A DNA stretch of 64,000 nucleotides, taken from positions 434,001 through 498,000 of the forward strand of contig NZ_AP024861.1 in the NCBI RefSeq assembly GCF_024346755.1. The letters are read 5' to 3'. Below the pieces are notes generated by a model that saw nothing but the letters and a program-made list of their open reading frames with translations, did no database searches and was not told where the DNA came from. The position numbers and the translations under genes are program-made. Positions within the stretch are counted from its first letter, which is position 1, and every line of letters begins with the position of its first letter. The stretch comes from Vibrio aerogenes (GTDB lineage: Bacteria; Pseudomonadota; Gammaproteobacteria; Enterobacterales; Vibrionaceae). This document shows positions 1 to 64,000 of the stretch, in pieces.

Positions 1-188
1 ATTATATTTACGCAGATTGATGAATATTTGCAGGCAGACCGCAATTCAGCCGGTGATCGATGTGAAAACAGAATGAGGGACTGCTTTGATGTCTGATAGT
101 TTGCTGAATATCTCCGGTAAATCTGAATCATGCATCTTCAGGTCTTTTAGGTATATAATGCGGCGGTTTTGTTGAGAGAGATCTGCGC
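1..188. other. Leading edge and rluA upstream region
   Basis: The first 99 bases of the plus strand are open in frame 1 and end in a double stop (TGA TAG), so they could be the 3' end of a gene that starts before the window. The fragment is too short to identify. Bases 123-151 belong to a dispersed element also found upstream of the DsbA-like gene. The TATAAT at 154-159 is a plausible -10 box for rluA. Confidence 0.35.
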
Positions 189-926
189 ATGGCGATGACA
201 TCATACTTACCACCGACAACTCCATGGACAGATATCGTGCATGAAGATGACCATATTCTGGCCGTGAATAAACCTTCCGGCTTATTATCTGTACCGGGTA
301 AAGCTCCTGAACATTACGACAGTATGTGGAGCCGTCTGGCAGAAACCTATCCGGATATTCAGGTGGTACACCGGCTGGATATGTCGACTTCAGGTCTGAT
401 GCTGTTTGCTAAAAATAAGCGGGTTGAAGGTGCGCTGAAGAAACAGTTCCAGTACCGGCTGACTCATAAAGTGTACTATGCACGGGTCTGGGGCATTGTT
501 GAGACAGATGAAGGTGAAATTGATTTGCCGCTGATTTGTGACTGGCCGAACCGCCCCCGGCAAATAGTCTGCCACCAGACGGGTAAACCATCGAAAACGC
601 TGTATCAGGTGGTCAAACGTGAAGAAAAGACCAGTGTTGTCCGGTTGTTTCCCGTTACCGGGCGATCGCATCAGCTTCGGGTTCATTTACAGGCAATTGG
701 TTACCCGATCGTCGGGGATGAATTTTACGCGGATGAAGCGGCACAGGCTTTTTCTTCCCGGCTGGAATTACATGCGGCTGAGCTGAGTTTTTATCACCCA
801 AGAAATGACTGGCTGAGGCGGATTTTTGTTCCCTGTGATTTTTATCCTGAAGCGGAAGAAACCATCTTTGAATGTTTCGATCCGGAAAGAAAACTCCCGG
901 ATTACAAGCAATTACCCCGTCCCTGA
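189..926 (+). CDS. rluA: Ribosomal large subunit pseudouridine synthase RluA
   Basis: This enzyme isomerises specific uridines to pseudouridine in 23S rRNA and tRNA (family knowledge: E. coli RluA modifies 23S U746 and tRNA position 32). The 245-residue protein has the family motif HRLDMSTSG at residues 61-69. Asp64 is the expected catalytic residue, at the same number as in E. coli RluA. NKPSGLLSVPG near residue 27 and GRSHQLRVH around 158-166 also match the family. It is about 25 residues longer than E. coli RluA, mostly at the C-terminus. Its neighbour is a hydroxyacid dehydrogenase 68 bp downstream on the same strand. Confidence 0.93.
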   Translation: MAMTSYLPPTTPWTDIVHEDDHILAVNKPSGLLSVPGKAPEHYDSMWSRLAETYPDIQVVHRLDMSTSGLMLFAKNKRVEGALKKQFQYRLTHKVYYARVWGIVETDEGEIDLPLICDWPNRPRQIVCHQTGKPSKTLYQVVKREEKTSVVRLFPVTGRSHQLRVHLQAIGYPIVGDEFYADEAAQAFSSRLELHAAELSFYHPRNDWLRRIFVPCDFYPEAEETIFECFDPERKLPDYKQLPRP

Positions 927-994
927 AAACAGGACAAATCTCACTCAGCACTATCGTCAGGTTGTTTGGATAGAACAGTAAGGAGAAAGGATTC

Positions 995-1957
995 ATGTCT
1001 AAGCCTTTGGTTGTTTTTGTTGATCGGGCAACGATTCCGCCACAGATTCATTTGCCGGAACTCACGTTTGATCATCAATGGATGAGTTATGACACGACAT
1101 CGGCGGATGAACTGTTACCACGTGTTCTGGATGCTGAAATCATTATTACCAATAAAGTCGTGTTTGATGCCACTGTGCTGGCGCAGTTGCCTCAACTGCG
1201 TTTACTGGCGGTGGCGGCAACCGGCGTGAATAATGTTGATATTGATTATTGCCGCGCACATGGTATTGCAGTGGCTAATGTTCAGGGATATGCAACACAA
1301 TCTGTGCCGGAACATGTGGTTGGGATGATGTTTGCTCTTCGGCGCAACCTGATGGCTTATCATCAGGATATTTGCCGGGGTGTCTGGCAACAGGAGAAGC
1401 AATTTTGTTTCTTTACGCATCCGATCGGGGATATCGCAGGGAAAACCATGGGAATAATTGGCTCGGGAGCGTTAGGTCAGGCAACTGCAACACTGGCACA
1501 GGCGCTGGGGATGCAAGTTATCTTTAGTGAAAGAAAAGGGCGTAATGAATGCCGGGAAGGCTTTGTTCCTTTTGAACAGGCACTTCAGCAGGCAGATGTG
1601 CTCACTTTGCATTGCCCTCTGACCGAAGAAACCCGCAATTTAATCAGTTCCGATGAGCTGGAGATGATGAAGCCGGATGCGATTCTGATTAACACGGGGC
1701 GCGGCGGACTGGTCGATGAGCAGGCACTGGTTCATGCTTTAAAGCAAGGCGATATCGCGGGCGCTGGTGTAGATGTTTTTACTCAGGAGCCAGCGGATGA
1801 ATCGAATCCGTTACTGGCCAATGCAGACTTGCCGAATCTGCTGCTGACGCCGCACGTCGCCTGGGGAAGTGATTCTTCGATTCAGAAACTGGCGGGTATC
1901 CTGATCGATAATATCAATGCTTTTATACGTGGTGAACATCAGAACCGTGTTGTTTAA
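995..1957 (+). CDS. D-2-hydroxyacid dehydrogenase (glycerate dehydrogenase-like)
   Basis: This is an NAD(P)-dependent D-isomer 2-hydroxyacid dehydrogenase of 320 residues, most like glycerate dehydrogenase/hydroxypyruvate reductase, which interconverts D-glycerate and hydroxypyruvate. The Rossmann glycine motif GSGALG lies near residue 156. The catalytic Arg is R236 in NTGRGG, the acidic partner lies in the AGVDVF region, and the catalytic His is H287 in TPHVAWGS. A good ribosome binding site (aaggag) precedes the ATG. The substrate cannot be settled from sequence, so no symbol is assigned. A bidirectional terminator separates it from the convergent valS. Confidence 0.85.
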   Translation: MSKPLVVFVDRATIPPQIHLPELTFDHQWMSYDTTSADELLPRVLDAEIIITNKVVFDATVLAQLPQLRLLAVAATGVNNVDIDYCRAHGIAVANVQGYATQSVPEHVVGMMFALRRNLMAYHQDICRGVWQQEKQFCFFTHPIGDIAGKTMGIIGSGALGQATATLAQALGMQVIFSERKGRNECREGFVPFEQALQQADVLTLHCPLTEETRNLISSDELEMMKPDAILINTGRGGLVDEQALVHALKQGDIAGAGVDVFTQEPADESNPLLANADLPNLLLTPHVAWGSDSSIQKLAGILIDNINAFIRGEHQNRVV

Positions 1958-1991
1958 GCATTCGTGTTTAATCACTCCGGATAACCCACGA

Positions 1992-2019
1992 AAAAGGCAG
2001 CTCAACAGAGCTGCCTTTT
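1992..2019. terminator. Bidirectional terminator between the hydroxyacid dehydrogenase and valS
   Basis: A 12-bp inverted repeat (aaaaggcagctc / gagctgcctttt) with a 4-nt loop is flanked by A and T runs, so it can act in both directions between the convergent genes. Confidence 0.8.
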
Positions 2020-2046
2020 GCATTTTTGCCGGTTCACCGGGAAGGT

Positions 2047-4908
2047 TTATAAAGAAGCGATGGTGACTTTCTGTTCTTCCAGTTTCACCAGCGATTCTTT
2101 GTAGCCTTCAAGCTTCTCACGTTCTTTGGCAACCACAGCTTCAGGTGCTTTGGCAACAAATCCCTGATTGTTCAGTTTGCCTTCAATCCGTTTGATTTCA
2201 CCCTCAGTTTTGGCAATCTCTTTACCAAGACGTTCAAGCTCTGCATCTTTGTCGATTAAGCCAGCCATTGGAATCATCAGCTCTGATTTGCCGACTAATG
2301 CAGTGGCACAGGCGGGGAGAGTCTCATCATCAGCAATCATCCGGATACTTTCCAGTTTCGCCAGTGATGTCAGCACCTGTTTGTTCGCTTCCAGACGCGC
2401 TGCGTCAGTTGCATTGTCCGCTTTGAGCATGACATCCAGTGGCTTACCCGGATTGATATCATACTCAGCCCGCAGGTTACGGATGCTGGTGATAAAGGCT
2501 TTGACCCACTCGATATCGTCCAGTGCTTCCTGATGGAAGTTGGCTTCAGTGTACTGTGGCAGCGCCTGAAGCATGATGGTATCGCCTTCGATGCCGTCAA
2601 CCAGTGGCTTCACACTTTGCCAGATGGTTTCGGTGATATAAGGCAGAACCGGATGTGCCAGACGCAGTGTTTTCTCCAGTACAGTAATCAGTGTACGGCG
2701 GGTTGCGCGTTGCTGTGCTTCAGTTCCTTTCCATAAAACAGGTTTGGTCAGCTCAAGATACCAGTCACAGAACTGGTTCCAGATAAACTCGTACAGGGTA
2801 TTGGCTGCCATATCCAGACGGTAATTGTCGATATGGCTGTTAAAACTTTTTGCTGCCAGCTCAAACTGAGACTCGATCCATTTATCTGCCAGTGAATATT
2901 CCAGTTCAGCACCCGCGGCAAAACCGCAGTCTTGCTCCTGTGTATTCATCAGCACATAGCGACTGGCATTCCACAGTTTGTTACAGAAGTTGCGGTAACC
3001 TTCCAGACGCTTCATATCCCAGTTGATATCACGTCCGGTGGATGCCATTGCAGCCAGTGTAAAGCGCAGTGCATCTGTACCGTAGGCTTCAATACCGTTC
3101 TCAAACGTTTTCCGGGTATTCTTTTCAATTTTTGTGGCCAGCTGTGGCTGCATCATGTTACCGGTGCGCTTTTTCACCAGTGATTCAAGATCAATCCCGT
3201 CAATCATGTCGATCGGGTCAATGACATTGCCTTTTGATTTCGACATCTTGTCACCGTTTTCGTCACGGATAAGCCCGGTGACGTAGACGGTTTTAAACGG
3301 TACCTGAGGTTTGCCATTTTCATCTTTCATGAAATGCATCGTCATCATGATCATCCGGGCTACCCAGAAGAAAATGATGTCAAAGCCAGTCACCAGCACA
3401 TCGGTTGGATGGAATGTTTTCAGTTCCGGGGTTTGCTCCGGCCAGCCTAATGTTCCAAATGTCCATAATGCAGATGAAAACCAGGTATCCAGTACATCTT
3501 CATCCTGATTCAGAGAGACGGAAGCGTCCAGGTTATGTTTGCTTCTGACTTCTTCTTCATTGCGGCCGACATACACTTTACCCTGATCGTCGTACCATGC
3601 CGGAATCCGGTGTCCCCACCATAACTGACGGGAAATACACCAGTCCTGAATGTCACGCATCCATGAGAAGTACATATTTTCATACTGCTTCGGAACGAAC
3701 TGGATCTCACCATCTTCAACGGCTTTTGTTGCGACTTCCGCCAGTGGTGCTGCGCGGACATACCATTGGTCAGTCAGCATAGGTTCAATCACAACGCCGC
3801 CACGATCACCGTAAGGAATTGTCAAATCATGGTCTTTGATTTCATCAAGCAGCCCAAGCTGGTCAAACTCAGCCACAATCGCTTTACGTGCCGCGAATCT
3901 TTCCAGCCCCTGATAGTTAGCTGGCAGCTCAGATGAGTAAGCGTCACTTGGTTCACCTTTAGTGGTAAACACTTCAGCTTCCTGACGGACATAAGCATCA
4001 AAGGTGAAAATGTTGATCATGGGCAGACTGTGACGTTTACCGACTTCGTAGTCGTTAAAGTCATGTGCAGGCGTGATTTTTACACAGCCGGTGCCTTTTT
4101 CCATATCGGCATGTTCGTCGCCAACGATTGGGATACGACGATTCACGACCGGTAACATCACATGCTGACCAATCAGGTCTTTATAGCGTGGATCTTCCGG
4201 GTTAACCGCAACACCGGTATCGCCCAACATTGTTTCCGGACGCGTGGTTGCAACGACGATATAATCTTTGCCATCTGCTGTTTTGACACCATCCGCCAGT
4301 GGATAGCGGAAATGCCACATATGGCCTTTTTTGTCTTTGTTTTCAACTTCCAGATCGGAAATTGCAGTATGTAGTTTTGGATCCCAGTTGACCAGGCGTT
4401 TGCCCCGGTAGATCAGATCGTCTTCGTACAAGCGGACAAAGACTTCCTGAACGGCTTTGTAGAATCCATCGTCCATGGTGAATCGTTCACGATCCCAGTC
4501 TACGGAAGCACCTAAACGACGCAGCTGTTTTGTGATGTTGCCGCCGGATTCATTTTTCCATTCCCAGATTTTATCGGTGAAAGCTTCACGACCATAGTCA
4601 TGCTTGGTTTTGCCTTCTTCAGCATCGATTTTACGCTCTACCAGCATCTGAGTTGCAATACCCGCATGGTCCGTACCAACCTGCCATAAAGTATTATGGC
4701 CTTTCATGCGCTGGCATCGGATCAATGTATCCATAATCGTATCCTGGAATGCATGGCCCATATGCAGGCTACCAGTGACATTCGGTGGCGGAATCATGAT
4801 ACTGTATGATGGTTGCGATGTATCACCGTTTGGTTTGAAGTAACCTTTCTCTTCCCAGGCCTGATAAAGGGCCTGTTCAATTGATGTTGGGTTGTATGTT
4901 TTTTCCAT
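2047..4908 (-). CDS. valS: Valyl-tRNA synthetase
   Basis: This class I synthetase charges tRNA-Val with valine in the cytosol and edits misactivated threonine. The class I HIGH motif appears as HMGH within [14 protein letters not shown], and the KMSKS loop is present in [12 protein letters not shown]-terminal coiled-coil arm (about residues 880-950, rich in E, K and L) is typical of ValRS. The frame extends upstream to a TTG at 4920, but the ATG at 4908 gives the expected [12 protein letters not shown] start and has an AAGAG just before it, so 4908 is preferred (953 residues). It lies downstream of holC and pepA, a conserved gammaproteobacterial order. Confidence 0.96.
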
Positions 4909-4999
4909 AGTACTCTTCAATGGACACTTGTGTATTAGAACAATCGGTTAAACGTTATACCTAAAGCTTCTGTGATCAGAATGACCTGAACTATAACGT

Positions 5000-5452
5000 T
5001 TATTCCGGATAATTAATTTCAATCGTCTGAAGCTGATAACCCGCCTGACGATAAATTTTGTAGCGCTCTCTTGCCAGTTGTCTGGCATTCTCTTCGCAGG
5101 GAACGAAGTCTACCACCTGACTAAACTGATTCGCAAAGGTTGTCTGACAGTCTGCCAGATTTATCAGGAGCTGACGGTTTTTTGCCGGGCGTATTCCCTG
5201 ATAGCCAATTTCGACATGTGTGCCGTAACCTGGCCCTTCGCCGACCAGATTATGAGCGATGAAGTCTTTGGGTTCAACCTGCCAGAATACCTCAGCCAGC
5301 ATTTCTGCTTTCTCTTTCGAGTGGCAATGAATAAATATCTTTGCCCCCTGACGGGAGAAATGGCGGGCCAGAAAGTGAACATATGCTAAAAACCCATCCG
5401 TCTCTGCCTGTGGGCTTGCGGGCCGGACAATATAAAAGGTGACTGTTTTCAT
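5000..5452 (-). CDS. holC: DNA polymerase III chi subunit
   Basis: The chi subunit of the replicative clamp loader links the pol III holoenzyme to single-strand binding protein. The protein has 150 residues, close to the usual 147-150, and begins MKTVTFYIV as chi proteins do. The 'FIHCHSKEKAEMLAE' region and the C-terminal ERYKIYRQAGYQLQ region match the family. It sits between pepA and valS on the minus strand, probably in one transcription unit with valS. Confidence 0.92.
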   Translation of the reverse strand: MKTVTFYIVRPASPQAETDGFLAYVHFLARHFSRQGAKIFIHCHSKEKAEMLAEVFWQVEPKDFIAHNLVGEGPGYGTHVEIGYQGIRPAKNRQLLINLADCQTTFANQFSQVVDFVPCEENARQLARERYKIYRQAGYQLQTIEINYPE

Positions 5453-5477
5453 GGCGTGGTCATCAGGCTGAAATCAA

Positions 5478-5499
5478 AGAAGGCCGGTTCCGGCCTTCT
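5478..5499 (-). terminator. Hairpin after pepA
   Basis: A GC-rich inverted repeat (gaaggccg / cggccttc, 4-nt loop) is followed on the minus strand by TTTGATTT. It could attenuate transcription between pepA and holC. The T tract is weak, so read-through into holC is likely. Confidence 0.5.
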
Positions 5500-5509
5500 C
5501 TGTTAAAGA

Positions 5510-7018
5510 TTACTCTTCATCTTCCAGCCCGCTGCGATTCAGTAAGAACTGAACCAGCAGGGATACAGGACGACCCGTCGAGCCTTTTGCTGCGCCTGAG
5601 CGCCATGCCGTGCCAGCAATATCAATGTGCGCCCAGTTATATTTCCGGGTAAACTTTGAAAGGAAGCAACCCGCTGTAATGGCACCACCCGGACGTCCGC
5701 CAATATTAGCCATATCAGCAAACGGACTTTTCAGTTGTTCCTGATATTCATCGGTAATTGGCAGTCGCCATGCACGGTCACTTGCCTGTTCGGATGCACT
5801 GATTAATTCATGTCCAAGTGGGTTATGGTTTGACATGACACCACTAAGATGATGACCCAGTGCAATCACACATGCGCCAGTCAGGGTCGCCACATCGATG
5901 ACACATTCCGGTTCGTAGCGCTCAACATAAGTCAGAGCATCACAAAGAACCAGACGACCTTCGGCATCCGTGTTCAGCACTTCGACAGTTTGGCCAGACA
6001 TGGTGGTTAAAATGTCACCGGGACGGTAAGCCTGGCTACCGGGCATATTTTCACAACCGGCAAGCACACCAATAATGTTCAGCGGTAAATTCAGGGCAGC
6101 AACTGCCTTCATTGTCCCAAATACAGAGGCCGCGCCACACATGTCGTATTTCATTTCATCCATGGATTCGCCCGGTTTCAGGGAAATACCACCGGAGTCG
6201 AAGGTCAGGCCTTTACCAACCAGAACGATCGGCTTTGCTTCCGGATCCGGATGTCCTTTATATTCGATCACTGACATCATGGATTCATTACGTGAACCCC
6301 GGCCGACAGCGAGATAAGAGGTCATGCCGAGCTTTTCCATCTCTTCTTCGCCGATGATTTTTGTCGTCACTGCGCTGTAGTCATCGGCCAGACGGCGAGC
6401 CTGAGATGCCAGATATGCCGGGTTTGCAATATTCGGTGGCATATTTCCGAGATCTTTACAAGACCGCACGCCATCAGAAATTGCCAGAGCGTGGGTGATG
6501 GCTTTTTCACCAAGACTCAATTCTCTGCGGGTTGGCACATTAAATACCAGCTTCCTCAATGGACGGCGGGTTTCCGGCTTGGTACTTTTAAATTGATCGA
6601 AGGTATATAATCCGTCTTTCGTTGCTTCAACTGCCTGACGAACTTTCCAGTAAGTATCCCGGCCTTTCACATGAAGTTCCGTCAAGAAGCAAACTGCCTC
6701 CATTGAACCGGTTTCATTTAAGGTACTGATAGTTTTCTGGATAATGTCTTTATATTGACGTTCACCCAATTCCCTTTCTTTGCCGCACCCTACTAATAAA
6801 ACCCGTTCGGATAATACACCGGGAACCTGATGAAGCAGTAACATCTGGCCTGATTTTCCTTCCAGATCACCACGGCGAAGTAATGAACTGATGTAACCGT
6901 CGCTGATTTTATCCAGTTGCTCGGCTACCGGAGAAAGGCGGCGTGGTTCAAATACTCCGACGACAATACAGGCACTGCGCTGTTTCTCCGGACTACCACT
7001 TTTAACACTAAACTCCAT
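5510..7018 (-). CDS. pepA: Leucyl aminopeptidase (PepA), also a DNA-binding accessory protein
   Basis: This M17 metallo-aminopeptidase releases N-terminal residues, Leu best, using two divalent metals. In E. coli it also binds DNA, at cer for XerCD recombination and at carAB. The M17 signature [10 protein letters not shown] is present, as are the metal and catalytic segment [12 protein letters not shown] and the [14 protein letters not shown] region. The frame is open to 7042, but the ATG at 7018 gives the canonical [16 protein letters not shown] start and is preceded by TAGGAGTA, giving 502 residues against 503 in E. coli. It is divergent from lptF across 206 bp, as in many gammaproteobacteria. 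Confidence 0.96.
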
Positions 7019-7224
7019 GCGTACTCCTACATGTGAAGACAAACAGAACTAAATCGTAGATAATGCACTCTTAATAAGTTCATCATGAATCCTGAACTAT
7101 TATGTTGAAGCTGAATCAAATTTTCAGCGACGACTCAGGCAATAAAGTTCTATAAAATACAAGTTTCATTCAAAAACTATAGTGATTCAATTAAAAAAAC
7201 AAGTTTTTCATAGGTAATTTCAGT

Positions 7225-8325
7225 GTGATTATCGTTAGATATTTAATCAGAGAAACATTAAAAAGCCAGCTGGCCATATTTTTTATCCTGTTTTTAGTGT
7301 TTCTCAGTCAGAAATTCATTCGCGTGCTGGCGGAAGCATCAGATGGTGAAATACCGGCTGGCATGATTATGTCGATTGTCGGGCTGAATATGCCGGCGAT
7401 GGGGCTGCTGATGTTGCCGCTGAGTCTTTACATCGGGATCCTGATCACTTTTGGCCGTTTGTATGCTGAAAGTGAAATTACTGTAATGAATGCCACCGGA
7501 ATCGGGAATAAATTTCTGGTGAGGGCTGCGTTATATCTGGCTTTGATTACTGCAAGCTTTGCGGCATTTAACGCGTTGTGGCTGTCGCCATGGAGCCAGG
7601 ATCGGGAAGCGCAACTGATGGAAACTCTGGCGGCTGAAAACCGGGTCGATTTGTTACAGAAAGGCCATTTTCAGCGTTCTCCGGATGGTTCGTCGGTGAT
7701 TTTTATCGATGATATTGAAAACCGGAAGTTGCACAACGTGTTTGTCGCTCAGCTGACCCCCAGAGATTCAATTTTGCCCAGTGTGATGTTTTCCGATTCC
7801 GGAGATGTGAAAGAGTTAAGTGATGGCCGCCAGATTATTACCATGTATAACGGAACGCGCTATGAAGGCTTGCCGACACAAATCAATTATATGATTACCC
7901 GATTCGATGAATATGATGGGTTGATAGGGCAGCGTAAGGTGAAAAATAAGGGACGCGACTGGGAAGCTCAACCCACACTGGACTTAGTGAAAAACCCGGA
8001 TCGACGAGCAAAGGCTGAGCTGCAATGGCGAATATCACTGGTTGTTTGTATTCCATTATTAACCATGCTGGTTGTGCCTCTGTCCGCGGTGAATCCCCGA
8101 CAGGGTCGTTTTGCTAAAATGGGACCGGCAATTTTGATTTATCTGGCTTATTTTCTTGCGATCAGTGCCGGAAAATCTGCAATTGAAGATGGTGGTATTC
8201 CGGCGTTTGTCGGCCTGTGGCCAATTAATGCGGCATTACTTATTACAGCATTGTTTGTGAACAGTCTGGATAGTGTGATGGTCCGTAAACTCAAAGATAA
8301 GATCAGACAGAGAAAGGTGGCGTAA
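7225..8325 (+). CDS. lptF: LPS export permease LptF
   Basis: LptF is one of two transmembrane subunits of the LptB2FG ABC transporter, which extracts lipopolysaccharide from the inner membrane and drives it along the Lpt bridge. The 366-residue protein has the expected plan: an N-terminal block of three membrane helices, a periplasmic beta-jellyroll (about 130-260) and a C-terminal block of three helices. MIIVRYLIRETLKSQLA at the start is diagnostic. The start codon is GTG with a TAGGTAA upstream. lptG follows after only 3 bp, so the two are co-transcribed. Confidence 0.95.
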   Translation: MIIVRYLIRETLKSQLAIFFILFLVFLSQKFIRVLAEASDGEIPAGMIMSIVGLNMPAMGLLMLPLSLYIGILITFGRLYAESEITVMNATGIGNKFLVRAALYLALITASFAAFNALWLSPWSQDREAQLMETLAAENRVDLLQKGHFQRSPDGSSVIFIDDIENRKLHNVFVAQLTPRDSILPSVMFSDSGDVKELSDGRQIITMYNGTRYEGLPTQINYMITRFDEYDGLIGQRKVKNKGRDWEAQPTLDLVKNPDRRAKAELQWRISLVVCIPLLTMLVVPLSAVNPRQGRFAKMGPAILIYLAYFLAISAGKSAIEDGGIPAFVGLWPINAALLITALFVNSLDSVMVRKLKDKIRQRKVA

Positions 8326-8328
8326 GCC

Positions 8329-9399
8329 GTGTTTAAGATTTTAGATTTATATATCGGACGAACAATTATAGCGACAACATCTCTGGTGTTAGTCACCTTT
8401 GTCGGGCTGTCCGGGATTATTAAGTACGTTGAACAGTTACGTAAAGTGGGTCAGGGCAGTTATGATTTATTAAAGGCGCTGTATTTTGTTCTGCTGAGTA
8501 TTCCCCGGGATATTGAGATGTTTTTCCCGATGGCTGCTTTACTGGGCGCGCTGATCGGCCTTGGGATGCTGGCGGCCAGTTCCGAACTGGTTGTGATGCA
8601 GGCGGCTGGTTTTTCAAAACTGAATATCGGTATCTCAGTTTTGAAAACAGCAGTTCCACTGATGGTGATTATCACTTTACTCGGGCAGTGGGGCGCGCCT
8701 CAGGCTCAGAAAATGGCACGTGATTTGAGAGCTTTTTCAACTTCCGGGGGAAAACTGCTTTCAGTCCGGATGGGGGTTTGGGCCAGAGATGCCAATGATT
8801 TTATTTTTATCACGAAAGTGGATGGCGACACGTTATATGGCTTGAATATCTGGCGTTTTGATGATGATAAAAAGTTAAACAAAGTTATTTTTGCGACAGA
8901 AGCTGATTATATCAAAGATAATCAGTGGAACATGAAGCAGGTCACTGTTACCGATATGGCTAAGGACAAAATCATCACCAGACAGAAATTCCCGGAACGT
9001 TCATGGCAGACCGCTATCGAGCCGAATAAGTTGTCTGTAGTCACGGTGAAGCCGGAAGAATTATCGTTGAGCGGTTTGTATGATTATGTGCATTTCCTCA
9101 AAGCATCTGAGCAGGACTCATCAAGGTATGAACTGGCTTTATGGCGTAAGGTGACTCAGTCCTTTTCAATTGCTGTCATGATGTTAATGGCGCTGTCATT
9201 TATTTTTGGCCCGTTAAGAAGTGTGACGATGGGGGCGAGAATATTGTCAGGCGTGGTTGCCGGATTTACTTTTTATATTTCCAGTGAGTTTTTTGGGCCA
9301 TTGAGCCTTGTTTATGGTTTTCCACCTGCTCTGGGAGCTGTTGCGCCCAGCTTTGTTTTTCTGAGTATTGCAGTGATGTTATTACGGCGTAAGTTGTGA
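8329..9399 (+). CDS. lptG: LPS export permease LptG
   Basis: LptG is the partner of LptF in the LptB2FG lipopolysaccharide transporter of the inner membrane. The 356-residue protein starts MFKILDLYIGRTI, has three N-terminal helices, a periplasmic domain (about 135-265) and three C-terminal helices, with FGPLRSVTMGARI before the last block. It starts with GTG right after the lptF stop, consistent with translational coupling. The ATPase gene lptB is not in the window, which is usual. Confidence 0.95.
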   Translation: MFKILDLYIGRTIIATTSLVLVTFVGLSGIIKYVEQLRKVGQGSYDLLKALYFVLLSIPRDIEMFFPMAALLGALIGLGMLAASSELVVMQAAGFSKLNIGISVLKTAVPLMVIITLLGQWGAPQAQKMARDLRAFSTSGGKLLSVRMGVWARDANDFIFITKVDGDTLYGLNIWRFDDDKKLNKVIFATEADYIKDNQWNMKQVTVTDMAKDKIITRQKFPERSWQTAIEPNKLSVVTVKPEELSLSGLYDYVHFLKASEQDSSRYELALWRKVTQSFSIAVMMLMALSFIFGPLRSVTMGARILSGVVAGFTFYISSEFFGPLSLVYGFPPALGAVAPSFVFLSIAVMLLRRKL

Positions 9400-9443
9400 C
9401 AGGACGTGTCTGACTGAGATTGGCTCCGATGGTAGGATGACAT

Positions 9444-9914
9444 CTATCTGATTTTGTAGACATGGGTTTGTGCCCATATATCCTGAAAGCCGCGTTTTTC
9501 CGGATCAAAAGGGATAAGCAGGTTTGATAAGCCAAAACCGGATGTAAACAGCCTGATCAGAGCCTGAGTTACGGTTATAGAGGTATTGTCATCGTTTTTG
9601 ATTATTAAACGAAATACCTTCATACCTGGGGTTTGTCTGGATTTCGTCCAGAAATATGCAAAAAAGCTTATCCAGATAATGGCAAAATATCCGGTCAGTA
9701 TAGGGCTGATAACAGGGTGGTGCACCATTAAATCATTCAATTGAGAAAATGATGTAACAGATAGCAGGCCAGTAAACGCTACAATTTTTATCAATACGAC
9801 CGCTATCGCTGCAGCGAAACATTCCAGGACTATCACAGATAATGCGTCAATCAACAGCGCGCCAAAGCGAGAGAAAAAGCCGGCCGGACGAAGAGCGGGA
9901 AGTTGTTGTTTCAT
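9444..9914 (-). CDS. RDD family membrane protein
   Basis: This is a 156-residue inner-membrane protein of the RDD family, whose function is mostly unknown (some members are proposed Na+/H+ antiporters). The family Arg appears in FFSRFGALLIDAL (about residues 13-25), with the first Asp shortly after. A second motif, KSRQTPGMKVFRLIIKN, lies near residues 90-106. Three or four hydrophobic segments are seen. It converges with lptG, with 44 bp between the genes, and lies upstream of and opposite to tRNA-Leu. Confidence 0.75.
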   Translation of the reverse strand: MKQQLPALRPAGFFSRFGALLIDALSVIVLECFAAAIAVVLIKIVAFTGLLSVTSFSQLNDLMVHHPVISPILTGYFAIIWISFFAYFWTKSRQTPGMKVFRLIIKNDDNTSITVTQALIRLFTSGFGLSNLLIPFDPEKRGFQDIWAQTHVYKIR

Positions 9915-10053
9915 GATTGTTCTGGTTTTAACAGTGAGTGAATGTCTGAACGCAGGATAATCATTCTGCCTTGATTATAAAAGCAGAGATGTATAAAACT
10001 TCAGGCTTTATGGTGAAATTATCATCAAACAATTGAAAATCAGTTTTTTAGTG

Positions 10054-10081
10054 TTGCACGAAAGTATATCTTACGTATAAT
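10054..10081 (+). promoter_or_regulatory. Promoter of tRNA-Leu
   Basis: TTGCAC (10054-10059) and TATAAT (10076-10081) are separated by 16 bp and end 27 bp before the mature tRNA, a normal arrangement for a strong sigma-70 tRNA promoter. Confidence 0.7.
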
Positions 10082-10108
10082 GCGTCTCATCAAAGGGCAC
10101 AGCCCAAT

Positions 10109-10193
10109 GCCGGTGTGGTGAAATTGGTATACACGACGGATTCAAAATCCGTTGCCTTCGGGCGTGGCGGTTCAAGTCCGCCCACCGGTACCA
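10109..10193 (+). tRNA. tRNA-Leu (anticodon CAA)
   Basis: An 85-nt tRNA with an encoded CCA end. The acceptor stem pairs gccggtg with caccggt (one G-T pair). The anticodon loop ttcaaaa gives anticodon CAA at 10143-10145, which reads UUG. The long variable arm (gccttcgggc region) is typical of tRNA-Leu, and the T arm has ggttcaagtcc. It stands alone. Confidence 0.95.
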
Positions 10194-10201
10194 TATCTCA
10201 G

Positions 10202-10229
10202 AAAAAGACGTCTCAGGACGTCTTTTTTC
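10202..10229 (+). terminator. Terminator of tRNA-Leu
   Basis: The inverted repeat aaaagacgtc / gacgtctttt with a tcag loop, followed by further T residues, lies 9 bp after the tRNA end. Confidence 0.85.
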
Positions 10230-10245
10230 GTTTCTGAAGTCAGGG

Positions 10246-10299
10246 GCATGCTTATCTTTCATCGCCGTTCCTTTTGGAGGCGATGAAAGATAAACATGC
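10246..10299. repeat. Palindromic repeat, family A, copy 1
   Basis: Two 21-nt arms (10246-10266 and 10279-10299), core ttatctttcatcgcc and its complement, match with one mismatch around a 12-nt loop. The same core recurs at 28929-28988 and, altered, at 61088-61167. It would fold as a long hairpin on either strand. Confidence 0.8.
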
Positions 10300-10483
10300 T
10301 CTGGGATAATCAGGCCTGAATCAGCTCAATTCCTGTTCTCAGTTATCTTCAAGTCATCTGGCACCTGTTTATTTCTCATTCAATATCTTCCTCTCTCAAT
10401 ACCTGAATGAACTGAATTATGCATCTTCAGGTCGTTTAGGGGTATACTCTGAAAATGAATTGCTTATTTACAAAAAATTAACA

Positions 10484-11125
10484 ATGACTCATGCTGTTTT
10501 TCATTATATCAATGACCCCTTGTGTGGTTGGTGCTACGGTGCTTCACCACTCGTTTCCGTGATCAATGAAACGGAGGGGGTAACCCTGAAACTGCACTGT
10601 GGCGGACTCTGGACAGGCAATCACAGAACAAATATGGGGCCGGCGCTACAGAGCCATGTGTTACCACATGATGATCGTATAGAAGCTATGACTGGTCAGG
10701 TCTTCGGTGAAGCATACCGTAACGGGCTTTTACTGAATACAAATTATATTTTGGATTCTGAACCACCGATTCGGGCAATTATTGCTGCAAAGTCAATGGG
10801 CGGTAGTGATTTTGAGATGTACAAAAAAGTACAGGCCGCGCACTATCAGCGAGGTCTATATGTTGGTGATCTACAAGTACTGACCCGCCTTGCTCAAGAG
10901 CTGGGACTGGAACAGGACGCGTTTGTCAATGCATATCATACGGCCGGTTTTTCAAATCATATTGAGCAGAGCCAGCAATGGATGAATCGATTGGGAGGAC
11001 GTGGCTACCCAACTGCCGGACTGGAAATTGGCAGCCAGTTACATGCGGTGCCGTTATCTTCTTTTTATGGGCAGGTTGAGCAATTCAGGACCGTGCTGAA
11101 GGATTTTATGTCAGCTTCAAAGTAA
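10484..11125 (+). CDS. DsbA-family thioredoxin-fold protein (FrnE/DSBA-like)
   Basis: This is a thiol oxidoreductase-like protein of the DSBA domain family. The CxxC active site is CGWC, about residues 15-18 of the 213-residue protein, right after the first beta strand (FHYINDPLCGWCYGA). A cis-Pro loop is plausible at GRGYPTAGLEIG near residue 177. There is no signal peptide, so it is probably cytoplasmic, unlike DsbA. The frame extends upstream to a TTG at 10460, but the ATG at 10484 places the CxxC at the usual distance. Neither start has a clear Shine-Dalgarno. The substrate is unknown. Confidence 0.75.
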   Translation: MTHAVFHYINDPLCGWCYGASPLVSVINETEGVTLKLHCGGLWTGNHRTNMGPALQSHVLPHDDRIEAMTGQVFGEAYRNGLLLNTNYILDSEPPIRAIIAAKSMGGSDFEMYKKVQAAHYQRGLYVGDLQVLTRLAQELGLEQDAFVNAYHTAGFSNHIEQSQQWMNRLGGRGYPTAGLEIGSQLHAVPLSSFYGQVEQFRTVLKDFMSASK

Positions 11126-11194
11126 ACCTGTAAAAGATTCTGAAAGTGAATGGACGATGAACTCAGTTTGTTGTGCAAATATCACAAATGAATT

Positions 11195-11228
11195 GATAAG
11201 CCACATCTCAAGAGAGAGGTGGCTTATC
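11195..11228. terminator. Terminator at the end of leuABCD
   Basis: A long inverted repeat (gataagccac / gtggcttatc) lies between the convergent DsbA-like gene and leuD. It is extended internally by tctc/gaga pairing and is suited to terminating both transcripts. Confidence 0.7.
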
Positions 11229-11241
11229 GGTTATTTTCTGA

Positions 11242-11844
11242 TTAACTCAAAAATCCGGGAATTTTCCCTTCATATTCAGCAATCTTCCCTTCATGCTGAA
11301 GGGTGAGCCCGATATTATCCAGACCATTTAATAAGCAGTGACGGCGGAATTCATCGATTTCGAAGCTGTATTCCTTTCCATTGGCTGAAACAGTCATGGT
11401 TTCAAGATTCACCGTGACTTGTGCACCTTCATTGGTTTCAATGTATTGGAAAATTTCATCCACTTCATTTTCAGTTAAACGAACCGGTACCATCTGGTTG
11501 TTGATCGAGTTGCCGTAGAAAATATCAGCAAAACTTGGTGCGATCATGACCTTGATACCATAGTCAGCCAGTGCCCATGGTGCATGCTCCCGTGAGGAAC
11601 CACAACCAAAGTTTTCACGGGCCAGCAAAATACTTGCACCTTGATAACGTGCCTGATTCATGATGAATTCAGGATTCGGCTGTTCACCCGCGTCGTCAAG
11701 AAAACGCCAGTCATGAAATAAGTGGCGGCCAAACCCGGTTCGGGTGACTTTTTGCAGAAATTGTTTTGGGATAATCGCATCTGTATCGACGTTTGCTGCG
11801 TCCAGAGGAACGACTAATCCTGTGTGTTGTTTGAAACCTGTCAT
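11242..11844 (-). CDS. leuD: 3-isopropylmalate dehydratase small subunit
   Basis: LeuD pairs with LeuC to isomerise 2-isopropylmalate to 3-isopropylmalate in leucine biosynthesis. The 200-residue length is normal. [27 protein letters not shown] is the classic N-terminus, and the swivel-domain signature [13 protein letters not shown] lies near residue 80. It is the last gene of leuABCD, 15 bp after leuC, with AGAGGA upstream of the ATG. Confidence 0.96.
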
Positions 11845-11859
11845 AGTTGCGGTCCTCTG

Positions 11860-13266
11860 TTAGCTGAATGTACGAATATCAACGAAGTGGCCAGCAATAG
11901 CTGCTGCGGCTGCCATCGCAGGGCTGACAAGATGTGTTCTTCCTTCACGCCCCTGACGACCTTCAAAGTTGCGGTTAGATGTTGAAGCACACCGCTCTTT
12001 CGGTGCAAGGCGATCGTTGTTCATGGCAAGACACATCGAGCAACCTGGCAAGCGCCATTCAAAACCAGCATCAGTGAAAATTTTATCTAAACCTTCTTCC
12101 TCAGCCTGAGCTTTGACTTGTTCTGAGCCCGGAACAACAATAGCCTGAACATGTGAAGCGACTTGCTTTCCTTTCGCTACTTCTGCGGCAGCACGCATAT
12201 CTTCAATACGGGAATTGGTACATGAGCCGATAAACACTTTATCAATATTGTAATCTGAGAGAGATTTTCCGGCTTCAAGTCCCATGTAGGCCAGTGCTTT
12301 TTCAGCAGAAGATTTCTCGACCGGATCTGAAAAGTTCTCAGGTGCAGGAATTGGAGTATCAACAGAAATAACCTGTCCCGGGTTTGTTCCCCATGTGACT
12401 TGTGGTTTGATATCTGCAGCTTCCAGCGTAACAACAGCATCAAATTCTGCATCATCATCCGTTTTGAGGGTTTTCCAGTATTCGACTGCAGCATCCCAGT
12501 GTTCTGGCGCTGGTGCGAATTTGCGGCCTTTGATGTATTCAAATGTTGTTTCGTCTGGGGCGATTAATCCGGCTTTTGCCCCCATCTCAATCGCCATGTT
12601 ACAGACGGTCATCCGTCCTTCCATCGTCAGGTCGCGAATCGCTTCACCACAGAATTCAACAACATAACCGGTTCCGCCTGCGGCTGTTGTTTTACCAATA
12701 ATTGCCAGTACGATATCTTTGGCTGTGATGCCCGGAGCCACTTTGCCTTTGATTTCGATTTTCATTGTTTTCGCGCGGGCTTGTTTCAGGGTTTGAGTCG
12801 CAAGCACGTGTTCAACTTCTGAAGTGCCGATACCAAAAGCCAGGGAGCCAAAAGCACCATGTGTAGCCGTATGTGAGTCCCCACAAACAATGGTCATTCC
12901 GGGTAATGTGATGCCTAACTCAGGCCCCATCACATGGACAATACCCTGATATTTATGGTTGATGTCATATAAGGTCACCCCAAATTCTTCACAGTTTTTA
13001 GACAGTGTTTCCATCTGAATCCGGGCCATTTCTCCGGATGCATTGATATCTTTTGTTGTGGTGGAAACATTGTGGTCCATCGTTGCAAAGGTTTTGCTGA
13101 CCTGACGGATTTTGCGCCCTTTTTCCCGCAGACCATCAAAAGCCTGCGGTGAGGTCACCTCATGAACCAGATGACGGTCAATGTATAAAATCGGGTTTTC
13201 ACCTTCAGCAGCGACGACGACGTGTGCATCGTACACTTTTTCGTATAAAGTTTTTGCGTTTGACAT
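11860..13266 (-). CDS. leuC: 3-isopropylmalate dehydratase large subunit
   Basis: LeuC carries the 4Fe-4S cluster and active site of isopropylmalate isomerase and works with LeuD. The 468-residue protein has the aconitase-family cluster cysteines in [12 protein letters not shown] (about residue 348) and in the [10 protein letters not shown] segment near 410. The [12 protein letters not shown] motif is present near residue 130. It lies between leuB and leuD in the operon. Confidence 0.97.
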
Positions 13267-13283
13267 TGCTCTACCTTGCCCGT

Positions 13284-14405
<1,122 letters not shown>

Positions 14406-14427
14406 TTATTGGTACAGGAGACTGGCA

Positions 14428-14454
14428 GGCATAACCACTTTCAGTGGATATGCC
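14428..14454 (-). other. Intercistronic hairpin between leuA and leuB
   Basis: The imperfect inverted repeat ggcat..ccact / agtgg..atgcc with a ttc loop lies in the 89-bp leuA-leuB spacer and lacks a T run. It may be an mRNA processing or stability structure rather than a terminator. Confidence 0.35.
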
Positions 14455-14464
14455 TTAATTTTGC

Positions 14465-16012
14465 TTATACCGTTACGAATTTCTTTTGCTTGATTTCTTC
14501 AATCTGATCAGCACGGTGAATACTGTTGATAACATGCAACAGAGCTTGTCCTGAAGCTTCAACAATATCTGTAGAAACCCCGGTACCGTGATATTTTCGC
14601 CCTTTGTAGTTGGCAATAATATCAGCTTGTCCCAGGCCATCTTCACCTTCGCCTTTTGCTGTCAGATCAAATTTATCCAGAACAATATCATAGCCAGTAA
14701 TGCGGTAAATACATTGGTATAATGCATCGACCGGGCCGTTACCAACGGCGGCCTCGCATTGCTCTTCACCACCACACTGGAGTTTGATTGTTGTGGTTGC
14801 CATGACACTGCCGGACTGAACACTCAGGTAGTTCAGTTTATAGAAGTCATCTTCATCTTTGAGATTTGAAAAATACATCAATGATTCAAGGTCATAATCA
14901 AATACCTGACCTTTTTTATCCGCAAGCTTCAGGAAATTATCATACAGCGCATCCAGATTGTAGTCTTCATCTGTATATCCCATGGCATCCATGTGACTTT
15001 TTACTGCTGCCCGGCCGCTTCGGCTGGTCAGATTCAGAACCTGATTTTTCAAACCAATTGATTCAGGTGTCATAATTTCATAGGTGTTTTTATTTTTCAG
15101 CATGCCATCCTGATGAATGCCGGAGGAATGGCTGAACGCATTTGTACCAACAATGGCTTTATTACTTTGAACCGGCATGTGACAAAGCTGGCTGACCATT
15201 TTACTGGTACGATGAATTTCTTCATGTTTGATATTGGTATGCACGCCCAGTAATTGCTGCCGGGTTTTAATGATCATGGCGATTTCTTCCAGTGCGCAGT
15301 TTCCTGCCCGCTCGCCAATACCGTTAATGGTACCTTCGATCTGACGTGCACCGGCCTGAACGGCCGCGATAGAGTTTGCGACAGACATGCCGAGATCATC
15401 ATGACAGTGGACAGAAATAATCGCTTTATCAATATTAGGAACACGATTAAACAGCGATTGAATAATCCCGCCGAACTCATTTGGCACGGTATACCCAACC
15501 GTATCGGGGATATTGATTGTTTTCGCCCCGGCGTTTATGGCGCCTTCAACCATGCGGCACAAGTTATCAATCGGTGTCCGGCCTGCATCCTCGCATGAAA
15601 ATTCGACATCATCAGTGTATTTGCGTGCATGTTTGACAGCTCTGACACCCATCTCGACGACCTGATCGTAACTTCGGCGTAATTTATCTTCAACATGAAT
15701 GGTTGATGTAGAAATAAACGTATGAATTCTGAAAGCTTCGGCTACTTTAAGCGCCTCGGCTGCGGCATCGATATCTTTTTCAACTGCGCGGGATAAAGCA
15801 CAGACCCGGCTGTTTTTGATATGTTTTGCGATGGTTTGCACCGATTGAAAGTCACCGGGAGATGAAACAGGAAAACCGGCTTCAATGATATCGATCCCCA
15901 GACGCTCCAGCGCATATGCAATTTGTAATTTTTCTTTTACCGTCAGACTTGCGGATAATGCCTGTTCACCGTCGCGCAATGTTGTGTCGAAAATAATGAC
16001 CTGATCGTTCAT
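14465..16012 (-). CDS. leuA: 2-isopropylmalate synthase
   Basis: LeuA condenses acetyl-CoA with 2-oxoisovalerate, the first committed and leucine-inhibited step of leucine synthesis. The 515-residue protein has the DRE-TIM motif [15 protein letters not shown] at residues 8-22, the metal-binding [11 protein letters not shown] near residue 200 and [12 protein letters not shown]-terminal allosteric LeuA dimer domain (about 390-510) holds the leucine feedback site. GGGAG precedes the ATG. It lies directly behind the attenuator. Confidence 0.97.
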
Positions 16013-16090
16013 ACTGGCTCCCTATGAATTAGGTATAGTTAATTGTTTACTTCCTGGTCTTGGTGCTTGTTTTGCTTTTAAAATAGTTAT

Positions 16091-16122
16091 AAAAAAACCC
16101 GCATCTCAATGCGGGTTTTTTG
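16091..16122 (-). terminator. leu operon attenuator terminator
   Basis: On the minus strand the repeat acccgcat / atgcgggt with a short loop is followed by seven T residues. It lies between the leader peptide stop and leuA, where an attenuator terminator is expected. Leucine starvation would stall the leader ribosome and should favour an antiterminator structure. The alternative pairing was not folded computationally. Confidence 0.8.
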
Positions 16123-16152
16123 TATTCTTCAGTGGTCTTTTCTGTCCACAAG

Positions 16153-16215
16153 CTACCCGCGCGATTGATACACGATAAGGAGTAGGCTTAGCAGGAGAGA
16201 AAAACGAATTATCAT
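16153..16215 (-). CDS. leuL: leu operon leader peptide
   Basis: A 20-codon reading frame on the minus strand begins ATG at 16215 and ends TAG at 16153. It encodes MIIRF, then SLLLSLLL, then IVYQSRG: six leucines in seven positions, read by CTC, CTG, CTA, CTA, CTC and CTT. This is the expected design of a leucine attenuation leader, with the terminator hairpin 31 bp after its stop. The Shine-Dalgarno is weak (gtgaa). Confidence 0.85.
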   Translation of the reverse strand: MIIRFSLLLSLLLIVYQSRG

Positions 16216-16256
16216 AACAATTCACTAACCACAGTTTAAAAATTAATTAGTCTAAA

Positions 16257-16285
16257 TAAGTACCTTACTCTGAGGGTGAGGTCAA
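16257..16285 (-). promoter_or_regulatory. Candidate leu operon promoter
   Basis: On the minus strand TTGACC (16285-16280) and TACTTA (16262-16257) are 17 bp apart and end about 40 bp before the leader peptide start. The -35 is close to consensus and the -10 is weak. Confidence 0.5.
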
Positions 16286-16461
16286 CCCTAAAAGTTATTT
16301 TTTTATTGATGAAAGGACAATGACCCACAACTGAGCCACTTATATTTAGCAGATTATGTGATTATTTTAAGCCGATAGTGAATACAGAGAGTCAATGCAG
16401 ATGAAATCGGTGTATGATGAAGAATTAGTCGTTGATTAATTTAATCTGAGGAGAGCGCTCC

Positions 16462-17121
16462 ATGGAAAGTACATCTCATCGCAGTGTTGGCCGTCCAAGT
16501 GAACAAATTCAATCAAGGGAACGACTGATAATCAGTGCCAGAGAGCTTTTTACCGTGATGGCATATAACAAAGTTTCAACCCGTTTGATCGCTCGCCGGG
16601 CTGGGGTGAATATTGCAATGATCCGTTATTACTTCGGCAGCAAAGCCGGTTTGTTTGAAGCGATGCTACGTGAGACATTACATCCTTTGAAACAACAGAT
16701 GAACAAGTTGCTTGCCAAAAGTAATCAAAAAAATCTGGTCGATCTGATGCGGGTCTATTACAAGGAAATGATTAAAGTACCTCAGTTTCCCAAGTTGTTG
16801 GCTCAGGTCATGAGTATGCCGCCGGGTGAGATACAAAGAGACTTGATGGAAGAGGTGATGCAGGATCTGAGTCAGCCTATCCGTGAGCTTTTGTCATCCC
16901 GTCTGGTGAATCAGGGAGTCATCCGTCCGGATATGGATCCTTACCTTTGCAGAATGTCATATATCAGTTTAATGGTATTCCCTTTTTTAATCCCGGCTTC
17001 AATGTTAAGTATCTATAAATTTGAGCTGACAGATGATTTTCTGGAGCGATTGATCGAACATAATATTCGTTTGATGGAGGGGGGCTTTCTGGTGCCGGAA
17101 GGCGCAAATATTTCTGTTTGA
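16462..17121 (+). CDS. TetR family transcriptional regulator
   Basis: A 219-residue repressor-type protein with an N-terminal TetR helix-turn-helix (about residues 20-65): SRERLIISARELFTVMAYNKVSTRLIARRAGVN followed by the typical IRYYFGSKAGLFEAML. The C-terminal ligand-binding and dimer domain is not recognisable. GAGGAG lies upstream of the ATG. It is transcribed toward the PAP2 phosphatase and glycosyltransferase genes, about 190 bp away, which may be targets, but no operator was identified. Confidence 0.85.
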   Translation: MESTSHRSVGRPSEQIQSRERLIISARELFTVMAYNKVSTRLIARRAGVNIAMIRYYFGSKAGLFEAMLRETLHPLKQQMNKLLAKSNQKNLVDLMRVYYKEMIKVPQFPKLLAQVMSMPPGEIQRDLMEEVMQDLSQPIRELLSSRLVNQGVIRPDMDPYLCRMSYISLMVFPFLIPASMLSIYKFELTDDFLERLIEHNIRLMEGGFLVPEGANISV

Positions 17122-17312
17122 ACCCGAAACAAACTGAGACCTGTCTCGCCCCGGTGCCATTGATGAGCAGGGTCCGGTCTTTGGCTTTGCTGAAATCCTG
17201 AGAATCTGGCTGCAACTGTCACTCATTCGACAAAAAATGATCACTTCGCTGTCATCTAACCTGATTACTGTTCCAAAAGGTAGAAGAGATTTCCTTTTAT
17301 AAGGAGTCAGTA

Positions 17313-17846
17313 ATGAAAGTGATGGCCCCCATAGTAAAATTTGATTTAGCATTTTCACTCTTTTGTTTGCAACACCGGTTTAGTTCTGGTTTTGCCCGGG
17401 CAAGCAGAATTGTTTCCCGTACCGGTGACGGTCATTTATATGTCTTGATTGGTTGCCTGGCATATCTTCTGGATGATCGGTATGGTCAGGCATTTTTACT
17501 GACGGGAATTCTCGCCTTTATTATTGAGCTGCCTTTGTACTGGGTATTGAAAAATGCTTTTCAGCGGCGACGTCCACATGAACTGTCCTCTTTAGTTCAG
17601 GCATTTATCACGCCCTCTGATCGATTCAGTCTTCCCTCCGGGCATACAACCGCTGGTTTTTTGATGGCGACATTACTTGCTCATTTTTATCCTTCACTGA
17701 CAGAGCCTGCTTTTTTATGGGCATTTTCTATCGGTATCGCCCGTATTTTACTGGGTGTTCATTTTTTCACGGATGTACTGGTCGGTTCACTATTAGGTAT
17801 GGGTTGTGCTCAGTTTAGTCTGCAACTATCGGAGTTACTGTCTTGA
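17313..17846 (+). CDS. PAP2-family membrane phosphatase
   Basis: This 177-residue integral membrane protein has the three-part phosphatidic acid phosphatase type 2 signature: KNAFQRRRPHE (about 87-97), PSGHT (about 109-113) and the late segment ARILLGVHFFTDVL (about 146-159) with the catalytic His. Family members remove phosphate from lipid phosphates such as undecaprenyl pyrophosphate or phosphatidylglycerophosphate. The substrate is unknown here. Its stop overlaps the TTG start of the next gene by four bases, so the two are translationally coupled, suggesting a shared cell-envelope or lipid-linked role. Confidence 0.85.
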   Translation: MKVMAPIVKFDLAFSLFCLQHRFSSGFARASRIVSRTGDGHLYVLIGCLAYLLDDRYGQAFLLTGILAFIIELPLYWVLKNAFQRRRPHELSSLVQAFITPSDRFSLPSGHTTAGFLMATLLAHFYPSLTEPAFLWAFSIGIARILLGVHFFTDVLVGSLLGMGCAQFSLQLSELLS

Positions 17847-18907
17847 AAATTCTTTATGGGGTTCAGGGAACCGGCAATGGTCATACAGCCCGTGCCAGAG
17901 CAATGAGTCTGGCTTTGCGTCAGCAGGGTGTTGATGTCCGGTTTTTATTCAGTGGCCGGGAAAAAGAGAAATACTTTTCAATGGAGTGTTTTGGTGATTA
18001 CAAAACCCGGCGTGGACTCACTTTTATTACCGAAAAAGGACAGGTAAATTACCTGAAAACGATGACGCAAAATAACCTGATGCAATTAGCTTCTGATATT
18101 CGCAACCTCGATGTCAGTGACTATGATCTGGTTATTTCTGACTTTGAACCTGTCACTGCCTGGGCTGCCCGGCAACAAAAAAAACCATGCATCGGATTAA
18201 GTCATCAAAATGCTTTCCGTTATCCGGTTCCTCAAAAAGGTGCTAACTGGCTTGATAAACAGCTTATCTCTTATTTTGCTCCTTCCGATTATCATTTGGG
18301 GCTTCACTGGTATCACTTCGATAACCCGATTCTCCCTCCTATTGTTCATACGACAATTCATGAAACTGAACTTCAGCCCTTCATTTTAGTCTATCTGCCA
18401 TTTGAAACGCCTCATGATATCGGTGAATTATTATGTCGTTTTTCAGATCAGCCTTTTATTTGTTTTCATCCAACAGTGACTGAACCAGAAGTCATTGAAA
18501 ATATTGAATGGCGACCTTTGTGCCATCCTTCTTTTCAGAAGCATCTGAAGTGTTGTTCCGGAGTGATTGCTAATGGTGGTTTTGAACTACCCTCAGAAGC
18601 GATGTCTTTAGGCAAAAAACTGTTGCTCAAACCGCTGAAAGGGCAATTTGAGCAAATGAGCAATGTTGCCACACTAGAAATGCTTGGCGCAGCTACATCG
18701 ATGGAATACTTTGATGTTTCGGTCGTTCGTGAATGGCTGAATGAACCATTTGCACAACGAGTCATTTATCCGGATGTTGCCGCCGCAATCGCGGAATGGA
18801 TAACGCAGGGTAAATGGAATGACAGCCAATATTTGTGTGATCAATTGTGGAAACAGGTGAATTTTCCGGGGTTTGATTCAGATATGACTCACTATTCATT
18901 TGTATAA
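17843..18907 (+). CDS. MJ1255/VC2487 family glycosyltransferase-like protein
   Basis: This 354-residue protein resembles the MJ1255/VC2487 family, related to MurG and UDP-glycosyltransferases (GT-B fold). The N-terminal glycine loop GVQGTGNGHTARARAMSLAL (residues 6-25) and the C-terminal donor-site segment GVIANGGFELPSEAMSLGKKLLLKP (about 235-260) support this. The start is TTG, overlapping the PAP2 stop. A lipid-linked sugar substrate is plausible from the PAP2 neighbour, but the reaction is unknown. Confidence 0.8.
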   Translation: MKILYGVQGTGNGHTARARAMSLALRQQGVDVRFLFSGREKEKYFSMECFGDYKTRRGLTFITEKGQVNYLKTMTQNNLMQLASDIRNLDVSDYDLVISDFEPVTAWAARQQKKPCIGLSHQNAFRYPVPQKGANWLDKQLISYFAPSDYHLGLHWYHFDNPILPPIVHTTIHETELQPFILVYLPFETPHDIGELLCRFSDQPFICFHPTVTEPEVIENIEWRPLCHPSFQKHLKCCSGVIANGGFELPSEAMSLGKKLLLKPLKGQFEQMSNVATLEMLGAATSMEYFDVSVVREWLNEPFAQRVIYPDVAAAIAEWITQGKWNDSQYLCDQLWKQVNFPGFDSDMTHYSFV

Positions 18908-19281
18908 TTTGAGTATTATATCATTTTAATATTCGCTATGAATATTTGGATAATCTCTGTTTTTTACTCATAACTCATGTCAATTTATAGTAAAAATGTG
19001 ATGTAAAAAGACTTTATGTTTTTTTATGTTTTTTCTATGTGTCTGTAATTTAAGTTATTTCTTATAATTGATGTAAAATGTCCTGAGTTTTTATCAATCT
19101 TATTGCCTTCAATCATCAGATTCAAAGATAGTAGTTCTTGTGCAGACACATACAAATTATCAATGTATTTCTCTGCTTTGAACCTTCGATCGTTTTCATT
19201 TGTCAGAATATACAAATTATAAAATCAGGCATGAGAAGCGGCAGATGATTGTTGTTTTATGATTAGGTAAGAGGCATACCG
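18908..19281. other. AT-rich region upstream of leuO
   Basis: A 374-bp gene-free stretch, strongly AT-rich, typical of regions silenced by H-NS-like proteins upstream of leuO (inference from E. coli). No convincing promoter or terminator was singled out. A 63-codon frame on the minus strand looks like chance. Confidence 0.4.
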
Positions 19282-20241
19282 ATGTTAGAGAAAAAAGAAA
19301 CCGTTCCACCTGTTGTGACTAATTACCGGATGGAAAGTACTTTGCGGGGCGTTGACCTGAATTTATTAACTGTATTTGATGCAGTGATGCAAGAACAAAA
19401 TATTACACGGGCAGCACATAATCTGGGCATGTCTCAGCCAGCGGTAAGTAATGCCGTAGCGCGCTTGAAAGTCATGTTTAATGATGAGTTGTTTATGCGT
19501 CAGGGAAGGGGGATTCAGCCAACTCAGCGTGCACGTCAGCTATTTGGTCCGGTTCGTCAGGCACTACAGCTGATCCGTAATGAGTTACCCAATTCAATTT
19601 TTGTTCCTGAGTCATCAACAAGGCAGTTTAATCTTGCGATATGTAGCCCGAATGATGTTCGTTTTGCGCCTAAAGTTTTCTCCATGATTCACGAACAGGC
19701 ACCCCATGTTCAGTTACATATGGAAGCTGACTTTAACCAACAGCTGACACAGCGGTTGCGCTATCAGGAAGTGGATTTTGTTATTGATTACTCACGCTTT
19801 GAAGAAGCAGGTTTTTCTTCTGCTGAGTTATTCCAGGACGAATTAGTGGTGGTTGCTGCTAAATCTCATCCACGTATTCAGGGAAGCCTGACGATGGAGC
19901 AAATTCTGACTGAGCATCATGCAAAACTTTCTCAGGCGCATGGAATCAGCAGTTTCAGTGAACAGGCGTACCGGGATATTGAGTGCCATTCTCACTATGA
20001 AGGTACCAGTCTGAGCAATGTATTATATGTTGTAAGTCAGTCTGAATTAATTACGATTGCACCACGCTGGCTGGTCGATATTTCACTGAATCGCGAACAG
20101 CTTCAGGCCATTACATTGCCATATGAGCACCGTTTGGTGAAAGGGTATCTGAGCTGGCATGAATCGAGCGAGAAAGATAAAGGTCATAGCTGGTTAAGAG
20201 AACAGTTAATGATGCTTTGTCGTGAGATGACCGCGGCATAA
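19282..20241 (+). CDS. leuO: LysR-type regulator LeuO
   Basis: LeuO is a LysR-type global regulator that counteracts H-NS silencing in enterics and controls stress and virulence functions in vibrios. The 319-residue protein has the winged helix at about residues 22-80: RGVDLNLLTVFDAVMQEQNITRAAHNLGMSQPAVSNAVARLK. A periplasmic-binding-like effector domain follows. The extension before the HTH (about 20 residues) matches LeuO, and location between leuABCD and ilvIH is conserved. Confidence 0.92.
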   Translation: MLEKKETVPPVVTNYRMESTLRGVDLNLLTVFDAVMQEQNITRAAHNLGMSQPAVSNAVARLKVMFNDELFMRQGRGIQPTQRARQLFGPVRQALQLIRNELPNSIFVPESSTRQFNLAICSPNDVRFAPKVFSMIHEQAPHVQLHMEADFNQQLTQRLRYQEVDFVIDYSRFEEAGFSSAELFQDELVVVAAKSHPRIQGSLTMEQILTEHHAKLSQAHGISSFSEQAYRDIECHSHYEGTSLSNVLYVVSQSELITIAPRWLVDISLNREQLQAITLPYEHRLVKGYLSWHESSEKDKGHSWLREQLMMLCREMTAA

Positions 20242-20676
20242 ATAAGCCCTGATTGAATGCGTTCTATAGCCTGAATTGTAAAATTTAGGCTGTAGTTCAG
20301 CATTTCTTGAACTTCCTCCTGTTTTTGACTCTTTTAATCTTTCTCTCCAAGCCCAGAGCAGGCGTGCATTGTAAAAATTTTATACTTTTTTTTAACATCT
20401 GTGCCTGAAAATAAATCAAGACTCTTCTTTGTTGCCATATTCTCTTCTGAATTTTTTTCAAATAGCCATATTTTCTGTAAAAGTCACAAAATCTCTGATT
20501 CGACCCATCATGAATAACAGAGTAAAGTTCTGTTCATACGCCATCGGGTTATGACCTTGTGGCGGCATAGCTGAAAGCAAATTGATTTCAAATCAGGCTA
20601 CGAATAAGCCCTCGACTATGTAACACCAGCACGGTGAGCTGACCATGTAAAACCGGCAGACTGGTAAGGAGACAAT
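20242..20676. other. ilvIH upstream region
   Basis: A 435-bp gene-free stretch between leuO and ilvI. In E. coli the corresponding region holds Lrp sites and the ilvIH promoter. It contains AT-rich tracts here, but no site could be assigned by eye, and no leader peptide rich in branched-chain codons was seen. Confidence 0.35.
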
Positions 20677-22398
20677 ATGGTAATGATATCCGGAGCAGAG
20701 ATGGTTGTTCAGTCTCTGATCGAAGAAGGTGTTGAGCAAATTTTCGGTTACCCGGGTGGGTCCGTGCTTGATATCTATGATGCCCTTCATGAGAAGACGG
20801 AAAAAATCCGTCATGTCCTCGTTCGTCACGAACAAGCTGCGACACATATGGCTGATGGTTATGCCCGTGCGACCGGTAAACCCGGCGTGGTTTTGGTCTG
20901 CTCAGGACCGGGTGCAACCAATACAGTTACCGGGATTGCAACAGCGTATATGGATTCTATTCCGATGATTGTTATTTCGGGCAATGTTGCGACGAATCTG
21001 ATCGGCAATGATGCATTTCAGGAATGTGATATCGTGGGTGTTTCCCGTCCGATCGTGAAACACAGTTTTCTGGTCAAGAAAGCTGAAGATATTCCCGAAA
21101 CGATTAAAAAGGCCTTTTACATTGCTTCTACCGGTCGTCCCGGACCTGTTGTGATTGATTTACCAAAGGATGTGATGAATCCTCAAATCAAGCTTCCTTA
21201 CGAGTATCCGCAAAATATCAAAATGCGTTCTTATAATCCGACCACAACCGGACATAAAGGACAAATCAAAAAAGCACTGAAAGCTTTGCTTGAAGCCAAA
21301 AAACCGGTTTTGTATGTTGGTGGGGGTGCTGTGATCTCAGAAGCTGATCAACAGATCCTTCAGCTGTCTGAGGCATTGAACCTGCCAGTTGTATGCACTC
21401 TGATGGGATTAGGCGCTTTTCCTGGCACCCATAAGAATTCGCTGGGCATGTTAGGCATGCATGGTGTCTATGAAGCGAATATGGCGATGCATAATGCGGA
21501 TTTGATCTTTGGCATTGGGGTGCGTTTTGATGATCGCACGACGAATAATCTTGAGAAATACTGCCCGCAAGCCAAGATTATGCATATTGATATCGATCCT
21601 TCTTCGATTTCCAAAAATGTTCCGGCTGACCTGCCAATTGTCGGCTCCGCGGATAAAGTGCTGGACACCATGTTACGCCTGCTGGTTGAACAGGGCGGCA
21701 CCAATGATGGAGAAGCTATCGAAAGCTGGTGGCAGGATATTCAGCTATGGCGGGACCGTCAGTGTCTCTCTTATGAGAAATCAAGCGAACGGATTAAGCC
21801 TCAGCAGGTGATTGAAATGCTGCATAAGCTGACCGACGGTAATGCTTATGTCGCTTCTGATGTGGGACAGCATCAGATGTTTGCAGCGTTATACTATCCG
21901 TTTAATAAACCCCGTCGCTGGATCAATTCTGGTGGATTGGGCACGATGGGATTTGGACTGCCAGCCGGAATGGGTGTGAAATTTGCGCACCCTGAGGAAG
22001 AAGTCATTGTTGTGACAGGCGATGGCAGTATTCAGATGAATATTCAGGAGTTGTCGACGGCACTTCAGTACGATATTCCGGTAAAAATTATTAACCTGAA
22101 CAACCGTTTTCTCGGGATGGTTAAACAGTGGCAGGACATTATTTATCAGGGCCGCCATTCAAACTCTTATATGAGTTCTGTTCCCGATTTTGCTGCGATT
22201 GCAGAAGCTTATGGCCATGTTGGTATCCGCATCTCAACACCGGAAGAACTTGAATCCGGCTTGAAAAAAGCACTGGATATGAAAGATCGTCTGGTGTTTG
22301 TGGATATTAATGTGGATGAAACTGAGCACGTCTATCCGATGCAGATTAAAGGCGAAGGCATGGACAAAATGTGGTTAAGCAAAACGGAGAGAACCTGA
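20677..22398 (+). CDS. ilvI: Acetolactate synthase III large subunit
   Basis: IlvI is the ThDP-dependent catalytic subunit of acetohydroxyacid synthase, which makes acetolactate or acetohydroxybutyrate for valine, leucine and isoleucine. The 573-residue protein has the N-terminal [14 protein letters not shown] and catalytic Glu region [14 protein letters not shown]. The ThDP/Mg motif begins [13 protein letters not shown] near residue 448 and runs to [14 protein letters not shown]. It closely follows E. coli IlvI, including [14 protein letters not shown]. The start [14 protein letters not shown] has aaggag upstream. ilvH follows after 1 bp. Confidence 0.97.
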
Positions 22399-22399
22399 T

Positions 22400-22894
22400 A
22401 TGAGACACATAATTTCTTTATTACTGGAAAACCAGCCGGGTGCTTTGTCTCGTGTGGTCGGTCTGTTTTCACAACGTGGCTTTAACATTGAAACTCTCAC
22501 GGTTTCTCCGACAGATGACGAAACGTTATCCCGGCTGAATATCACCACTAAAGCGACAGATATGAAGCTTGAACAGCTTCAGAAGCAACTGCATAAACTG
22601 ATTGATGTGCTGAAAGTTCAGGAAGTGACCGAGTTTGAACACATTGAACGGGAACTGATGCTGGTAAAGGTGAAGGCGGCAGGCACAGCAAGAGCTGAAG
22701 TTCAGCGAATGGCTGATATCTTCAGAGGACAGGTTGTTGATGTGACTGCCTCACAATTTACAATTCAGATGACGGGAACCACAGATAAGCTGGATGCATT
22801 TGTCGAAACAATTGCGGATGTCACGGAAGTGATTGAAGTCGCCAGAAGTGGCGTGGTTGGTGTGACCCGTAAGGAAAGATCGTTACGGGCCTGA
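22400..22894 (+). CDS. ilvH: Acetolactate synthase III small (regulatory) subunit
   Basis: IlvH activates IlvI and confers valine feedback inhibition. The 164-residue protein has an N-terminal ACT domain (residues 1-77, ISLLLENQPGALSRVVGLFSQRGFNIETLTV) and a C-terminal domain typical of IlvH. The spacing to ilvI indicates co-translation. A strong terminator follows. Confidence 0.96.
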   Translation: MRHIISLLLENQPGALSRVVGLFSQRGFNIETLTVSPTDDETLSRLNITTKATDMKLEQLQKQLHKLIDVLKVQEVTEFEHIERELMLVKVKAAGTARAEVQRMADIFRGQVVDVTASQFTIQMTGTTDKLDAFVETIADVTEVIEVARSGVVGVTRKERSLRA

Positions 22895-22910
22895 TCTTTA
22901 ATGTTTCAGT

Positions 22911-22938
22911 AAAAACCGCTCACCAGAGCGGTTTTTTA
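22911..22938. terminator. Bidirectional terminator after ilvH
   Basis: The inverted repeat aaaaccgctc / gagcggtttt with an acca loop has an A run before and a T run after it. It serves ilvIH and the convergent transporter gene. Confidence 0.85.
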
Positions 22939-22969
22939 TATTGGCTGGTCATATATATTGCTGTTTTCT

Positions 22970-24415
22970 TTAGATGATTGCCCCAATACTAATCATTGCC
23001 ATCAGGAACAAACACAGGATTCCAAGGAGCGGTGCCACCCATTTGACCCAGCTGACATAAGGGACTCTGGCGATAGCCAGCCCGCCCATCACCACGGCTG
23101 ATGTTGGGGTGACTAAATTGACAATCCCGGAGGCAGACTGATACGCCGTTACGACCAGCTCCCGCCCGACCCCGGCAAAATCAGCCAGTGGTGCCATGAT
23201 TGGCATGGAAAGCACAGCGAGACCGGAAGATGAGGGGACAAGAAACGACAACAGCAGCTCCAGCCAGTACATGACATTAATAAAAATAACCGAAGAAAGC
23301 CCCGAGACAATGTGCTCTGCAGCATTGAGAATTGTATCGGTAATCATCCCCCGATCCATCACTACCACGATGCCTCTGGCGATGCCGATAATCAGGGCAA
23401 CTCCCAGCAGATCTCTGGCACCATCAATAAAGCTGGTGGTGAGTTCTTCTTCACTCATCCCTGCAATCAGTCCGATAATTATCGTTGATGTCAGAAATAA
23501 GGCTGAAATCTCAGCCATCCACCAGCCGGAGACAGACACACCATAAATCATTGTAGCGAATGACAGGGCGAAGATGAGCAGAATGATTTTTCTCCTGGGC
23601 GTGAATTCAAGCAGTTCGTCGCTCTGGTTGCCGAGAAAATGCTGTTGATTGTCTTCATATTTATCGTAAACGATCGACTGGCTTTGATCCTGGCGGACTT
23701 TCCTGGCATATCGCATCACATATGCGACACAAATGATCCAGCCAATCAGCAGAATCGCGACACGTAACCAGATACCATCAGTAAATGGGATTCCAGCTGC
23801 ATTTGCAGCAATAACGGTTGCAAACGGGTTAATGGTCGAACCCAGTGTTCCTATACCGGCACCCAGCAAAATGGTGGCAGCAGCGACAAGCGGATCAAAC
23901 CGGGCTGCCATCATGACCGGAACCAGCAATGAATAAAAAGGCAGCGACTCCTCTGCCATCCCATAAACGGTTCCTCCCGCGGCAAACAGTGCCATTAAAA
24001 TCGGGATCATCAGTTCTTCCCGCCCTTTCAGACGGGCGGTAATCCGTTCAATACCGGCATCGATCGCACCGGTTTTAGTCACCAGCCCCAAAAAGCCACC
24101 AATGATCAATACAAACAGAGAAACATCAATAGCAGCAGCTTCATAACTCTGATGGTCGTAGAAACCATCAATGGGTGCGAGCAGAACGTCAACGATACCT
24201 TGTGGGTTCCCCTCTGCGGGTTGATAAGTCCCGGCGACAGGCACTTTTTTACCCAGCTCCTGATTCATTGCCCGATCATATTGACCGGCAGGAACGATCC
24301 AGGTGAGTGCAGCGACAACAATGATCAGACCAAATAGAATGGTGTAAGCAGAAGGAAATTTAAATCTGGTCAGAAATCCACCTTTGTTTGTTTCAGGTGC
24401 TGTTTGGATCGTCAT
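22970..24415 (-). CDS. YfcC-family transporter, candidate arginine/ornithine antiporter
   Basis: This 481-residue inner-membrane protein has about 12 hydrophobic segments and matches the YfcC family of basic amino acid or C4-dicarboxylate-like carriers. Recognisable parts are AGGTVYGMAEESLPFYSLLVPVMM near residue 165 and the late PSSSGLAVLSMPIMAPLADF and SASGIVNLVTPTSAVVMGGL. The frame opens further upstream, but ATG 24415 has an ideal AAGGAG. It is divergent from arcA, so exchange of arginine for ornithine is likely by context. No ArcD of the usual APC family is present in the window. Confidence 0.75.
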   Translation of the reverse strand: MTIQTAPETNKGGFLTRFKFPSAYTILFGLIIVVAALTWIVPAGQYDRAMNQELGKKVPVAGTYQPAEGNPQGIVDVLLAPIDGFYDHQSYEAAAIDVSLFVLIIGGFLGLVTKTGAIDAGIERITARLKGREELMIPILMALFAAGGTVYGMAEESLPFYSLLVPVMMAARFDPLVAAATILLGAGIGTLGSTINPFATVIAANAAGIPFTDGIWLRVAILLIGWIICVAYVMRYARKVRQDQSQSIVYDKYEDNQQHFLGNQSDELLEFTPRRKIILLIFALSFATMIYGVSVSGWWMAEISALFLTSTIIIGLIAGMSEEELTTSFIDGARDLLGVALIIGIARGIVVVMDRGMITDTILNAAEHIVSGLSSVIFINVMYWLELLLSFLVPSSSGLAVLSMPIMAPLADFAGVGRELVVTAYQSASGIVNLVTPTSAVVMGGLAIARVPYVSWVKWVAPLLGILCLFLMAMISIGAII

Positions 24416-25459
24416 ATTAATCTCCTTAACATTCAGCAGAAATTTTCTCACTGAAAGTTGATGAATATTGTTCAACATGATTGTTGATATAGTTTATATG
24501 ATTCAGTGATAGGTATTTTTATATTTTATTATATGCGACTTGTTATATATAGTGACACTCATATATTCATATCTGATTTAATATGGTTTGAATGGTCATG
24601 TTGATATAACATCTGAAATGCTAAATCAGATAATATATTGTTGCCATGTAAATCGTCACAAAAAATTTTAAATTTATTTTTAATAAAAAACACCCAGGAT
24701 AAATTAGTTATTCTATTTGAAATATTATTCATGGTTATTTTATTAAGTGTCGGTTAATAATCATGCGAGCATGGTTTATTTTTGTCTTTCGGAAATATTA
24801 TTCAGAATAAACATATCTTTTTTAAGTTCAGGAATTATGATTAATTCTTGATTAAAGTCAATCTTATTCAACTGATATACTCCAAAAAACGGAATCCTGT
24901 ATCTCGAGGTTACTTAGGTTTTGGTGTATTTAACTGAATTTTAAACCATTACGAGTGAATATTTTTCATTTCGATTAATTTTTAGCCGTAGCTCTGTTAT
25001 TTGGGCTGTTCTTGTCTCTATTCTTGAGACGATAAAAATTAATCATGATCAAGATCAATGAGTGATTAAAAAATATTGTTAACTGAGTGTGAAATATTGT
25101 GTTTACTTTACTTATGTATTCACGGTTAATGCATAAAATATATTAAAAAACTATCCAATATAAGAATGAATAAAGTTCTCTGTAGATGAATAATATCAGA
25201 AGCTGAATGTTTGAGTAATTGAAATTATAAGCATTAATTTTTCATAGGAACTGTTTTTTTATTCATTGTTATCGTAGGGGATAGTGTTGCATTTATTTTG
25301 TTAAGATATGATTTTTTTATTCATTTTTTAGTCCGGTTTAATTGTGATGGTGGTCTAAGATAATCTGATATTAACGGCTAGTATAAATAGCGAAATAAAT
25401 AACGGAGCACAGGTTTTAAATATTATCACTTCGTCTATCTTATTAAGAGAGAATTAATT
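24416..25459. promoter_or_regulatory. Long AT-rich divergent control region of the arginine deiminase genes
   Basis: A gene-free stretch of about 1 kb between the YfcC-type transporter and arcA, unusually AT-rich for this window. It has three near-consensus FNR/ANR-type sites (TTGATnnnnATCAA, one mismatch each) at 24848-24861, 25039-25052 and 25045-25058, the last two overlapping. A small inverted repeat, gtctc/gagac, lies near 25015-25031. No clear ARG box was found. Anaerobic control would fit the pathway but is inferred. Confidence 0.5.
25039..25058. promoter_or_regulatory. Overlapping FNR-like boxes
   Basis: TTAAT-CATG-ATCAA (25039-25052) and ATGAT-CAAG-ATCAA (25045-25058) each match TTGATnnnnATCAA at nine of ten positions. 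They lie about 400 bp upstream of arcA, which is far for a simple class II site unless the transcript has a long leader. Confidence 0.4.
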
Positions 25460-26680
25460 ATGAGTCGTTTATATGTAGGATCTGAAATAGGTCAGTTACG
25501 CCGGGTATTAGTTCATCGCCCAAAACGAGCACTGACCCATTTGACACCATCGAATTGCCATGACCTGTTGTTTGATGATGTGCTTGCGGTGGAAAGAGCC
25601 GGTGAAGAGCATGACATATTTACCCGGACATTATCCGATCAAGGCGTTGAAGTACTCTTTCTGACCGGGCTGCTGGCTGAAACGCTTGATATACCTGAAG
25701 CAAAAGCATGGTTACTGAATACACAGGTCTCAGATCATCGTTTTGGGGCGACATTCGCGAATGATCTACGCTGTTATCTGAATGATTTGCCTCATCTTAA
25801 ACTGTCAAAAATTCTGACGGGTGGTTTACCTGCGTCCGAAGTGCCATTTCAGTCGTCTTCGATATTACAGTCCATGTATAAGCCAACGGATTTTATTATT
25901 GAGCCCCTGCCAAATCATTTATTTACCCGTGATACTTCATGCTGGGTATATGGTGGTGTTTCGATTAATCCGATGGCGAAGGTTGCCCGCCAGCGTGAAA
26001 CTAACCATTTGAGAGCGATTTATCGCTGGCATCCGGATTTTGCCGGTAGTGATTTCATTAAATACTTCGGTGATGAGCAGCAGCATTATGATCGCTCAAC
26101 TATTGAAGGGGGCGATGTATTGGTGATCGGCCGCGGAGCAGTGCTGATTGGCATGTCTGAGCGGACGACCTCTCAGGGTGTGGAACACTTGGCGTCTTCT
26201 CTCTTTCAGAGTGGTCAGGCGAAAAAAGTTATTGCACTTGAATTGCCGAAAGATCGTTCCTGCATGCATCTTGATACCGTGATGACTCACGTTCGTGAAG
26301 ATACTTTCTCTGTCTATCCAAATGTGATTCCGGATGATGTGGCCTGTTGGTCGCTGACAGGGGATGAAGCGGGTTATATCCGTGCGAAACAAGAATCCTC
26401 TTACATCCATGCGATTGAGAAAGCATTAGGGGTTGGCAAGCTCAGTATGATTACGACTGGCGGAGACAGTTTTGAAGCTGAACGTGAGCAGTGGAATGAC
26501 GCCAATAATGTTCTGACGATTCGTCCGGGTGTTGTGATTGGGTATGAGCGAAATACTTACACCAATGAAAAGTATGACAAAGCCGGGATTACCGTCTTAC
26601 CCATACCGGGTGATGAGCTTGGCCGTGGCCGGGGTGGTGCACGCTGTATGAGTTGTCCTGTTGAACGGGATGGTATCTGA
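25460..26680 (+). CDS. arcA: Arginine deiminase
   Basis: ArcA hydrolyses L-arginine to citrulline and ammonia, the first step of the ADI pathway. The 406-residue length is normal. The guanidine-modifying enzyme motifs are present: [12 protein letters not shown] (about 156-167), [17 protein letters not shown] (about 272-278) and the C-terminal GGARCMSCP with catalytic Cys396. The ATG follows agagag. arcC lies 121 bp downstream, across a tandem repeat that begins in the last arcA codons. Confidence 0.97.
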
Positions 26681-26735
26681 CGGAGATGGTATTTGACGGA
26701 GATCGTATCTGACAGGGATCGTGACTGACGGAATG
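26672..26735 (+). repeat. Four tandem 16-bp repeats at the arcA 3' end
   Basis: Units ggtatctgacggagat, ggtatttgacggagat, cgtatctgacagggat and cgtgactgacggaatg run head to tail. The first unit includes the arcA stop codon, so the last residues and the stop are part of the array. Confidence 0.85.
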
Positions 26736-26801
26736 CACCATTGGCAGACTGATTTTGGTGCAGTCACCGGATTATTTTAATGATCAACAGAGAAGTTAGT
26801 T

Positions 26802-27713
26802 ATGACGAAGAAAACAGTTGTCGTTGCATTGGGGGGAAACGCTCTGCTGCGGCGTGGCGAGCCGCTTGAGGCTGATATCCAGCGCCATAATATTGAAATC
26901 GCCGTTCACACCATTGCGCAAATTGCCCGTGAATATAACGTGGTGTTGGTGCACGGTAATGGTCCTCAGGTGGGGTTGCTGGCACTGCAGGGCATGTCTT
27001 ATCAGGCTGTTAATCCTTATCCGCTGGATGTGCTTGGCAGTGAAACGCAGGGAATGATTGGCTATATGCTCATGCAAGAGTTTAAAAACACCATGCCTGA
27101 GAGTCAGGTCTCCTGCCTGCTGACGCAAATGACCGTGGATCCGGCGGATCCTGCATTTGCGAATCCCACAAAACCAATTGGGCCGGTTTACAGCAGAGAA
27201 GAAGCGATTGAACTGGCAGAGAAATATTGCTGGACGGTGAAGCCGGATGGTCAATATTTTCGCCGTGTGGTTCCCAGTCCTTTGCCGACCGGTATTGTTG
27301 AAGCTGAAGCGATTCATCAGCTGATCACTGAAGGACATATTGTCATTTGTACCGGTGGTGGCGGGATTCCTGTGAAGTATGAAAACGGAAAGCTGACAGG
27401 TGTTGAAGCTGTGATTGATAAAGATATGTCAGCCGCTTTTCTGGCCAGACAAATCGGAGCTGATGCATTGTTGATCCTGACGGATGCGGATGGTGTGTAT
27501 CTGGATTGGGGGACCCCGGCACAGACCCGGTTGCAGGCAACAACGCCGAAAGCACTGAAGCGTTATCAGTTCGATGCGGGGTCTATGGGGCCAAAAATTG
27601 AAGCGTCCTGTGAATTTATTCGCCAGGGGGGGAAAGTTGTTGGCATTGGTGCCTTAAAAGATGGACTGAAGATTCTGGAAGGTACTGCCGGAACCTGTAT
27701 TACTCACGATTAA
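26802..27713 (+). CDS. arcC: Carbamate kinase
   Basis: ArcC converts carbamoyl phosphate and ADP to ATP, CO2 and ammonia, the energy-yielding step of arginine fermentation. The 303-residue amino acid kinase has VVALGGNALL (residues 7-16), HGNGPQVGLLALQ (about 49-61), CTGGGGIPV (about 184-192) and the catalytic-Lys region VIDKDMSAAFLARQIGADALLILTDADGV. It lies between arcA and arcB in the usual pathway set. Confidence 0.96.
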   Translation: MTKKTVVVALGGNALLRRGEPLEADIQRHNIEIAVHTIAQIAREYNVVLVHGNGPQVGLLALQGMSYQAVNPYPLDVLGSETQGMIGYMLMQEFKNTMPESQVSCLLTQMTVDPADPAFANPTKPIGPVYSREEAIELAEKYCWTVKPDGQYFRRVVPSPLPTGIVEAEAIHQLITEGHIVICTGGGGIPVKYENGKLTGVEAVIDKDMSAAFLARQIGADALLILTDADGVYLDWGTPAQTRLQATTPKALKRYQFDAGSMGPKIEASCEFIRQGGKVVGIGALKDGLKILEGTAGTCITHD

Positions 27714-27803
27714 TTTTTTATTTACGAATGGGGGAGAAACGATCGTTTTTCACTGCCAAGGTATTGCCATTCGTAAGCATGATATAAGCAGAGGATTGAT
27801 GTC

Positions 27804-28808
27804 ATGGCTTTTAATTTACGTAACCGTAATTTTTTGAAACTATTAGATTTTTCATCCCGTGAGATCCAGCATTTTCTGGATCTGGCCATTGCCCTGAAAA
27901 AAGCAAAATATAATGGGTATGAACAGCCCCGTCTGGCCGGTAAAAACATTGCGCTGATTTTTGAAAAAACCTCAACCAGAACTCGTTGTGCATTTGAAGT
28001 TGCCGCATTTGATCAGGGGGCACAGGTGTCTTATCTGGCACCATCTGGTTCTCAGATTGGTCACAAAGAATCAATGAAAGATACCGCAAGGGTACTTGGC
28101 CGCATGTATGACGGCATTGAGTATCGCGGGTTTGGTCAGGAGATTGTAGAAGAGTTGGGAGAATATGCTGGTGTCCCAGTCTGGAATGGACTGACCAATG
28201 AGTTTCATCCGACTCAGATTCTGGCGGACTTCATGACGATGCTGGAACACAGCCGGGGAAAACAGCTTCACGAAGTTTCATTTGCTTATCTTGGTGATGC
28301 CAGAAACAACATGGGAAACTCCCTGATGGTGGGGGCGGCAAAAATGGGGATGGATATCCGGCTGGTCGCACCGAAACAATTTTGGCCAGAGGATCAGCTG
28401 GTAGCCACATGCCGGGATATTGCGCAGAAAACCGGCGGAAAAATTACCCTGACTGAAGAGGTCAATGAAGGGGTTCAGGGGTGTGACTTCCTGTACACCG
28501 ATGTTTGGGTCTCGATGGGAGAATCTCAGGAAGCGTGGGATGAACGGGTCAAACTCATGACACCTTATCAGGTTAATATGGATGTGATTAAGGCAACCCA
28601 CAACCCGGCGGTCAAATTGATGCACTGTTTACCTGCGTTCCACAATGATGAAACAACGGTGGGTAAAGAAGTGGCTGAAAAATATGGCATGTCAGGTCTG
28701 GAAGTCACCGAGGAGGTTTTTGAGTCTGACTACTCAATTGTATTTGATGAAGCGGAAAACCGGATGCATACCATCAAAGCGGTGATGGTTGCGACGTTGG
28801 GAGACTAA
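27804..28808 (+). CDS. arcB: Ornithine carbamoyltransferase, catabolic
   Basis: In this context the enzyme phosphorolyses citrulline to ornithine and carbamoyl phosphate. The 334-residue protein has the carbamoyl-phosphate site [11 protein letters not shown] (about 56-66), [12 protein letters not shown], the ornithine site near DVWVSMGE and the HCLPAFH loop (about 273-279). It starts [17 protein letters not shown]. Catabolic assignment comes from the arcA-arcC linkage, since sequence alone does not separate it from anabolic ArgF. Confidence 0.93.
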
Positions 28809-29327
28809 TACCGGAATAACCTGAGTGATACGTAAATTCCCTTGCTGCTGGCGACATCTGAGACTCAGGGATGAACCACTCATTTTTCTGGTGGGTGTGA
28901 TATACGCTCAGGTTATTTTGAATCTCATTAGAGCGTTTATCTTTCATCGCCGCTCCTGCCGGAGGCGATGAAAGATAAATACGCTCTAGTGAATAATTAC
29001 ATAAATGTGAATTAAATTGGTTTTTTAGTTTATATATTTGTCTGTTAACTATATTTTTATTTGATAATGAACCAAAAACTAAACTTTTGAACTGCTATTT
29101 ATATTAGTGGTATGGATAATACATTCGGGCAACGCGGTTATTGTCAGTCTGGAGCGACTTCAACTTTGATGGATGAGTGTGATGTATTTTAAATACATTT
29201 GATTGCGGAACAGATCATGAGGCTTTAAAAACGGGCAGTCAGTCTGCTCCGGTCGCTGATGGTATTGTATCCATATGAGTATACCCTGCACTGCGTCTGA
29301 GTTTTCACACGGGCCAGTGATGGATAT
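28809..29327. other. Intergenic region between arcB and the ArgR paralogue
   Basis: This 519-bp stretch holds a family A palindromic repeat near its start and then AT-rich DNA. No clear terminator for arcB was seen apart from that palindrome, which could serve as one. No ARG box was convincing by eye. Confidence 0.4.
28929..28988. repeat. Palindromic repeat, family A, copy 2
   Basis: The arms tagagcg..ttatctttcatcgcc and ggcgatgaaagataa..cgctcta pair over about 23 nt, with a 2-nt bulge, around a 12-nt loop, cgctcctgccgg plus a. It shares its core with the copies at 10246 and 61088. Confidence 0.85.
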
Positions 29328-29840
29328 ATGACTGAACTGAAAAAAGGGGGGCCTGTGAGAAGGCAAATCGTTCAGGAGGAAGGCTCAGGCAGAGAAGACT
29401 CACTATTATCTGTTTGTAAGCGGTTACTACAGCAGCAAAGTTTTTCAAATCAGGGAGAGCTCAGGGTGAGGCTGGAAGAGCTTGGCTATACCGGGATTAG
29501 TCAGTCGACCGTTTCGCGTTTATTGCTCCAGCTGGGCGTTGTGAAGGCGAAAAATGCATGCGGTAAAAAAGTGTACTGCATTACGGTTGAAACGGCGCCA
29601 GTGAATGTGAAGTCATCCATTGCATCTCAGATTGAGTTTATTACTCATAATCAGTCGATGGTGGTGGTAAAAACTTATCCGGGCAGTGCTCAGCTGGTGG
29701 CCAGACTGGTCGATTCAGATCCACACCGGGAGATCCTTGGTACTGTCGGCGGGAATGATACCGTAATTATCATTCCGCGTGATATTGAAGCCATTGAAAA
29801 CTGTGAACATGTCGTGAAACAGCGACTGGGTGTGGCATAA
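29328..29840 (+). CDS. ArgR-family regulator linked to the arginine deiminase genes
   Basis: This 170-residue protein is a divergent arginine repressor homologue. The N-terminal winged helix spans about residues 25-85, with ISQSTVSRLLLQLGVVKAKN as the recognition part. The C-terminal hexamerisation and arginine-binding domain has PGSAQLVARLVDSDPH and GTVGGNDTV. In that last motif the usual GDDT is GNDT, with Asn143 replacing one of the two acidic residues that contact arginine in E. coli ArgR. It has about 20 extra N-terminal residues. By position it probably controls arcACB. The housekeeping ArgR is expected elsewhere, so no symbol is given. Confidence 0.85.
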   Translation: MTELKKGGPVRRQIVQEEGSGREDSLLSVCKRLLQQQSFSNQGELRVRLEELGYTGISQSTVSRLLLQLGVVKAKNACGKKVYCITVETAPVNVKSSIASQIEFITHNQSMVVVKTYPGSAQLVARLVDSDPHREILGTVGGNDTVIIIPRDIEAIENCEHVVKQRLGVA

Positions 29841-29895
29841 CCATCATCTGAAATCAACCAATCCTGATGATGGCCTGAGTACCTTTGAGTTGAAT

Positions 29896-29940
29896 ATACC
29901 CACACGATCTGAATATCTCATTTTCAGGTTGTTTGGGTAT
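29896..29940. repeat. Dispersed palindrome, family B, complete copy
   Basis: ATACCC(7 nt)CTGAA is mirrored by TTCAG(7 nt)GGGTAT, giving a near-palindrome of about 44 bp. Right arms of the same element occur at 123-151 and 10412-10440, and related arms at 53467-53486 and 53670-53692. Confidence 0.6.
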
Positions 29941-30001
29941 TGTACCATTCTAAGTCATTTTCTGATCTGGATATATCTGGTTCCGCAAACCGCTCAAGCC
30001 A

Positions 30002-30033
30002 CCTCTTTTCGTTTACACCTCTTTTCGTTTATA
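30002..30033. repeat. Two tandem 16-bp repeats
   Basis: cctcttttcgtttaca is followed at once by cctcttttcgtttata, with one difference. Confidence 0.8.
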
Positions 30034-30045
30034 AAAAGGGCTTAA

Positions 30046-30075
30046 ACAAGGGCATCCATGCCCTAATGCCCTTGT
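30046..30075. terminator. Inverted repeat between the ArgR paralogue and the MocR gene
   Basis: The arms acaagggcat and atgcccttgt are separated by 10 nt, with only a short T run on either side. It could be a weak bidirectional terminator for the convergent genes. Confidence 0.4.
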
Positions 30076-30210
30076 CTGTTTGCTCCAACAGACACATCCA
30101 GATGATCAGTTTATTGTCCAGATTGGTATGAATCCGGAAAGTATTGTAATTATCCGGTTGAGTCTGAATACAACAGACGCAGAGCAGAAAGAAATACCAG
30201 TAGACCGGAC

Positions 30211-32010
30211 TTAACAGACTGAGGAAGAATTGCCAATCAATTGTGCTTCCCCGATAAAGTAACCATCTTCATCAAATCGTTTTATCTCATTATTTTCCAG
30301 TACAATGGTGATTTTACGGATATCTGCAAATTGCCAGTTCCGCCATTGATAGAAAAATTTATCTTTTTCCACCCACCAGTACCCCTCATCGATGTCATTA
30401 GGCCTGTCAGAGACTCCGGTCATTTTACCGTCAGCCTGAAAAGAAATGCGGTATGGAATATTAAAACAATCTTTCGTTAACAGAACTTTGTTTGTCAGAA
30501 GCTGGCGAATAGCCTTACTGCTCAAAGGGGAGGCCGCACACTGGGACAACTGCTCAATCGGCATGATCTGTTTTGCAATTTGAGAAAGCAGCGCAACCCC
30601 TTCCCGGATACGTTCGGTTCTGATCGACTGAAAACTCAGCCGGAAGCTGTTGGTTTTTTTATCAGAAAAGTAATATCTGCCGCCGTTGTTGATCAAAATA
30701 CCTTGTTGTTCAGCCAGCTCTTCAAACTGTTCTGCATCGAACCCTTGTTTATAGTTAATCCAGAAAGCGGTGCCAGCCAGTGAGGGAATAACACCGGACT
30801 GCGGAAAATAGTAATTCAGGGCTTTTTCCATCGTCAGCCATTTCTCCCGGTAGCGTTTCAGCATTTTCTGCGCCAGTGAATCGTAATGTCCCAGGCTGAG
30901 AAACAGCGCAAGGGTTTGGCAGTTATTTTTGGGCGGGCAACTGTGTGTCCGAAATTGCAGTGCTTTAATTTGTGTGATGAGTGGTTCAGGTGCAACGATA
31001 TATCCGATACGTAACCCGGGTGCCAGCGTCGACGTAAAACTGGATATATAGATGATGCGATCACTGGGATATTCACTTTTTAAAGCCGGGCAGGCATCTT
31101 CGATGAAATTAATATCATGCTCGAAATCATCTTCAATAATCAGGAAATCGTGTTCCTGTGCCATATCCATCAACTTTTTGCGCCGGTCAGGAGATAAGCG
31201 GACTGTGGTCGGAAACTGGTTACTCGGTGTCGTGTAAACAAGCTGACATTGTGCCATTTGTTGATCGACAGCAATACCTTTATGATCAACCGGGAGCGGA
31301 CAAATATTGGCCCTGCGGGCCTGAAACTGATGCAGTGCTTCCGGGTAGCCGGGGTTTTCAATCCCTACGGTTGTCTGGCTGGAAACCAGAAGTTTGGACA
31401 GATAATACAAGCTGTTCTGGCACCCCAAAGTCACTGCTATCTGATCTTTGTCGACAAAAATCCCCCGCTTCGGTAAAACCCTCGTACGTACCTGTTCTAT
31501 CAGGGCTTCACTGCCTGCATTCACTGAAGTCCATGTCCGGTGATTACTTTTATTCAGCGATTGAATGCTGCACTTGCGCCATTCGGAAACAGGAAATAAA
31601 TCTTCATCGACAACACCACTGACAAATAAATACGGATAGCGGTCTAAGTCCTGAGCAACCCGTTTGGACACGGTATTTTCAGTAATCAGATAATTGCTCC
31701 AGTCCAGCTGCTCTGTTTCTGGCTGTTGTTCAGATTGAATCGGTTTGAGGGCAGGGAGTTCCAGAGCCGGATTAATGAAATAACCTTTTCTTTCCAGAGA
31801 AACTAAAATGCCATCTTCGGTCAGCTGTTCATACACCCGCAAAATTGTATTACGGGAAACCTGAAGTTCTTTTGCCAGGCGTCTGGAAGAAACCAACGCT
31901 TTATCTTCAGGAATAAACCCTTCAAAGATAGCTTGTGCGATGCTGCTTTTGATTTGATCCTGAAGTGTTCTGTCATTCAATGGATCAATATGAATGTATT
32001 GGCTTAGCAT
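30211..32010 (-). CDS. MocR/GabR-type regulator lacking the PLP lysine, with an extra C-terminal domain
   Basis: A 599-residue regulator with an N-terminal GntR winged helix (about 10-75; SSRRLAKELQVSRNTILRVYEQL) and an aminotransferase-like domain (about 115-480). In GabR and PdxR the PLP lysine sits in a SKTLxPGLR motif. Here the matching segment is SFTSTLAPGLRIGY, with Ser327 (codon TCG) in place of Lys. The ring-side Asp region IIEDDFEHD and the PSNQFPTT loop remain. A further 110 residues (about 490-599), with GYWWVEKDKFFYQWRNW, have no counterpart in GabR and look like a small beta domain. It adjoins gabTD, its probable target. CAGGAG precedes the ATG. Confidence 0.85.
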   Translation of the reverse strand: MLSQYIHIDPLNDRTLQDQIKSSIAQAIFEGFIPEDKALVSSRRLAKELQVSRNTILRVYEQLTEDGILVSLERKGYFINPALELPALKPIQSEQQPETEQLDWSNYLITENTVSKRVAQDLDRYPYLFVSGVVDEDLFPVSEWRKCSIQSLNKSNHRTWTSVNAGSEALIEQVRTRVLPKRGIFVDKDQIAVTLGCQNSLYYLSKLLVSSQTTVGIENPGYPEALHQFQARRANICPLPVDHKGIAVDQQMAQCQLVYTTPSNQFPTTVRLSPDRRKKLMDMAQEHDFLIIEDDFEHDINFIEDACPALKSEYPSDRIIYISSFTSTLAPGLRIGYIVAPEPLITQIKALQFRTHSCPPKNNCQTLALFLSLGHYDSLAQKMLKRYREKWLTMEKALNYYFPQSGVIPSLAGTAFWINYKQGFDAEQFEELAEQQGILINNGGRYYFSDKKTNSFRLSFQSIRTERIREGVALLSQIAKQIMPIEQLSQCAASPLSSKAIRQLLTNKVLLTKDCFNIPYRISFQADGKMTGVSDRPNDIDEGYWWVEKDKFFYQWRNWQFADIRKITIVLENNEIKRFDEDGYFIGEAQLIGNSSSVC

Positions 32011-32073
32011 ACGGCTTACTCCTGCTCTGCTTTGTCACCGTAATCTCGAAACTATCACCAGTTTAATCAATGT

Positions 32074-32109
32074 TTCAACGACTATCTGAGATTCAACGGC
32101 TATCTGAGG
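32074..32109. repeat. Two tandem 18-bp repeats
   Basis: ttcaacgactatctgaga is followed by ttcaacggctatctgagg in the spacer upstream of the MocR gene. Confidence 0.8.
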
Positions 32110-32140
32110 CGTCGCTGCCGTCTGGGCGGGGTTATATGGA

Positions 32141-32183
32141 AAAAGCGAAGGTAATGCCTGAGAGGATGCTGTACCTTCGCTTT
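32141..32183 (-). terminator. Terminator of gabD-gabT
   Basis: The 12-bp inverted repeat aaagcgaaggta / taccttcgcttt is followed on the minus strand by further T residues. It lies 37 bp beyond the gabT stop. Confidence 0.75.
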
Positions 32184-32219
32184 GAATACACCTGAGATGC
32201 TTTGTTCTCCGGTGTCTGT

Positions 32220-33497
32220 TTAGCCTGCCAGAAGCGTTTGTAATTCAGCTTTTACAATATTCAGCCCTTCTGTGATCAACTCTGGCTCAATCGTTAGTGG
32301 TGGCAGAAAACGAATCACATTTCCCTTCACGCCACAAGACAATAAAATCACCCCGGCGTGATTGCTTTTCACGACCAGCTGTTTGGTGAGATCAGCCAGC
32401 GGAGCACCAGTTGACGGATCATTAAATTCGATTGCGATCATCGCGCCCACTTGCCGGATATCTCCGATTTGAGGGATTTCTTTCTGCATTGCTGTCAGCT
32501 GTTCTGTGAACTGAGCCCCGACCAGCTGAGCTTTTTCACACAGATTCTCCTGCTTGATCACATTGAACACTTCAACAGCAGCCGTACATGCCAGCGGTGA
32601 ACCCGCATAAGTTCCACCAATTCCACCCGGATTGGCTGCATCCATCACTTCCGCTTTGCCGACCACGCCGGAAATCGGGAAGCCGCCACCTAAGCCTTTG
32701 GCCATGGTGACAATATCGGGTTCAACATCAAAATATTCGCACGCAAACATTTTGCCGGTTCTCGCAAATCCTGTCTGAATCTCATCACAAATCATCAGGA
32801 TGCCATGCTGGTCGCAGATTTCCCGTAGTTTGCTGACCCAGGAAGCTGGTGCCTGATAGAAACCACCTTCACCCTGGATGGGTTCGAAAATAATGGCTGC
32901 AATCCGGCCGGGTTCAATGTCACAGGCGAACAGATCAAACAGGGCGTTGATGCTCTCTTCTTCAGTCACACCATGATAAGTATTCGGGAATGGCAGATGA
33001 TAGATTTCATTTGGGAAAGGTCCGAAGCCAGCTTTATAAGGGGCAACTTTACCCGTCAGGCCCATACACATATTGGTCCGGCCATGGAAGCCGCCTTTAA
33101 ATGCAATAATACCGGAACGACCAGTATATGCTCTGGCGATTTTCACTGCATTTTCAACCGCTTCAGCACCCGTTGTCAGAAACGCAGCTTTGGTTTCTCC
33201 AGAGATTGGGGCATGCTCAACGACTTTTTCAGCCAGTTCAACGAAGCTGCCGTATGGTGTCACCATTGAACAGGTATGACTGAAATTTTCCAGCTGTTTC
33301 TTCACCGCTTCAACGATCTGTGGATGCGAATGGCCCGTATTATTCACTGCAATACCAGCAGCAAAATCAATATAAGTCTTACCTTCAATGTCAGTGATTT
33401 TTGCATTCTTAGCTGATGCAGCATAAACAGGCGCAAGGTTTGCCATCCCTTTTGCAACGACTTTTTCTTTACGTGCCTGCCATTCCAAATTTGTCAT
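32220..33497 (-). CDS. gabT: 4-aminobutyrate aminotransferase
   Basis: GabT is a PLP class III aminotransferase that moves the amino group of GABA to 2-oxoglutarate, giving succinate semialdehyde and glutamate. The 425-residue protein has TTGAEAVENAVKIAR (about 108-122), EPIQGEGGFYQAP, the PLP Asp in ICDEIQTGFARTG and the PLP Lys in TMAKGLGGGFPISG (about 265-278). AAGGA precedes the ATG. It lies 151 bp downstream of gabD, probably in one operon. A role with another omega-amino acid is possible. Confidence 0.92.
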   Translation of the reverse strand: MTNLEWQARKEKVVAKGMANLAPVYAASAKNAKITDIEGKTYIDFAAGIAVNNTGHSHPQIVEAVKKQLENFSHTCSMVTPYGSFVELAEKVVEHAPISGETKAAFLTTGAEAVENAVKIARAYTGRSGIIAFKGGFHGRTNMCMGLTGKVAPYKAGFGPFPNEIYHLPFPNTYHGVTEEESINALFDLFACDIEPGRIAAIIFEPIQGEGGFYQAPASWVSKLREICDQHGILMICDEIQTGFARTGKMFACEYFDVEPDIVTMAKGLGGGFPISGVVGKAEVMDAANPGGIGGTYAGSPLACTAAVEVFNVIKQENLCEKAQLVGAQFTEQLTAMQKEIPQIGDIRQVGAMIAIEFNDPSTGAPLADLTKQLVVKSNHAGVILLSCGVKGNVIRFLPPLTIEPELITEGLNIVKAELQTLLAG

Positions 33498-33648
33498 ATC
33501 TTTATTCCTTCACAAAATCTGTGTTTACCCATTTCATCTGTTTCAATGACAGTTTCAGCGTATCGTGTCTGATGATTCAGGGTATCGGGTCATATTTGAA
33601 ATGATCGCTGTTGTGACGGGCGATCATTCCGGTTCACATAATCTGTTC

Positions 33649-35076
33649 TTAAAATCCACCGAAACAGAGGTATTTCACATTCAGGTATTCATCAATGCCC
33701 TGTTTGGCACCTTCGCGGCCGAATCCTGATTGTTTAACACCACCAAACGGCGCGACTTCGTTAGAAATGATGCCTTCATTGATTCCTACCATGCCATACT
33801 CGAGTTTCTCTGCGATATTGAATGCGCGGTGCAGGTTGCCGGTGTAGAAGTAACTCGCCAGTCCGTAAATGGTATCGTTGGCTTTTTCGACCAGTTCAAC
33901 ATCGTTTTCGAAGCGAATGACCGGTGCTATGGGGCCAAAGAGTTCTGTTTGAACAATTTCCATCTCCTGCGTGACATCAGCCAGAATGGTTGGCTCAACA
34001 AACAGACCTTCCAGCGATCGGCCGCCTGAAATGATTTTCGCGCCTTGTTCAACCGCTTCGTTGATGTACCCCATCACACTGTTTTTCGCCTTCATATCAA
34101 TCAGCGGACCAATATTGACACCCGCTTCCAGACCATTGCCGACTTTCAGCTCAGCCACTGCTTTGGCCAGTTTTTCAACAAACTCGTCATACACGGCATT
34201 CTGAACATAAAAGCGGTTTGCACAGACACAGGTTTGGCCGGCATTACGGAATTTTGAAGCAATAGCACCTTTGACAGCTTCTTCGATATCAGCATCTTCA
34301 AACACAATAAAAGGTGCATTTCCGCCCAGCTCCATTGAGGTACGCTTGATGGTATCCGCACATTGTTTGATGAGATGGCTGCCGACCTGAGTTGAACCGG
34401 TAAAGGACAGTTTTTTAATGTCATCGTTCTGGCAGAAAATATCGCCAACAGCGACAGATGAATGGTTGTTCAGCACAATCAGCAGGTCTTTTGGCAGTCC
34501 TGCTTCGTAAGCCAGTTCAGCCATTGCATAGGCAGAAAGTGGCGTCTGATTCGCTGGTTTGACGATAAAACTACATCCCGCTGCAAGCGCAGGGGCTGCC
34601 TTACGGGTGATCATTGCGATTGGGAAGTTCCAGGGTGTAATCGCCGCAGCCACACCGACCGGTTGCTTAATGGTCATAAGCCGTTTACCGGAGGCTGGTG
34701 TCGGAATCGTTTCGCCGTAAGTTCTTTTCCCTTCTTCAGCAAACCATTGAATGAAAGAGGCACCGTACAGGACTTCCCCTTTTGCTTCAGCCAGTGGCTT
34801 ACCCTGTTCAAGGGTCATAATTCTGGCCAGATCATCACTGTTTTCAATGACCAGATCATACCATTTGCGCAGTATGGCACATCGTTCCGCAGCGGTTCTT
34901 TCCTGCCATAACAGTTGCGCCTGCTTTGATTTTTCGATTAATCCATTTATTTCAGCCGTTGGCACAGAGGGGATGTAAGTCAGGATCTCATCTGTTGCCG
35001 GGTTCAGCACTGCAATTGCATCATCACTGGAAGCACATGTTACTTTGAGTAAATTTTTATTAACAATTTGGTCCAT
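33649..35076 (-). CDS. gabD: Succinate-semialdehyde dehydrogenase
   Basis: This aldehyde dehydrogenase oxidises succinate semialdehyde to succinate, completing GABA breakdown to the TCA cycle. The 475-residue protein has the cofactor segment ITPWNFPIAMITRKAAPALAAG, the catalytic Glu in MELGGNAPF (about 252-260) and the catalytic Cys in FRNAGQTCVCANRFY (about 282-296). A GTG one codon upstream (35079) is an alternative start. NAD+ versus NADP+ preference is unresolved. Linkage to gabT supports the assignment. Confidence 0.92.
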   Translation of the reverse strand: MDQIVNKNLLKVTCASSDDAIAVLNPATDEILTYIPSVPTAEINGLIEKSKQAQLLWQERTAAERCAILRKWYDLVIENSDDLARIMTLEQGKPLAEAKGEVLYGASFIQWFAEEGKRTYGETIPTPASGKRLMTIKQPVGVAAAITPWNFPIAMITRKAAPALAAGCSFIVKPANQTPLSAYAMAELAYEAGLPKDLLIVLNNHSSVAVGDIFCQNDDIKKLSFTGSTQVGSHLIKQCADTIKRTSMELGGNAPFIVFEDADIEEAVKGAIASKFRNAGQTCVCANRFYVQNAVYDEFVEKLAKAVAELKVGNGLEAGVNIGPLIDMKAKNSVMGYINEAVEQGAKIISGGRSLEGLFVEPTILADVTQEMEIVQTELFGPIAPVIRFENDVELVEKANDTIYGLASYFYTGNLHRAFNIAEKLEYGMVGINEGIISNEVAPFGGVKQSGFGREGAKQGIDEYLNVKYLCFGGF

Positions 35077-35137
35077 CACTGTGTCTCACTTATTCGCTGT
35101 TATAGCGATGTTAAATCTAAAATCAGTGATTCCCGAA

Positions 35138-35205
35138 GTACCAGATAAATTAATTGTGTGGTACCAGTTATCAATCAGAACTCTGGATCAACATGGCTGG
35201 TACCA
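35138..35205. promoter_or_regulatory. Three GTACCA direct repeats in the gabD/TRAP divergent promoter region
   Basis: GTACCA occurs at 35138-35143, 35161-35166 and 35200-35205, all in the same orientation. MocR-type regulators such as B. subtilis GabR bind spaced ATACCA-like direct repeats, so these may be operators for the adjacent MocR protein. The gap between copies 2 and 3 is 33 bp. Confidence 0.5.
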
Positions 35206-35310
35206 TACGAAATCTCTGTCTGGTTCTATCGCTTTTCACTGAGTTTCTTCATATTGAGTCAGGACACAAATCAGTAACAAACTAGTAACGACACAGGAAG
35301 AGGAATTTCT

Positions 35311-36327
35311 ATGTTTGGAGTAAAGGGAAAGACACTGGCGAAAAAATTACTGGCAGTAACGCTTGGCGTCAGTGCGCTGGTGAGTTCGGCTGCGGGGTTT
35401 GCCGCTGAGTATAACTGGCGTTTTGCAAACCTTTATGGCCGGGGAACAGCATTTGGTGCAGTCTATGAAGATTTAGCAAAACAAATTGAGACCATGTCTG
35501 GCGGCCGTATTGCTGTACAGGTACTTTATTCCGGTGAAGGTGTAGGAACCAGTGGTATCCTGAATGCGGTGAAATCTGGCCTGATAACGATGGGCGCACC
35601 GTTCCAGCCAATGCATGCAGGTGAGTTTCCTGCAGGGGTTGTTGAAGTCGGTTTGCCTGGTGGTACATCTGACGTCGGTGAACTGATGACTTTGTTCCAT
35701 GAGCGCGGTTTTGGCGATGTCATGAAAAAAGCCTATGCATCTCAGGGCCTGGTTTCACTGGAACCTTATATCCAGCCACCGGTTTACATCATTACCAAGA
35801 AACCAATTAATTCAATTGCTGACTTTAAAGGCATGAAGATTCGTGCGCCGGGTGCTTATGGTAAGTTCCTGCGTAACTTGGGTGCTTCACCCGTTTCACT
35901 GGCATGGAGTGAAATCTATACCTCACTGGCAACCGGTGTCATTGATGGTTCGATTGGCTCGAACATGATTGACCACCGTGACGGTAACCACGTTGAAGTG
36001 GCCAAGTATATGTATCCACTGCCGATTGCCGGTGCTCAGGTATTGCCCATTGTGGTCAACCGCAGAGCCTGGAATAAACTGCCTGATGACTTGAAAGCGA
36101 TTGTCAAAGGTGCAACGGCAGTGCATGCCATCGAGCAGGTTACTAAATCAAAGCTTTGGGAATCACAGGCTGTGGCTGAAATGGAAGCGAAAGGCCTGAA
36201 ATGGAGCCCGGCACCATCAGATGCAGACAAAAAAGCCTGGAAGCAGGCAGGTCAGACGCTTGCTCAGGAATATGCGAAAGAGAATCCTTACTCGAAACAA
36301 CTCGTAGAGATTCTTGAAAAGCAGTAA
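35311..36327 (+). CDS. dctP: TRAP transporter substrate-binding protein (DctP family)
   Basis: This periplasmic binding protein delivers substrate to a TRAP-type Na+-coupled transporter. The 338-residue precursor has a Sec signal peptide of about 31 residues (KKLLAVTLGVSALVSSAAGFAA, cleaved before EYNW). The conserved DctP region around IADFKGMKIRAPGAYGKFLRNLGASPVSLAWSEIYTSLATGVIDG (about 165-215) includes the carboxylate-binding Arg. The symbol denotes the family and not C4-dicarboxylate specificity. Its place opposite gabTD suggests a GABA-related or other amino acid or carboxylate substrate. Confidence 0.88.
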   Translation: MFGVKGKTLAKKLLAVTLGVSALVSSAAGFAAEYNWRFANLYGRGTAFGAVYEDLAKQIETMSGGRIAVQVLYSGEGVGTSGILNAVKSGLITMGAPFQPMHAGEFPAGVVEVGLPGGTSDVGELMTLFHERGFGDVMKKAYASQGLVSLEPYIQPPVYIITKKPINSIADFKGMKIRAPGAYGKFLRNLGASPVSLAWSEIYTSLATGVIDGSIGSNMIDHRDGNHVEVAKYMYPLPIAGAQVLPIVVNRRAWNKLPDDLKAIVKGATAVHAIEQVTKSKLWESQAVAEMEAKGLKWSPAPSDADKKAWKQAGQTLAQEYAKENPYSKQLVEILEKQ

Positions 36328-36387
36328 ACATGGACATGTCAGGGTGAAGTGCTTGTCTTCACCCTGACTGGTTTAGGAGTTAAAACG

Positions 36388-37005
36388 ATGACATTAGTTT
36401 TAAGAGGATATTGTCAGTTCATCAGATATGTTGTCAGATTTATCGGGCGCTCAGTGTCTTATTTACTTCCTGTGCTGGCCGGTATTGTCGCTTACGAAGT
36501 ATTTGCCCGTTATATCCTGGATAAACCCACTATTTGGGGCTACGACTCTTCTCTGTTTTTGTTCGGATATATCGCTGCACTTGGCGGGGCGTATGCCCAG
36601 CAAAAAGAAGCGCACATTAATGTAGATATTGTTCACGGAAAAGTATCAGAGAAAGTGCGTCGTCTGTTTGATATGACGACCGCAATACTGGCAATCGGTT
36701 TTCTGGCTGTGATGACAAAAATGTGCTTTGGTATGTTTCTCGAAAGTATGGAGTTTCACTATAAGACCCAAAGTGAATGGGCACCGCCAATGAACCATTT
36801 CTGGCTCATGGTTACCATTTCTGCTGTGATTTTTATTGCGCAGTATTCGACAGAATTAATTCAAAACATTTTCTGGTTTGTCACTGGCAGAGAGTTATTG
36901 GGTGAGCACTGTGATCTCAGTGAGTTGAGTGAGCAACCTTTCAGGGTCGACAGCCACCAGATTGATAAGCCCGCTTTTGACAAGGAGAGTCCTGATGGGA
37001 ATTGA
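36388..37005 (+). CDS. dctQ: TRAP transporter small membrane subunit (DctQ family)
   Basis: This 205-residue protein has four predicted membrane helices and the DctQ features FARYILDKPTIWGYDSSLFLFGYIAALGGAYAQQKEAHINVDI. The frame extends to 36349, but the ATG at 36388 is preceded by TAGGAGT and is preferred. It overlaps dctM by 11 bp, so they are coupled. Confidence 0.88.
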   Translation: MTLVLRGYCQFIRYVVRFIGRSVSYLLPVLAGIVAYEVFARYILDKPTIWGYDSSLFLFGYIAALGGAYAQQKEAHINVDIVHGKVSEKVRRLFDMTTAILAIGFLAVMTKMCFGMFLESMEFHYKTQSEWAPPMNHFWLMVTISAVIFIAQYSTELIQNIFWFVTGRELLGEHCDLSELSEQPFRVDSHQIDKPAFDKESPDGN

Positions 37006-38317
37006 AATGTTAACCGTGGTCCTGCTGGCCTGTATTTTAACGGCATTCGCCTTAGGTGCTCAGGTCGGTCTGGCATTGGGCGGAATTGCGATGGGAGTGG
37101 GTTACGTCACCTGGGGTGACTCCATGTTTAATATTGTCCCGACTACGGTTGAAAGTACTTTTTTCAACTTTATTCTTTTAGCAATCCCACTTTATATCTA
37201 TATGGGACAAATTCTGACCCGTTCAGGTATCGGTGATGCCATGTTTAATGCCAGTCAGCTGGCGATTGGGCGCCTGCGTGGATCACTGGCGATCAGTGTG
37301 ATCGGCGTCTGTTCGATGATTGGTGCGATGGTGGGAATTATCGGTGCCGGGATAATGACTTCGAGCAGTATTGCGCTGAAGCCGATGCTGGATCGTGGCT
37401 ACGATAAAAAACTGGCGCTGGGCGTAATTATGGCGGGGGGATCGCTGGGGATTTTGATTCCGCCAAGTATTCCGATGATCATGTTTGCTTCTTCCACGCA
37501 AAACTCCGTGGGAAAAATGTTTTTAGGTGCCATGGTGCCGGCATTGATTACCATTGTTTTGCTGATTTCTTATGTGATTATCTCGTGTAAGCTGAATCCG
37601 GAGCGCGCACCGCTCGATTCTGATAATGATATTGAAGTTCCAAAAGGTTATGAGCTGTTTAAAACGATTCGGGATGGGGCTTCCTCACTGGCGCTGATCG
37701 TGGTTGTTTTAGGCAGTATTATTGCAGGGATTGCCACACCCACCGAATCGGGCGCTTTAGGCGTTGTGGGTGCGATTATTCTGGCGATTTTGTTTAAACG
37801 CTTTAAGCCCGAAATGCTGCGTAAGGCCGGGATGCAAACCTCGATTCTTGTGAGTGTGGCGATGTGGATTATTCTGGGTGCCTCCGTTTTCAGTAACTTC
37901 CACTTACTGATGGGCATTCAGGGGATGGTGTCAGGATTTACCAAAGGTCTGGACCTGCCTCCGATTGTGATCATCATGATGTTCCAGGTCATCATGCTAT
38001 TCCTTGGGTTTATTATCGATGAATTTATTATCGTGCTGATGTGCGCGCCGATCTTTACGCCTGTGGCTGTCTCTCTGGGCTATGACCCAATCTGGTTTGG
38101 TGTGTTGATGATTCTCAACATTGTGATTGCTGTTCAGACACCACCGTATGGCTTTGCACTTTTCTATCTGAAGGGAATTGCACCAAAAGGGGTAACCATG
38201 ATGGATCTGTACAAATCGGTGATTCCGTTTATCTCGGTTCAGTTCATTGTTTTGGTGATTTGTATGATCTTCCCTGACCTGGTGACATGGTTACCTAATC
38301 TGGTTATGAATAGTTAA
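36995..38317 (+). CDS. dctM: TRAP transporter large membrane subunit (DctM family)
   Basis: This 440-residue, roughly 12-helix protein is the transport subunit. It has the DctM segments GAGIMTSSSIALKPMLDRGYDKKLALGVIMAGGSLGILIPPSIPMIMFA (about 120-165), ATPTESGALGVVGA and, near the end, TPPYGFALFYLKGIAPKGVTM. The ATG at 36995 with AAGGAG upstream is chosen over the longer frame. Confidence 0.9.
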   Translation: MGIEMLTVVLLACILTAFALGAQVGLALGGIAMGVGYVTWGDSMFNIVPTTVESTFFNFILLAIPLYIYMGQILTRSGIGDAMFNASQLAIGRLRGSLAISVIGVCSMIGAMVGIIGAGIMTSSSIALKPMLDRGYDKKLALGVIMAGGSLGILIPPSIPMIMFASSTQNSVGKMFLGAMVPALITIVLLISYVIISCKLNPERAPLDSDNDIEVPKGYELFKTIRDGASSLALIVVVLGSIIAGIATPTESGALGVVGAIILAILFKRFKPEMLRKAGMQTSILVSVAMWIILGASVFSNFHLLMGIQGMVSGFTKGLDLPPIVIIMMFQVIMLFLGFIIDEFIIVLMCAPIFTPVAVSLGYDPIWFGVLMILNIVIAVQTPPYGFALFYLKGIAPKGVTMMDLYKSVIPFISVQFIVLVICMIFPDLVTWLPNLVMNS

Positions 38318-38427
38318 CATTGAAACGTTTGTGGTAGTTATTGATTGAGTAAAGCTGAGATAGCGCTAAAATCAGACAGTAGTCTTAACATACTGTGTAG
38401 TCTTCAAAAAATAAAAGGAGAAGATAA

Positions 38428-39303
38428 ATGGCCACAGACTCAATTGCTGATACTGCCGCAGCAAAAACAGTGGAAAACCTGTCACAGGTGAATCACTGGC
38501 TGACTGATAATTCCGACCTGCTGGTTCAGTATGGCGTGAACATTCTGGCAGCAGTACTGATCCTGTTCATTGGTAACCTGTTCGTCAAACTGATTGCGGG
38601 CAGTGTTGCCAGAGTCCTGAAGAAAAAAGCTATGGATACGGCAGTCGTCGAGTTTATTCATGGTTTGATTCGTTACCTGCTGTTCATTATTGTACTCATT
38701 GCTGCGTTAAGCCGGGTTGGCGTACAAACGGCTTCAGTTGTTGCTGTCATTGGTGCTGCCGGCCTTGCTGTTGGTCTGGCTTTACAAGGGTCATTGTCAA
38801 ATTTTGCAGCTGGTATTTTAATTGTCGCTTTCCGGCCATTTAAATCAGGTGATTTTGTTGAAGTCTCCGGCGTCTCAGGTGCGGTTGAAAGTATTCAGAT
38901 TTTTCAGACGGTATTAAAAACGCCGGATAACAAAATGGTTGTCGTGCCTAACTCTGGTGTGATTGGCGGGCCGATTACAAACTACTCCCGCCATGCAACC
39001 CGGCGGATTGATTTTGTGGTTGGTGTGTCTTACAGCGCTGATTTGCAAAAAACCAAACAAGTGCTGAAAGAAGTGATGGAACGTGATGAACGTGTTTTGA
39101 AAAGCCCTGAAGTCACGGTCGGTGTCGTCGAGCTGGCGGACTCTTCAGTCAATTTTGTGGTTCGCCCATGGGTGAAAACGGAAGACTACTGGGGGGCATA
39201 CTTTGATTTAACTCAGGCGATGAAAGAAGCGCTGGATGCAAATGGAATCGAGATTCCGTTCCCGCAAATGGATGTCCATCTGGAAAAAGCGGATGCTTCC
39301 TGA
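38428..39303 (+). CDS. mscS: Small-conductance mechanosensitive channel MscS
   Basis: MscS opens on membrane tension to release solutes during hypo-osmotic shock. The 291-residue protein has three membrane helices. The pore helix TM3 (about 103-128) has the glycine/alanine-rich GAAGLAVGLALQGSLSNFAAG, and the cytoplasmic beta domain starts FRPFKSGDFVEVSGVSG. The length and layout match E. coli MscS (286). AGGAGA precedes the ATG and a terminator follows. Confidence 0.93.
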   Translation: MATDSIADTAAAKTVENLSQVNHWLTDNSDLLVQYGVNILAAVLILFIGNLFVKLIAGSVARVLKKKAMDTAVVEFIHGLIRYLLFIIVLIAALSRVGVQTASVVAVIGAAGLAVGLALQGSLSNFAAGILIVAFRPFKSGDFVEVSGVSGAVESIQIFQTVLKTPDNKMVVVPNSGVIGGPITNYSRHATRRIDFVVGVSYSADLQKTKQVLKEVMERDERVLKSPEVTVGVVELADSSVNFVVRPWVKTEDYWGAYFDLTQAMKEALDANGIEIPFPQMDVHLEKADAS

Positions 39304-39331
39304 TAAACGGTTCTGAACTGATTTTCTGTAC

Positions 39332-39360
39332 AAAAAGCGGTGATGTTCACCGCTTTTTTT
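39332..39360 (+). terminator. Terminator of mscS
   Basis: The inverted repeat aaaaagcggtga / tcaccgcttttt with a short tgt loop runs into additional T residues. Confidence 0.85.
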
Positions 39361-39553
39361 CATTTGAACGTCTATGACGTGATGAGTATATAAGACTAAA
39401 GTTGCAAATTGAATAATATTTAACCAATCTGGTACAATGATACCGTGAAATTATTTTGAAAAGCCTCTGTTGTTGAATCACCGCATACTTTACTTCGGCT
39501 GGATGATTATAAAGTTATTTAATAACAACAGGTTGTGTTTGAGGTGTTGTTGT

Positions 39554-39685
39554 ATGATTTATCACTTTCTGGTGAGATTAACCATTGGTTCTCTGGCTGT
39601 ATTGGGAATAAAAATCAGTGCGCTGTACTTTTTGCTGCTGGTGGTATTACTCAATACCCATCATAAAGAATTTTTTGGCTGGTAA
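39554..39685 (+). CDS. Small membrane protein, 43 residues
   Basis: An ATG with a well-spaced GAGGT Shine-Dalgarno opens a 43-codon frame with one long hydrophobic segment (about residues 4-34: FLVRLTIGSLAVLGIKISAL, then YFLLLVVLL) and a polar end, HHKEFFGW. A possible promoter (TTGAAT 39409-39414, TACAAT 39433-39438, 18-bp spacing) lies upstream and a strong terminator just downstream, so it looks like a complete small gene. The function is unknown. The frame extends to a TTG at 39470 with no support. Confidence 0.5.
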   Translation: MIYHFLVRLTIGSLAVLGIKISALYFLLLVVLLNTHHKEFFGW

Positions 39686-39705
39686 TTTTCAGACTAAAGT
39701 CTGAT

Positions 39706-39733
39706 AAAAAAGGCGCTGATCAGCGCCTTTTTT
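39706..39733. terminator. Bidirectional terminator between the small membrane protein gene and pykF
   Basis: A perfect palindrome centred on aggcgctgatcagcgcct has an A run before and a T run after it. Confidence 0.85.
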
Positions 39734-39779
39734 TACTTTTTTGCAATGTATCACATGGTTACAACGGTTCAACGACTGA

Positions 39780-41192
39780 TTACAGAACGTGAACAGAGGC
39801 AGTGTTTGTTGTGCCTGAAGCAACCAATGCACCGGAAACCATGACAACGATGTCACCTTTGCGGCCCAGCTCCGAGCTCAAAGCCAGGTCTTTACCTAAG
39901 TGGTAGAAATCGTCAGTGCTGTTAATTGAGTCAACAACAACAGGTGTAATACCTTTTGACAGAACCAGTTGTGCTGCGGTTTTCTTGTTGGTTGTCAGCG
40001 CAAGGATGTTTGCAGTCGGGAAGTACTTTCTGACAGAGCGTGCAGATTTTCCGCCTTCAGTTGCAACCACGATGAGTGGTGCACTCAGTTTTTCAGCAGT
40101 ATCGACAGCGCCTTTACAAACGGCTTCAGTAATTCTCAGACGAGGGCTGTCAAGACGTGAGCCCAGTTCTGCTTTCAGTGCAACATCAGTGCGCTGAGCA
40201 ATTTGCGCCATGATGGTTACCGCTTCTACAGGATACTTACCTTTTGCTGTTTCGCCAGAAAGCATGACTGCATCGGTACCGTCCATGATCGCGTTAGCTA
40301 CGTCACCGGCTTCTGCGCGGGTTGGACGTGGGTTTTTGATCATTGAATCCAGCATCTGAGTTGCAGTGATAACAACTTTTCTTGCACGGTTACATTTTTC
40401 GATCATCATTTTCTGGGCAAAGATGACTTCCTCAGGTGGAATTTCTACCCCTAAATCACCACGTGCAACCATGATGCCGTCGGATAACTCAAGAATTTCG
40501 TCGAAGTTATCAACGCCTTCCTGGTTTTCGATTTTTGAAATGATATGGATGCTTTCGCCGCCATTTGCATTCAGCAGTTCACGAATTTCACGGACATCGT
40601 CAGCTTTACGAATAAATGAAGCCGCAACAAAATCAACACCCTGTTCACAACCGAATTTCAGGTCAGATTTATCTTTTTCAGACAGCGCTGGCAATTTCAC
40701 AGAAACGCTTGGCAGGTTCACACCTTTATTCTCACCCAGTGCGCCATTGTTCAGAACCGTACATTTCACTTCTGTTTCGGTTTTTGCAATCACTTCCATT
40801 TCCAGCAAGCCATCGTCAACCAGAATGGTGTTACCTACAGAAAGATCCTGAGCAAATCCAGGATAAGTGACAGCAACACGGTCTTTGTTTCCGACCACCG
40901 TTGCATCTGTTGTAAATGTGAATTCCTGGCCAGCGACCAGATCAACATCATCGCCGTTTTCCAGCTTGATGGTACGGATTTCAGGACCTTTAGTATCCAG
41001 AAGAATCGCGAGTTGTTTTCCGGCAGCTTGCATGACCTGACGGAAGTTTTTGATACGACCGCCATGTTCTTCGTAATCACCGTGAGAGAAGTTTAAACGC
41101 ATGACATTCATACCAGCGTCAACAAGTTGGGTAAGCTTCTCTACTGATTCTGTTTTAGGGCCAATCGTACAGACGATTTTGGTCTTCTTCAT
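39780..41192 (-). CDS. pykF: Pyruvate kinase I
   Basis: PykF converts phosphoenolpyruvate and ADP to pyruvate and ATP in glycolysis. The 470-residue type I enzyme starts [16 protein letters not shown] and has [16 protein letters not shown]. The signature [17 protein letters not shown] includes the catalytic Lys (about residue 220), followed by [29 protein letters not shown] and the C-terminal fructose-1,6-bisphosphate domain. GGAG precedes the ATG. Confidence 0.96.
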
Positions 41193-41629
41193 GGAAAATA
41201 TTCTCCGATATTCATATCAAATTGAAAGAAAAGGGGTGCCTTAAAGTGTTTTACATTTCGGTTTAACCCGGATTGTTGTTCGTTTGCCGGGCATTAAGCG
41301 GCTTACACTGCAAAGCTGAAAATCTTTCAACAGAATGGTCATTTTACAACTGATAATGACCCCCTGTTTTGAATAAAAACACATCAATATTCGGGGTGTT
41401 GCGCGGTTTTTGTGATGTATTTTAGTAACTCAACATTCATTTTTGTAATTTTCTTACTTTAATGAGGGCGAATTCTATCATCTAACTAAGAGAATAGCAC
41501 TGTCTAAGACTTGTTTTAGGACAAGGTTTTTGCATGAAGTATTAATTTTTTTTATCAAAATAAATAGACAATAACCTTTCGTTTTGATTATTATTTGTTT
41601 CACTTTGAAACTTATAGTTATCATTTTTT
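41193..41629. promoter_or_regulatory. Divergent control region of pykF and the DeoR regulator
   Basis: A 437-bp gene-free region that becomes AT-rich toward the DeoR gene. The perfect inverted repeat GTTTCA-ctt-TGAAAC at 41597-41611 lies 18 bp before the DeoR start codon and is a candidate autoregulatory operator. No firm Cra site for pykF could be picked out. Confidence 0.45.
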
Positions 41630-42394
41630 ATGTTGAAACGAAACACTCAAGTCAGGCGTCACGAAATTGTTCAGCTGGTGAATCAGGATGGTGAGGTCAG
41701 TGTTGAGTCTCTGTCCCGGCGTTTTCAGACTTCTGAGGTAACTATCAGAAAAGATCTGACTTCCCTTGAAAAGAATGGGCAATTACTGAGACGGTATGGC
41801 GGTGCGGTCGCATTACCGCAGGAGGTTGTGATTGATGAGGTCAATTCAGATGTTTCGGTTCAAAAGGAATTACTTGCGGTTGAAGCAGCAAAACTGATCA
41901 AAGATCATCACAGGATCGTGATCGATAGTGGCAGTACCACCGCCGCATTGATTCAGCAGATGAATAATAAACAGGGTTTGGTGGTGATGACCAATACATT
42001 GCATATTGCGAATGCGTTGCATGAATTGGAAAACGAACCCACACTTTTAATGACCGGCGGCACGTGGGATCCGCATTCTGAATCATTTCAGGGACAGGTT
42101 GCCGAATCTGTTCTTCGTTCTTATGACTTTGACCAATTGTTCATTGGCTGTGACGGCATTGATTTAAGCCGGGGCACAACCACATTTAATGAACTCACCG
42201 GATTGAGCAAAGTGATGGCGGAAGTTTCCCGCGAAGTCGTTGTCATGGCTGAGTCAGAGAAAATTGGCCGGAAAATTCCAAACCTTGAACTTGGATGGGA
42301 CAAAATTAGTGTGCTTGTTACCGATAATGATTTATCCAAAGCAGATGAACAGTTGATTATGGCACATCAGGTCAAAGTGATTCGTGCGAAATAA
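41630..42394 (+). CDS. DeoR-family regulator adjacent to glmS
   Basis: A 254-residue sugar-type regulator with the DeoR HTH at residues 6-60 (RRHEIVQLVNQDGEVSVESLSRRFQTSEVTIRKDLTSLEKNGQLLRRYGGA). A sugar-phosphate-binding DeoRC domain follows, with DSGSTTAALIQQM (phosphate-loop-like) and FIGCDGIDLSRGTTTFNE. DeoR genes next to glmS occur in other proteobacteria and are linked to amino sugar control, so regulation of glmS is likely. glmS starts 106 bp downstream. Confidence 0.87.
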   Translation: MLKRNTQVRRHEIVQLVNQDGEVSVESLSRRFQTSEVTIRKDLTSLEKNGQLLRRYGGAVALPQEVVIDEVNSDVSVQKELLAVEAAKLIKDHHRIVIDSGSTTAALIQQMNNKQGLVVMTNTLHIANALHELENEPTLLMTGGTWDPHSESFQGQVAESVLRSYDFDQLFIGCDGIDLSRGTTTFNELTGLSKVMAEVSREVVVMAESEKIGRKIPNLELGWDKISVLVTDNDLSKADEQLIMAHQVKVIRAK

Positions 42395-42500
42395 ATACCC
42401 TGTGTTTTATAGCGAACAGCATCCGGGGTTAACAAATGAAGCAGGCGAAGCCAGATTGATCCGGTCTGTCGCCAACCATTGATGAGAATGGAGAAAGAAT

Positions 42501-44333
42501 ATGTGTGGAATTGTTGGTGCAGTGGCACAACGAGATGTGGCTGAAATTTTAGTCGAAGGGTTACGTCGTCTGGAATATCGCGGATATGACTCCGCCGGGG
42601 TTGCTGTGATTGATCATGAAAATCAGCTGACCCGGGTCCGCCGGCTGGGTAAAGTTCAGGAACTGGCAGATGCGGTTGAACAATCTCATGTTGCCGGTGG
42701 CACCGGCATTGCGCATACCCGTTGGGCAACACATGGTGAACCTTCTGAAGCCAATGCCCATCCACACGTATCGGGCGATATTGCCGTGGTTCATAACGGG
42801 ATTATCGAGAATCATGAAGCACTCAGAGCGCTGCTGCAGGAGCGGGGATATCAGTTCAAATCTCAGACTGATACTGAAGTGATTGCACATCTGGTTGAGT
42901 GGGAACTGCGTCAGAGTGAATCACTGACAGAAGCGGTCCAAAAGGCTGCGAAACAGCTTGAAGGTGCGTATGGTACTGTCGTGTTGGATCGCCGCGATTC
43001 ATCCCGTCTGGTGGTTGCCCGTTCCGGAAGTCCGATTGTGATTGGCTTTGGGGTCGGGGAAAACTTCCTGGCCTCTGATCAGCTGGCTTTGCTGAATGTG
43101 ACCCGTCGCTTTATGTATCTGGAAGAAGGTGATGTGGCGGAAATTACCCGCCGTGAGGTGACTGTATTTGATGTCAATGGTGTCAAAATTGAGCGTGAGA
43201 TTTCTGAATCGAATGCAGAACATGATGCCGGTGATAAAGGTCAATTCCGCCACTTTATGCAAAAAGAGATTTTCGAGCAGCCTAAAGCGTTAATCAATAC
43301 GATGGAAGGCCGGTTGGGTAAAGATAGTGTTGTCGTTGACAGTATTGGTGTGCATGCCGCAGAGATCCTGGAAAAAGTTGAACATGTGCAGATCGTCGCC
43401 TGTGGCACATCGTATAACGCCGGGATGACCGCCCGTTACTGGTTTGAGGGGATTGCAGGGGTAAGTTGTGATGTCGAGATCGCTTCTGAGTTCCGTTACC
43501 GTAAGTTTGTAACGCGCCCGAACAGTCTGTTAATTACGCTGTCTCAGTCCGGTGAAACCGCCGATACACTGGCAGCGCTGCGCCTTGCCAAAGAAAAAGG
43601 TTACATGGCGGTGATGACGATCTGTAATGTGGCCGGATCATCGCTGGTCCGTGAGTCTGACATTGCATTTATGACCCGCGCCGGCGCTGAAATCGGTGTC
43701 GCATCGACCAAAGCATTTACCACGCAACTTGCCGCTTTACTGATGCTGGTTACCGGCATCGGGAAACAGAAGCAGCGAATCGATGCAGCGAAAGAGAAAG
43801 AAATCGTCGATGCATTGCGTGCGCTGCCGGCCCAGATTGAGTCAGCACTCAAGTTTGATAAGCAGATCGAAGCCTTAGCCATTGATTTTGCAGACAAACA
43901 CAACACTTTGTTCCTCGGCCGGGGTGAGTACTACCCCATTGCACTGGAATCAGCACTCAAGCTGAAAGAGATTTCTTACATTCATGCTGAAGCTTATGCC
44001 GCCGGTGAGTTGAAACATGGCCCACTGGCGTTAATCGATGCGGATATGCCGGTTGTGGTCGTTGCGCCCGGAAATGAACTGCTGGAAAAACTGAAGTCAA
44101 ATATCGAAGAAGTGCGGGCCCGCGGTGGCTTGTTGTATGTCTTCGCTGACGAAGGTGCGGGTTTTGAATCCGATGAAACCATGAAAATCATCACCATGCC
44201 GAAGGTCAGTGAAATTACCGCACCAATTTACTACACCGTGCCAATGCAGTTACTGTCTTACCATGTGGCTTTGATTAAAGGTACCGATGTGGATCAGCCG
44301 CGGAATCTGGCGAAGTCGGTGACTGTGGAATAG
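42501..44333 (+). CDS. glmS: Glucosamine-fructose-6-phosphate aminotransferase (isomerising)
   Basis: GlmS makes glucosamine 6-phosphate from fructose 6-phosphate and glutamine, the first step to UDP-GlcNAc. The 610-residue protein has the N-terminal glutaminase domain with nucleophile Cys2 ([13 protein letters not shown]), [13 protein letters not shown] and [18 protein letters not shown]. Two SIS isomerase domains follow (about 285-420 and 455-600; [23 protein letters not shown]). The C-terminus [13 protein letters not shown] is canonical. A short terminator follows. Confidence 0.97.
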
Positions 44334-44367
44334 ATAACTAAATTTTCGAGAGTTGTAAGACTTATAC

Positions 44368-44400
44368 AATAAACCCTGTCTTTATCGTCAGGGTTTATTT
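44368..44400. terminator. Terminator after glmS
   Basis: The arms aataaaccctg and cagggtttatt enclose a 10-nt loop. Confidence 0.7.
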
Positions 44401-44435
44401 ATGAAAAAGAAATTAATGCATTGAACTTACAACTT

Positions 44436-44801
44436 TTAATTACTTAATATTTCTACACCATGGACATTAAGACCGTAGTTAGCTGCACAAGTATGATCTA
44501 ACAGCAACATGACTTTTTTATTTTGTGCTTGTGCTGTAGCCAAAATTGAGAACATTTGCATACTAAAATCAGAGTTATTATCGTAATGATAGGTAGCCAT
44601 TTTCTGCTCATTGGTGACACTACAAGTTGTATTTGGTGTTTCTGCTACATGAACAGTCATCCGATGAGCACCGTCGTAATATCTGGCTAGTTTAGTAATT
44701 GTGAATGGTCCATGCCATATTTGGTTCGTACCTGCATGTGTGGTTGCATATGTACTACAGGAAAGAAATAGTCCTAAAATAACAAGTAATATAGATTTCA
44801 T
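44436..44801 (-). CDS. Secreted small protein, paralogue 1
   Basis: A 121-residue protein with a clear Sec signal peptide (about residues 1-19, ILLVILGLFLSCSTYA) and a mature part of about 100 residues. The mature part has two cysteines (in TTCSV and HTCAA) likely to form a disulfide. A pattern of short strands suggests a small beta-rich fold (inference). About four in five mature residues match the paralogue 58 bp away. The family was not recognised. CGGAG precedes the ATG. Confidence 0.7.
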   Translation of the reverse strand: MKSILLVILGLFLSCSTYATTHAGTNQIWHGPFTITKLARYYDGAHRMTVHVAETPNTTCSVTNEQKMATYHYDNNSDFSMQMFSILATAQAQNKKVMLLLDHTCAANYGLNVHGVEILSN

Positions 44802-44859
44802 ATTTTGCTCCGGAGATTTTATGCTTTGACAGCCTCAGCATGTTGGGGAGTAATAAAAA

Positions 44860-45225
44860 TTAATCAGATAAAATCTCAACACCGTGAACATTCAAGCCAT
44901 AGTTTGCAGCACATGTTCTATCCAGTAATAACATAACCTTTTTATTTTGTGCTTGTGCTGTCGCTAACACTGTGAACATTTGCATACTATAATTACTGTC
45001 ATTGGCTGTCTGGTAAGATGCCATCTTCTGTTCGTTGGTGATACTACAGGTTGTACTTGGTGTTTCTGCTACATGAACCGTCATCCTGTGGGCTCCATCA
45101 TAATATCGGGCTAACTTCGTGATAGTAAATGGTCCGTACCATGTCTGACCGTTTCCAGCATTTGTCGTTGCAAATACGCTAAGAGAGGTCATTAACCCTA
45201 GTGCTAAAATAATTAGTTTTCTCAT
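44860..45225 (-). CDS. Secreted small protein, paralogue 2
   Basis: A 121-residue tandem paralogue of the preceding entry, with a signal peptide (LIILALGLMTSLSVFA) and the same two cysteines (TTCSI, RTCAA). The block ITKLARYYDGAHRMTVHVAE and the C-terminal NYGLNVHGVEILS are identical to paralogue 1, while a short stretch near mature residues 50-65 varies most. GGAAG lies upstream. It is divergent from the RHS locus. The function is unknown; toxin-associated, adhesive or inhibitory roles would be guesses. Confidence 0.7.
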   Translation of the reverse strand: MRKLIILALGLMTSLSVFATTNAGNGQTWYGPFTITKLARYYDGAHRMTVHVAETPSTTCSITNEQKMASYQTANDSNYSMQMFTVLATAQAQNKKVMLLLDRTCAANYGLNVHGVEILSD

Positions 45226-45574
45226 GTGCTTAATCTTCCGGTTGTAATATACTGAACTGAATAGTCAGAAATTCTGACTATTGTAAATAATTTTAAATTA
45301 ATAATTCCTTATATTTTTACCTGATAAAAAATTAAAATCAACTTATCAAAATATTAGTTGATAGTGATCTATGCCATAATAAATTTATTTTTCATACAAT
45401 TAAGTTCTCTTTATAGTTAGTTATTTTTTTTAAAATTTTTTTATGATATTTTAAAAAATATAATGCTTAGATTAAAATATGTATCCAGTGTCATAGTAAT
45501 GTTAGTTATATAATTTATGACCTTGTTTTTATTATGATTTAATTAATTTTATTCGATTGTGTGTCAGGTGGGAA
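45226..45574. other. Very AT-rich region between the secreted paralogues and the RHS locus
   Basis: A gene-free stretch of 349 bp, among the most AT-rich in the window. It is probably the divergent promoter region for the two flanking units, and a likely target of an H-NS-type silencer (inference). Confidence 0.4.
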
Positions 45575-45904
45575 GTGATAATTAATCGTTGGCTAGTGAT
45601 TTTTTTTATAGGTTCAGTTCTGGTTGCTGGTATTAATATTCTGCTTTGGTATAACGATACCCAGACAGAACCTAATACATTTTTGTCGACTGAAGAAAAT
45701 GTTCAGTCACCTGTTTCTGCTCATAAAAAAGAACCCTTGACAGTAGAAAAAATAAATCGTCAGGCTCCGGTCAGACAACTTCGTAAGGTGTTGATTCATG
45801 GTGAGTTAGGTGAGTCTGACCATGTGCTCTCTTCACAAGAGATCGACCAACAAACACAGCAACTAGAACAAGAGCTAAAATCGCTCAGTTCGGAAAATGA
45901 ATAA
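45575..45904 (+). CDS. Small membrane-anchored protein upstream of the RHS protein
   Basis: A 109-residue protein starting at GTG 45575, supported by AGGTGG just upstream. The frame is open from a TTG at 45557. One membrane helix lies near residues 5-24 (WLVIFFIGSVLVAGINILLW). A polar tail ends in a Gln/Glu-rich, probably coiled-coil segment (QEIDQQTQQLEQELKSL). It is 64 bp before the giant RHS gene on the same strand and is probably co-expressed, perhaps aiding export or anchoring. The family was not recognised. Confidence 0.6.
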   Translation: MIINRWLVIFFIGSVLVAGINILLWYNDTQTEPNTFLSTEENVQSPVSAHKKEPLTVEKINRQAPVRQLRKVLIHGELGESDHVLSSQEIDQQTQQLEQELKSLSSENE

Positions 45905-45968
45905 TATTATTTATCATATCATGTCGTGATGTCACAACAATGTTAAGTAGGAATGGGATCATAAATCT

Positions 45969-48900
45969 ATGAATAAGCTCGCCGGCCTGTTGGGTCTTTT
46001 AACCGCTTCCGTGTGTGCTCAAACTGTTTCTTATACAGAAACAGTCGGGACGTTGCCTGGAGAACTGAGTATTACTCAGGGAATCGCCTCTTATCAAATA
46101 CCTTTGGAACTACCTGATGGGCGTGGTGGAAATACCCCGCAACTGGCGATTGAATATTCCAGTCAGGTTGACAGTCATTCATCGATGGGCGTTGGTTTTA
46201 CTTTAAGTGGCCTGACATCAATTGGACGTTGCAGTAGCAACCAGTTTACCGATCAGCAATATTTACCGGCAGAAAATAGCCCGCGGGATAAGTTTTGCCT
46301 GAATGGTTCCCGAATGGTTATTGCTGATGGTATCCGGGGCGAAGATGGCTCCGTTTATTTCCTGCAGCAAGATAACCTGACCCGGATTTCACTGACAAAT
46401 AACGCCTCTGATTCTGGCAGTTACTTTGTTGCTAAAACAAAATCCGGTGAGCAGATGACTTATCGTTTTCATACGCAGAGTGGTCTATGGCTGTTAAGTG
46501 AAACAACAAATACGACGCAGACGAATCCAGTGAAGTATACCTATACGGATAACGGAGATATTTCCCGGATTAGTTATGATATTTATCAGGTTGATTTTAA
46601 ATATCAACCCATGCCAAATTCTGATTTTCTGTTATCCCGGAAAAACAAGGTTGGCAAACTCTATTCATCTTCTGAAAGGCTGACCCGCATTGAGCTTTCA
46701 GCCAGTGATACGCTGAAAACTTATTATAAAATTAATTACCAGCCAAAAGGGGAGACTCAGGTTTCCTCAATTGATGGTCATCTTGTTCGCTCTGTTCAGT
46801 ATTGTGACAGCAGCAATCAATGTTTGCCGGCAACCACTTTTACCTGGAACAATATTCAACAGCCGGCAGCAGATCAGGAATTTTTCAGTCAAAGTACTTT
46901 GAATACTCAAATGGGGAACTGGGGTAAGAAGACGCCAGCTGGCTGGAGTGGTTACCCGATTTCATGGTGGACTGATGTGACCGGGAATGGTGATTTTGAT
47001 TTTTGTAAAACAGCATCGTCCGGGATGAATTGCCATTTTAACGTGGCGGGGGAAAACCATGAGATTGCCTTTACTTTAACAAATTGGGGAAGCGCTGACT
47101 CTCATTGGTGGTTGGATCTCAATGGTGATAACAAAAATGAGTATTGCCGGGATGATAATCAACAGTTGGTTTGTACGACTTTTTCACGTGATGGTAGTCA
47201 AAAATCGGACCAATATCCTTTACCTGATCTCGGTGTCAAAGATTATCGTTGGTGGCAGGATATGGATGGTGACGGGGTGACAGAGTTTTGTCGCCGGGTG
47301 ACAACCGATCTGGTTTGTAGTCAACTGGAAAAGCAAGATTCAGGTTTCCTCTGGAAAGACACCCTTCATCTGAAAAATATGACCTGGGAGAAAGGTGCTC
47401 AGGTCAGCTGGGTCGATCTGGATGGCAATGGCAGCCAGGATTTATGCCGGATTGCAACGACAGGTGCAATGACTTGTACCTTGTTCAATGGCACTGAAGT
47501 GAAAGGTGCTCAGGAACGTCATTTTTCATTGACTAAAGCTGGCGCCAGTGACAAGCGATGGTGGGTCGATATCAATGGTGATGGTGCCAGTGATTTATGC
47601 CGCGCAACAAAGAATAGTGCCGGAAAAGAGATTGATTTAACTTGTTCTTATGGTTCTTTGGAGCAGGTTACAGAGCTGAATAATGATTTGGTGCTGGAAG
47701 GTGGCACAGACTGGGCTGGCACCTGGGGAGATACCGGCAAAAGCTGGTGGCAGGATTTCAATCAGGATGGTGTGATTGATTTCTGCCGGGCGATAGGCAC
47801 TCAGGTCTCATGTACGAATATCAATCATGAAAACTATCGGTTTAAGATCACTTCGTGGGGAGATGGCAAACGTTGGTTTTTCGACCTCAATCAGGATAGC
47901 AAACTGGATTTTTGTACCAGTCAATCTGGTCAGCTCAATTGTGCTTCAGCAAGTACGCCTGCCCGTCAGTTTTTATTATCCAAAGTCACAAACGGATTGG
48001 GGATGACCTCTCAGGTCTGGTTCGGTTCTTACGGAGCGCATACGGATCGTACCAAGCTAACACCACCAGAATTGCCGATGCGTTCACTTTCACTTGCCAG
48101 CCAGGTCGCTTACCGGTTGGATGCGGATAACGGAAGCGGAAAAACCAGTTATGTTTTCCGATATGGGCCGTATACTTATCATGGTGCTGGTGAACGAAGC
48201 GGCGGGTTCTCATGGATCATGCAAAGGGAGTTCATTAATGGTAAGAACAGCCGTAACCATTACGTTGAGTTATATACGGCATTCCCTTATACCCAGCGGA
48301 CAAAACATTCGCAGGAATATCTTGCAAATGATGATCAACTTGATGCGACTTGTTCCAAATGTAATGAGGATAGTTTCTGGAACTATCGTCACCTCACATT
48401 GACCAGAGAGTCAGAAACTGCTTTTGGGTATAAAACACAGACACGAACCGGTCAGGCTTATCAGAAATCACAGCTTGAAGTGAATACAAAGGTACAAAGT
48501 CTTGCCAGTAAACCGTATCAGCTGATTCAGTATCAAAATCAATATTATGTAAAGAAACCAGAGATGCATGTGCCGATAGCCGGCTCGATTATCGTGCCGA
48601 TCTCACCATCACCGCAATATTATCTGGCAGAAAATTTTGCAGAAATTTCAGAATTATCTCATGGTGCGAAAGCAACTTTGACGGCTGTATCTCAGGATGT
48701 TGCCGCACAGCTTGCTTTGCAACCGATACAGCAAGAAGTTACTTATATTGTTGATCCTGTTCAATATCAGCAAGTTCTGAGCAATACACCAGTTACTGTT
48801 TCACACGAAACCTATCTGGTTTATGAGACAACCCGCACGGACAAAGAATATGATCTGAGTAAAGACCTGCTCAGAACGATTGTCACATCCAATGAACAGG

Positions 48901-51900
48901 TTGATGATTATGGTAATCCTGCGAAAAGCGTGACTGAGACAACCGGGATCAACCCGGTCAGTGGGGTAAGCGAGTCATATAAGACCGAAGTTGAAAAACA
49001 ATACAGCAATGATAATAGTGCGAAGTGGCTGATTGGTCTTTTGACTCATGTACAAACTACTCATATTCATGCTGATGGCAGTAAAATTGTCCGGTCATTG
49101 GTGAATGAATATGATCCGGACACCGGTCTGTTGCTCAAAGAAACCAAGAACCCAGGGAATTCGTTAGCAGTGACAAAACAATATCACTATAACGATGAAG
49201 GTTTCCCTGAATCTGAAACGATTTCGGCTCAGCAAAACGGAAGTCAGTCCAGCCGGACAACAGCATCATTGCAAAACTTTTCACAGGCTACGCTGACTGA
49301 ATCCCGGACCGATCCTATGGGACACCAGATCCGGACGGTGTTTGATCGGGTCAATAATTTGACTACAATTCGCGATATCAACAACCTTGAATCCCGGATT
49401 TATAAGGATAGTTTCGGTCGTAAGACAGAGATCTGGCAACCAACAACAAATGGATTTGTGAAAACCTATATCAGCTATTTATCAGCATCAGCCAGCCAGT
49501 GTGGTCCGGTGCCATCAGGTGCTGTGTATTGTAAAGTATCACAAACCAGCGGTAAGCCTGATGAAGCTGTTTTCTACGATCTGCTTGATCGTGAAATCCG
49601 TAAGTCACATAAGGCATTGAATGGTAAGTGGGCGATAGTGGATAGCCAATACAATGCGCTGAATCAGGTATTGTCTGTGACACGTGCTTATTATCAGGGC
49701 GATGTGCCACAATATACTTATAATCACTATGATAAATCAGGTCGGCTTGTTTCTGTGTCTGAACCCGGACCCGCGGGTAAAGACAGTAGTTGGGTGACTT
49801 ATACATACAGTCCGTTTGTGAAAGTTAAAACGGATGCAAATGGCAGAAAACATTCAACTTACACTAACGTCATGGGGTGGCAAATTCAGGTTAGTGAGGC
49901 CGAAGGTGGTAAGGTTTCTAAACATTACTACGCCGACGGTTCATTAAAACAGGTGACAGACTCGGGCGGCCATACAGCATCCTTCCAGTACAACATTCAG
50001 GGTAAAAAGATCTACCACAAAGATCCGGATCTGGGTACCTGGACATATGTTTATGATGGATTTGGTCAGTTGCAAAGCGTTACGGATGCAAAAGACCAAA
50101 CGTCTGCGATGACCTATGATGCGCTTGGCCGGATGATAAAACGCACCGAACAAACAAAACAGAGTGGTGAAACGACTAAAAACCGGACGACAATCTGGGC
50201 TTATGATGCTGTTTCAGATAAGAATGGGACCCGCCGCTGGAATGGTGCGTTGCTGCAAAGTGAAGTAAAAGATGAGCTGATCGAGAATTACTACTTTGAT
50301 ACTGCCGGCCGGAAGATTAAAGAAGAACAGATTACGGAAGATCAGACATTTACGCGCTCATTTGAGTATAACACTTTGGGACAATTAGTGAAGGAGACCC
50401 GACCTGATAACTTTACGCTGAACTACAAGCGTGATAACACGACGGGGATCAATACGGAAATCTGGGGAGATATTACTCAGGCACAGGTGAATTTCAGTGC
50501 TGAAGAATATCAACAGGTCATTCTGCCGTTGATTGATCAGGCATTGGCCCGTGCGAAAGATTATCTGCAAAAAGTGAAAGAGCTTCGGGCACAGCAATAC
50601 TTTTATCAGGCGCGTCAGGAGGAATATCAGGCACTTCAGGATCATGTCATTTCTGTTGATGGAGCTTCTGAGAATGCAAAATATGCGCAAAAGATGTATG
50701 CCGAATTACATGGACGTGCATTAGATGTGTATACCGATGAATATGGCGAAGAATATTATAGGGTGCCTGACCGCACTGTTATCGTGAATGGTTCGATGAT
50801 GATTCCGGTTATTCAGTCCCCCCAATTCCATCTTAAGCTGGAAGGCAATGTTTTACGTCAGGTGAGTCTGGAAGAATGGGCAGCCGTTGAAAGCAGCCTG
50901 ACATCTTCTGATAAGGTGGCTTATTACGGTAATTATACGCCGGAAGGTACATCAGGACTGGCAACGTTTACGCTTGACCGGGATGATCCGCTTTATGATC
51001 AACGGATGCGCCAGATGTTCACCCGCTTGAACACACTGGCAAGTGATATTCAGCGTGCTCAGTATGTTCAGGATCATATTAATCAAAAAGCAACCACCTA
51101 TCTGGAAGCGGCAAATCAGTTGGTGAATCTGGTGAAACAGGTCAAACTGGTGTCACAAAAATATCGTTCTTTGACGACGTCGAGTGAGACAGAAGCTGAG
51201 CAGCTGCAAGCATTGAAAGATGATAACCCATCTGCCGGGCGTCTCAGTTACTGGAAAATGAGTGATATGGATGCTGAAGGAAGGATTACAGCTGAGGTTT
51301 ATGGTAACGGGTTGATCAATAGCTATGACTACCATGAAGGCAGTGGTCAGTTACTGAATGTTTCAACCCGTCAGGGAAGTAAGCTGATTCGCTCGCTTCA
51401 ATATACGTATGATCGTATGGACAATGTGACCAGTCGTTACGATATCGTGAATGATATTTATGAAACGTACAGTTATGACAAACTGGATCGCTTAATTTCG
51501 AACCGCCTGACGGGGACAAATGGCAAACATATGGATAATCCACTGTTTAATCAGACGTATACTGTGAAATACAGTACGGGTGGAAATATCGTTTATAAAT
51601 CCGATGTCGGTAATTATCTGTATGCGGATGCTTCTCACGCTCATGCAGTAACGAAAGCTGGTGATGCGACATATACATATGATAATAACGGTAATATGCT
51701 GTCCGGAAATGGAAGAAGCTTTGTCTGGACTGGTTTCAATAAGCCAGAAAAGATGACTTCGGCTGATAGTTGGGCTTCATTCAAGTATGATCAGGACAGG
51801 AAGCGCTACTTTAAGCAAAATAACAACGGTGAGAAAACGTGGTATTTTGATAAATCTTACGAACGTGTTGAAGGAACTGATGGCAAAGTTACCCATAAGC

Positions 51901-53018
51901 AGTATGTTTATGCGGGTGGTCGCCTGATTGCTGTCAATATCGATGTGAAAAAGACCGATGGTGACGGAAATGATGCTTCTGTTGATCGACAGGTTCGTTA
52001 TAGTCATAGTGATGCTTTACAATCAGTAGATATGGTTACCGATATCTGGGGGAACATTGTTACCCGTAAAAATTATGACGCATGGGGTAAATCACGTGCA
52101 TTTGAATGGGCTAAACCGTCTAATTATGTTGCACAGGCGCTGATGATGAACCGGACTTATACCGGCCATGAAGAGGTGACAGAAGTCGGACTGATTCATA
52201 TGAATGGACGGGTGTATGACCCGATACTGGCTCGTTTTATCAGCGCTGATCCTTATATCCAGGCACCGGATAATACGCAGTCTTACAATCGCTATAGCTA
52301 TGTTGTCAATAATCCGATGAAATACTCAGACCCATCGGGGCACTTCTTTAAGAAGTTGTTTAAGAAAGCACGTAAGCTGTTGAAGCGAATTGCTAAAAAT
52401 GTTTATCGGGAAGTATCTAAGAGTAAGTGGGTTAATGATACCCTCAGAGGCTTCTCCTGCTCCGTCGGGATGTTGGGATGTCTGTTATACGATGGGTTTA
52501 TGACGCTTGGGAAAACAGGTTCTTTCACGAAAGCGGGGATATCAATGGCGGCAAGCTTTATTACGTCAGTTTCTGTAGATATCGGAGTTAAGGTAGGGAA
52601 ATGGGTTCAGGAATTAGCGCTGAAAGCATCACCATATTTGAGTAAAGCGGTGAATGCAACTTTGTCATGGACAGGGATGGATAAACTCGTCGGTCTGTTT
52701 ACCGATAAAAATGTCGGGAATCTGGCCTCGAAAGCAGCTGTATATGGTGCTTACAAAGGATCGAGTAAATTTGTCACTAAAGAGCTCAATAAACTGGCAG
52801 ATTCGATGAAGAAAAATGCGAATTCGACTGAGACTGGTACGATTGCCCATGCGAGAAGCATGATAGCTTCTGCGGCTTCTATAACCAGTTCGCGTGGTGT
52901 TTCAGCGCAGCAGAGTCGTTCTCAATCAACGGCCGCTTCAGCCAGAACCAATCCATTGTCGGTATATGACACAACGACAAGTTATCAGCAGGATGTGCAG
53001 AGAGCCGCGGCAGGCTAG
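45969..53018 (+). CDS. Exported SpvB/TcdB-like RHS-repeat protein with variable C-terminal tip
   Basis: A 2349-residue polymorphic toxin-like protein. A Sec signal peptide (residues 1-18, cleaved near VCA-QT) precedes an SpvB/TcdB-type domain (about 35-320; ASYQIPLELPDGRGGNTPQL, MGVGFTLSGLTSIGRC). Next come seven repeats of a WWxDxxGDGxxDxCR unit with a second Cys (about 330-660), and a TcdB-like middle region (NGLGMTSQVWFGSYG). YD/RHS repeats (about 1020-2090) are interrupted by a helical insert (about 1500-1770). The RHS core ends with GRVYDPILARFISADPY and DPSGH near residue 2125. The last 220 residues, starting with a Lys-rich stretch, are the presumed effector tip and match no family I know. 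Such shells encapsulate C-terminal toxins in Tc complexes. No obvious immunity gene follows. Confidence 0.9.
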   Translation: MNKLAGLLGLLTASVCAQTVSYTETVGTLPGELSITQGIASYQIPLELPDGRGGNTPQLAIEYSSQVDSHSSMGVGFTLSGLTSIGRCSSNQFTDQQYLPAENSPRDKFCLNGSRMVIADGIRGEDGSVYFLQQDNLTRISLTNNASDSGSYFVAKTKSGEQMTYRFHTQSGLWLLSETTNTTQTNPVKYTYTDNGDISRISYDIYQVDFKYQPMPNSDFLLSRKNKVGKLYSSSERLTRIELSASDTLKTYYKINYQPKGETQVSSIDGHLVRSVQYCDSSNQCLPATTFTWNNIQQPAADQEFFSQSTLNTQMGNWGKKTPAGWSGYPISWWTDVTGNGDFDFCKTASSGMNCHFNVAGENHEIAFTLTNWGSADSHWWLDLNGDNKNEYCRDDNQQLVCTTFSRDGSQKSDQYPLPDLGVKDYRWWQDMDGDGVTEFCRRVTTDLVCSQLEKQDSGFLWKDTLHLKNMTWEKGAQVSWVDLDGNGSQDLCRIATTGAMTCTLFNGTEVKGAQERHFSLTKAGASDKRWWVDINGDGASDLCRATKNSAGKEIDLTCSYGSLEQVTELNNDLVLEGGTDWAGTWGDTGKSWWQDFNQDGVIDFCRAIGTQVSCTNINHENYRFKITSWGDGKRWFFDLNQDSKLDFCTSQSGQLNCASASTPARQFLLSKVTNGLGMTSQVWFGSYGAHTDRTKLTPPELPMRSLSLASQVAYRLDADNGSGKTSYVFRYGPYTYHGAGERSGGFSWIMQREFINGKNSRNHYVELYTAFPYTQRTKHSQEYLANDDQLDATCSKCNEDSFWNYRHLTLTRESETAFGYKTQTRTGQAYQKSQLEVNTKVQSLASKPYQLIQYQNQYYVKKPEMHVPIAGSIIVPISPSPQYYLAENFAEISELSHGAKATLTAVSQDVAAQLALQPIQQEVTYIVDPVQYQQVLSNTPVTVSHETYLVYETTRTDKEYDLSKDLLRTIVTSNEQVDDYGNPAKSVTETTGINPVSGVSESYKTEVEKQYSNDNSAKWLIGLLTHVQTTHIHADGSKIVRSLVNEYDPDTGLLLKETKNPGNSLAVTKQYHYNDEGFPESETISAQQNGSQSSRTTASLQNFSQATLTESRTDPMGHQIRTVFDRVNNLTTIRDINNLESRIYKDSFGRKTEIWQPTTNGFVKTYISYLSASASQCGPVPSGAVYCKVSQTSGKPDEAVFYDLLDREIRKSHKALNGKWAIVDSQYNALNQVLSVTRAYYQGDVPQYTYNHYDKSGRLVSVSEPGPAGKDSSWVTYTYSPFVKVKTDANGRKHSTYTNVMGWQIQVSEAEGGKVSKHYYADGSLKQVTDSGGHTASFQYNIQGKKIYHKDPDLGTWTYVYDGFGQLQSVTDAKDQTSAMTYDALGRMIKRTEQTKQSGETTKNRTTIWAYDAVSDKNGTRRWNGALLQSEVKDELIENYYFDTAGRKIKEEQITEDQTFTRSFEYNTLGQLVKETRPDNFTLNYKRDNTTGINTEIWGDITQAQVNFSAEEYQQVILPLIDQALARAKDYLQKVKELRAQQYFYQARQEEYQALQDHVISVDGASENAKYAQKMYAELHGRALDVYTDEYGEEYYRVPDRTVIVNGSMMIPVIQSPQFHLKLEGNVLRQVSLEEWAAVESSLTSSDKVAYYGNYTPEGTSGLATFTLDRDDPLYDQRMRQMFTRLNTLASDIQRAQYVQDHINQKATTYLEAANQLVNLVKQVKLVSQKYRSLTTSSETEAEQLQALKDDNPSAGRLSYWKMSDMDAEGRITAEVYGNGLINSYDYHEGSGQLLNVSTRQGSKLIRSLQYTYDRMDNVTSRYDIVNDIYETYSYDKLDRLISNRLTGTNGKHMDNPLFNQTYTVKYSTGGNIVYKSDVGNYLYADASHAHAVTKAGDATYTYDNNGNMLSGNGRSFVWTGFNKPEKMTSADSWASFKYDQDRKRYFKQNNNGEKTWYFDKSYERVEGTDGKVTHKQYVYAGGRLIAVNIDVKKTDGDGNDASVDRQVRYSHSDALQSVDMVTDIWGNIVTRKNYDAWGKSRAFEWAKPSNYVAQALMMNRTYTGHEEVTEVGLIHMNGRVYDPILARFISADPYIQAPDNTQSYNRYSYVVNNPMKYSDPSGHFFKKLFKKARKLLKRIAKNVYREVSKSKWVNDTLRGFSCSVGMLGCLLYDGFMTLGKTGSFTKAGISMAASFITSVSVDIGVKVGKWVQELALKASPYLSKAVNATLSWTGMDKLVGLFTDKNVGNLASKAAVYGAYKGSSKFVTKELNKLADSMKKNANSTETGTIAHARSMIASAASITSSRGVSAQQSRSQSTAASARTNPLSVYDTTTSYQQDVQRAAAG

Positions 53019-53052
53019 TTCACGTATTTTCAATCCCAATAGGAATCTGATG

Positions 53053-53082
53053 AAAAAACCTGACATTGATGTCAGGTTTTTT
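53053..53082 (+). terminator. Terminator after the RHS gene
   Basis: The inverted repeat aaaaaacctgac / gtcaggtttttt with an attgat loop lies 35 bp after the RHS stop. Confidence 0.85.
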
Positions 53083-53715
53083 ACTTGTTTGATAGCGATA
53101 TTATCCTGACGATAAGCACTGATAATCCTATTTTAAAAGCCACTTTACTCCCTGACTTCCTCCCCCCATGCCAACTCTTTATAATTGTGTTTTATATCTT
53201 ATTATGATATCTATTGCACTGCGTTGTGTTGTGTTACTTTGAAGCCACTGATGAATAAGTGACGGCTGTACATTCAAATATATCTTTGATGTGATTTGTT
53301 CTTTATTTCGATCGCTGAAGACACTGTCAGCTGTTTCTGCCTGTGAGAAAGACGATACTGACATTATCCCTTACAGATAATCCTGTTTTCACTCATGACG
53401 AGCGATTTGGTTGCAGTTTTCCTGCCTCAGGCGCTCAGGGTTTCAGTTGATTCAGAAGTTAATGTATATACCCAAAACTGAAGTTGCGCTCAAAGCGTGA
53501 GTCATAATAATTCCTGTATGGCCGGAGCTGGCAAAAGTATTGCCGAATATCAGCTGAGCAAGTTGGTTGTTTCTGAAAATAAAGGGATATTAAAAGAAAA
53601 GATACCAATCGCATAAAAGGTTTGAACATCAGAATGAGTTTGGCGGAGCAAGCGTCATTAACGTGATAACAACTTCAGGTATGTCCGGTATAAATTATAT
53701 ATAAGGTATACCATA
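53083..53715. other. Region upstream of the assembly-line gene
   Basis: A 633-bp stretch without a convincing gene. A 61-codon frame on the minus strand (53179-53364) has no Shine-Dalgarno that I can support. Family B palindrome arms face each other at 53467-53486 and 53670-53692, enclosing about 183 bp. The AT-rich end (tataaattatatataagg) just before the synthase ATG probably contains its promoter or ribosome binding site (AAGG at 53703-53706). Confidence 0.45.
53467..53692. repeat. Family B arms in inverted orientation
   Basis: tatacccaaaactgaagttg (53467-53486) faces caacttcaggtatgtccggt (from 53670). Their tips (TATACC and CTGAAGTTG) are complementary. The enclosed DNA may be a small non-autonomous element or an accidental pair of repeats. 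Confidence 0.45.
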
Positions 53716-56700
53716 ATGTATAAAGAATTAGGCTGGATCCAGCAGACTCTGCTTGATCAGTTTCATCACCGTGCCAGTGAAATCGCTTTGCGGGACTGTG
53801 CTTCACTTCCGCATCAAATTTACACCTATCAGGACGTCGAGCATAAAATAAGCATCATTTCTGAATACTTACTCCCGCACTATAGCCAAAGAGCACTGCT
53901 GTTGCTTCCTGGTAGTTCTTATTTTGTGTTCAGTTTTTTAGCCTGTGCGATGTCAGGCGTGACGGCGGTACCGGTCAATCTGCCCGGAGAGAAAAGAATC
54001 CGCCGGGTGAAAACCATGCTGACCCATATCATGAAGGACTGCGATCCGAAAATTATTCTCGCCATGTCTTCATCCAGAGAAAGTATTGAATCACTGGGAT
54101 GGAATCAGGAACGGCAGGTTATCTATCTGGATGAATTATTTGAAACTCATCAGGGGTTCTCACTCACCCAAACGATGTTCCGGGCGCCGGTTGCACCCGT
54201 TATGCTGCAATATTCGTCGGGGTCGACCGGGGTACCGAAAGCGGTGTGTAATTATGATAAAAATATCATGAATCACCATCACTTGATGGTCAGAATGAAT
54301 GCTGCTGTTGACGGTATACATACGGCAACATGGTTGCCTTTTTATCATGATCTCGGATTGTTTTATGGCTTATTATTTCCGCTTTTCTCCGGCGGGAGCT
54401 GTACCTTTATCCGGCCAAGTCAGTTTGTTGCGGATCCGTTGTCATGGTTGTCTCTGATTGGACAATATAAAGCAACGATTATTACAGCGCCCGACTTTGC
54501 TTATCGTTTATGTGTGGATGCCGTTGATGAAAAAGAGGTTCCCGGACTTGATCTGTCCAGCCTGCAAGTCGCCTTAACCGCGGCAGAACCGATCCGGCCT
54601 GAAACCGTTGACCTGTTTCAAGACTACTTCCGCCCGGCAGGCTTTACCCCGGACATGTATATGACCGGTTACGGCATGGCAGAAGCCACACTGGTGGTCA
54701 GTTATAAAAAAATCGGCGCACCGATGATTCGCAAAACGTTTGATGAAAAAGCACTGGCACAGGGGATTGCCAAAGAGACGCCACAGGGCCGGGAATTGAT
54801 TGGCTGCGGTAAAGAATTTGGCAGCTGGGATTTGAGAATTGTGGATCCGGATACCTGTCTTCAGTGTGAAGCGGGTCAGGTGGGTGAAGTCTGGATGAGC
54901 GGTGAATGTTTACCCGCAGGGTACTGGAATCAGCCAGAGCTGACAGCAAGTGTCTATCAGGCAAAACTGGCCGGGCAACCCAGTGATAAGCACTATTTAC
55001 GGACCGGTGATTTGGCTTTTCTTCTTGAAGGTGAGCTGTATATTTGCGGACGAATTAAGGATGTGATTATTGTGGCGGGTGAAAACCATATGCCCAATGA
55101 CATGGAAGCGACCATTGAAAAATACTGTGAGCTGGTAGATATCGGTGGTGCCTGCTTTGTTCAGGATACTGAGACCGGCGATATCAATAGTATTTGTGAA
55201 GTGCACCGTCATACGCCTGAAGAATATCTGGAAAGTCTGGCTCAGGATATTTACGCCCGGGTGCGTCAGCATCATCACTTGCTGGTGTCCCAAGTCATTC
55301 TGATCCCCAAAGGCCACCTCAAAAAAACTTCCAGCGGTAAAATCCGCCGCCGTCATATGCTGATGGATCTCAACAATGAGACATTGAATGTTTTATATCG
55401 TGCATCATTTAATGACATCAACAAAGAAGAGATTGCCCTTCGCACAGCAGACGGGAAGAGCGCAGAACCTGATTTCATTCTGTCGTCACTAAAAGCCGTG
55501 CTGGGAGAAGAGATTATCGATGAAAAACAGGGTTTTGCAGATCTGGGTGTGACCAGCCTTGTCGCTGCCCAATGGTGTCGGCAGCTGGCCGGACATTATG
55601 GGTTGTCCATGTCTCCGACGATCCTGTTTGCTTACCCGAATGTAAAAGCACTCCGCCAGTGGATCCATTCCCGTCTCCCATCTCAAGCGACAGAACAGTC
55701 GTCAGTTTCGGCCAGAAATCAGCAGGTTGCTGTGGTTGCAATCAGTTGTCGTTTACCCCGTCAGGAAGCAGACTCATCCTGGCGTGACTATGCTGACTGG
55801 CTGATGAAAGGTGAGTGTGCCGGAAAAATGCTGGCTTCGGATGATCGCCAGTTTTCCCTGCCGGTCGGCTATCTCGAAGATGTGGATAAGTTTGATGCCC
55901 GTTTCTTTGGTCTTTCTTCTCAGGAAGCCCGGTTGATGGATCCACAACAGCGTTGGCTGATGGAACTGGGCTGGCATCTGTTTGAGCAGGCCGGGTGGTC
56001 TCCTGCACAAATCAAAGGACAAAAATACGGCATTTATATTGGTCAGGGCAGTCAGGACTACAGCGATATGGTCGTCAGCCAGAATCATGAAAAGTTTGCC
56101 AAAGGGTATTTTGTCACCGGGAACTCCCGAAGTGCGGCGTCCGGCAGACTGGCGAAATACTTTGGACTGAGAGGTCCGGCAGTCACGATTGATACGGCTT
56201 GTTCTTCTTCTTTGGTGGCCATTGATGCCGCGGTGAAATTCATTCAGTCCGGTAGCGGTAATACCGCCATTGCCGGTGGGGTGAACTTTCTGCTTTCAGC
56301 ATCGAATGAACAGGCATTGATCAGCGCAGGCATGCTCTCTCCGGATGGTTGTTGCTCAACACTCAGTGAGCAGGCCAATGGCTATATGCGCTCCGAAGGG
56401 GCCGGATTAATCCTGCTGAAAAGTTATGATGCTGCGGTTGCTGATGGCGACCCCATCCTGGCTGTGATAGAAGCCAGTGCCGTCGGGCAGGATGGTGAGA
56501 GCAGCAGCCTGACTGCGCCCAATCCTTTAGCGCAGGGGGCAATGGTTCAGGATGTTCTGGAACAAAGTGGCTTATCGGTTGATGATATTGATGCCGTTGA
56601 AATGAACGGCACCGGCACAGCGTTGGGGGATTCGATTGAATTGCATGCGCTCGACAGTGTGTATAGCCACCGTCAGAAAGCGTTGAACTTAACCACCTTT

Positions 56701-59700
56701 AAGCCTCAGCTGGGGCACTTTGAGTCAGCTTCGGGCGTGGTTGGGGTGATTCATGCTGTCGCGCAGATGCACCAGCAACACTTGTTTGCTCATCCGGGCT
56801 TTACCCGCTTCAATCCGCACTTGTCGGAATGGATGTCCCGCTATGCATTCAGTCGTCATGTGCGTCCTGAGAAACTCAGCCGGATGGCTGTGAATGCGTT
56901 TGGATTTACCGGCACACTGGCTCATTTGATCTTGCGTCATTATCCACAGGATTCAGACTGGCCAGAGGCGGGGCAATCGCAAACCGATCTGTCAGAAACG
57001 GATCTATCAGAAACGGATCTGTCAGACACAGATCAGCAGTCAGCTGCGGGTTCGTCGCAGCCGCCATTGCGTCAACCGACGGTGAACCGTTTCCCGCTGA
57101 CCGCAGCCAGTGAACACAGCCTGCGTGCTCTGGCGGCACGCTGGAAATCACTGTTACAGCATCAGCCTGATACGATGCATCAGCCGCTGATACAGGCCTG
57201 GTTATGTAAACGGGAGCACGGATTGCCGGTCCGGGTGTGTCTGAAATATGCAGATGTTGCTGACCTGACGGCACAACTCGATGAAATCGCCTGTGGCATT
57301 TTGCCGGACAGTCAAACCGCCGGTTCTGAGGTGGAACTCTGGTTGCAGGGAGAGCACTATGACTGGTCAGCTTCTGTCAGCTATCCGATTTTCCCGGCAA
57401 CGGTCATCAACTTATTGCCTTTGTATCCTTTCTGCCGGGAGCGTTACTGGATTGAGTTGCCTGAAGCAGCTGGTGCTGTTGATTCACTGGGCGCCGTGGC
57501 TGAAGCTGCCGTGGATGGGCATGCATTTATCACCCGCTGGCTGAAAGAGGCGCTGGATATTGAGACAGACACGCTCTCTGATCAGGACAATCTGATTAAT
57601 CTGGGACTGAATTCTGTTCAGCTGATTGATTTTGTCGATGAAGCACGAAAAGCGGGCGTTCATTATGAGCTGGTTCGTCTTTATGAGCATCCGACGATTC
57701 AGGGGTGGCTGTCCCTGTGGCATCAGGAAACGCCGGTCTCAACATCGCAGGTTTGTGCAGAAAACTGCCCGGATGATGTCCTGAGCCAGCCCTTTGAGCT
57801 GACCAATATTCAGCGGGCTTACTGGCAGGGCCGGAATCCTGATCTGGTTCTGGGGGGCGTGGCCTGCCACGCTTATCTTGAATTTAATTGCCCGACGCTG
57901 GATACCGACAGACTCAGCGATGCCTTGAATGCGCTGGTTCAGCGTCACAGTCTGTTGCGGATGAGAATGAATGCAGACGGGGCGGGTTATTTTATTGCAT
58001 ATGAACCGGCCCGGATAACGGTTTACCCGTGGCAGGATCTCAGTGATTCAGAAGCGCAGCAAAAGCAGCTGGAACTTCGGGAACAGTTGCAAAGCAGAGT
58101 ACCTGATTTGCGTACGGAGCCGGGATTTGCGGTTTGTGTCAGCCAGACAGCGCAGGGAAGCCGTTTGCATGTTGATGTTGATATGGTGATTGCTGATGCC
58201 ATGAGTATTGAAATTCTGCTCGATGATCTGGCCGGTTTCTATACGCATCCTGAAACGACTCAAGCGGTGGAACCCACGGTTCATTTCCCTGAATATTTGC
58301 ACGATATCCGGACAACAGGCGGCTCTGATGTCGATCAGGCGTACTGGGAAGCTCAGATTCCGGACCTGCCCGGTGCACCGGCACTACCGCTGGCAGTCCG
58401 GCCGGAGCAAACCGGAAAGCCCCGCTTTGTTCACCGGCAGTGGCAGTTACCGGCTACCCGGTGGACGGCATTGCAACAGGCCGGTTATCAGCACCAGATT
58501 ACACCATCGATGCTGTTGGCCGCTTGTTTTGCTGAAACCCTCCGCGGCTGGAGCGATCACCGGGAGTTCTGCCTGAATCTGACGATTTTTAACCGTCGTC
58601 ATGAAACGCTGGACATTGCCGATATGGTGGCAGACTTCACCACACTGATGCTGCTTGCCTGTCGTCCTTCGGCTCAGGATACCCTGCTGGACAATGCCCG
58701 TTGCTTAAATGAAACCTTTATGGCCGGGCTGGATCATGCCCGTTTTGATGCGGTCAATGTGCTGCGGGAAATGTCGCGACAGTCCGGTACTCAGGTCATG
58801 ATGCCGGTGGTCTTTACCAGCAATATTGGTCATGATTTCCTCCCGGATTATCCGTTCGGAAAAATTGATTATGTGGTTTCTCAGACACCGCAGGTCTGGC
58901 TGGATTGTCAGGTCCGGCAGGACGACGGCAATCTGGTGATCAGCTGGGATTCTGTGGATGAACTGTTTCCTGAGCAGATGATCGATCACATGTTTGACTT
59001 TATGGGGCGCTTAATCACGTCGCTGGCTGAACAGCCTGAACGATTATCTGAACCGGTTCATGCCTTCCTGTCAGACGAACAACTCGAACAACGCTTTGTC
59101 AATAACCAGACAAATCTGATACCGCTTCATCACCGGACGCTGCATGGACGTTTCTTCGAATGGGCTGAGTCTCATCCCGGCCATATCGCCCTGATTGACG
59201 AGCGGGGTTCTCTGACCTATCAGGAACTGGCGGAAAGGGCAACCGGGCTCGCATATCGTCTGTATCAGCATGATGTGTGTGTCGGCGACCGGGTTGCTGT
59301 CATTCTGCCGAAAGGACGGGAGCAAATCATCGCAACACTGGCCGTGCATGTGGTTGGGGCTGCTTATATACCACTGGATAAAGAACAGCCTCAGCAGCGC
59401 ATTCAACAGATCATTGCTCAGGCATCTCCCCGCTGTCTGGTGGCCGACAGCAGTGCAGAAAGTTATTCTCTGCCCGTGATTGATATTGCAGATACCGGCG
59501 CAGCAAGACTCGAGCAACCCTGCTGGCCGAGGTTCTGGCCGGGCAATGTGGCTTATATCATTTATACATCCGGCTCAACCGGTGTACCGAAAGGGGTTGT
59601 CACGACGCATCAGGCCGCAGCCAATACCATTGACGATATGATTGTTCGCCTCTCACTGAATCCATCGAGCCGCTCGTTTGCATTGTCAGCACTGAATTTT

Positions 59701-60972
59701 GATTTATCCGTGTTTGATATCTTTGCGCCTCTGGCTGTCGGCGGGGCGGTTGTCGTGCCGGCAGAAGCGGACCGTAAGGAAGCCCGGTGCTGGTTAGAGA
59801 TGATCAATCAGCATCAGGTCACGGTCTGGAATTCGGTGCCTGCATTGTTTGAAATGTTGTTAATTGCAGCAGAAAGCAGCGAAGTATGGCACTTGCCGGA
59901 GACATTAGAGCACGTGTTACTTTCCGGTGACTGGGTCGGACTGGATCTGTATCCGCGTTTGCATCAGCAGAACCCGCAGACAAAATTGCTTGCTTTAGGT
60001 GGTGCAACCGAAGCGGCTATCTGGTCCAATGCATTTCCTGTTTCGCAGGTTGATCCGCAGTGGCGCAGTATTCCTTATGGTTATGCGTTGAGTCACCAGT
60101 CTTACCGGGTGATGGATGAACAATGCCGGGATTGTCCGGACTGGGTCATCGGCGAGCTGTGGATTGGTGGTGAAGGCGTCGCGCAAGGTTACTTTGGCGA
60201 TCCGGAGAAAACCGCAGCTCAGTTTGTCGTGCATGAAGGTCAGCGGTATTACCGGACCGGAGATACCGGCCGTTTCTGGCCCGATGGCGTGGTTGAGTTT
60301 TCCGGCCGTCGTGACAATCAGGTGAAAGTGCACGGGCACCGTATCGAACTTGGCGAAATTGAGCATGTTGCATCTGCTGTTCCGGGGATTCAAAAAGCGC
60401 TGGCGCTGGTCACCGACGCGCCGTCAAAACAGATTCTGCTGTTTGTGGAAACCGATGACCCGGCAATTCAGGCACAGTTAACAGAAGACTATATGCCGGT
60501 GCCGGAACATGGATTTTCATCACAGGAGAAAGCATTGGTTGCACCGGTACTGAGAGCGCAGCTGCCGGACTATATGTTGCCACAGCACATCGTCTTATGC
60601 CGGAAAATTCCGCTGACGGCGAACGGCAAGCTTGACCGTAAGCAGCTGACCGTGATTGCTCAATCGATTGTTTCTGACAGTCAGCAGCATGAATTCGTCG
60701 CGCCTTCAAGCCCTGAAGAGATGCTGCTGACACAGGCGCTGACTCAGGTGCTGTCCTGGCCTAAACCGCTGAGTGTGACTGATAATTTCTTCTCCATTGG
60801 CGGGGATTCACTGACGGCGATGCAGCTGACGTCTGTACTGGAAAAGCAGCATGGTGTGATCTTGTCGCTGCGCACGATTTTCAATCATCAGACCATCGCC
60901 CGGATTGCTCAATCTATAGAGATTCCGCAGTCAACGGATGCGGGTGTCGAGTATGAAGAAGGGGCGCTTTAG
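53716..60972 (+). CDS. Hybrid PKS/NRPS: FAAL-ACP-KS-ACP-Cy-A(Cys)-PCP
   Basis: A 2418-residue assembly line. Residues 1-570 are a fatty acyl-AMP ligase (YSSGSTGVPKAV near 166, WLPFYHDLGL, MTGYGMAEATL). ACP1 has phosphopantetheine Ser614. The ketosynthase (about 670-1080) has Cys829 in DTACSSS and His1001 in LGHFESASG, but Asn964 where the HGTGT His should be. A post-KS linker ends LPLYPFCRERYW, with no acyltransferase. ACP2 has Ser1300. The cyclisation domain (about 1360-1790) has the Cy-type DxxxxD (Asp1489, Asp1494) instead of HHxxxDG. The adenylation domain (about 1807-2290) reads D-L-F-N-L-S-L-I-W in its pocket, one residue from the cysteine code DLYNLSLIWK. The final PCP has Ser2365 in GGDSL. 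No ketoreductase, thioesterase or terminal reductase is present. Predicted product: a fatty acyl-cysteine-derived thiazoline on the PCP. Release must occur in trans. Confidence 0.92.
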   Translation: MYKELGWIQQTLLDQFHHRASEIALRDCASLPHQIYTYQDVEHKISIISEYLLPHYSQRALLLLPGSSYFVFSFLACAMSGVTAVPVNLPGEKRIRRVKTMLTHIMKDCDPKIILAMSSSRESIESLGWNQERQVIYLDELFETHQGFSLTQTMFRAPVAPVMLQYSSGSTGVPKAVCNYDKNIMNHHHLMVRMNAAVDGIHTATWLPFYHDLGLFYGLLFPLFSGGSCTFIRPSQFVADPLSWLSLIGQYKATIITAPDFAYRLCVDAVDEKEVPGLDLSSLQVALTAAEPIRPETVDLFQDYFRPAGFTPDMYMTGYGMAEATLVVSYKKIGAPMIRKTFDEKALAQGIAKETPQGRELIGCGKEFGSWDLRIVDPDTCLQCEAGQVGEVWMSGECLPAGYWNQPELTASVYQAKLAGQPSDKHYLRTGDLAFLLEGELYICGRIKDVIIVAGENHMPNDMEATIEKYCELVDIGGACFVQDTETGDINSICEVHRHTPEEYLESLAQDIYARVRQHHHLLVSQVILIPKGHLKKTSSGKIRRRHMLMDLNNETLNVLYRASFNDINKEEIALRTADGKSAEPDFILSSLKAVLGEEIIDEKQGFADLGVTSLVAAQWCRQLAGHYGLSMSPTILFAYPNVKALRQWIHSRLPSQATEQSSVSARNQQVAVVAISCRLPRQEADSSWRDYADWLMKGECAGKMLASDDRQFSLPVGYLEDVDKFDARFFGLSSQEARLMDPQQRWLMELGWHLFEQAGWSPAQIKGQKYGIYIGQGSQDYSDMVVSQNHEKFAKGYFVTGNSRSAASGRLAKYFGLRGPAVTIDTACSSSLVAIDAAVKFIQSGSGNTAIAGGVNFLLSASNEQALISAGMLSPDGCCSTLSEQANGYMRSEGAGLILLKSYDAAVADGDPILAVIEASAVGQDGESSSLTAPNPLAQGAMVQDVLEQSGLSVDDIDAVEMNGTGTALGDSIELHALDSVYSHRQKALNLTTFKPQLGHFESASGVVGVIHAVAQMHQQHLFAHPGFTRFNPHLSEWMSRYAFSRHVRPEKLSRMAVNAFGFTGTLAHLILRHYPQDSDWPEAGQSQTDLSETDLSETDLSDTDQQSAAGSSQPPLRQPTVNRFPLTAASEHSLRALAARWKSLLQHQPDTMHQPLIQAWLCKREHGLPVRVCLKYADVADLTAQLDEIACGILPDSQTAGSEVELWLQGEHYDWSASVSYPIFPATVINLLPLYPFCRERYWIELPEAAGAVDSLGAVAEAAVDGHAFITRWLKEALDIETDTLSDQDNLINLGLNSVQLIDFVDEARKAGVHYELVRLYEHPTIQGWLSLWHQETPVSTSQVCAENCPDDVLSQPFELTNIQRAYWQGRNPDLVLGGVACHAYLEFNCPTLDTDRLSDALNALVQRHSLLRMRMNADGAGYFIAYEPARITVYPWQDLSDSEAQQKQLELREQLQSRVPDLRTEPGFAVCVSQTAQGSRLHVDVDMVIADAMSIEILLDDLAGFYTHPETTQAVEPTVHFPEYLHDIRTTGGSDVDQAYWEAQIPDLPGAPALPLAVRPEQTGKPRFVHRQWQLPATRWTALQQAGYQHQITPSMLLAACFAETLRGWSDHREFCLNLTIFNRRHETLDIADMVADFTTLMLLACRPSAQDTLLDNARCLNETFMAGLDHARFDAVNVLREMSRQSGTQVMMPVVFTSNIGHDFLPDYPFGKIDYVVSQTPQVWLDCQVRQDDGNLVISWDSVDELFPEQMIDHMFDFMGRLITSLAEQPERLSEPVHAFLSDEQLEQRFVNNQTNLIPLHHRTLHGRFFEWAESHPGHIALIDERGSLTYQELAERATGLAYRLYQHDVCVGDRVAVILPKGREQIIATLAVHVVGAAYIPLDKEQPQQRIQQIIAQASPRCLVADSSAESYSLPVIDIADTGAARLEQPCWPRFWPGNVAYIIYTSGSTGVPKGVVTTHQAAANTIDDMIVRLSLNPSSRSFALSALNFDLSVFDIFAPLAVGGAVVVPAEADRKEARCWLEMINQHQVTVWNSVPALFEMLLIAAESSEVWHLPETLEHVLLSGDWVGLDLYPRLHQQNPQTKLLALGGATEAAIWSNAFPVSQVDPQWRSIPYGYALSHQSYRVMDEQCRDCPDWVIGELWIGGEGVAQGYFGDPEKTAAQFVVHEGQRYYRTGDTGRFWPDGVVEFSGRRDNQVKVHGHRIELGEIEHVASAVPGIQKALALVTDAPSKQILLFVETDDPAIQAQLTEDYMPVPEHGFSSQEKALVAPVLRAQLPDYMLPQHIVLCRKIPLTANGKLDRKQLTVIAQSIVSDSQQHEFVAPSSPEEMLLTQALTQVLSWPKPLSVTDNFFSIGGDSLTAMQLTSVLEKQHGVILSLRTIFNHQTIARIAQSIEIPQSTDAGVEYEEGAL
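56984..57033 (+). repeat. In-frame 15-bp tandem repeat in the synthase linker
   Basis: Three units of the type ggatctgtcagaaac encode repeated TDLSE/TDLSD between the KS and its linker domain (about residues 1092-1106). It is an acidic, flexible spacer. Confidence 0.8.
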
Positions 60973-61087
60973 GCCCGCCGGGGTTGAGGCTGTGATGTTG
61001 TGATGTATCCGGAACTCAGGATCTCATGGCGCAGAGATCCGGTATCAGATGCGGCTTCATCCCCTGTTTTGTCAGGGAACAGACCCT

Positions 61088-61167
61088 GGAGCGTATTTAT
61101 CTTTCACAGTCACCTGTCGTCGCCTCCGGCAGGAGCAGGAACGGTGATGAAAGGTAAACACGCTCTA
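61088..61167. repeat. Palindromic repeat, family A, copy 3 (modified)
   Basis: The outer arms ggagcgtatttatctttca and gatgaaaggtaaacacgctc match copy 2 in reverse orientation. The centre tcgcctccggcaggagc is also shared. About 13 extra bases sit in the left half and a few in the right. Confidence 0.75.
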
Positions 61168-61211
61168 AACATTCAGGGAAGATTTTTGTCCATTCAATGA
61201 AAAGGAGTTGT

Positions 61212-62477
61212 ATGAAGCATACAAACTATTCCCGGAGACGATGGCTGATATTAACAGCCGGATGTTTTATCAATTTATGTATCGGCTCAATGTATGCGTG
61301 GAGTGTTTTTTCTGCGCCTATGGCTGATTATTTGAGCCAGTTAAACGGAACGCAGCTGACAGCGGCTGATTTGGCGATTGTATTTGTGGTTGCCAACTCA
61401 GTCGGGCCGGTGACCATGATTTCAGGTGGCCGGATTAATGATATGTTCGGGCCAAAGCTGGTGATTCTTGTCGGCGGGCTGATGTTTGGCGGCGGGATGG
61501 TATTTTCCGGTTTCGCAACCAGCATCACGCATCTGATCGTTGGCTATGGATTGTTAACCGGCCTTGGGCTGGGCATGGTCTATGGCGCGACGATCAGTAC
61601 GTCGATCAAATTTTTCCCGGACAAACGGGGTTTGGTGGGCGGATTGAGTACGGCATTATTCGGCATCAGCTCGGTGATTATTCCGCCGGTTGCAGCTGCG
61701 ATTACCCGTCACATGGGCATTCTGTCTTCTTTTAAAATCATTGGCATTGCGTTTACCGTCATTGTTTGTGTCAGTGGATTTTTTATTGATAAATGCCCGG
61801 ACGGATTCAAACCGGATGGCTGGAGACCACCACAGAAATCAGGGGACACACATCAGGAAAACTTCACCTGGAAGCAGATGCTGGGAACGCCGACGTTTTA
61901 CATCTTGTTGGTGCTGCTCACCTGCGGGGCCGTCGCCGGGCTGATGTGTATCGCACTGGCTGCGCCACTGGCCAGGCAGATGATAGGAATGTCAGTGGCT
62001 TCTGCGACTGCTGCTGTGTCAACACTGGCTTTGCTGAATGTCTCCGGCCGGGTTGCTGCGGGGGTGCTTTCCGATAAAATCGGCCGGGTCAACACGCTGG
62101 CGCTGGCCTGTGTGCTTTCTGTGGCTGGCTTGTATCTGTTGTATATCGCCGGGCAGGGCGATGTGAAGACATTCTACGCAGGTATCTCTGTAATTGGGGT
62201 CTGCTTCGGTGCTTTTATGGGGGTCTTCCCCGGATTAACGGCCGATCAGTTCGGGACCAAACATAACAGTGTCAATTTTGGCATTATGTTCTGTGGCTTT
62301 GCGATTGCCGGTTACGTCGGCCCGACCATCATGCGACAAGTCTTCGATGCGACCGGCAGTTTTAAAGGCGCATTCTTAATCGGCATCGGGTTCTGTCTGG
62401 CCGGGTTTGTACTGACCGGTATTTATCATCTGCTGCATCAGAAAGCCCGGCGGATGAAAGTGGCTGCGGAGCATTGA
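61212..62477 (+). CDS. MFS transporter, oxalate/formate antiporter (OFA) family
   Basis: A 421-residue carrier of 12 helices. LILTAGCFINLCIGSMYAWSVFSAPMADYL at the N-terminus and the loop GRINDMFGPK, with FPDKRGLVGGLSTALFGISS, are typical of OFA-family MFS proteins. Family members move small carboxylates such as oxalate, formate or pyruvate. The preferred ATG at 61212 follows AAGGAG; an upstream in-frame ATG at 61197 is less likely. It lies 239 bp after the assembly-line gene, and a role in exporting its product is possible but unproven. Confidence 0.87.
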   Translation: MKHTNYSRRRWLILTAGCFINLCIGSMYAWSVFSAPMADYLSQLNGTQLTAADLAIVFVVANSVGPVTMISGGRINDMFGPKLVILVGGLMFGGGMVFSGFATSITHLIVGYGLLTGLGLGMVYGATISTSIKFFPDKRGLVGGLSTALFGISSVIIPPVAAAITRHMGILSSFKIIGIAFTVIVCVSGFFIDKCPDGFKPDGWRPPQKSGDTHQENFTWKQMLGTPTFYILLVLLTCGAVAGLMCIALAAPLARQMIGMSVASATAAVSTLALLNVSGRVAAGVLSDKIGRVNTLALACVLSVAGLYLLYIAGQGDVKTFYAGISVIGVCFGAFMGVFPGLTADQFGTKHNSVNFGIMFCGFAIAGYVGPTIMRQVFDATGSFKGAFLIGIGFCLAGFVLTGIYHLLHQKARRMKVAAEH

Positions 62478-62508
62478 TCATTCGATATGTCAGCGCTGTT
62501 TTCACCGC

Positions 62509-62542
62509 GCCGGATCCTGCCCGTCACTGAGCAGGATCCGGC
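62509..62542. terminator. Hairpin after the MFS gene
   Basis: A perfect 12-bp inverted repeat, gccggatcctgc / gcaggatccggc, with a 10-nt loop and no T run lies about 31 bp after the MFS stop codon. It may terminate poorly or stabilise mRNA. Confidence 0.5.
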
Positions 62543-62580
62543 CGGCACTGATGTATGTCACAGAAAGTATCTGAAACAGA

Positions 62581-62652
62581 GCATATCCATAAAGCAGGAC
62601 TTGCCCGTAAAACAGAACTTACCCGTAAAACAGACATATCTGTAAAACACGC
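62581..62652. repeat. Four degenerate tandem 18-bp repeats
   Basis: The two central units, acttgcccgtaaaacaga and acttacccgtaaaacaga, differ at one base. The outer units (starting gcatatccataaagcagg and catatctgtaaaacacgc) are more divergent. Confidence 0.75.
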
Positions 62653-62653
62653 C

Positions 62654-63223
62654 CTACGCAAATGCATTGACGAGATCGTCAATTTTACTGAGGAGGCGAA
62701 CCGCATGATCGCGGGCGCGTGTTTCTACGCCTTCCTGCGTGTTGTACACCCCCGGAATATAAACCATACGGTGGGTATAAACCGGCGGCTGATAAATCAT
62801 GCCGGACAGGTAAGCTAACTGCTGCATCGGGTGTGATAATTGTTCAATCGTAAAGTGATTATGGCCCAGCGGATCATAAGATTCTTTCGGGCCCCCAATC
62901 GTGAAAGACAGAATAAAGTGTTTGTTTTTCAGCTTGTCTCCTTCCGGCCCGTACGCAAAATTAAATTCAAACACATCATCAATCCACTTTTTGAGCAATG
63001 CAGGAACGGAATACCAGTAATACGGGTATTGTAAAATGATGATGTCAGCTTTTATCAGTGCGTTTTGTTCGGCTTCAATATCGATTTTATAATCCGGATA
63101 TTGCTGATCCAGATAACGAATATCAATGCTTTCAACCTGTTGATCCAGTTGTTGCAAGATGATTTTGTTGGTCCATGACTTCTCTAAGTTCGGGTGACCG
63201 GAAATGACAACGACGTGACTCAT
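62654..63223 (-). CDS. NAD(P)H oxidoreductase, flavodoxin-like (MdaB/KefF type)
   Basis: A 189-residue flavoprotein of the NAD(P)H quinone oxidoreductase group. The flavodoxin_2 signature is clear in ILQYPYYWYSVPALLKKWIDDVFEFNFAYGPEG (about residues 62-95), with the FMN-binding N-terminus VVVISGHPNLEKSWTNKIIL. Members reduce quinones or other electrophiles by two electrons and protect against oxidative or electrophile stress. GGAGT precedes the ATG. It is divergent from the LysR gene (132 bp apart), which probably controls it. Confidence 0.88.
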   Translation of the reverse strand: MSHVVVISGHPNLEKSWTNKIILQQLDQQVESIDIRYLDQQYPDYKIDIEAEQNALIKADIIILQYPYYWYSVPALLKKWIDDVFEFNFAYGPEGDKLKNKHFILSFTIGGPKESYDPLGHNHFTIEQLSHPMQQLAYLSGMIYQPPVYTHRMVYIPGVYNTQEGVETRARDHAVRLLSKIDDLVNAFA

Positions 63224-63355
63224 ATTGACTCCAGGGCTAAATCTTGTCTCTGTGATAAGTGTATTTTAGAGACTCCGGTAGCAATAACCAGATGACAGTC
63301 ACCTAATTAATTGTTAGCTTTTGCCTAACAAAAATCGCGTGTCGCAGGCAGATAA

Positions 63356-64000
63356 ATGAAAAGTTCCGGAGCCAGTTATAATCAGATCATGATATTTCAC
63401 TCGATTGCCCGTGAAGGCAGTATCCGGGGCGCAGCCCGTCAACTGGAAATGGCCGCGCCTTCGGTGAGTCAATCCTTAAAACGCCTCGAAAGCAAACTCG
63501 GGCTGCCGTTGTTTAGCAGGTCGACCCGACAGATGAACCTGACGGAAGCGGGCAGGTTTTTACTGGAAAATACCAAAGAAGCCATGACAACCCTGGATTG
63601 TGCGCTGGAGGGTGTCCGTGATCTCCGTCGTGCGCCCTCCGGCAAGGTGAGCATGACGATTCCGCGATTTGTTTATCAAAGTATGATTCAGCCTGTTTTT
63701 GCTGACTTTTGCCGTCTGTATCCGGATATCGAACTGGAGATCTCGGTGTCTGAAGCGCTGGTTAATATTTCTCAGGAGGGGATTGATGTCGGCATCCGGT
63801 TTGGTGACCTGATTGAGGAAGGCCTGGTCGCGCGGAAACTGACCGGCCCTGTTCAGGAATCATTCTTTGCTTCACCCGCTTATCTGGAGAAGTACGGTAC
63901 ACCTCAATCACCTGAAGATCTTGAAAACCACAAACTGATTCAATACCGGTTTGGCGCTTCAAACCGACTTGCTCCGACACGGATGAAGCAAGCGGGAAGC
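63356..64000 (+). CDS. LysR-family regulator, truncated by the window end
   Basis: An open frame starts at ATG 63356 and continues to the window edge, giving the first 215 residues. The LysR winged helix (about residues 7-65) includes IFHSIAREGSIRGAARQLEMAAPSVSQSLKRLESKLGLPLFSRSTR. The effector domain begins SGKVSMTIPRFVYQSMIQPVFADF. This resembles the AaeR/DmlR type. Its divergent position suggests it regulates the oxidoreductase gene. The upstream Shine-Dalgarno is weak. Confidence 0.85.
   Translation, partial: MKSSGASYNQIMIFHSIAREGSIRGAARQLEMAAPSVSQSLKRLESKLGLPLFSRSTRQMNLTEAGRFLLENTKEAMTTLDCALEGVRDLRRAPSGKVSMTIPRFVYQSMIQPVFADFCRLYPDIELEISVSEALVNISQEGIDVGIRFGDLIEEGLVARKLTGPVQESFFASPAYLEKYGTPQSPEDLENHKLIQYRFGASNRLAPTRMKQAGS

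Follow-up and report, generated by a model that had tools for sequence, protein, structure and literature searches.

The closest described system is MicC, of the micacocidin and massiliachelin pathways, which is likewise primed by a FAAL and continues through a KS into a heterocyclising cysteine module. Figure legends in two papers (PMC6604713, PMC10291242) name the domains of proteins of the MicC type as FAAL, ACP, KS, AT, KR, C, A, MT, and PCP. A review of FAALs (PMC11837247) lists micacocidin (C6:0), and the available portion of its text makes no mention of thiazol, cysteine, the Cy domain, or pyochelin.

Pyochelin (PchE/PchF) is the other close comparison; its line starts from a salicyl group bound to an aryl carrier protein, in the place where the protein described here has FAAL-ACP-KS-ACP. 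Several further clusters resemble the present one in their accessory genes. These are the sorangibactin, coelibactin, mupirochelin, and equibactin clusters. A saccharopine-dehydrogenase-family gene occurs among them (SrbE, MchE, EqbM; the likeness to the dehydrogenase gene beside the partner is one of family name), an imine reductase is present in the sorangibactin and mupirochelin clusters, as it is beside the partner protein presented below, and sorangibactin and coelibactin use a TE with a Cys nucleophile, as does this partner (GYCMG). Two of them have starters of another kind, an N-terminal phenol in sorangibactin and salicylate in mupirochelin, and the excerpts examined on these two mention no KS. 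For sorangibactin, the available part of PMC10127202 reports the Cys TE and describes SrbE as indispensable, with a function that its authors call unknown.

The window analysed here, i.e., the whole stretch of 64,000 nucleotides of Vibrio aerogenes, contains an open reading frame of 2418 aa (53716-60972, + strand) that runs from ATG to TAG with zero internal stops. This synthase gene is neither a chance frame nor an assembly artefact, since a second genome of the genus (G167) carries an intact homologue of 2407 aa, 84% identical in the FAAL-KS part and 83% identical over the full length. Its features and its downstream neighbour are as follows:

53716..60972, + strand: whole synthase, FAAL-ACP-KS-ACP-Cy-A-PCP-tail, 2418 aa (Pfam, G167 homologue)
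53716..55440, + strand: FAAL-like ligase, about residues 1-575 (AMP-binding and fatty-acid--AMP ligase models, PDB)
55468..55695, + strand: ACP1, about residues 585-660, Ser614 (PP-binding, GVTS motif)
55720..56976, + strand: KS without AT, residues 669-1087, Cys829/Asn964/His1001 (Pfam, alignments, motif scan)
57073..57465, + strand: KS-ACP linker without AT, terminating in LPLYPFCRERYW (alignment)
57508..57750, + strand: ACP2, about residues 1265-1345, Ser1300 (Pfam, alignment, motif scan)
57781..59070, + strand: Cy domain, DxxxxDxxS at residues 1489-1497 (PDB matches, motif scan)
59128..60651, + strand: A domain of cysteine type that lacks the long insert seen in long-form relatives (Pfam, alignment)
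60703..60915, + strand: PCP, Ser2365, nearer the last than the first PCP of the long form (Pfam, sliding identity, motif)
60943..60969, + strand: tail GVEYEEGAL at the C terminus, a putative SLiM that would dock on a TubC_N/beta-hairpin docking domain (alignment, tail scan)
61197..62477, + strand: putative exporter of the MFS transporter family (the gene adjoining the G167 homologue is 90% identical)

The domain order FAAL-ACP-KS-ACP-Cy-A-PCP, which the original prediction had read from the letters of the window, is borne out by Pfam, NCBIfam, PDB matches, and a motif scan. The Pfam families listed at E≤0.001, nine in all, include two AMP-binding stretches, the N and C halves of a KS, three PP-binding domains, and one Condensation-family domain; none of the nine is an AT, KR, DH, ER, TE, or reductase family, in agreement with the predicted lack of AT, KR, and TE in this protein. 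The fatty-acyl-activating start is supported as FAAL-like. Several NCBIfam fatty-acid--AMP ligase models match strongly within residues 27-552 (the best ones over 36-551), although with scores below their whole-protein cut-offs, as would be expected for one domain of a long protein. Among the PDB entries that align inside residues 35-568, the best are 3kxw, titled 'Saframycin Mx1 synthetase B', and 7r7e/f/g, titled 'Polyketide synthase'; we take both to be FAALs. The carrier serines found by the motif scan are Ser614 in ACP1, Ser1300 in ACP2, and Ser2365 in the PCP. The heterocyclisation domain is a Cy rather than a C domain, as had been proposed: the DxxxxDxxS motif is present (D1489MVIAD1494AMS), the condensation-type HH...D motif finds no match in the synthase, and PchE and the HMWP2 Cy domain (7ry6) are among the PDB matches. 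Overall, the best PDB matches are PchE (7emy, residues 1283-2234), which is the nearest to the Cy-A module, and BmdB (7ly4, residues 1356-2402). The predicted cysteine type of the A domain is supported: in the alignment with PchE, the two A domains agree at the specificity positions as placed here, read as DLFNLSLIWK.

The KS carries the motifs TAC829SSS, N964GTGT, and GH1001. In the alignment of seven family members, the His of HGTGT is replaced by Asn in the window and G167 proteins only, the other five reading HGTGT. PMC4661987 regards an altered His at this position as what marks a KS as non-elongating (KS0), and by this motif the KS of the window protein looks non-elongating, as originally suggested. 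The terminal stretch of the KS-ACP linker aligns to CurL 896-937 and to 7zma 560-600. Unlike MicC, the synthase has neither an AT nor a KR nor an MT-type domain, and its KS carries NGTGT; an alkyl-salicylate ring is therefore not expected from it. Moreover, since AT and KR were looked for and are absent among the Pfam families listed, it is not a micacocidin-type protein in the strict sense. Three plasmid proteins of MicC-type look (H1-H3) are its top three tblastn matches, with 36-39% identity in the KS; by Pfam, H1 combines AMP-binding, PP-binding, KS, AT, KR, Condensation, and MT domains.

The novelty suggested for this order stands in part. No paper with exactly this domain order was found among the titles and abstract starts of the open-licence literature, nor did this literature yield a paper that brings together thiazolidine, alkyl, siderophore, acyl-AMP ligase, and cysteine. 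On the other hand, published drawings of MicC show an identical start to which AT, KR, and an MT-type domain are added, and the synthase is therefore a variant of known thiazoline machinery and not a new class.

The original prediction had also presented the synthase as a single-protein line whose product nothing releases, and neither point is supported. A genome-wide search returned a sole TubC_N match for the window genome (C1:2472626-2472775, E=6.7e-16), at the head of an 1836-aa TubC_N-Cy-A-MT-PCP-TE protein whose locus lies about 1.98 Mb from the start of the synthase (C1:487716). This distant partner carries the TE. Its locus (L030) includes the following features:

L030:9272-14782: TubC_N-Cy-A-MT-PCP-TE partner, terminal TE with GYCMG (motif scan)
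L030:8163-9275: Rossmann dehydrogenase, 370 aa, Pfam Sacchrp_dh_NADP and Epimerase (Pfam)

The motifs of the partner include a Cys-type A domain, LEIGAGVGG in the MT, and GYCMG, i.e., a Cys nucleophile, in the TE. It is also adjoined by a 373-aa Irp3-type thiazolinyl imine reductase and a 294-aa thioesterase. The domain order of PchF and PchG offers the comparison for the partner and its Irp3-type neighbour. Taken over the two NRPS proteins, the gene content is of pyochelin type, with what two Cys heterocycles would require, an MT, an imine reductase, and a TE; unlike the pyochelin system, the line has no epimerase-type insert, occupies two loci, and relies on putative docking between a tail and a TubC_N. 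The two halves are also about 2 Mb apart in G167, where the partner is 86% identical. A line may thus be split over two chromosomal sites 2 Mb apart, which cluster-finding software would show as two incomplete orphans. The partner locus lies between phage tail genes and a partial Mutator-family transposase (L030:15734-19887 and 3778-4173), a hint as to how the halves separated. The TE of Vibrio sp. HI00D65 also has a Cys nucleophile (GFCMG).

Scanning the contigs of named genomes with three aligned homologues gave five loci, in Vibrio chagasii LC2-408, Vibrio sp. HI00D65, Halomonas colorata FME66, Erwinia sp. JUb26, and Pantoea coffeiphila 1480. All five encode a longer homologue (3785-3885 aa), the end of which runs into the beginning of the gene that follows. 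In four of these long forms (V. chagasii, Halomonas, Erwinia, and Pantoea), Pfam lists three AMP-binding, one KS, two Condensation, and four PP-binding domains, and lists no AT. For HI00D65, Halomonas, Erwinia, and Pantoea, Pfam assigns TubC_N, Condensation, and AMP-binding domains to the product of this next gene (for the last three, on the 735-787 aa up to the locus end). The corresponding V. chagasii protein aligns with residues 5-1809 of the partner, and dehydrogenase, Irp3-like, TE, ABC-transporter, and PPTase genes lie downstream. The five long forms thus likewise show the arrangement FAAL-ACP-KS without AT-ACP-Cy-A, with a docking-type tail and a TubC_N protein next to it, and it is this adjacency, together with the tail of the synthase and the distant sole TubC_N protein of its genome, that speaks against the single-protein reading.

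The long forms differ from the window protein in their second Cy-A-PCP, their long A-domain insert, their intact HGTGT, and, in four of them, the presence of a TonB receptor. This receptor gene is directly upstream in V. chagasii, HI00D65, Erwinia, and Pantoea; for Halomonas, no receptor-sized gene is found in the 10 kb upstream of the long form. Sliding identity against V. chagasii and Halomonas pairs residues 1358-2307 of the window protein with module 1 and residues 2308 onward with the last PCP; the short form is thus without one PCP-Cy-A stretch and without the long A-domain insert. An MT-like domain scores weakly in the long forms of V. chagasii (29.2 bits) and Halomonas (29.8 bits), against a cut-off of 30, and is not listed by Pfam in those of Erwinia or Pantoea. 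In the available part of PMC6604713, the presence or absence of an MT-like domain predicts a D or L thiazoline. Because the epimerase-type insert is absent, the thiazoline of the window line is predicted to be L-configured, as far as the insert corresponds to the MT-like epimerase.

All seven synthases of the family end in a similar acidic tail: EEGAL in the window and G167, EEGTL in V. chagasii, HI00D65, Erwinia, and Pantoea, and EEGSI in Halomonas. The seven dehydrogenases do so too (TEEGFL in the window genome and G167, FEEGAL in V. chagasii and HI00D65, FEEGVL in Halomonas, TEGEL in Erwinia and Pantoea), and they share this tail type although pairs of them go down to 22% identity (one item, G188_736, with 17 stops and cut by the locus end, was left out of this comparison). 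In the window genome, V. chagasii, Halomonas, and Erwinia, Pfam calls these dehydrogenases Epimerase, Sacchrp_dh_NADP, or both; for V. chagasii and Halomonas the match is to Epimerase, with none to the saccharopine-dehydrogenase model. Among 185 ORFs with a length of 250 aa or more in the loci examined, ends of the form [ED][ED]Gx[LIV] occur in 11 rows, i.e., 10 distinct proteins, since the window tail was entered twice: eight are synthases or dehydrogenases of the synthase family, one is an NRPS of another genus genome (G011), and one is a Nostoc protein. The G011 NRPS with such a tail precedes an NRPS whose match to the partner begins at residue 3. By sequence, an acidic C-terminal tail is found on the donor and a TubC_N on the acceptor, as expected for a SLiM-betaHD pair.

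According to PMC9113145, contact with the docking domain is confined, in a solved complex, to the final five residues of the SLiM, charged residues are ubiquitous at this end, and SLiMs occur on oxidases too, so that a tailoring enzyme with a docking tail is known in principle. On the other side, SLiM contacts are reported to be promiscuous, and one system could do without them in vivo (PMC9113145, PMC13324335). The tail common to synthase and dehydrogenase in this family is an observation of the present analysis, and it provides a clue to the role of the dehydrogenase, whose family name SrbE also carries.

The FAAL-ACP-KS part is matched at E≤1e-100 in 5 of 227 genus genomes: the window's own (G000), G167 (84% identity), V. 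chagasii and Vibrio sp. HI00D65 (G084 and G188, 55% each), and G230 (35%). Among 369 genomes of the class, seven besides the window's own match at E≤1e-120, all with 32-35% identity. In the partner search, two candidates were scored per genome; matches at E≤1e-120 occur in 27 of the 227 genus genomes, and full-length ones (query 1-1836 or 5-1809) in four of these, namely G000, G167, G084, and G188. The same four genomes hold both the full-length partner and a FAAL-KS of at least 55% identity, a coincidence with a probability of 9.3e-9 if genomes were independent, the four coming from two lineages only.

In view of the tail, of the orphan partner with its TubC_N, and of the adjacency in relatives, we favour as probable a reading in which a FAAL-primed thiazoline line that follows pyochelin-like logic is spread over two proteins and two loci. 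The synthase would be its first half, with putative docking and cooperation between the halves. From the observed gene content, motifs, conservation, co-occurrence, and adjacency in relatives, we infer its reactions, its docking, the cooperation of its loci, and its product as follows. A free fatty acid would be adenylated by the FAAL and loaded on ACP1. The KS, devoid of the HGTGT His, would take the acyl group on Cys829 and pass it to ACP2 with no malonate added. The A domain would load Cys on the PCP, and the Cy domain would condense and cyclodehydrate it, giving a 2-alkyl-thiazoline-4-carboxyl-S-PCP. This thioester had been proposed as the product of the line; it is a fair description of the PCP-bound intermediate, but not of the end product. 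The EEGAL tail would then dock on the TubC_N of the 1836-aa partner, where a second Cys would be added, cyclised, and methylated. Finally, the Irp3-type reductase would reduce one ring, the Rossmann dehydrogenase, by its similar tail, would act at the same docking site as the synthase, and the partner TE would release the product through its Cys nucleophile.

The likely end product consists of a 2-alkyl-thiazoline and, linked to it, a second ring that derives from Cys and is methylated. With hydrolytic release and pyochelin-like chemistry, a saturated Cn acid would give C(n+7)H(2n+10)N2O2S2. The formula of pyochelin served as an arithmetic check, and the same calculation with salicylate as the starter returns it. 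The results point to a family of putative fatty-acid-primed thiazoline lines in Vibrio, Halomonas, Erwinia, and Pantoea, and we found no described product for them.

The role of the line in the cell probably derives from that of a siderophore. A present siderophore role is weakened by the receptor search, as no close match to the V. chagasii TonB receptor was found in G000 (best 27%) or G167 (25-27%). Moreover, no Fur-box-like site upstream of either half stands out over 200 simple base shuffles. The best scores (out of 19, with the number of the 200 shuffles reaching them) are 11 (196) and 11 (188) for the window and G167 synthases, and 12 (86) and 11 (180) for the G000 and G167 partners. They are 12 (142) and 12 (143) for the V. 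chagasii and HI00D65 receptors, 9 (197) for the V. chagasii gap, 15 (0) for Halomonas, 14 (14) for Erwinia, and 14 (11) for Pantoea. A tentative extension, possible though doubtful, is that a siderophore line was recast as a non-siderophore lipo-heterocycle line through linked losses (the KS decarboxylation His, one Cys module, and the receptor), with a dehydrogenase that mimics the synthase tail so that the two take turns at one docking domain.

The gene that follows the synthase on the same strand allows another path to a finished compound. The synthase could act alone, its PCP-bound 2-alkyl-thiazoline carboxylate being freed by hydrolysis, spontaneous or through a type II thioesterase, and exported by the MFS transporter; the pairing with the MFS gene is kept in G167, and thioesterase-family genes are present in short frames elsewhere in the genome. 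We regard this as unlikely: the docking-type tail is present in seven of seven family members, a TubC_N-Cy-A protein lies directly downstream in five relatives, and the partner, with the sole TubC_N, would be left without an evident donor.

The Cy domain could also be given a different substrate, if the KS elongated the acyl chain with malonyl-ACP2 charged in trans. The Cy domain would then receive a beta-ketoacyl group and form a 2-(2-oxoalkyl)-thiazoline, whose enol oxygen would replace the pyochelin phenolate, and a stand-alone 349-aa AT-family protein at C1:2.894 Mb is a possible malonyl source. For the long forms, elongation is plausible, since all five of their KSs keep the Cys, the HGTGT His, and the second His, while Pfam reports no AT for the four long forms to which it was applied. 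For the window and G167 proteins it is improbable, as the change of this His to Asn is of the kind read as a KS0 mark. Long and short forms together constitute a natural experiment on a KS that loses elongation and turns into a transfer station. In a KS tree of 25 rows (23 different sequences), six KSs of the synthase family form one clade (support 100/100) on a long branch, and the tree gives this clade no firm position among KSs with or without AT. Two readings are compatible with the tree: the KS may have arisen by AT loss from a MicC-type line or may descend from a trans-AT line.

A decaying relic, i.e., a gene drifting after the loss of a module, of its operon partners, and of the receptor, would account for the absent PCP-Cy-A stretch, the altered KS motif, the lack of a close receptor, and the phage tail genes and partial transposase near the partner, but is improbable, as each half keeps an open frame of full length in two genomes (83-86% identity) and the carrier serines and the motifs of the Cy and A domains are preserved.

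The gene immediately upstream of that for the synthase encodes a 2349-aa Rhs/YD-repeat protein (45969-53018, + strand), and an ORF of equal length occupies the same position by the G167 homologue. Beyond the MFS gene come a flavodoxin-fold protein on the opposite strand and then a LysR regulator. In the G011 genome, the NRPS with a docking-type tail belongs to a cluster with an AMP-binding ligase and a chorismate-binding enzyme; this NRPS is a 3308-aa triple-module protein ending in FEEGSL, and the second NRPS that follows it has a NAD_binding_4 (reductase-type) domain. The window genome (5.37 Mb, three contigs) has PPTase-family genes at two places and also contains a second FAAL-KS-AT-type hybrid line (C2:714-754 kb, with a 4897-aa frame), which is 32% identical to the synthase over the FAAL-KS part.
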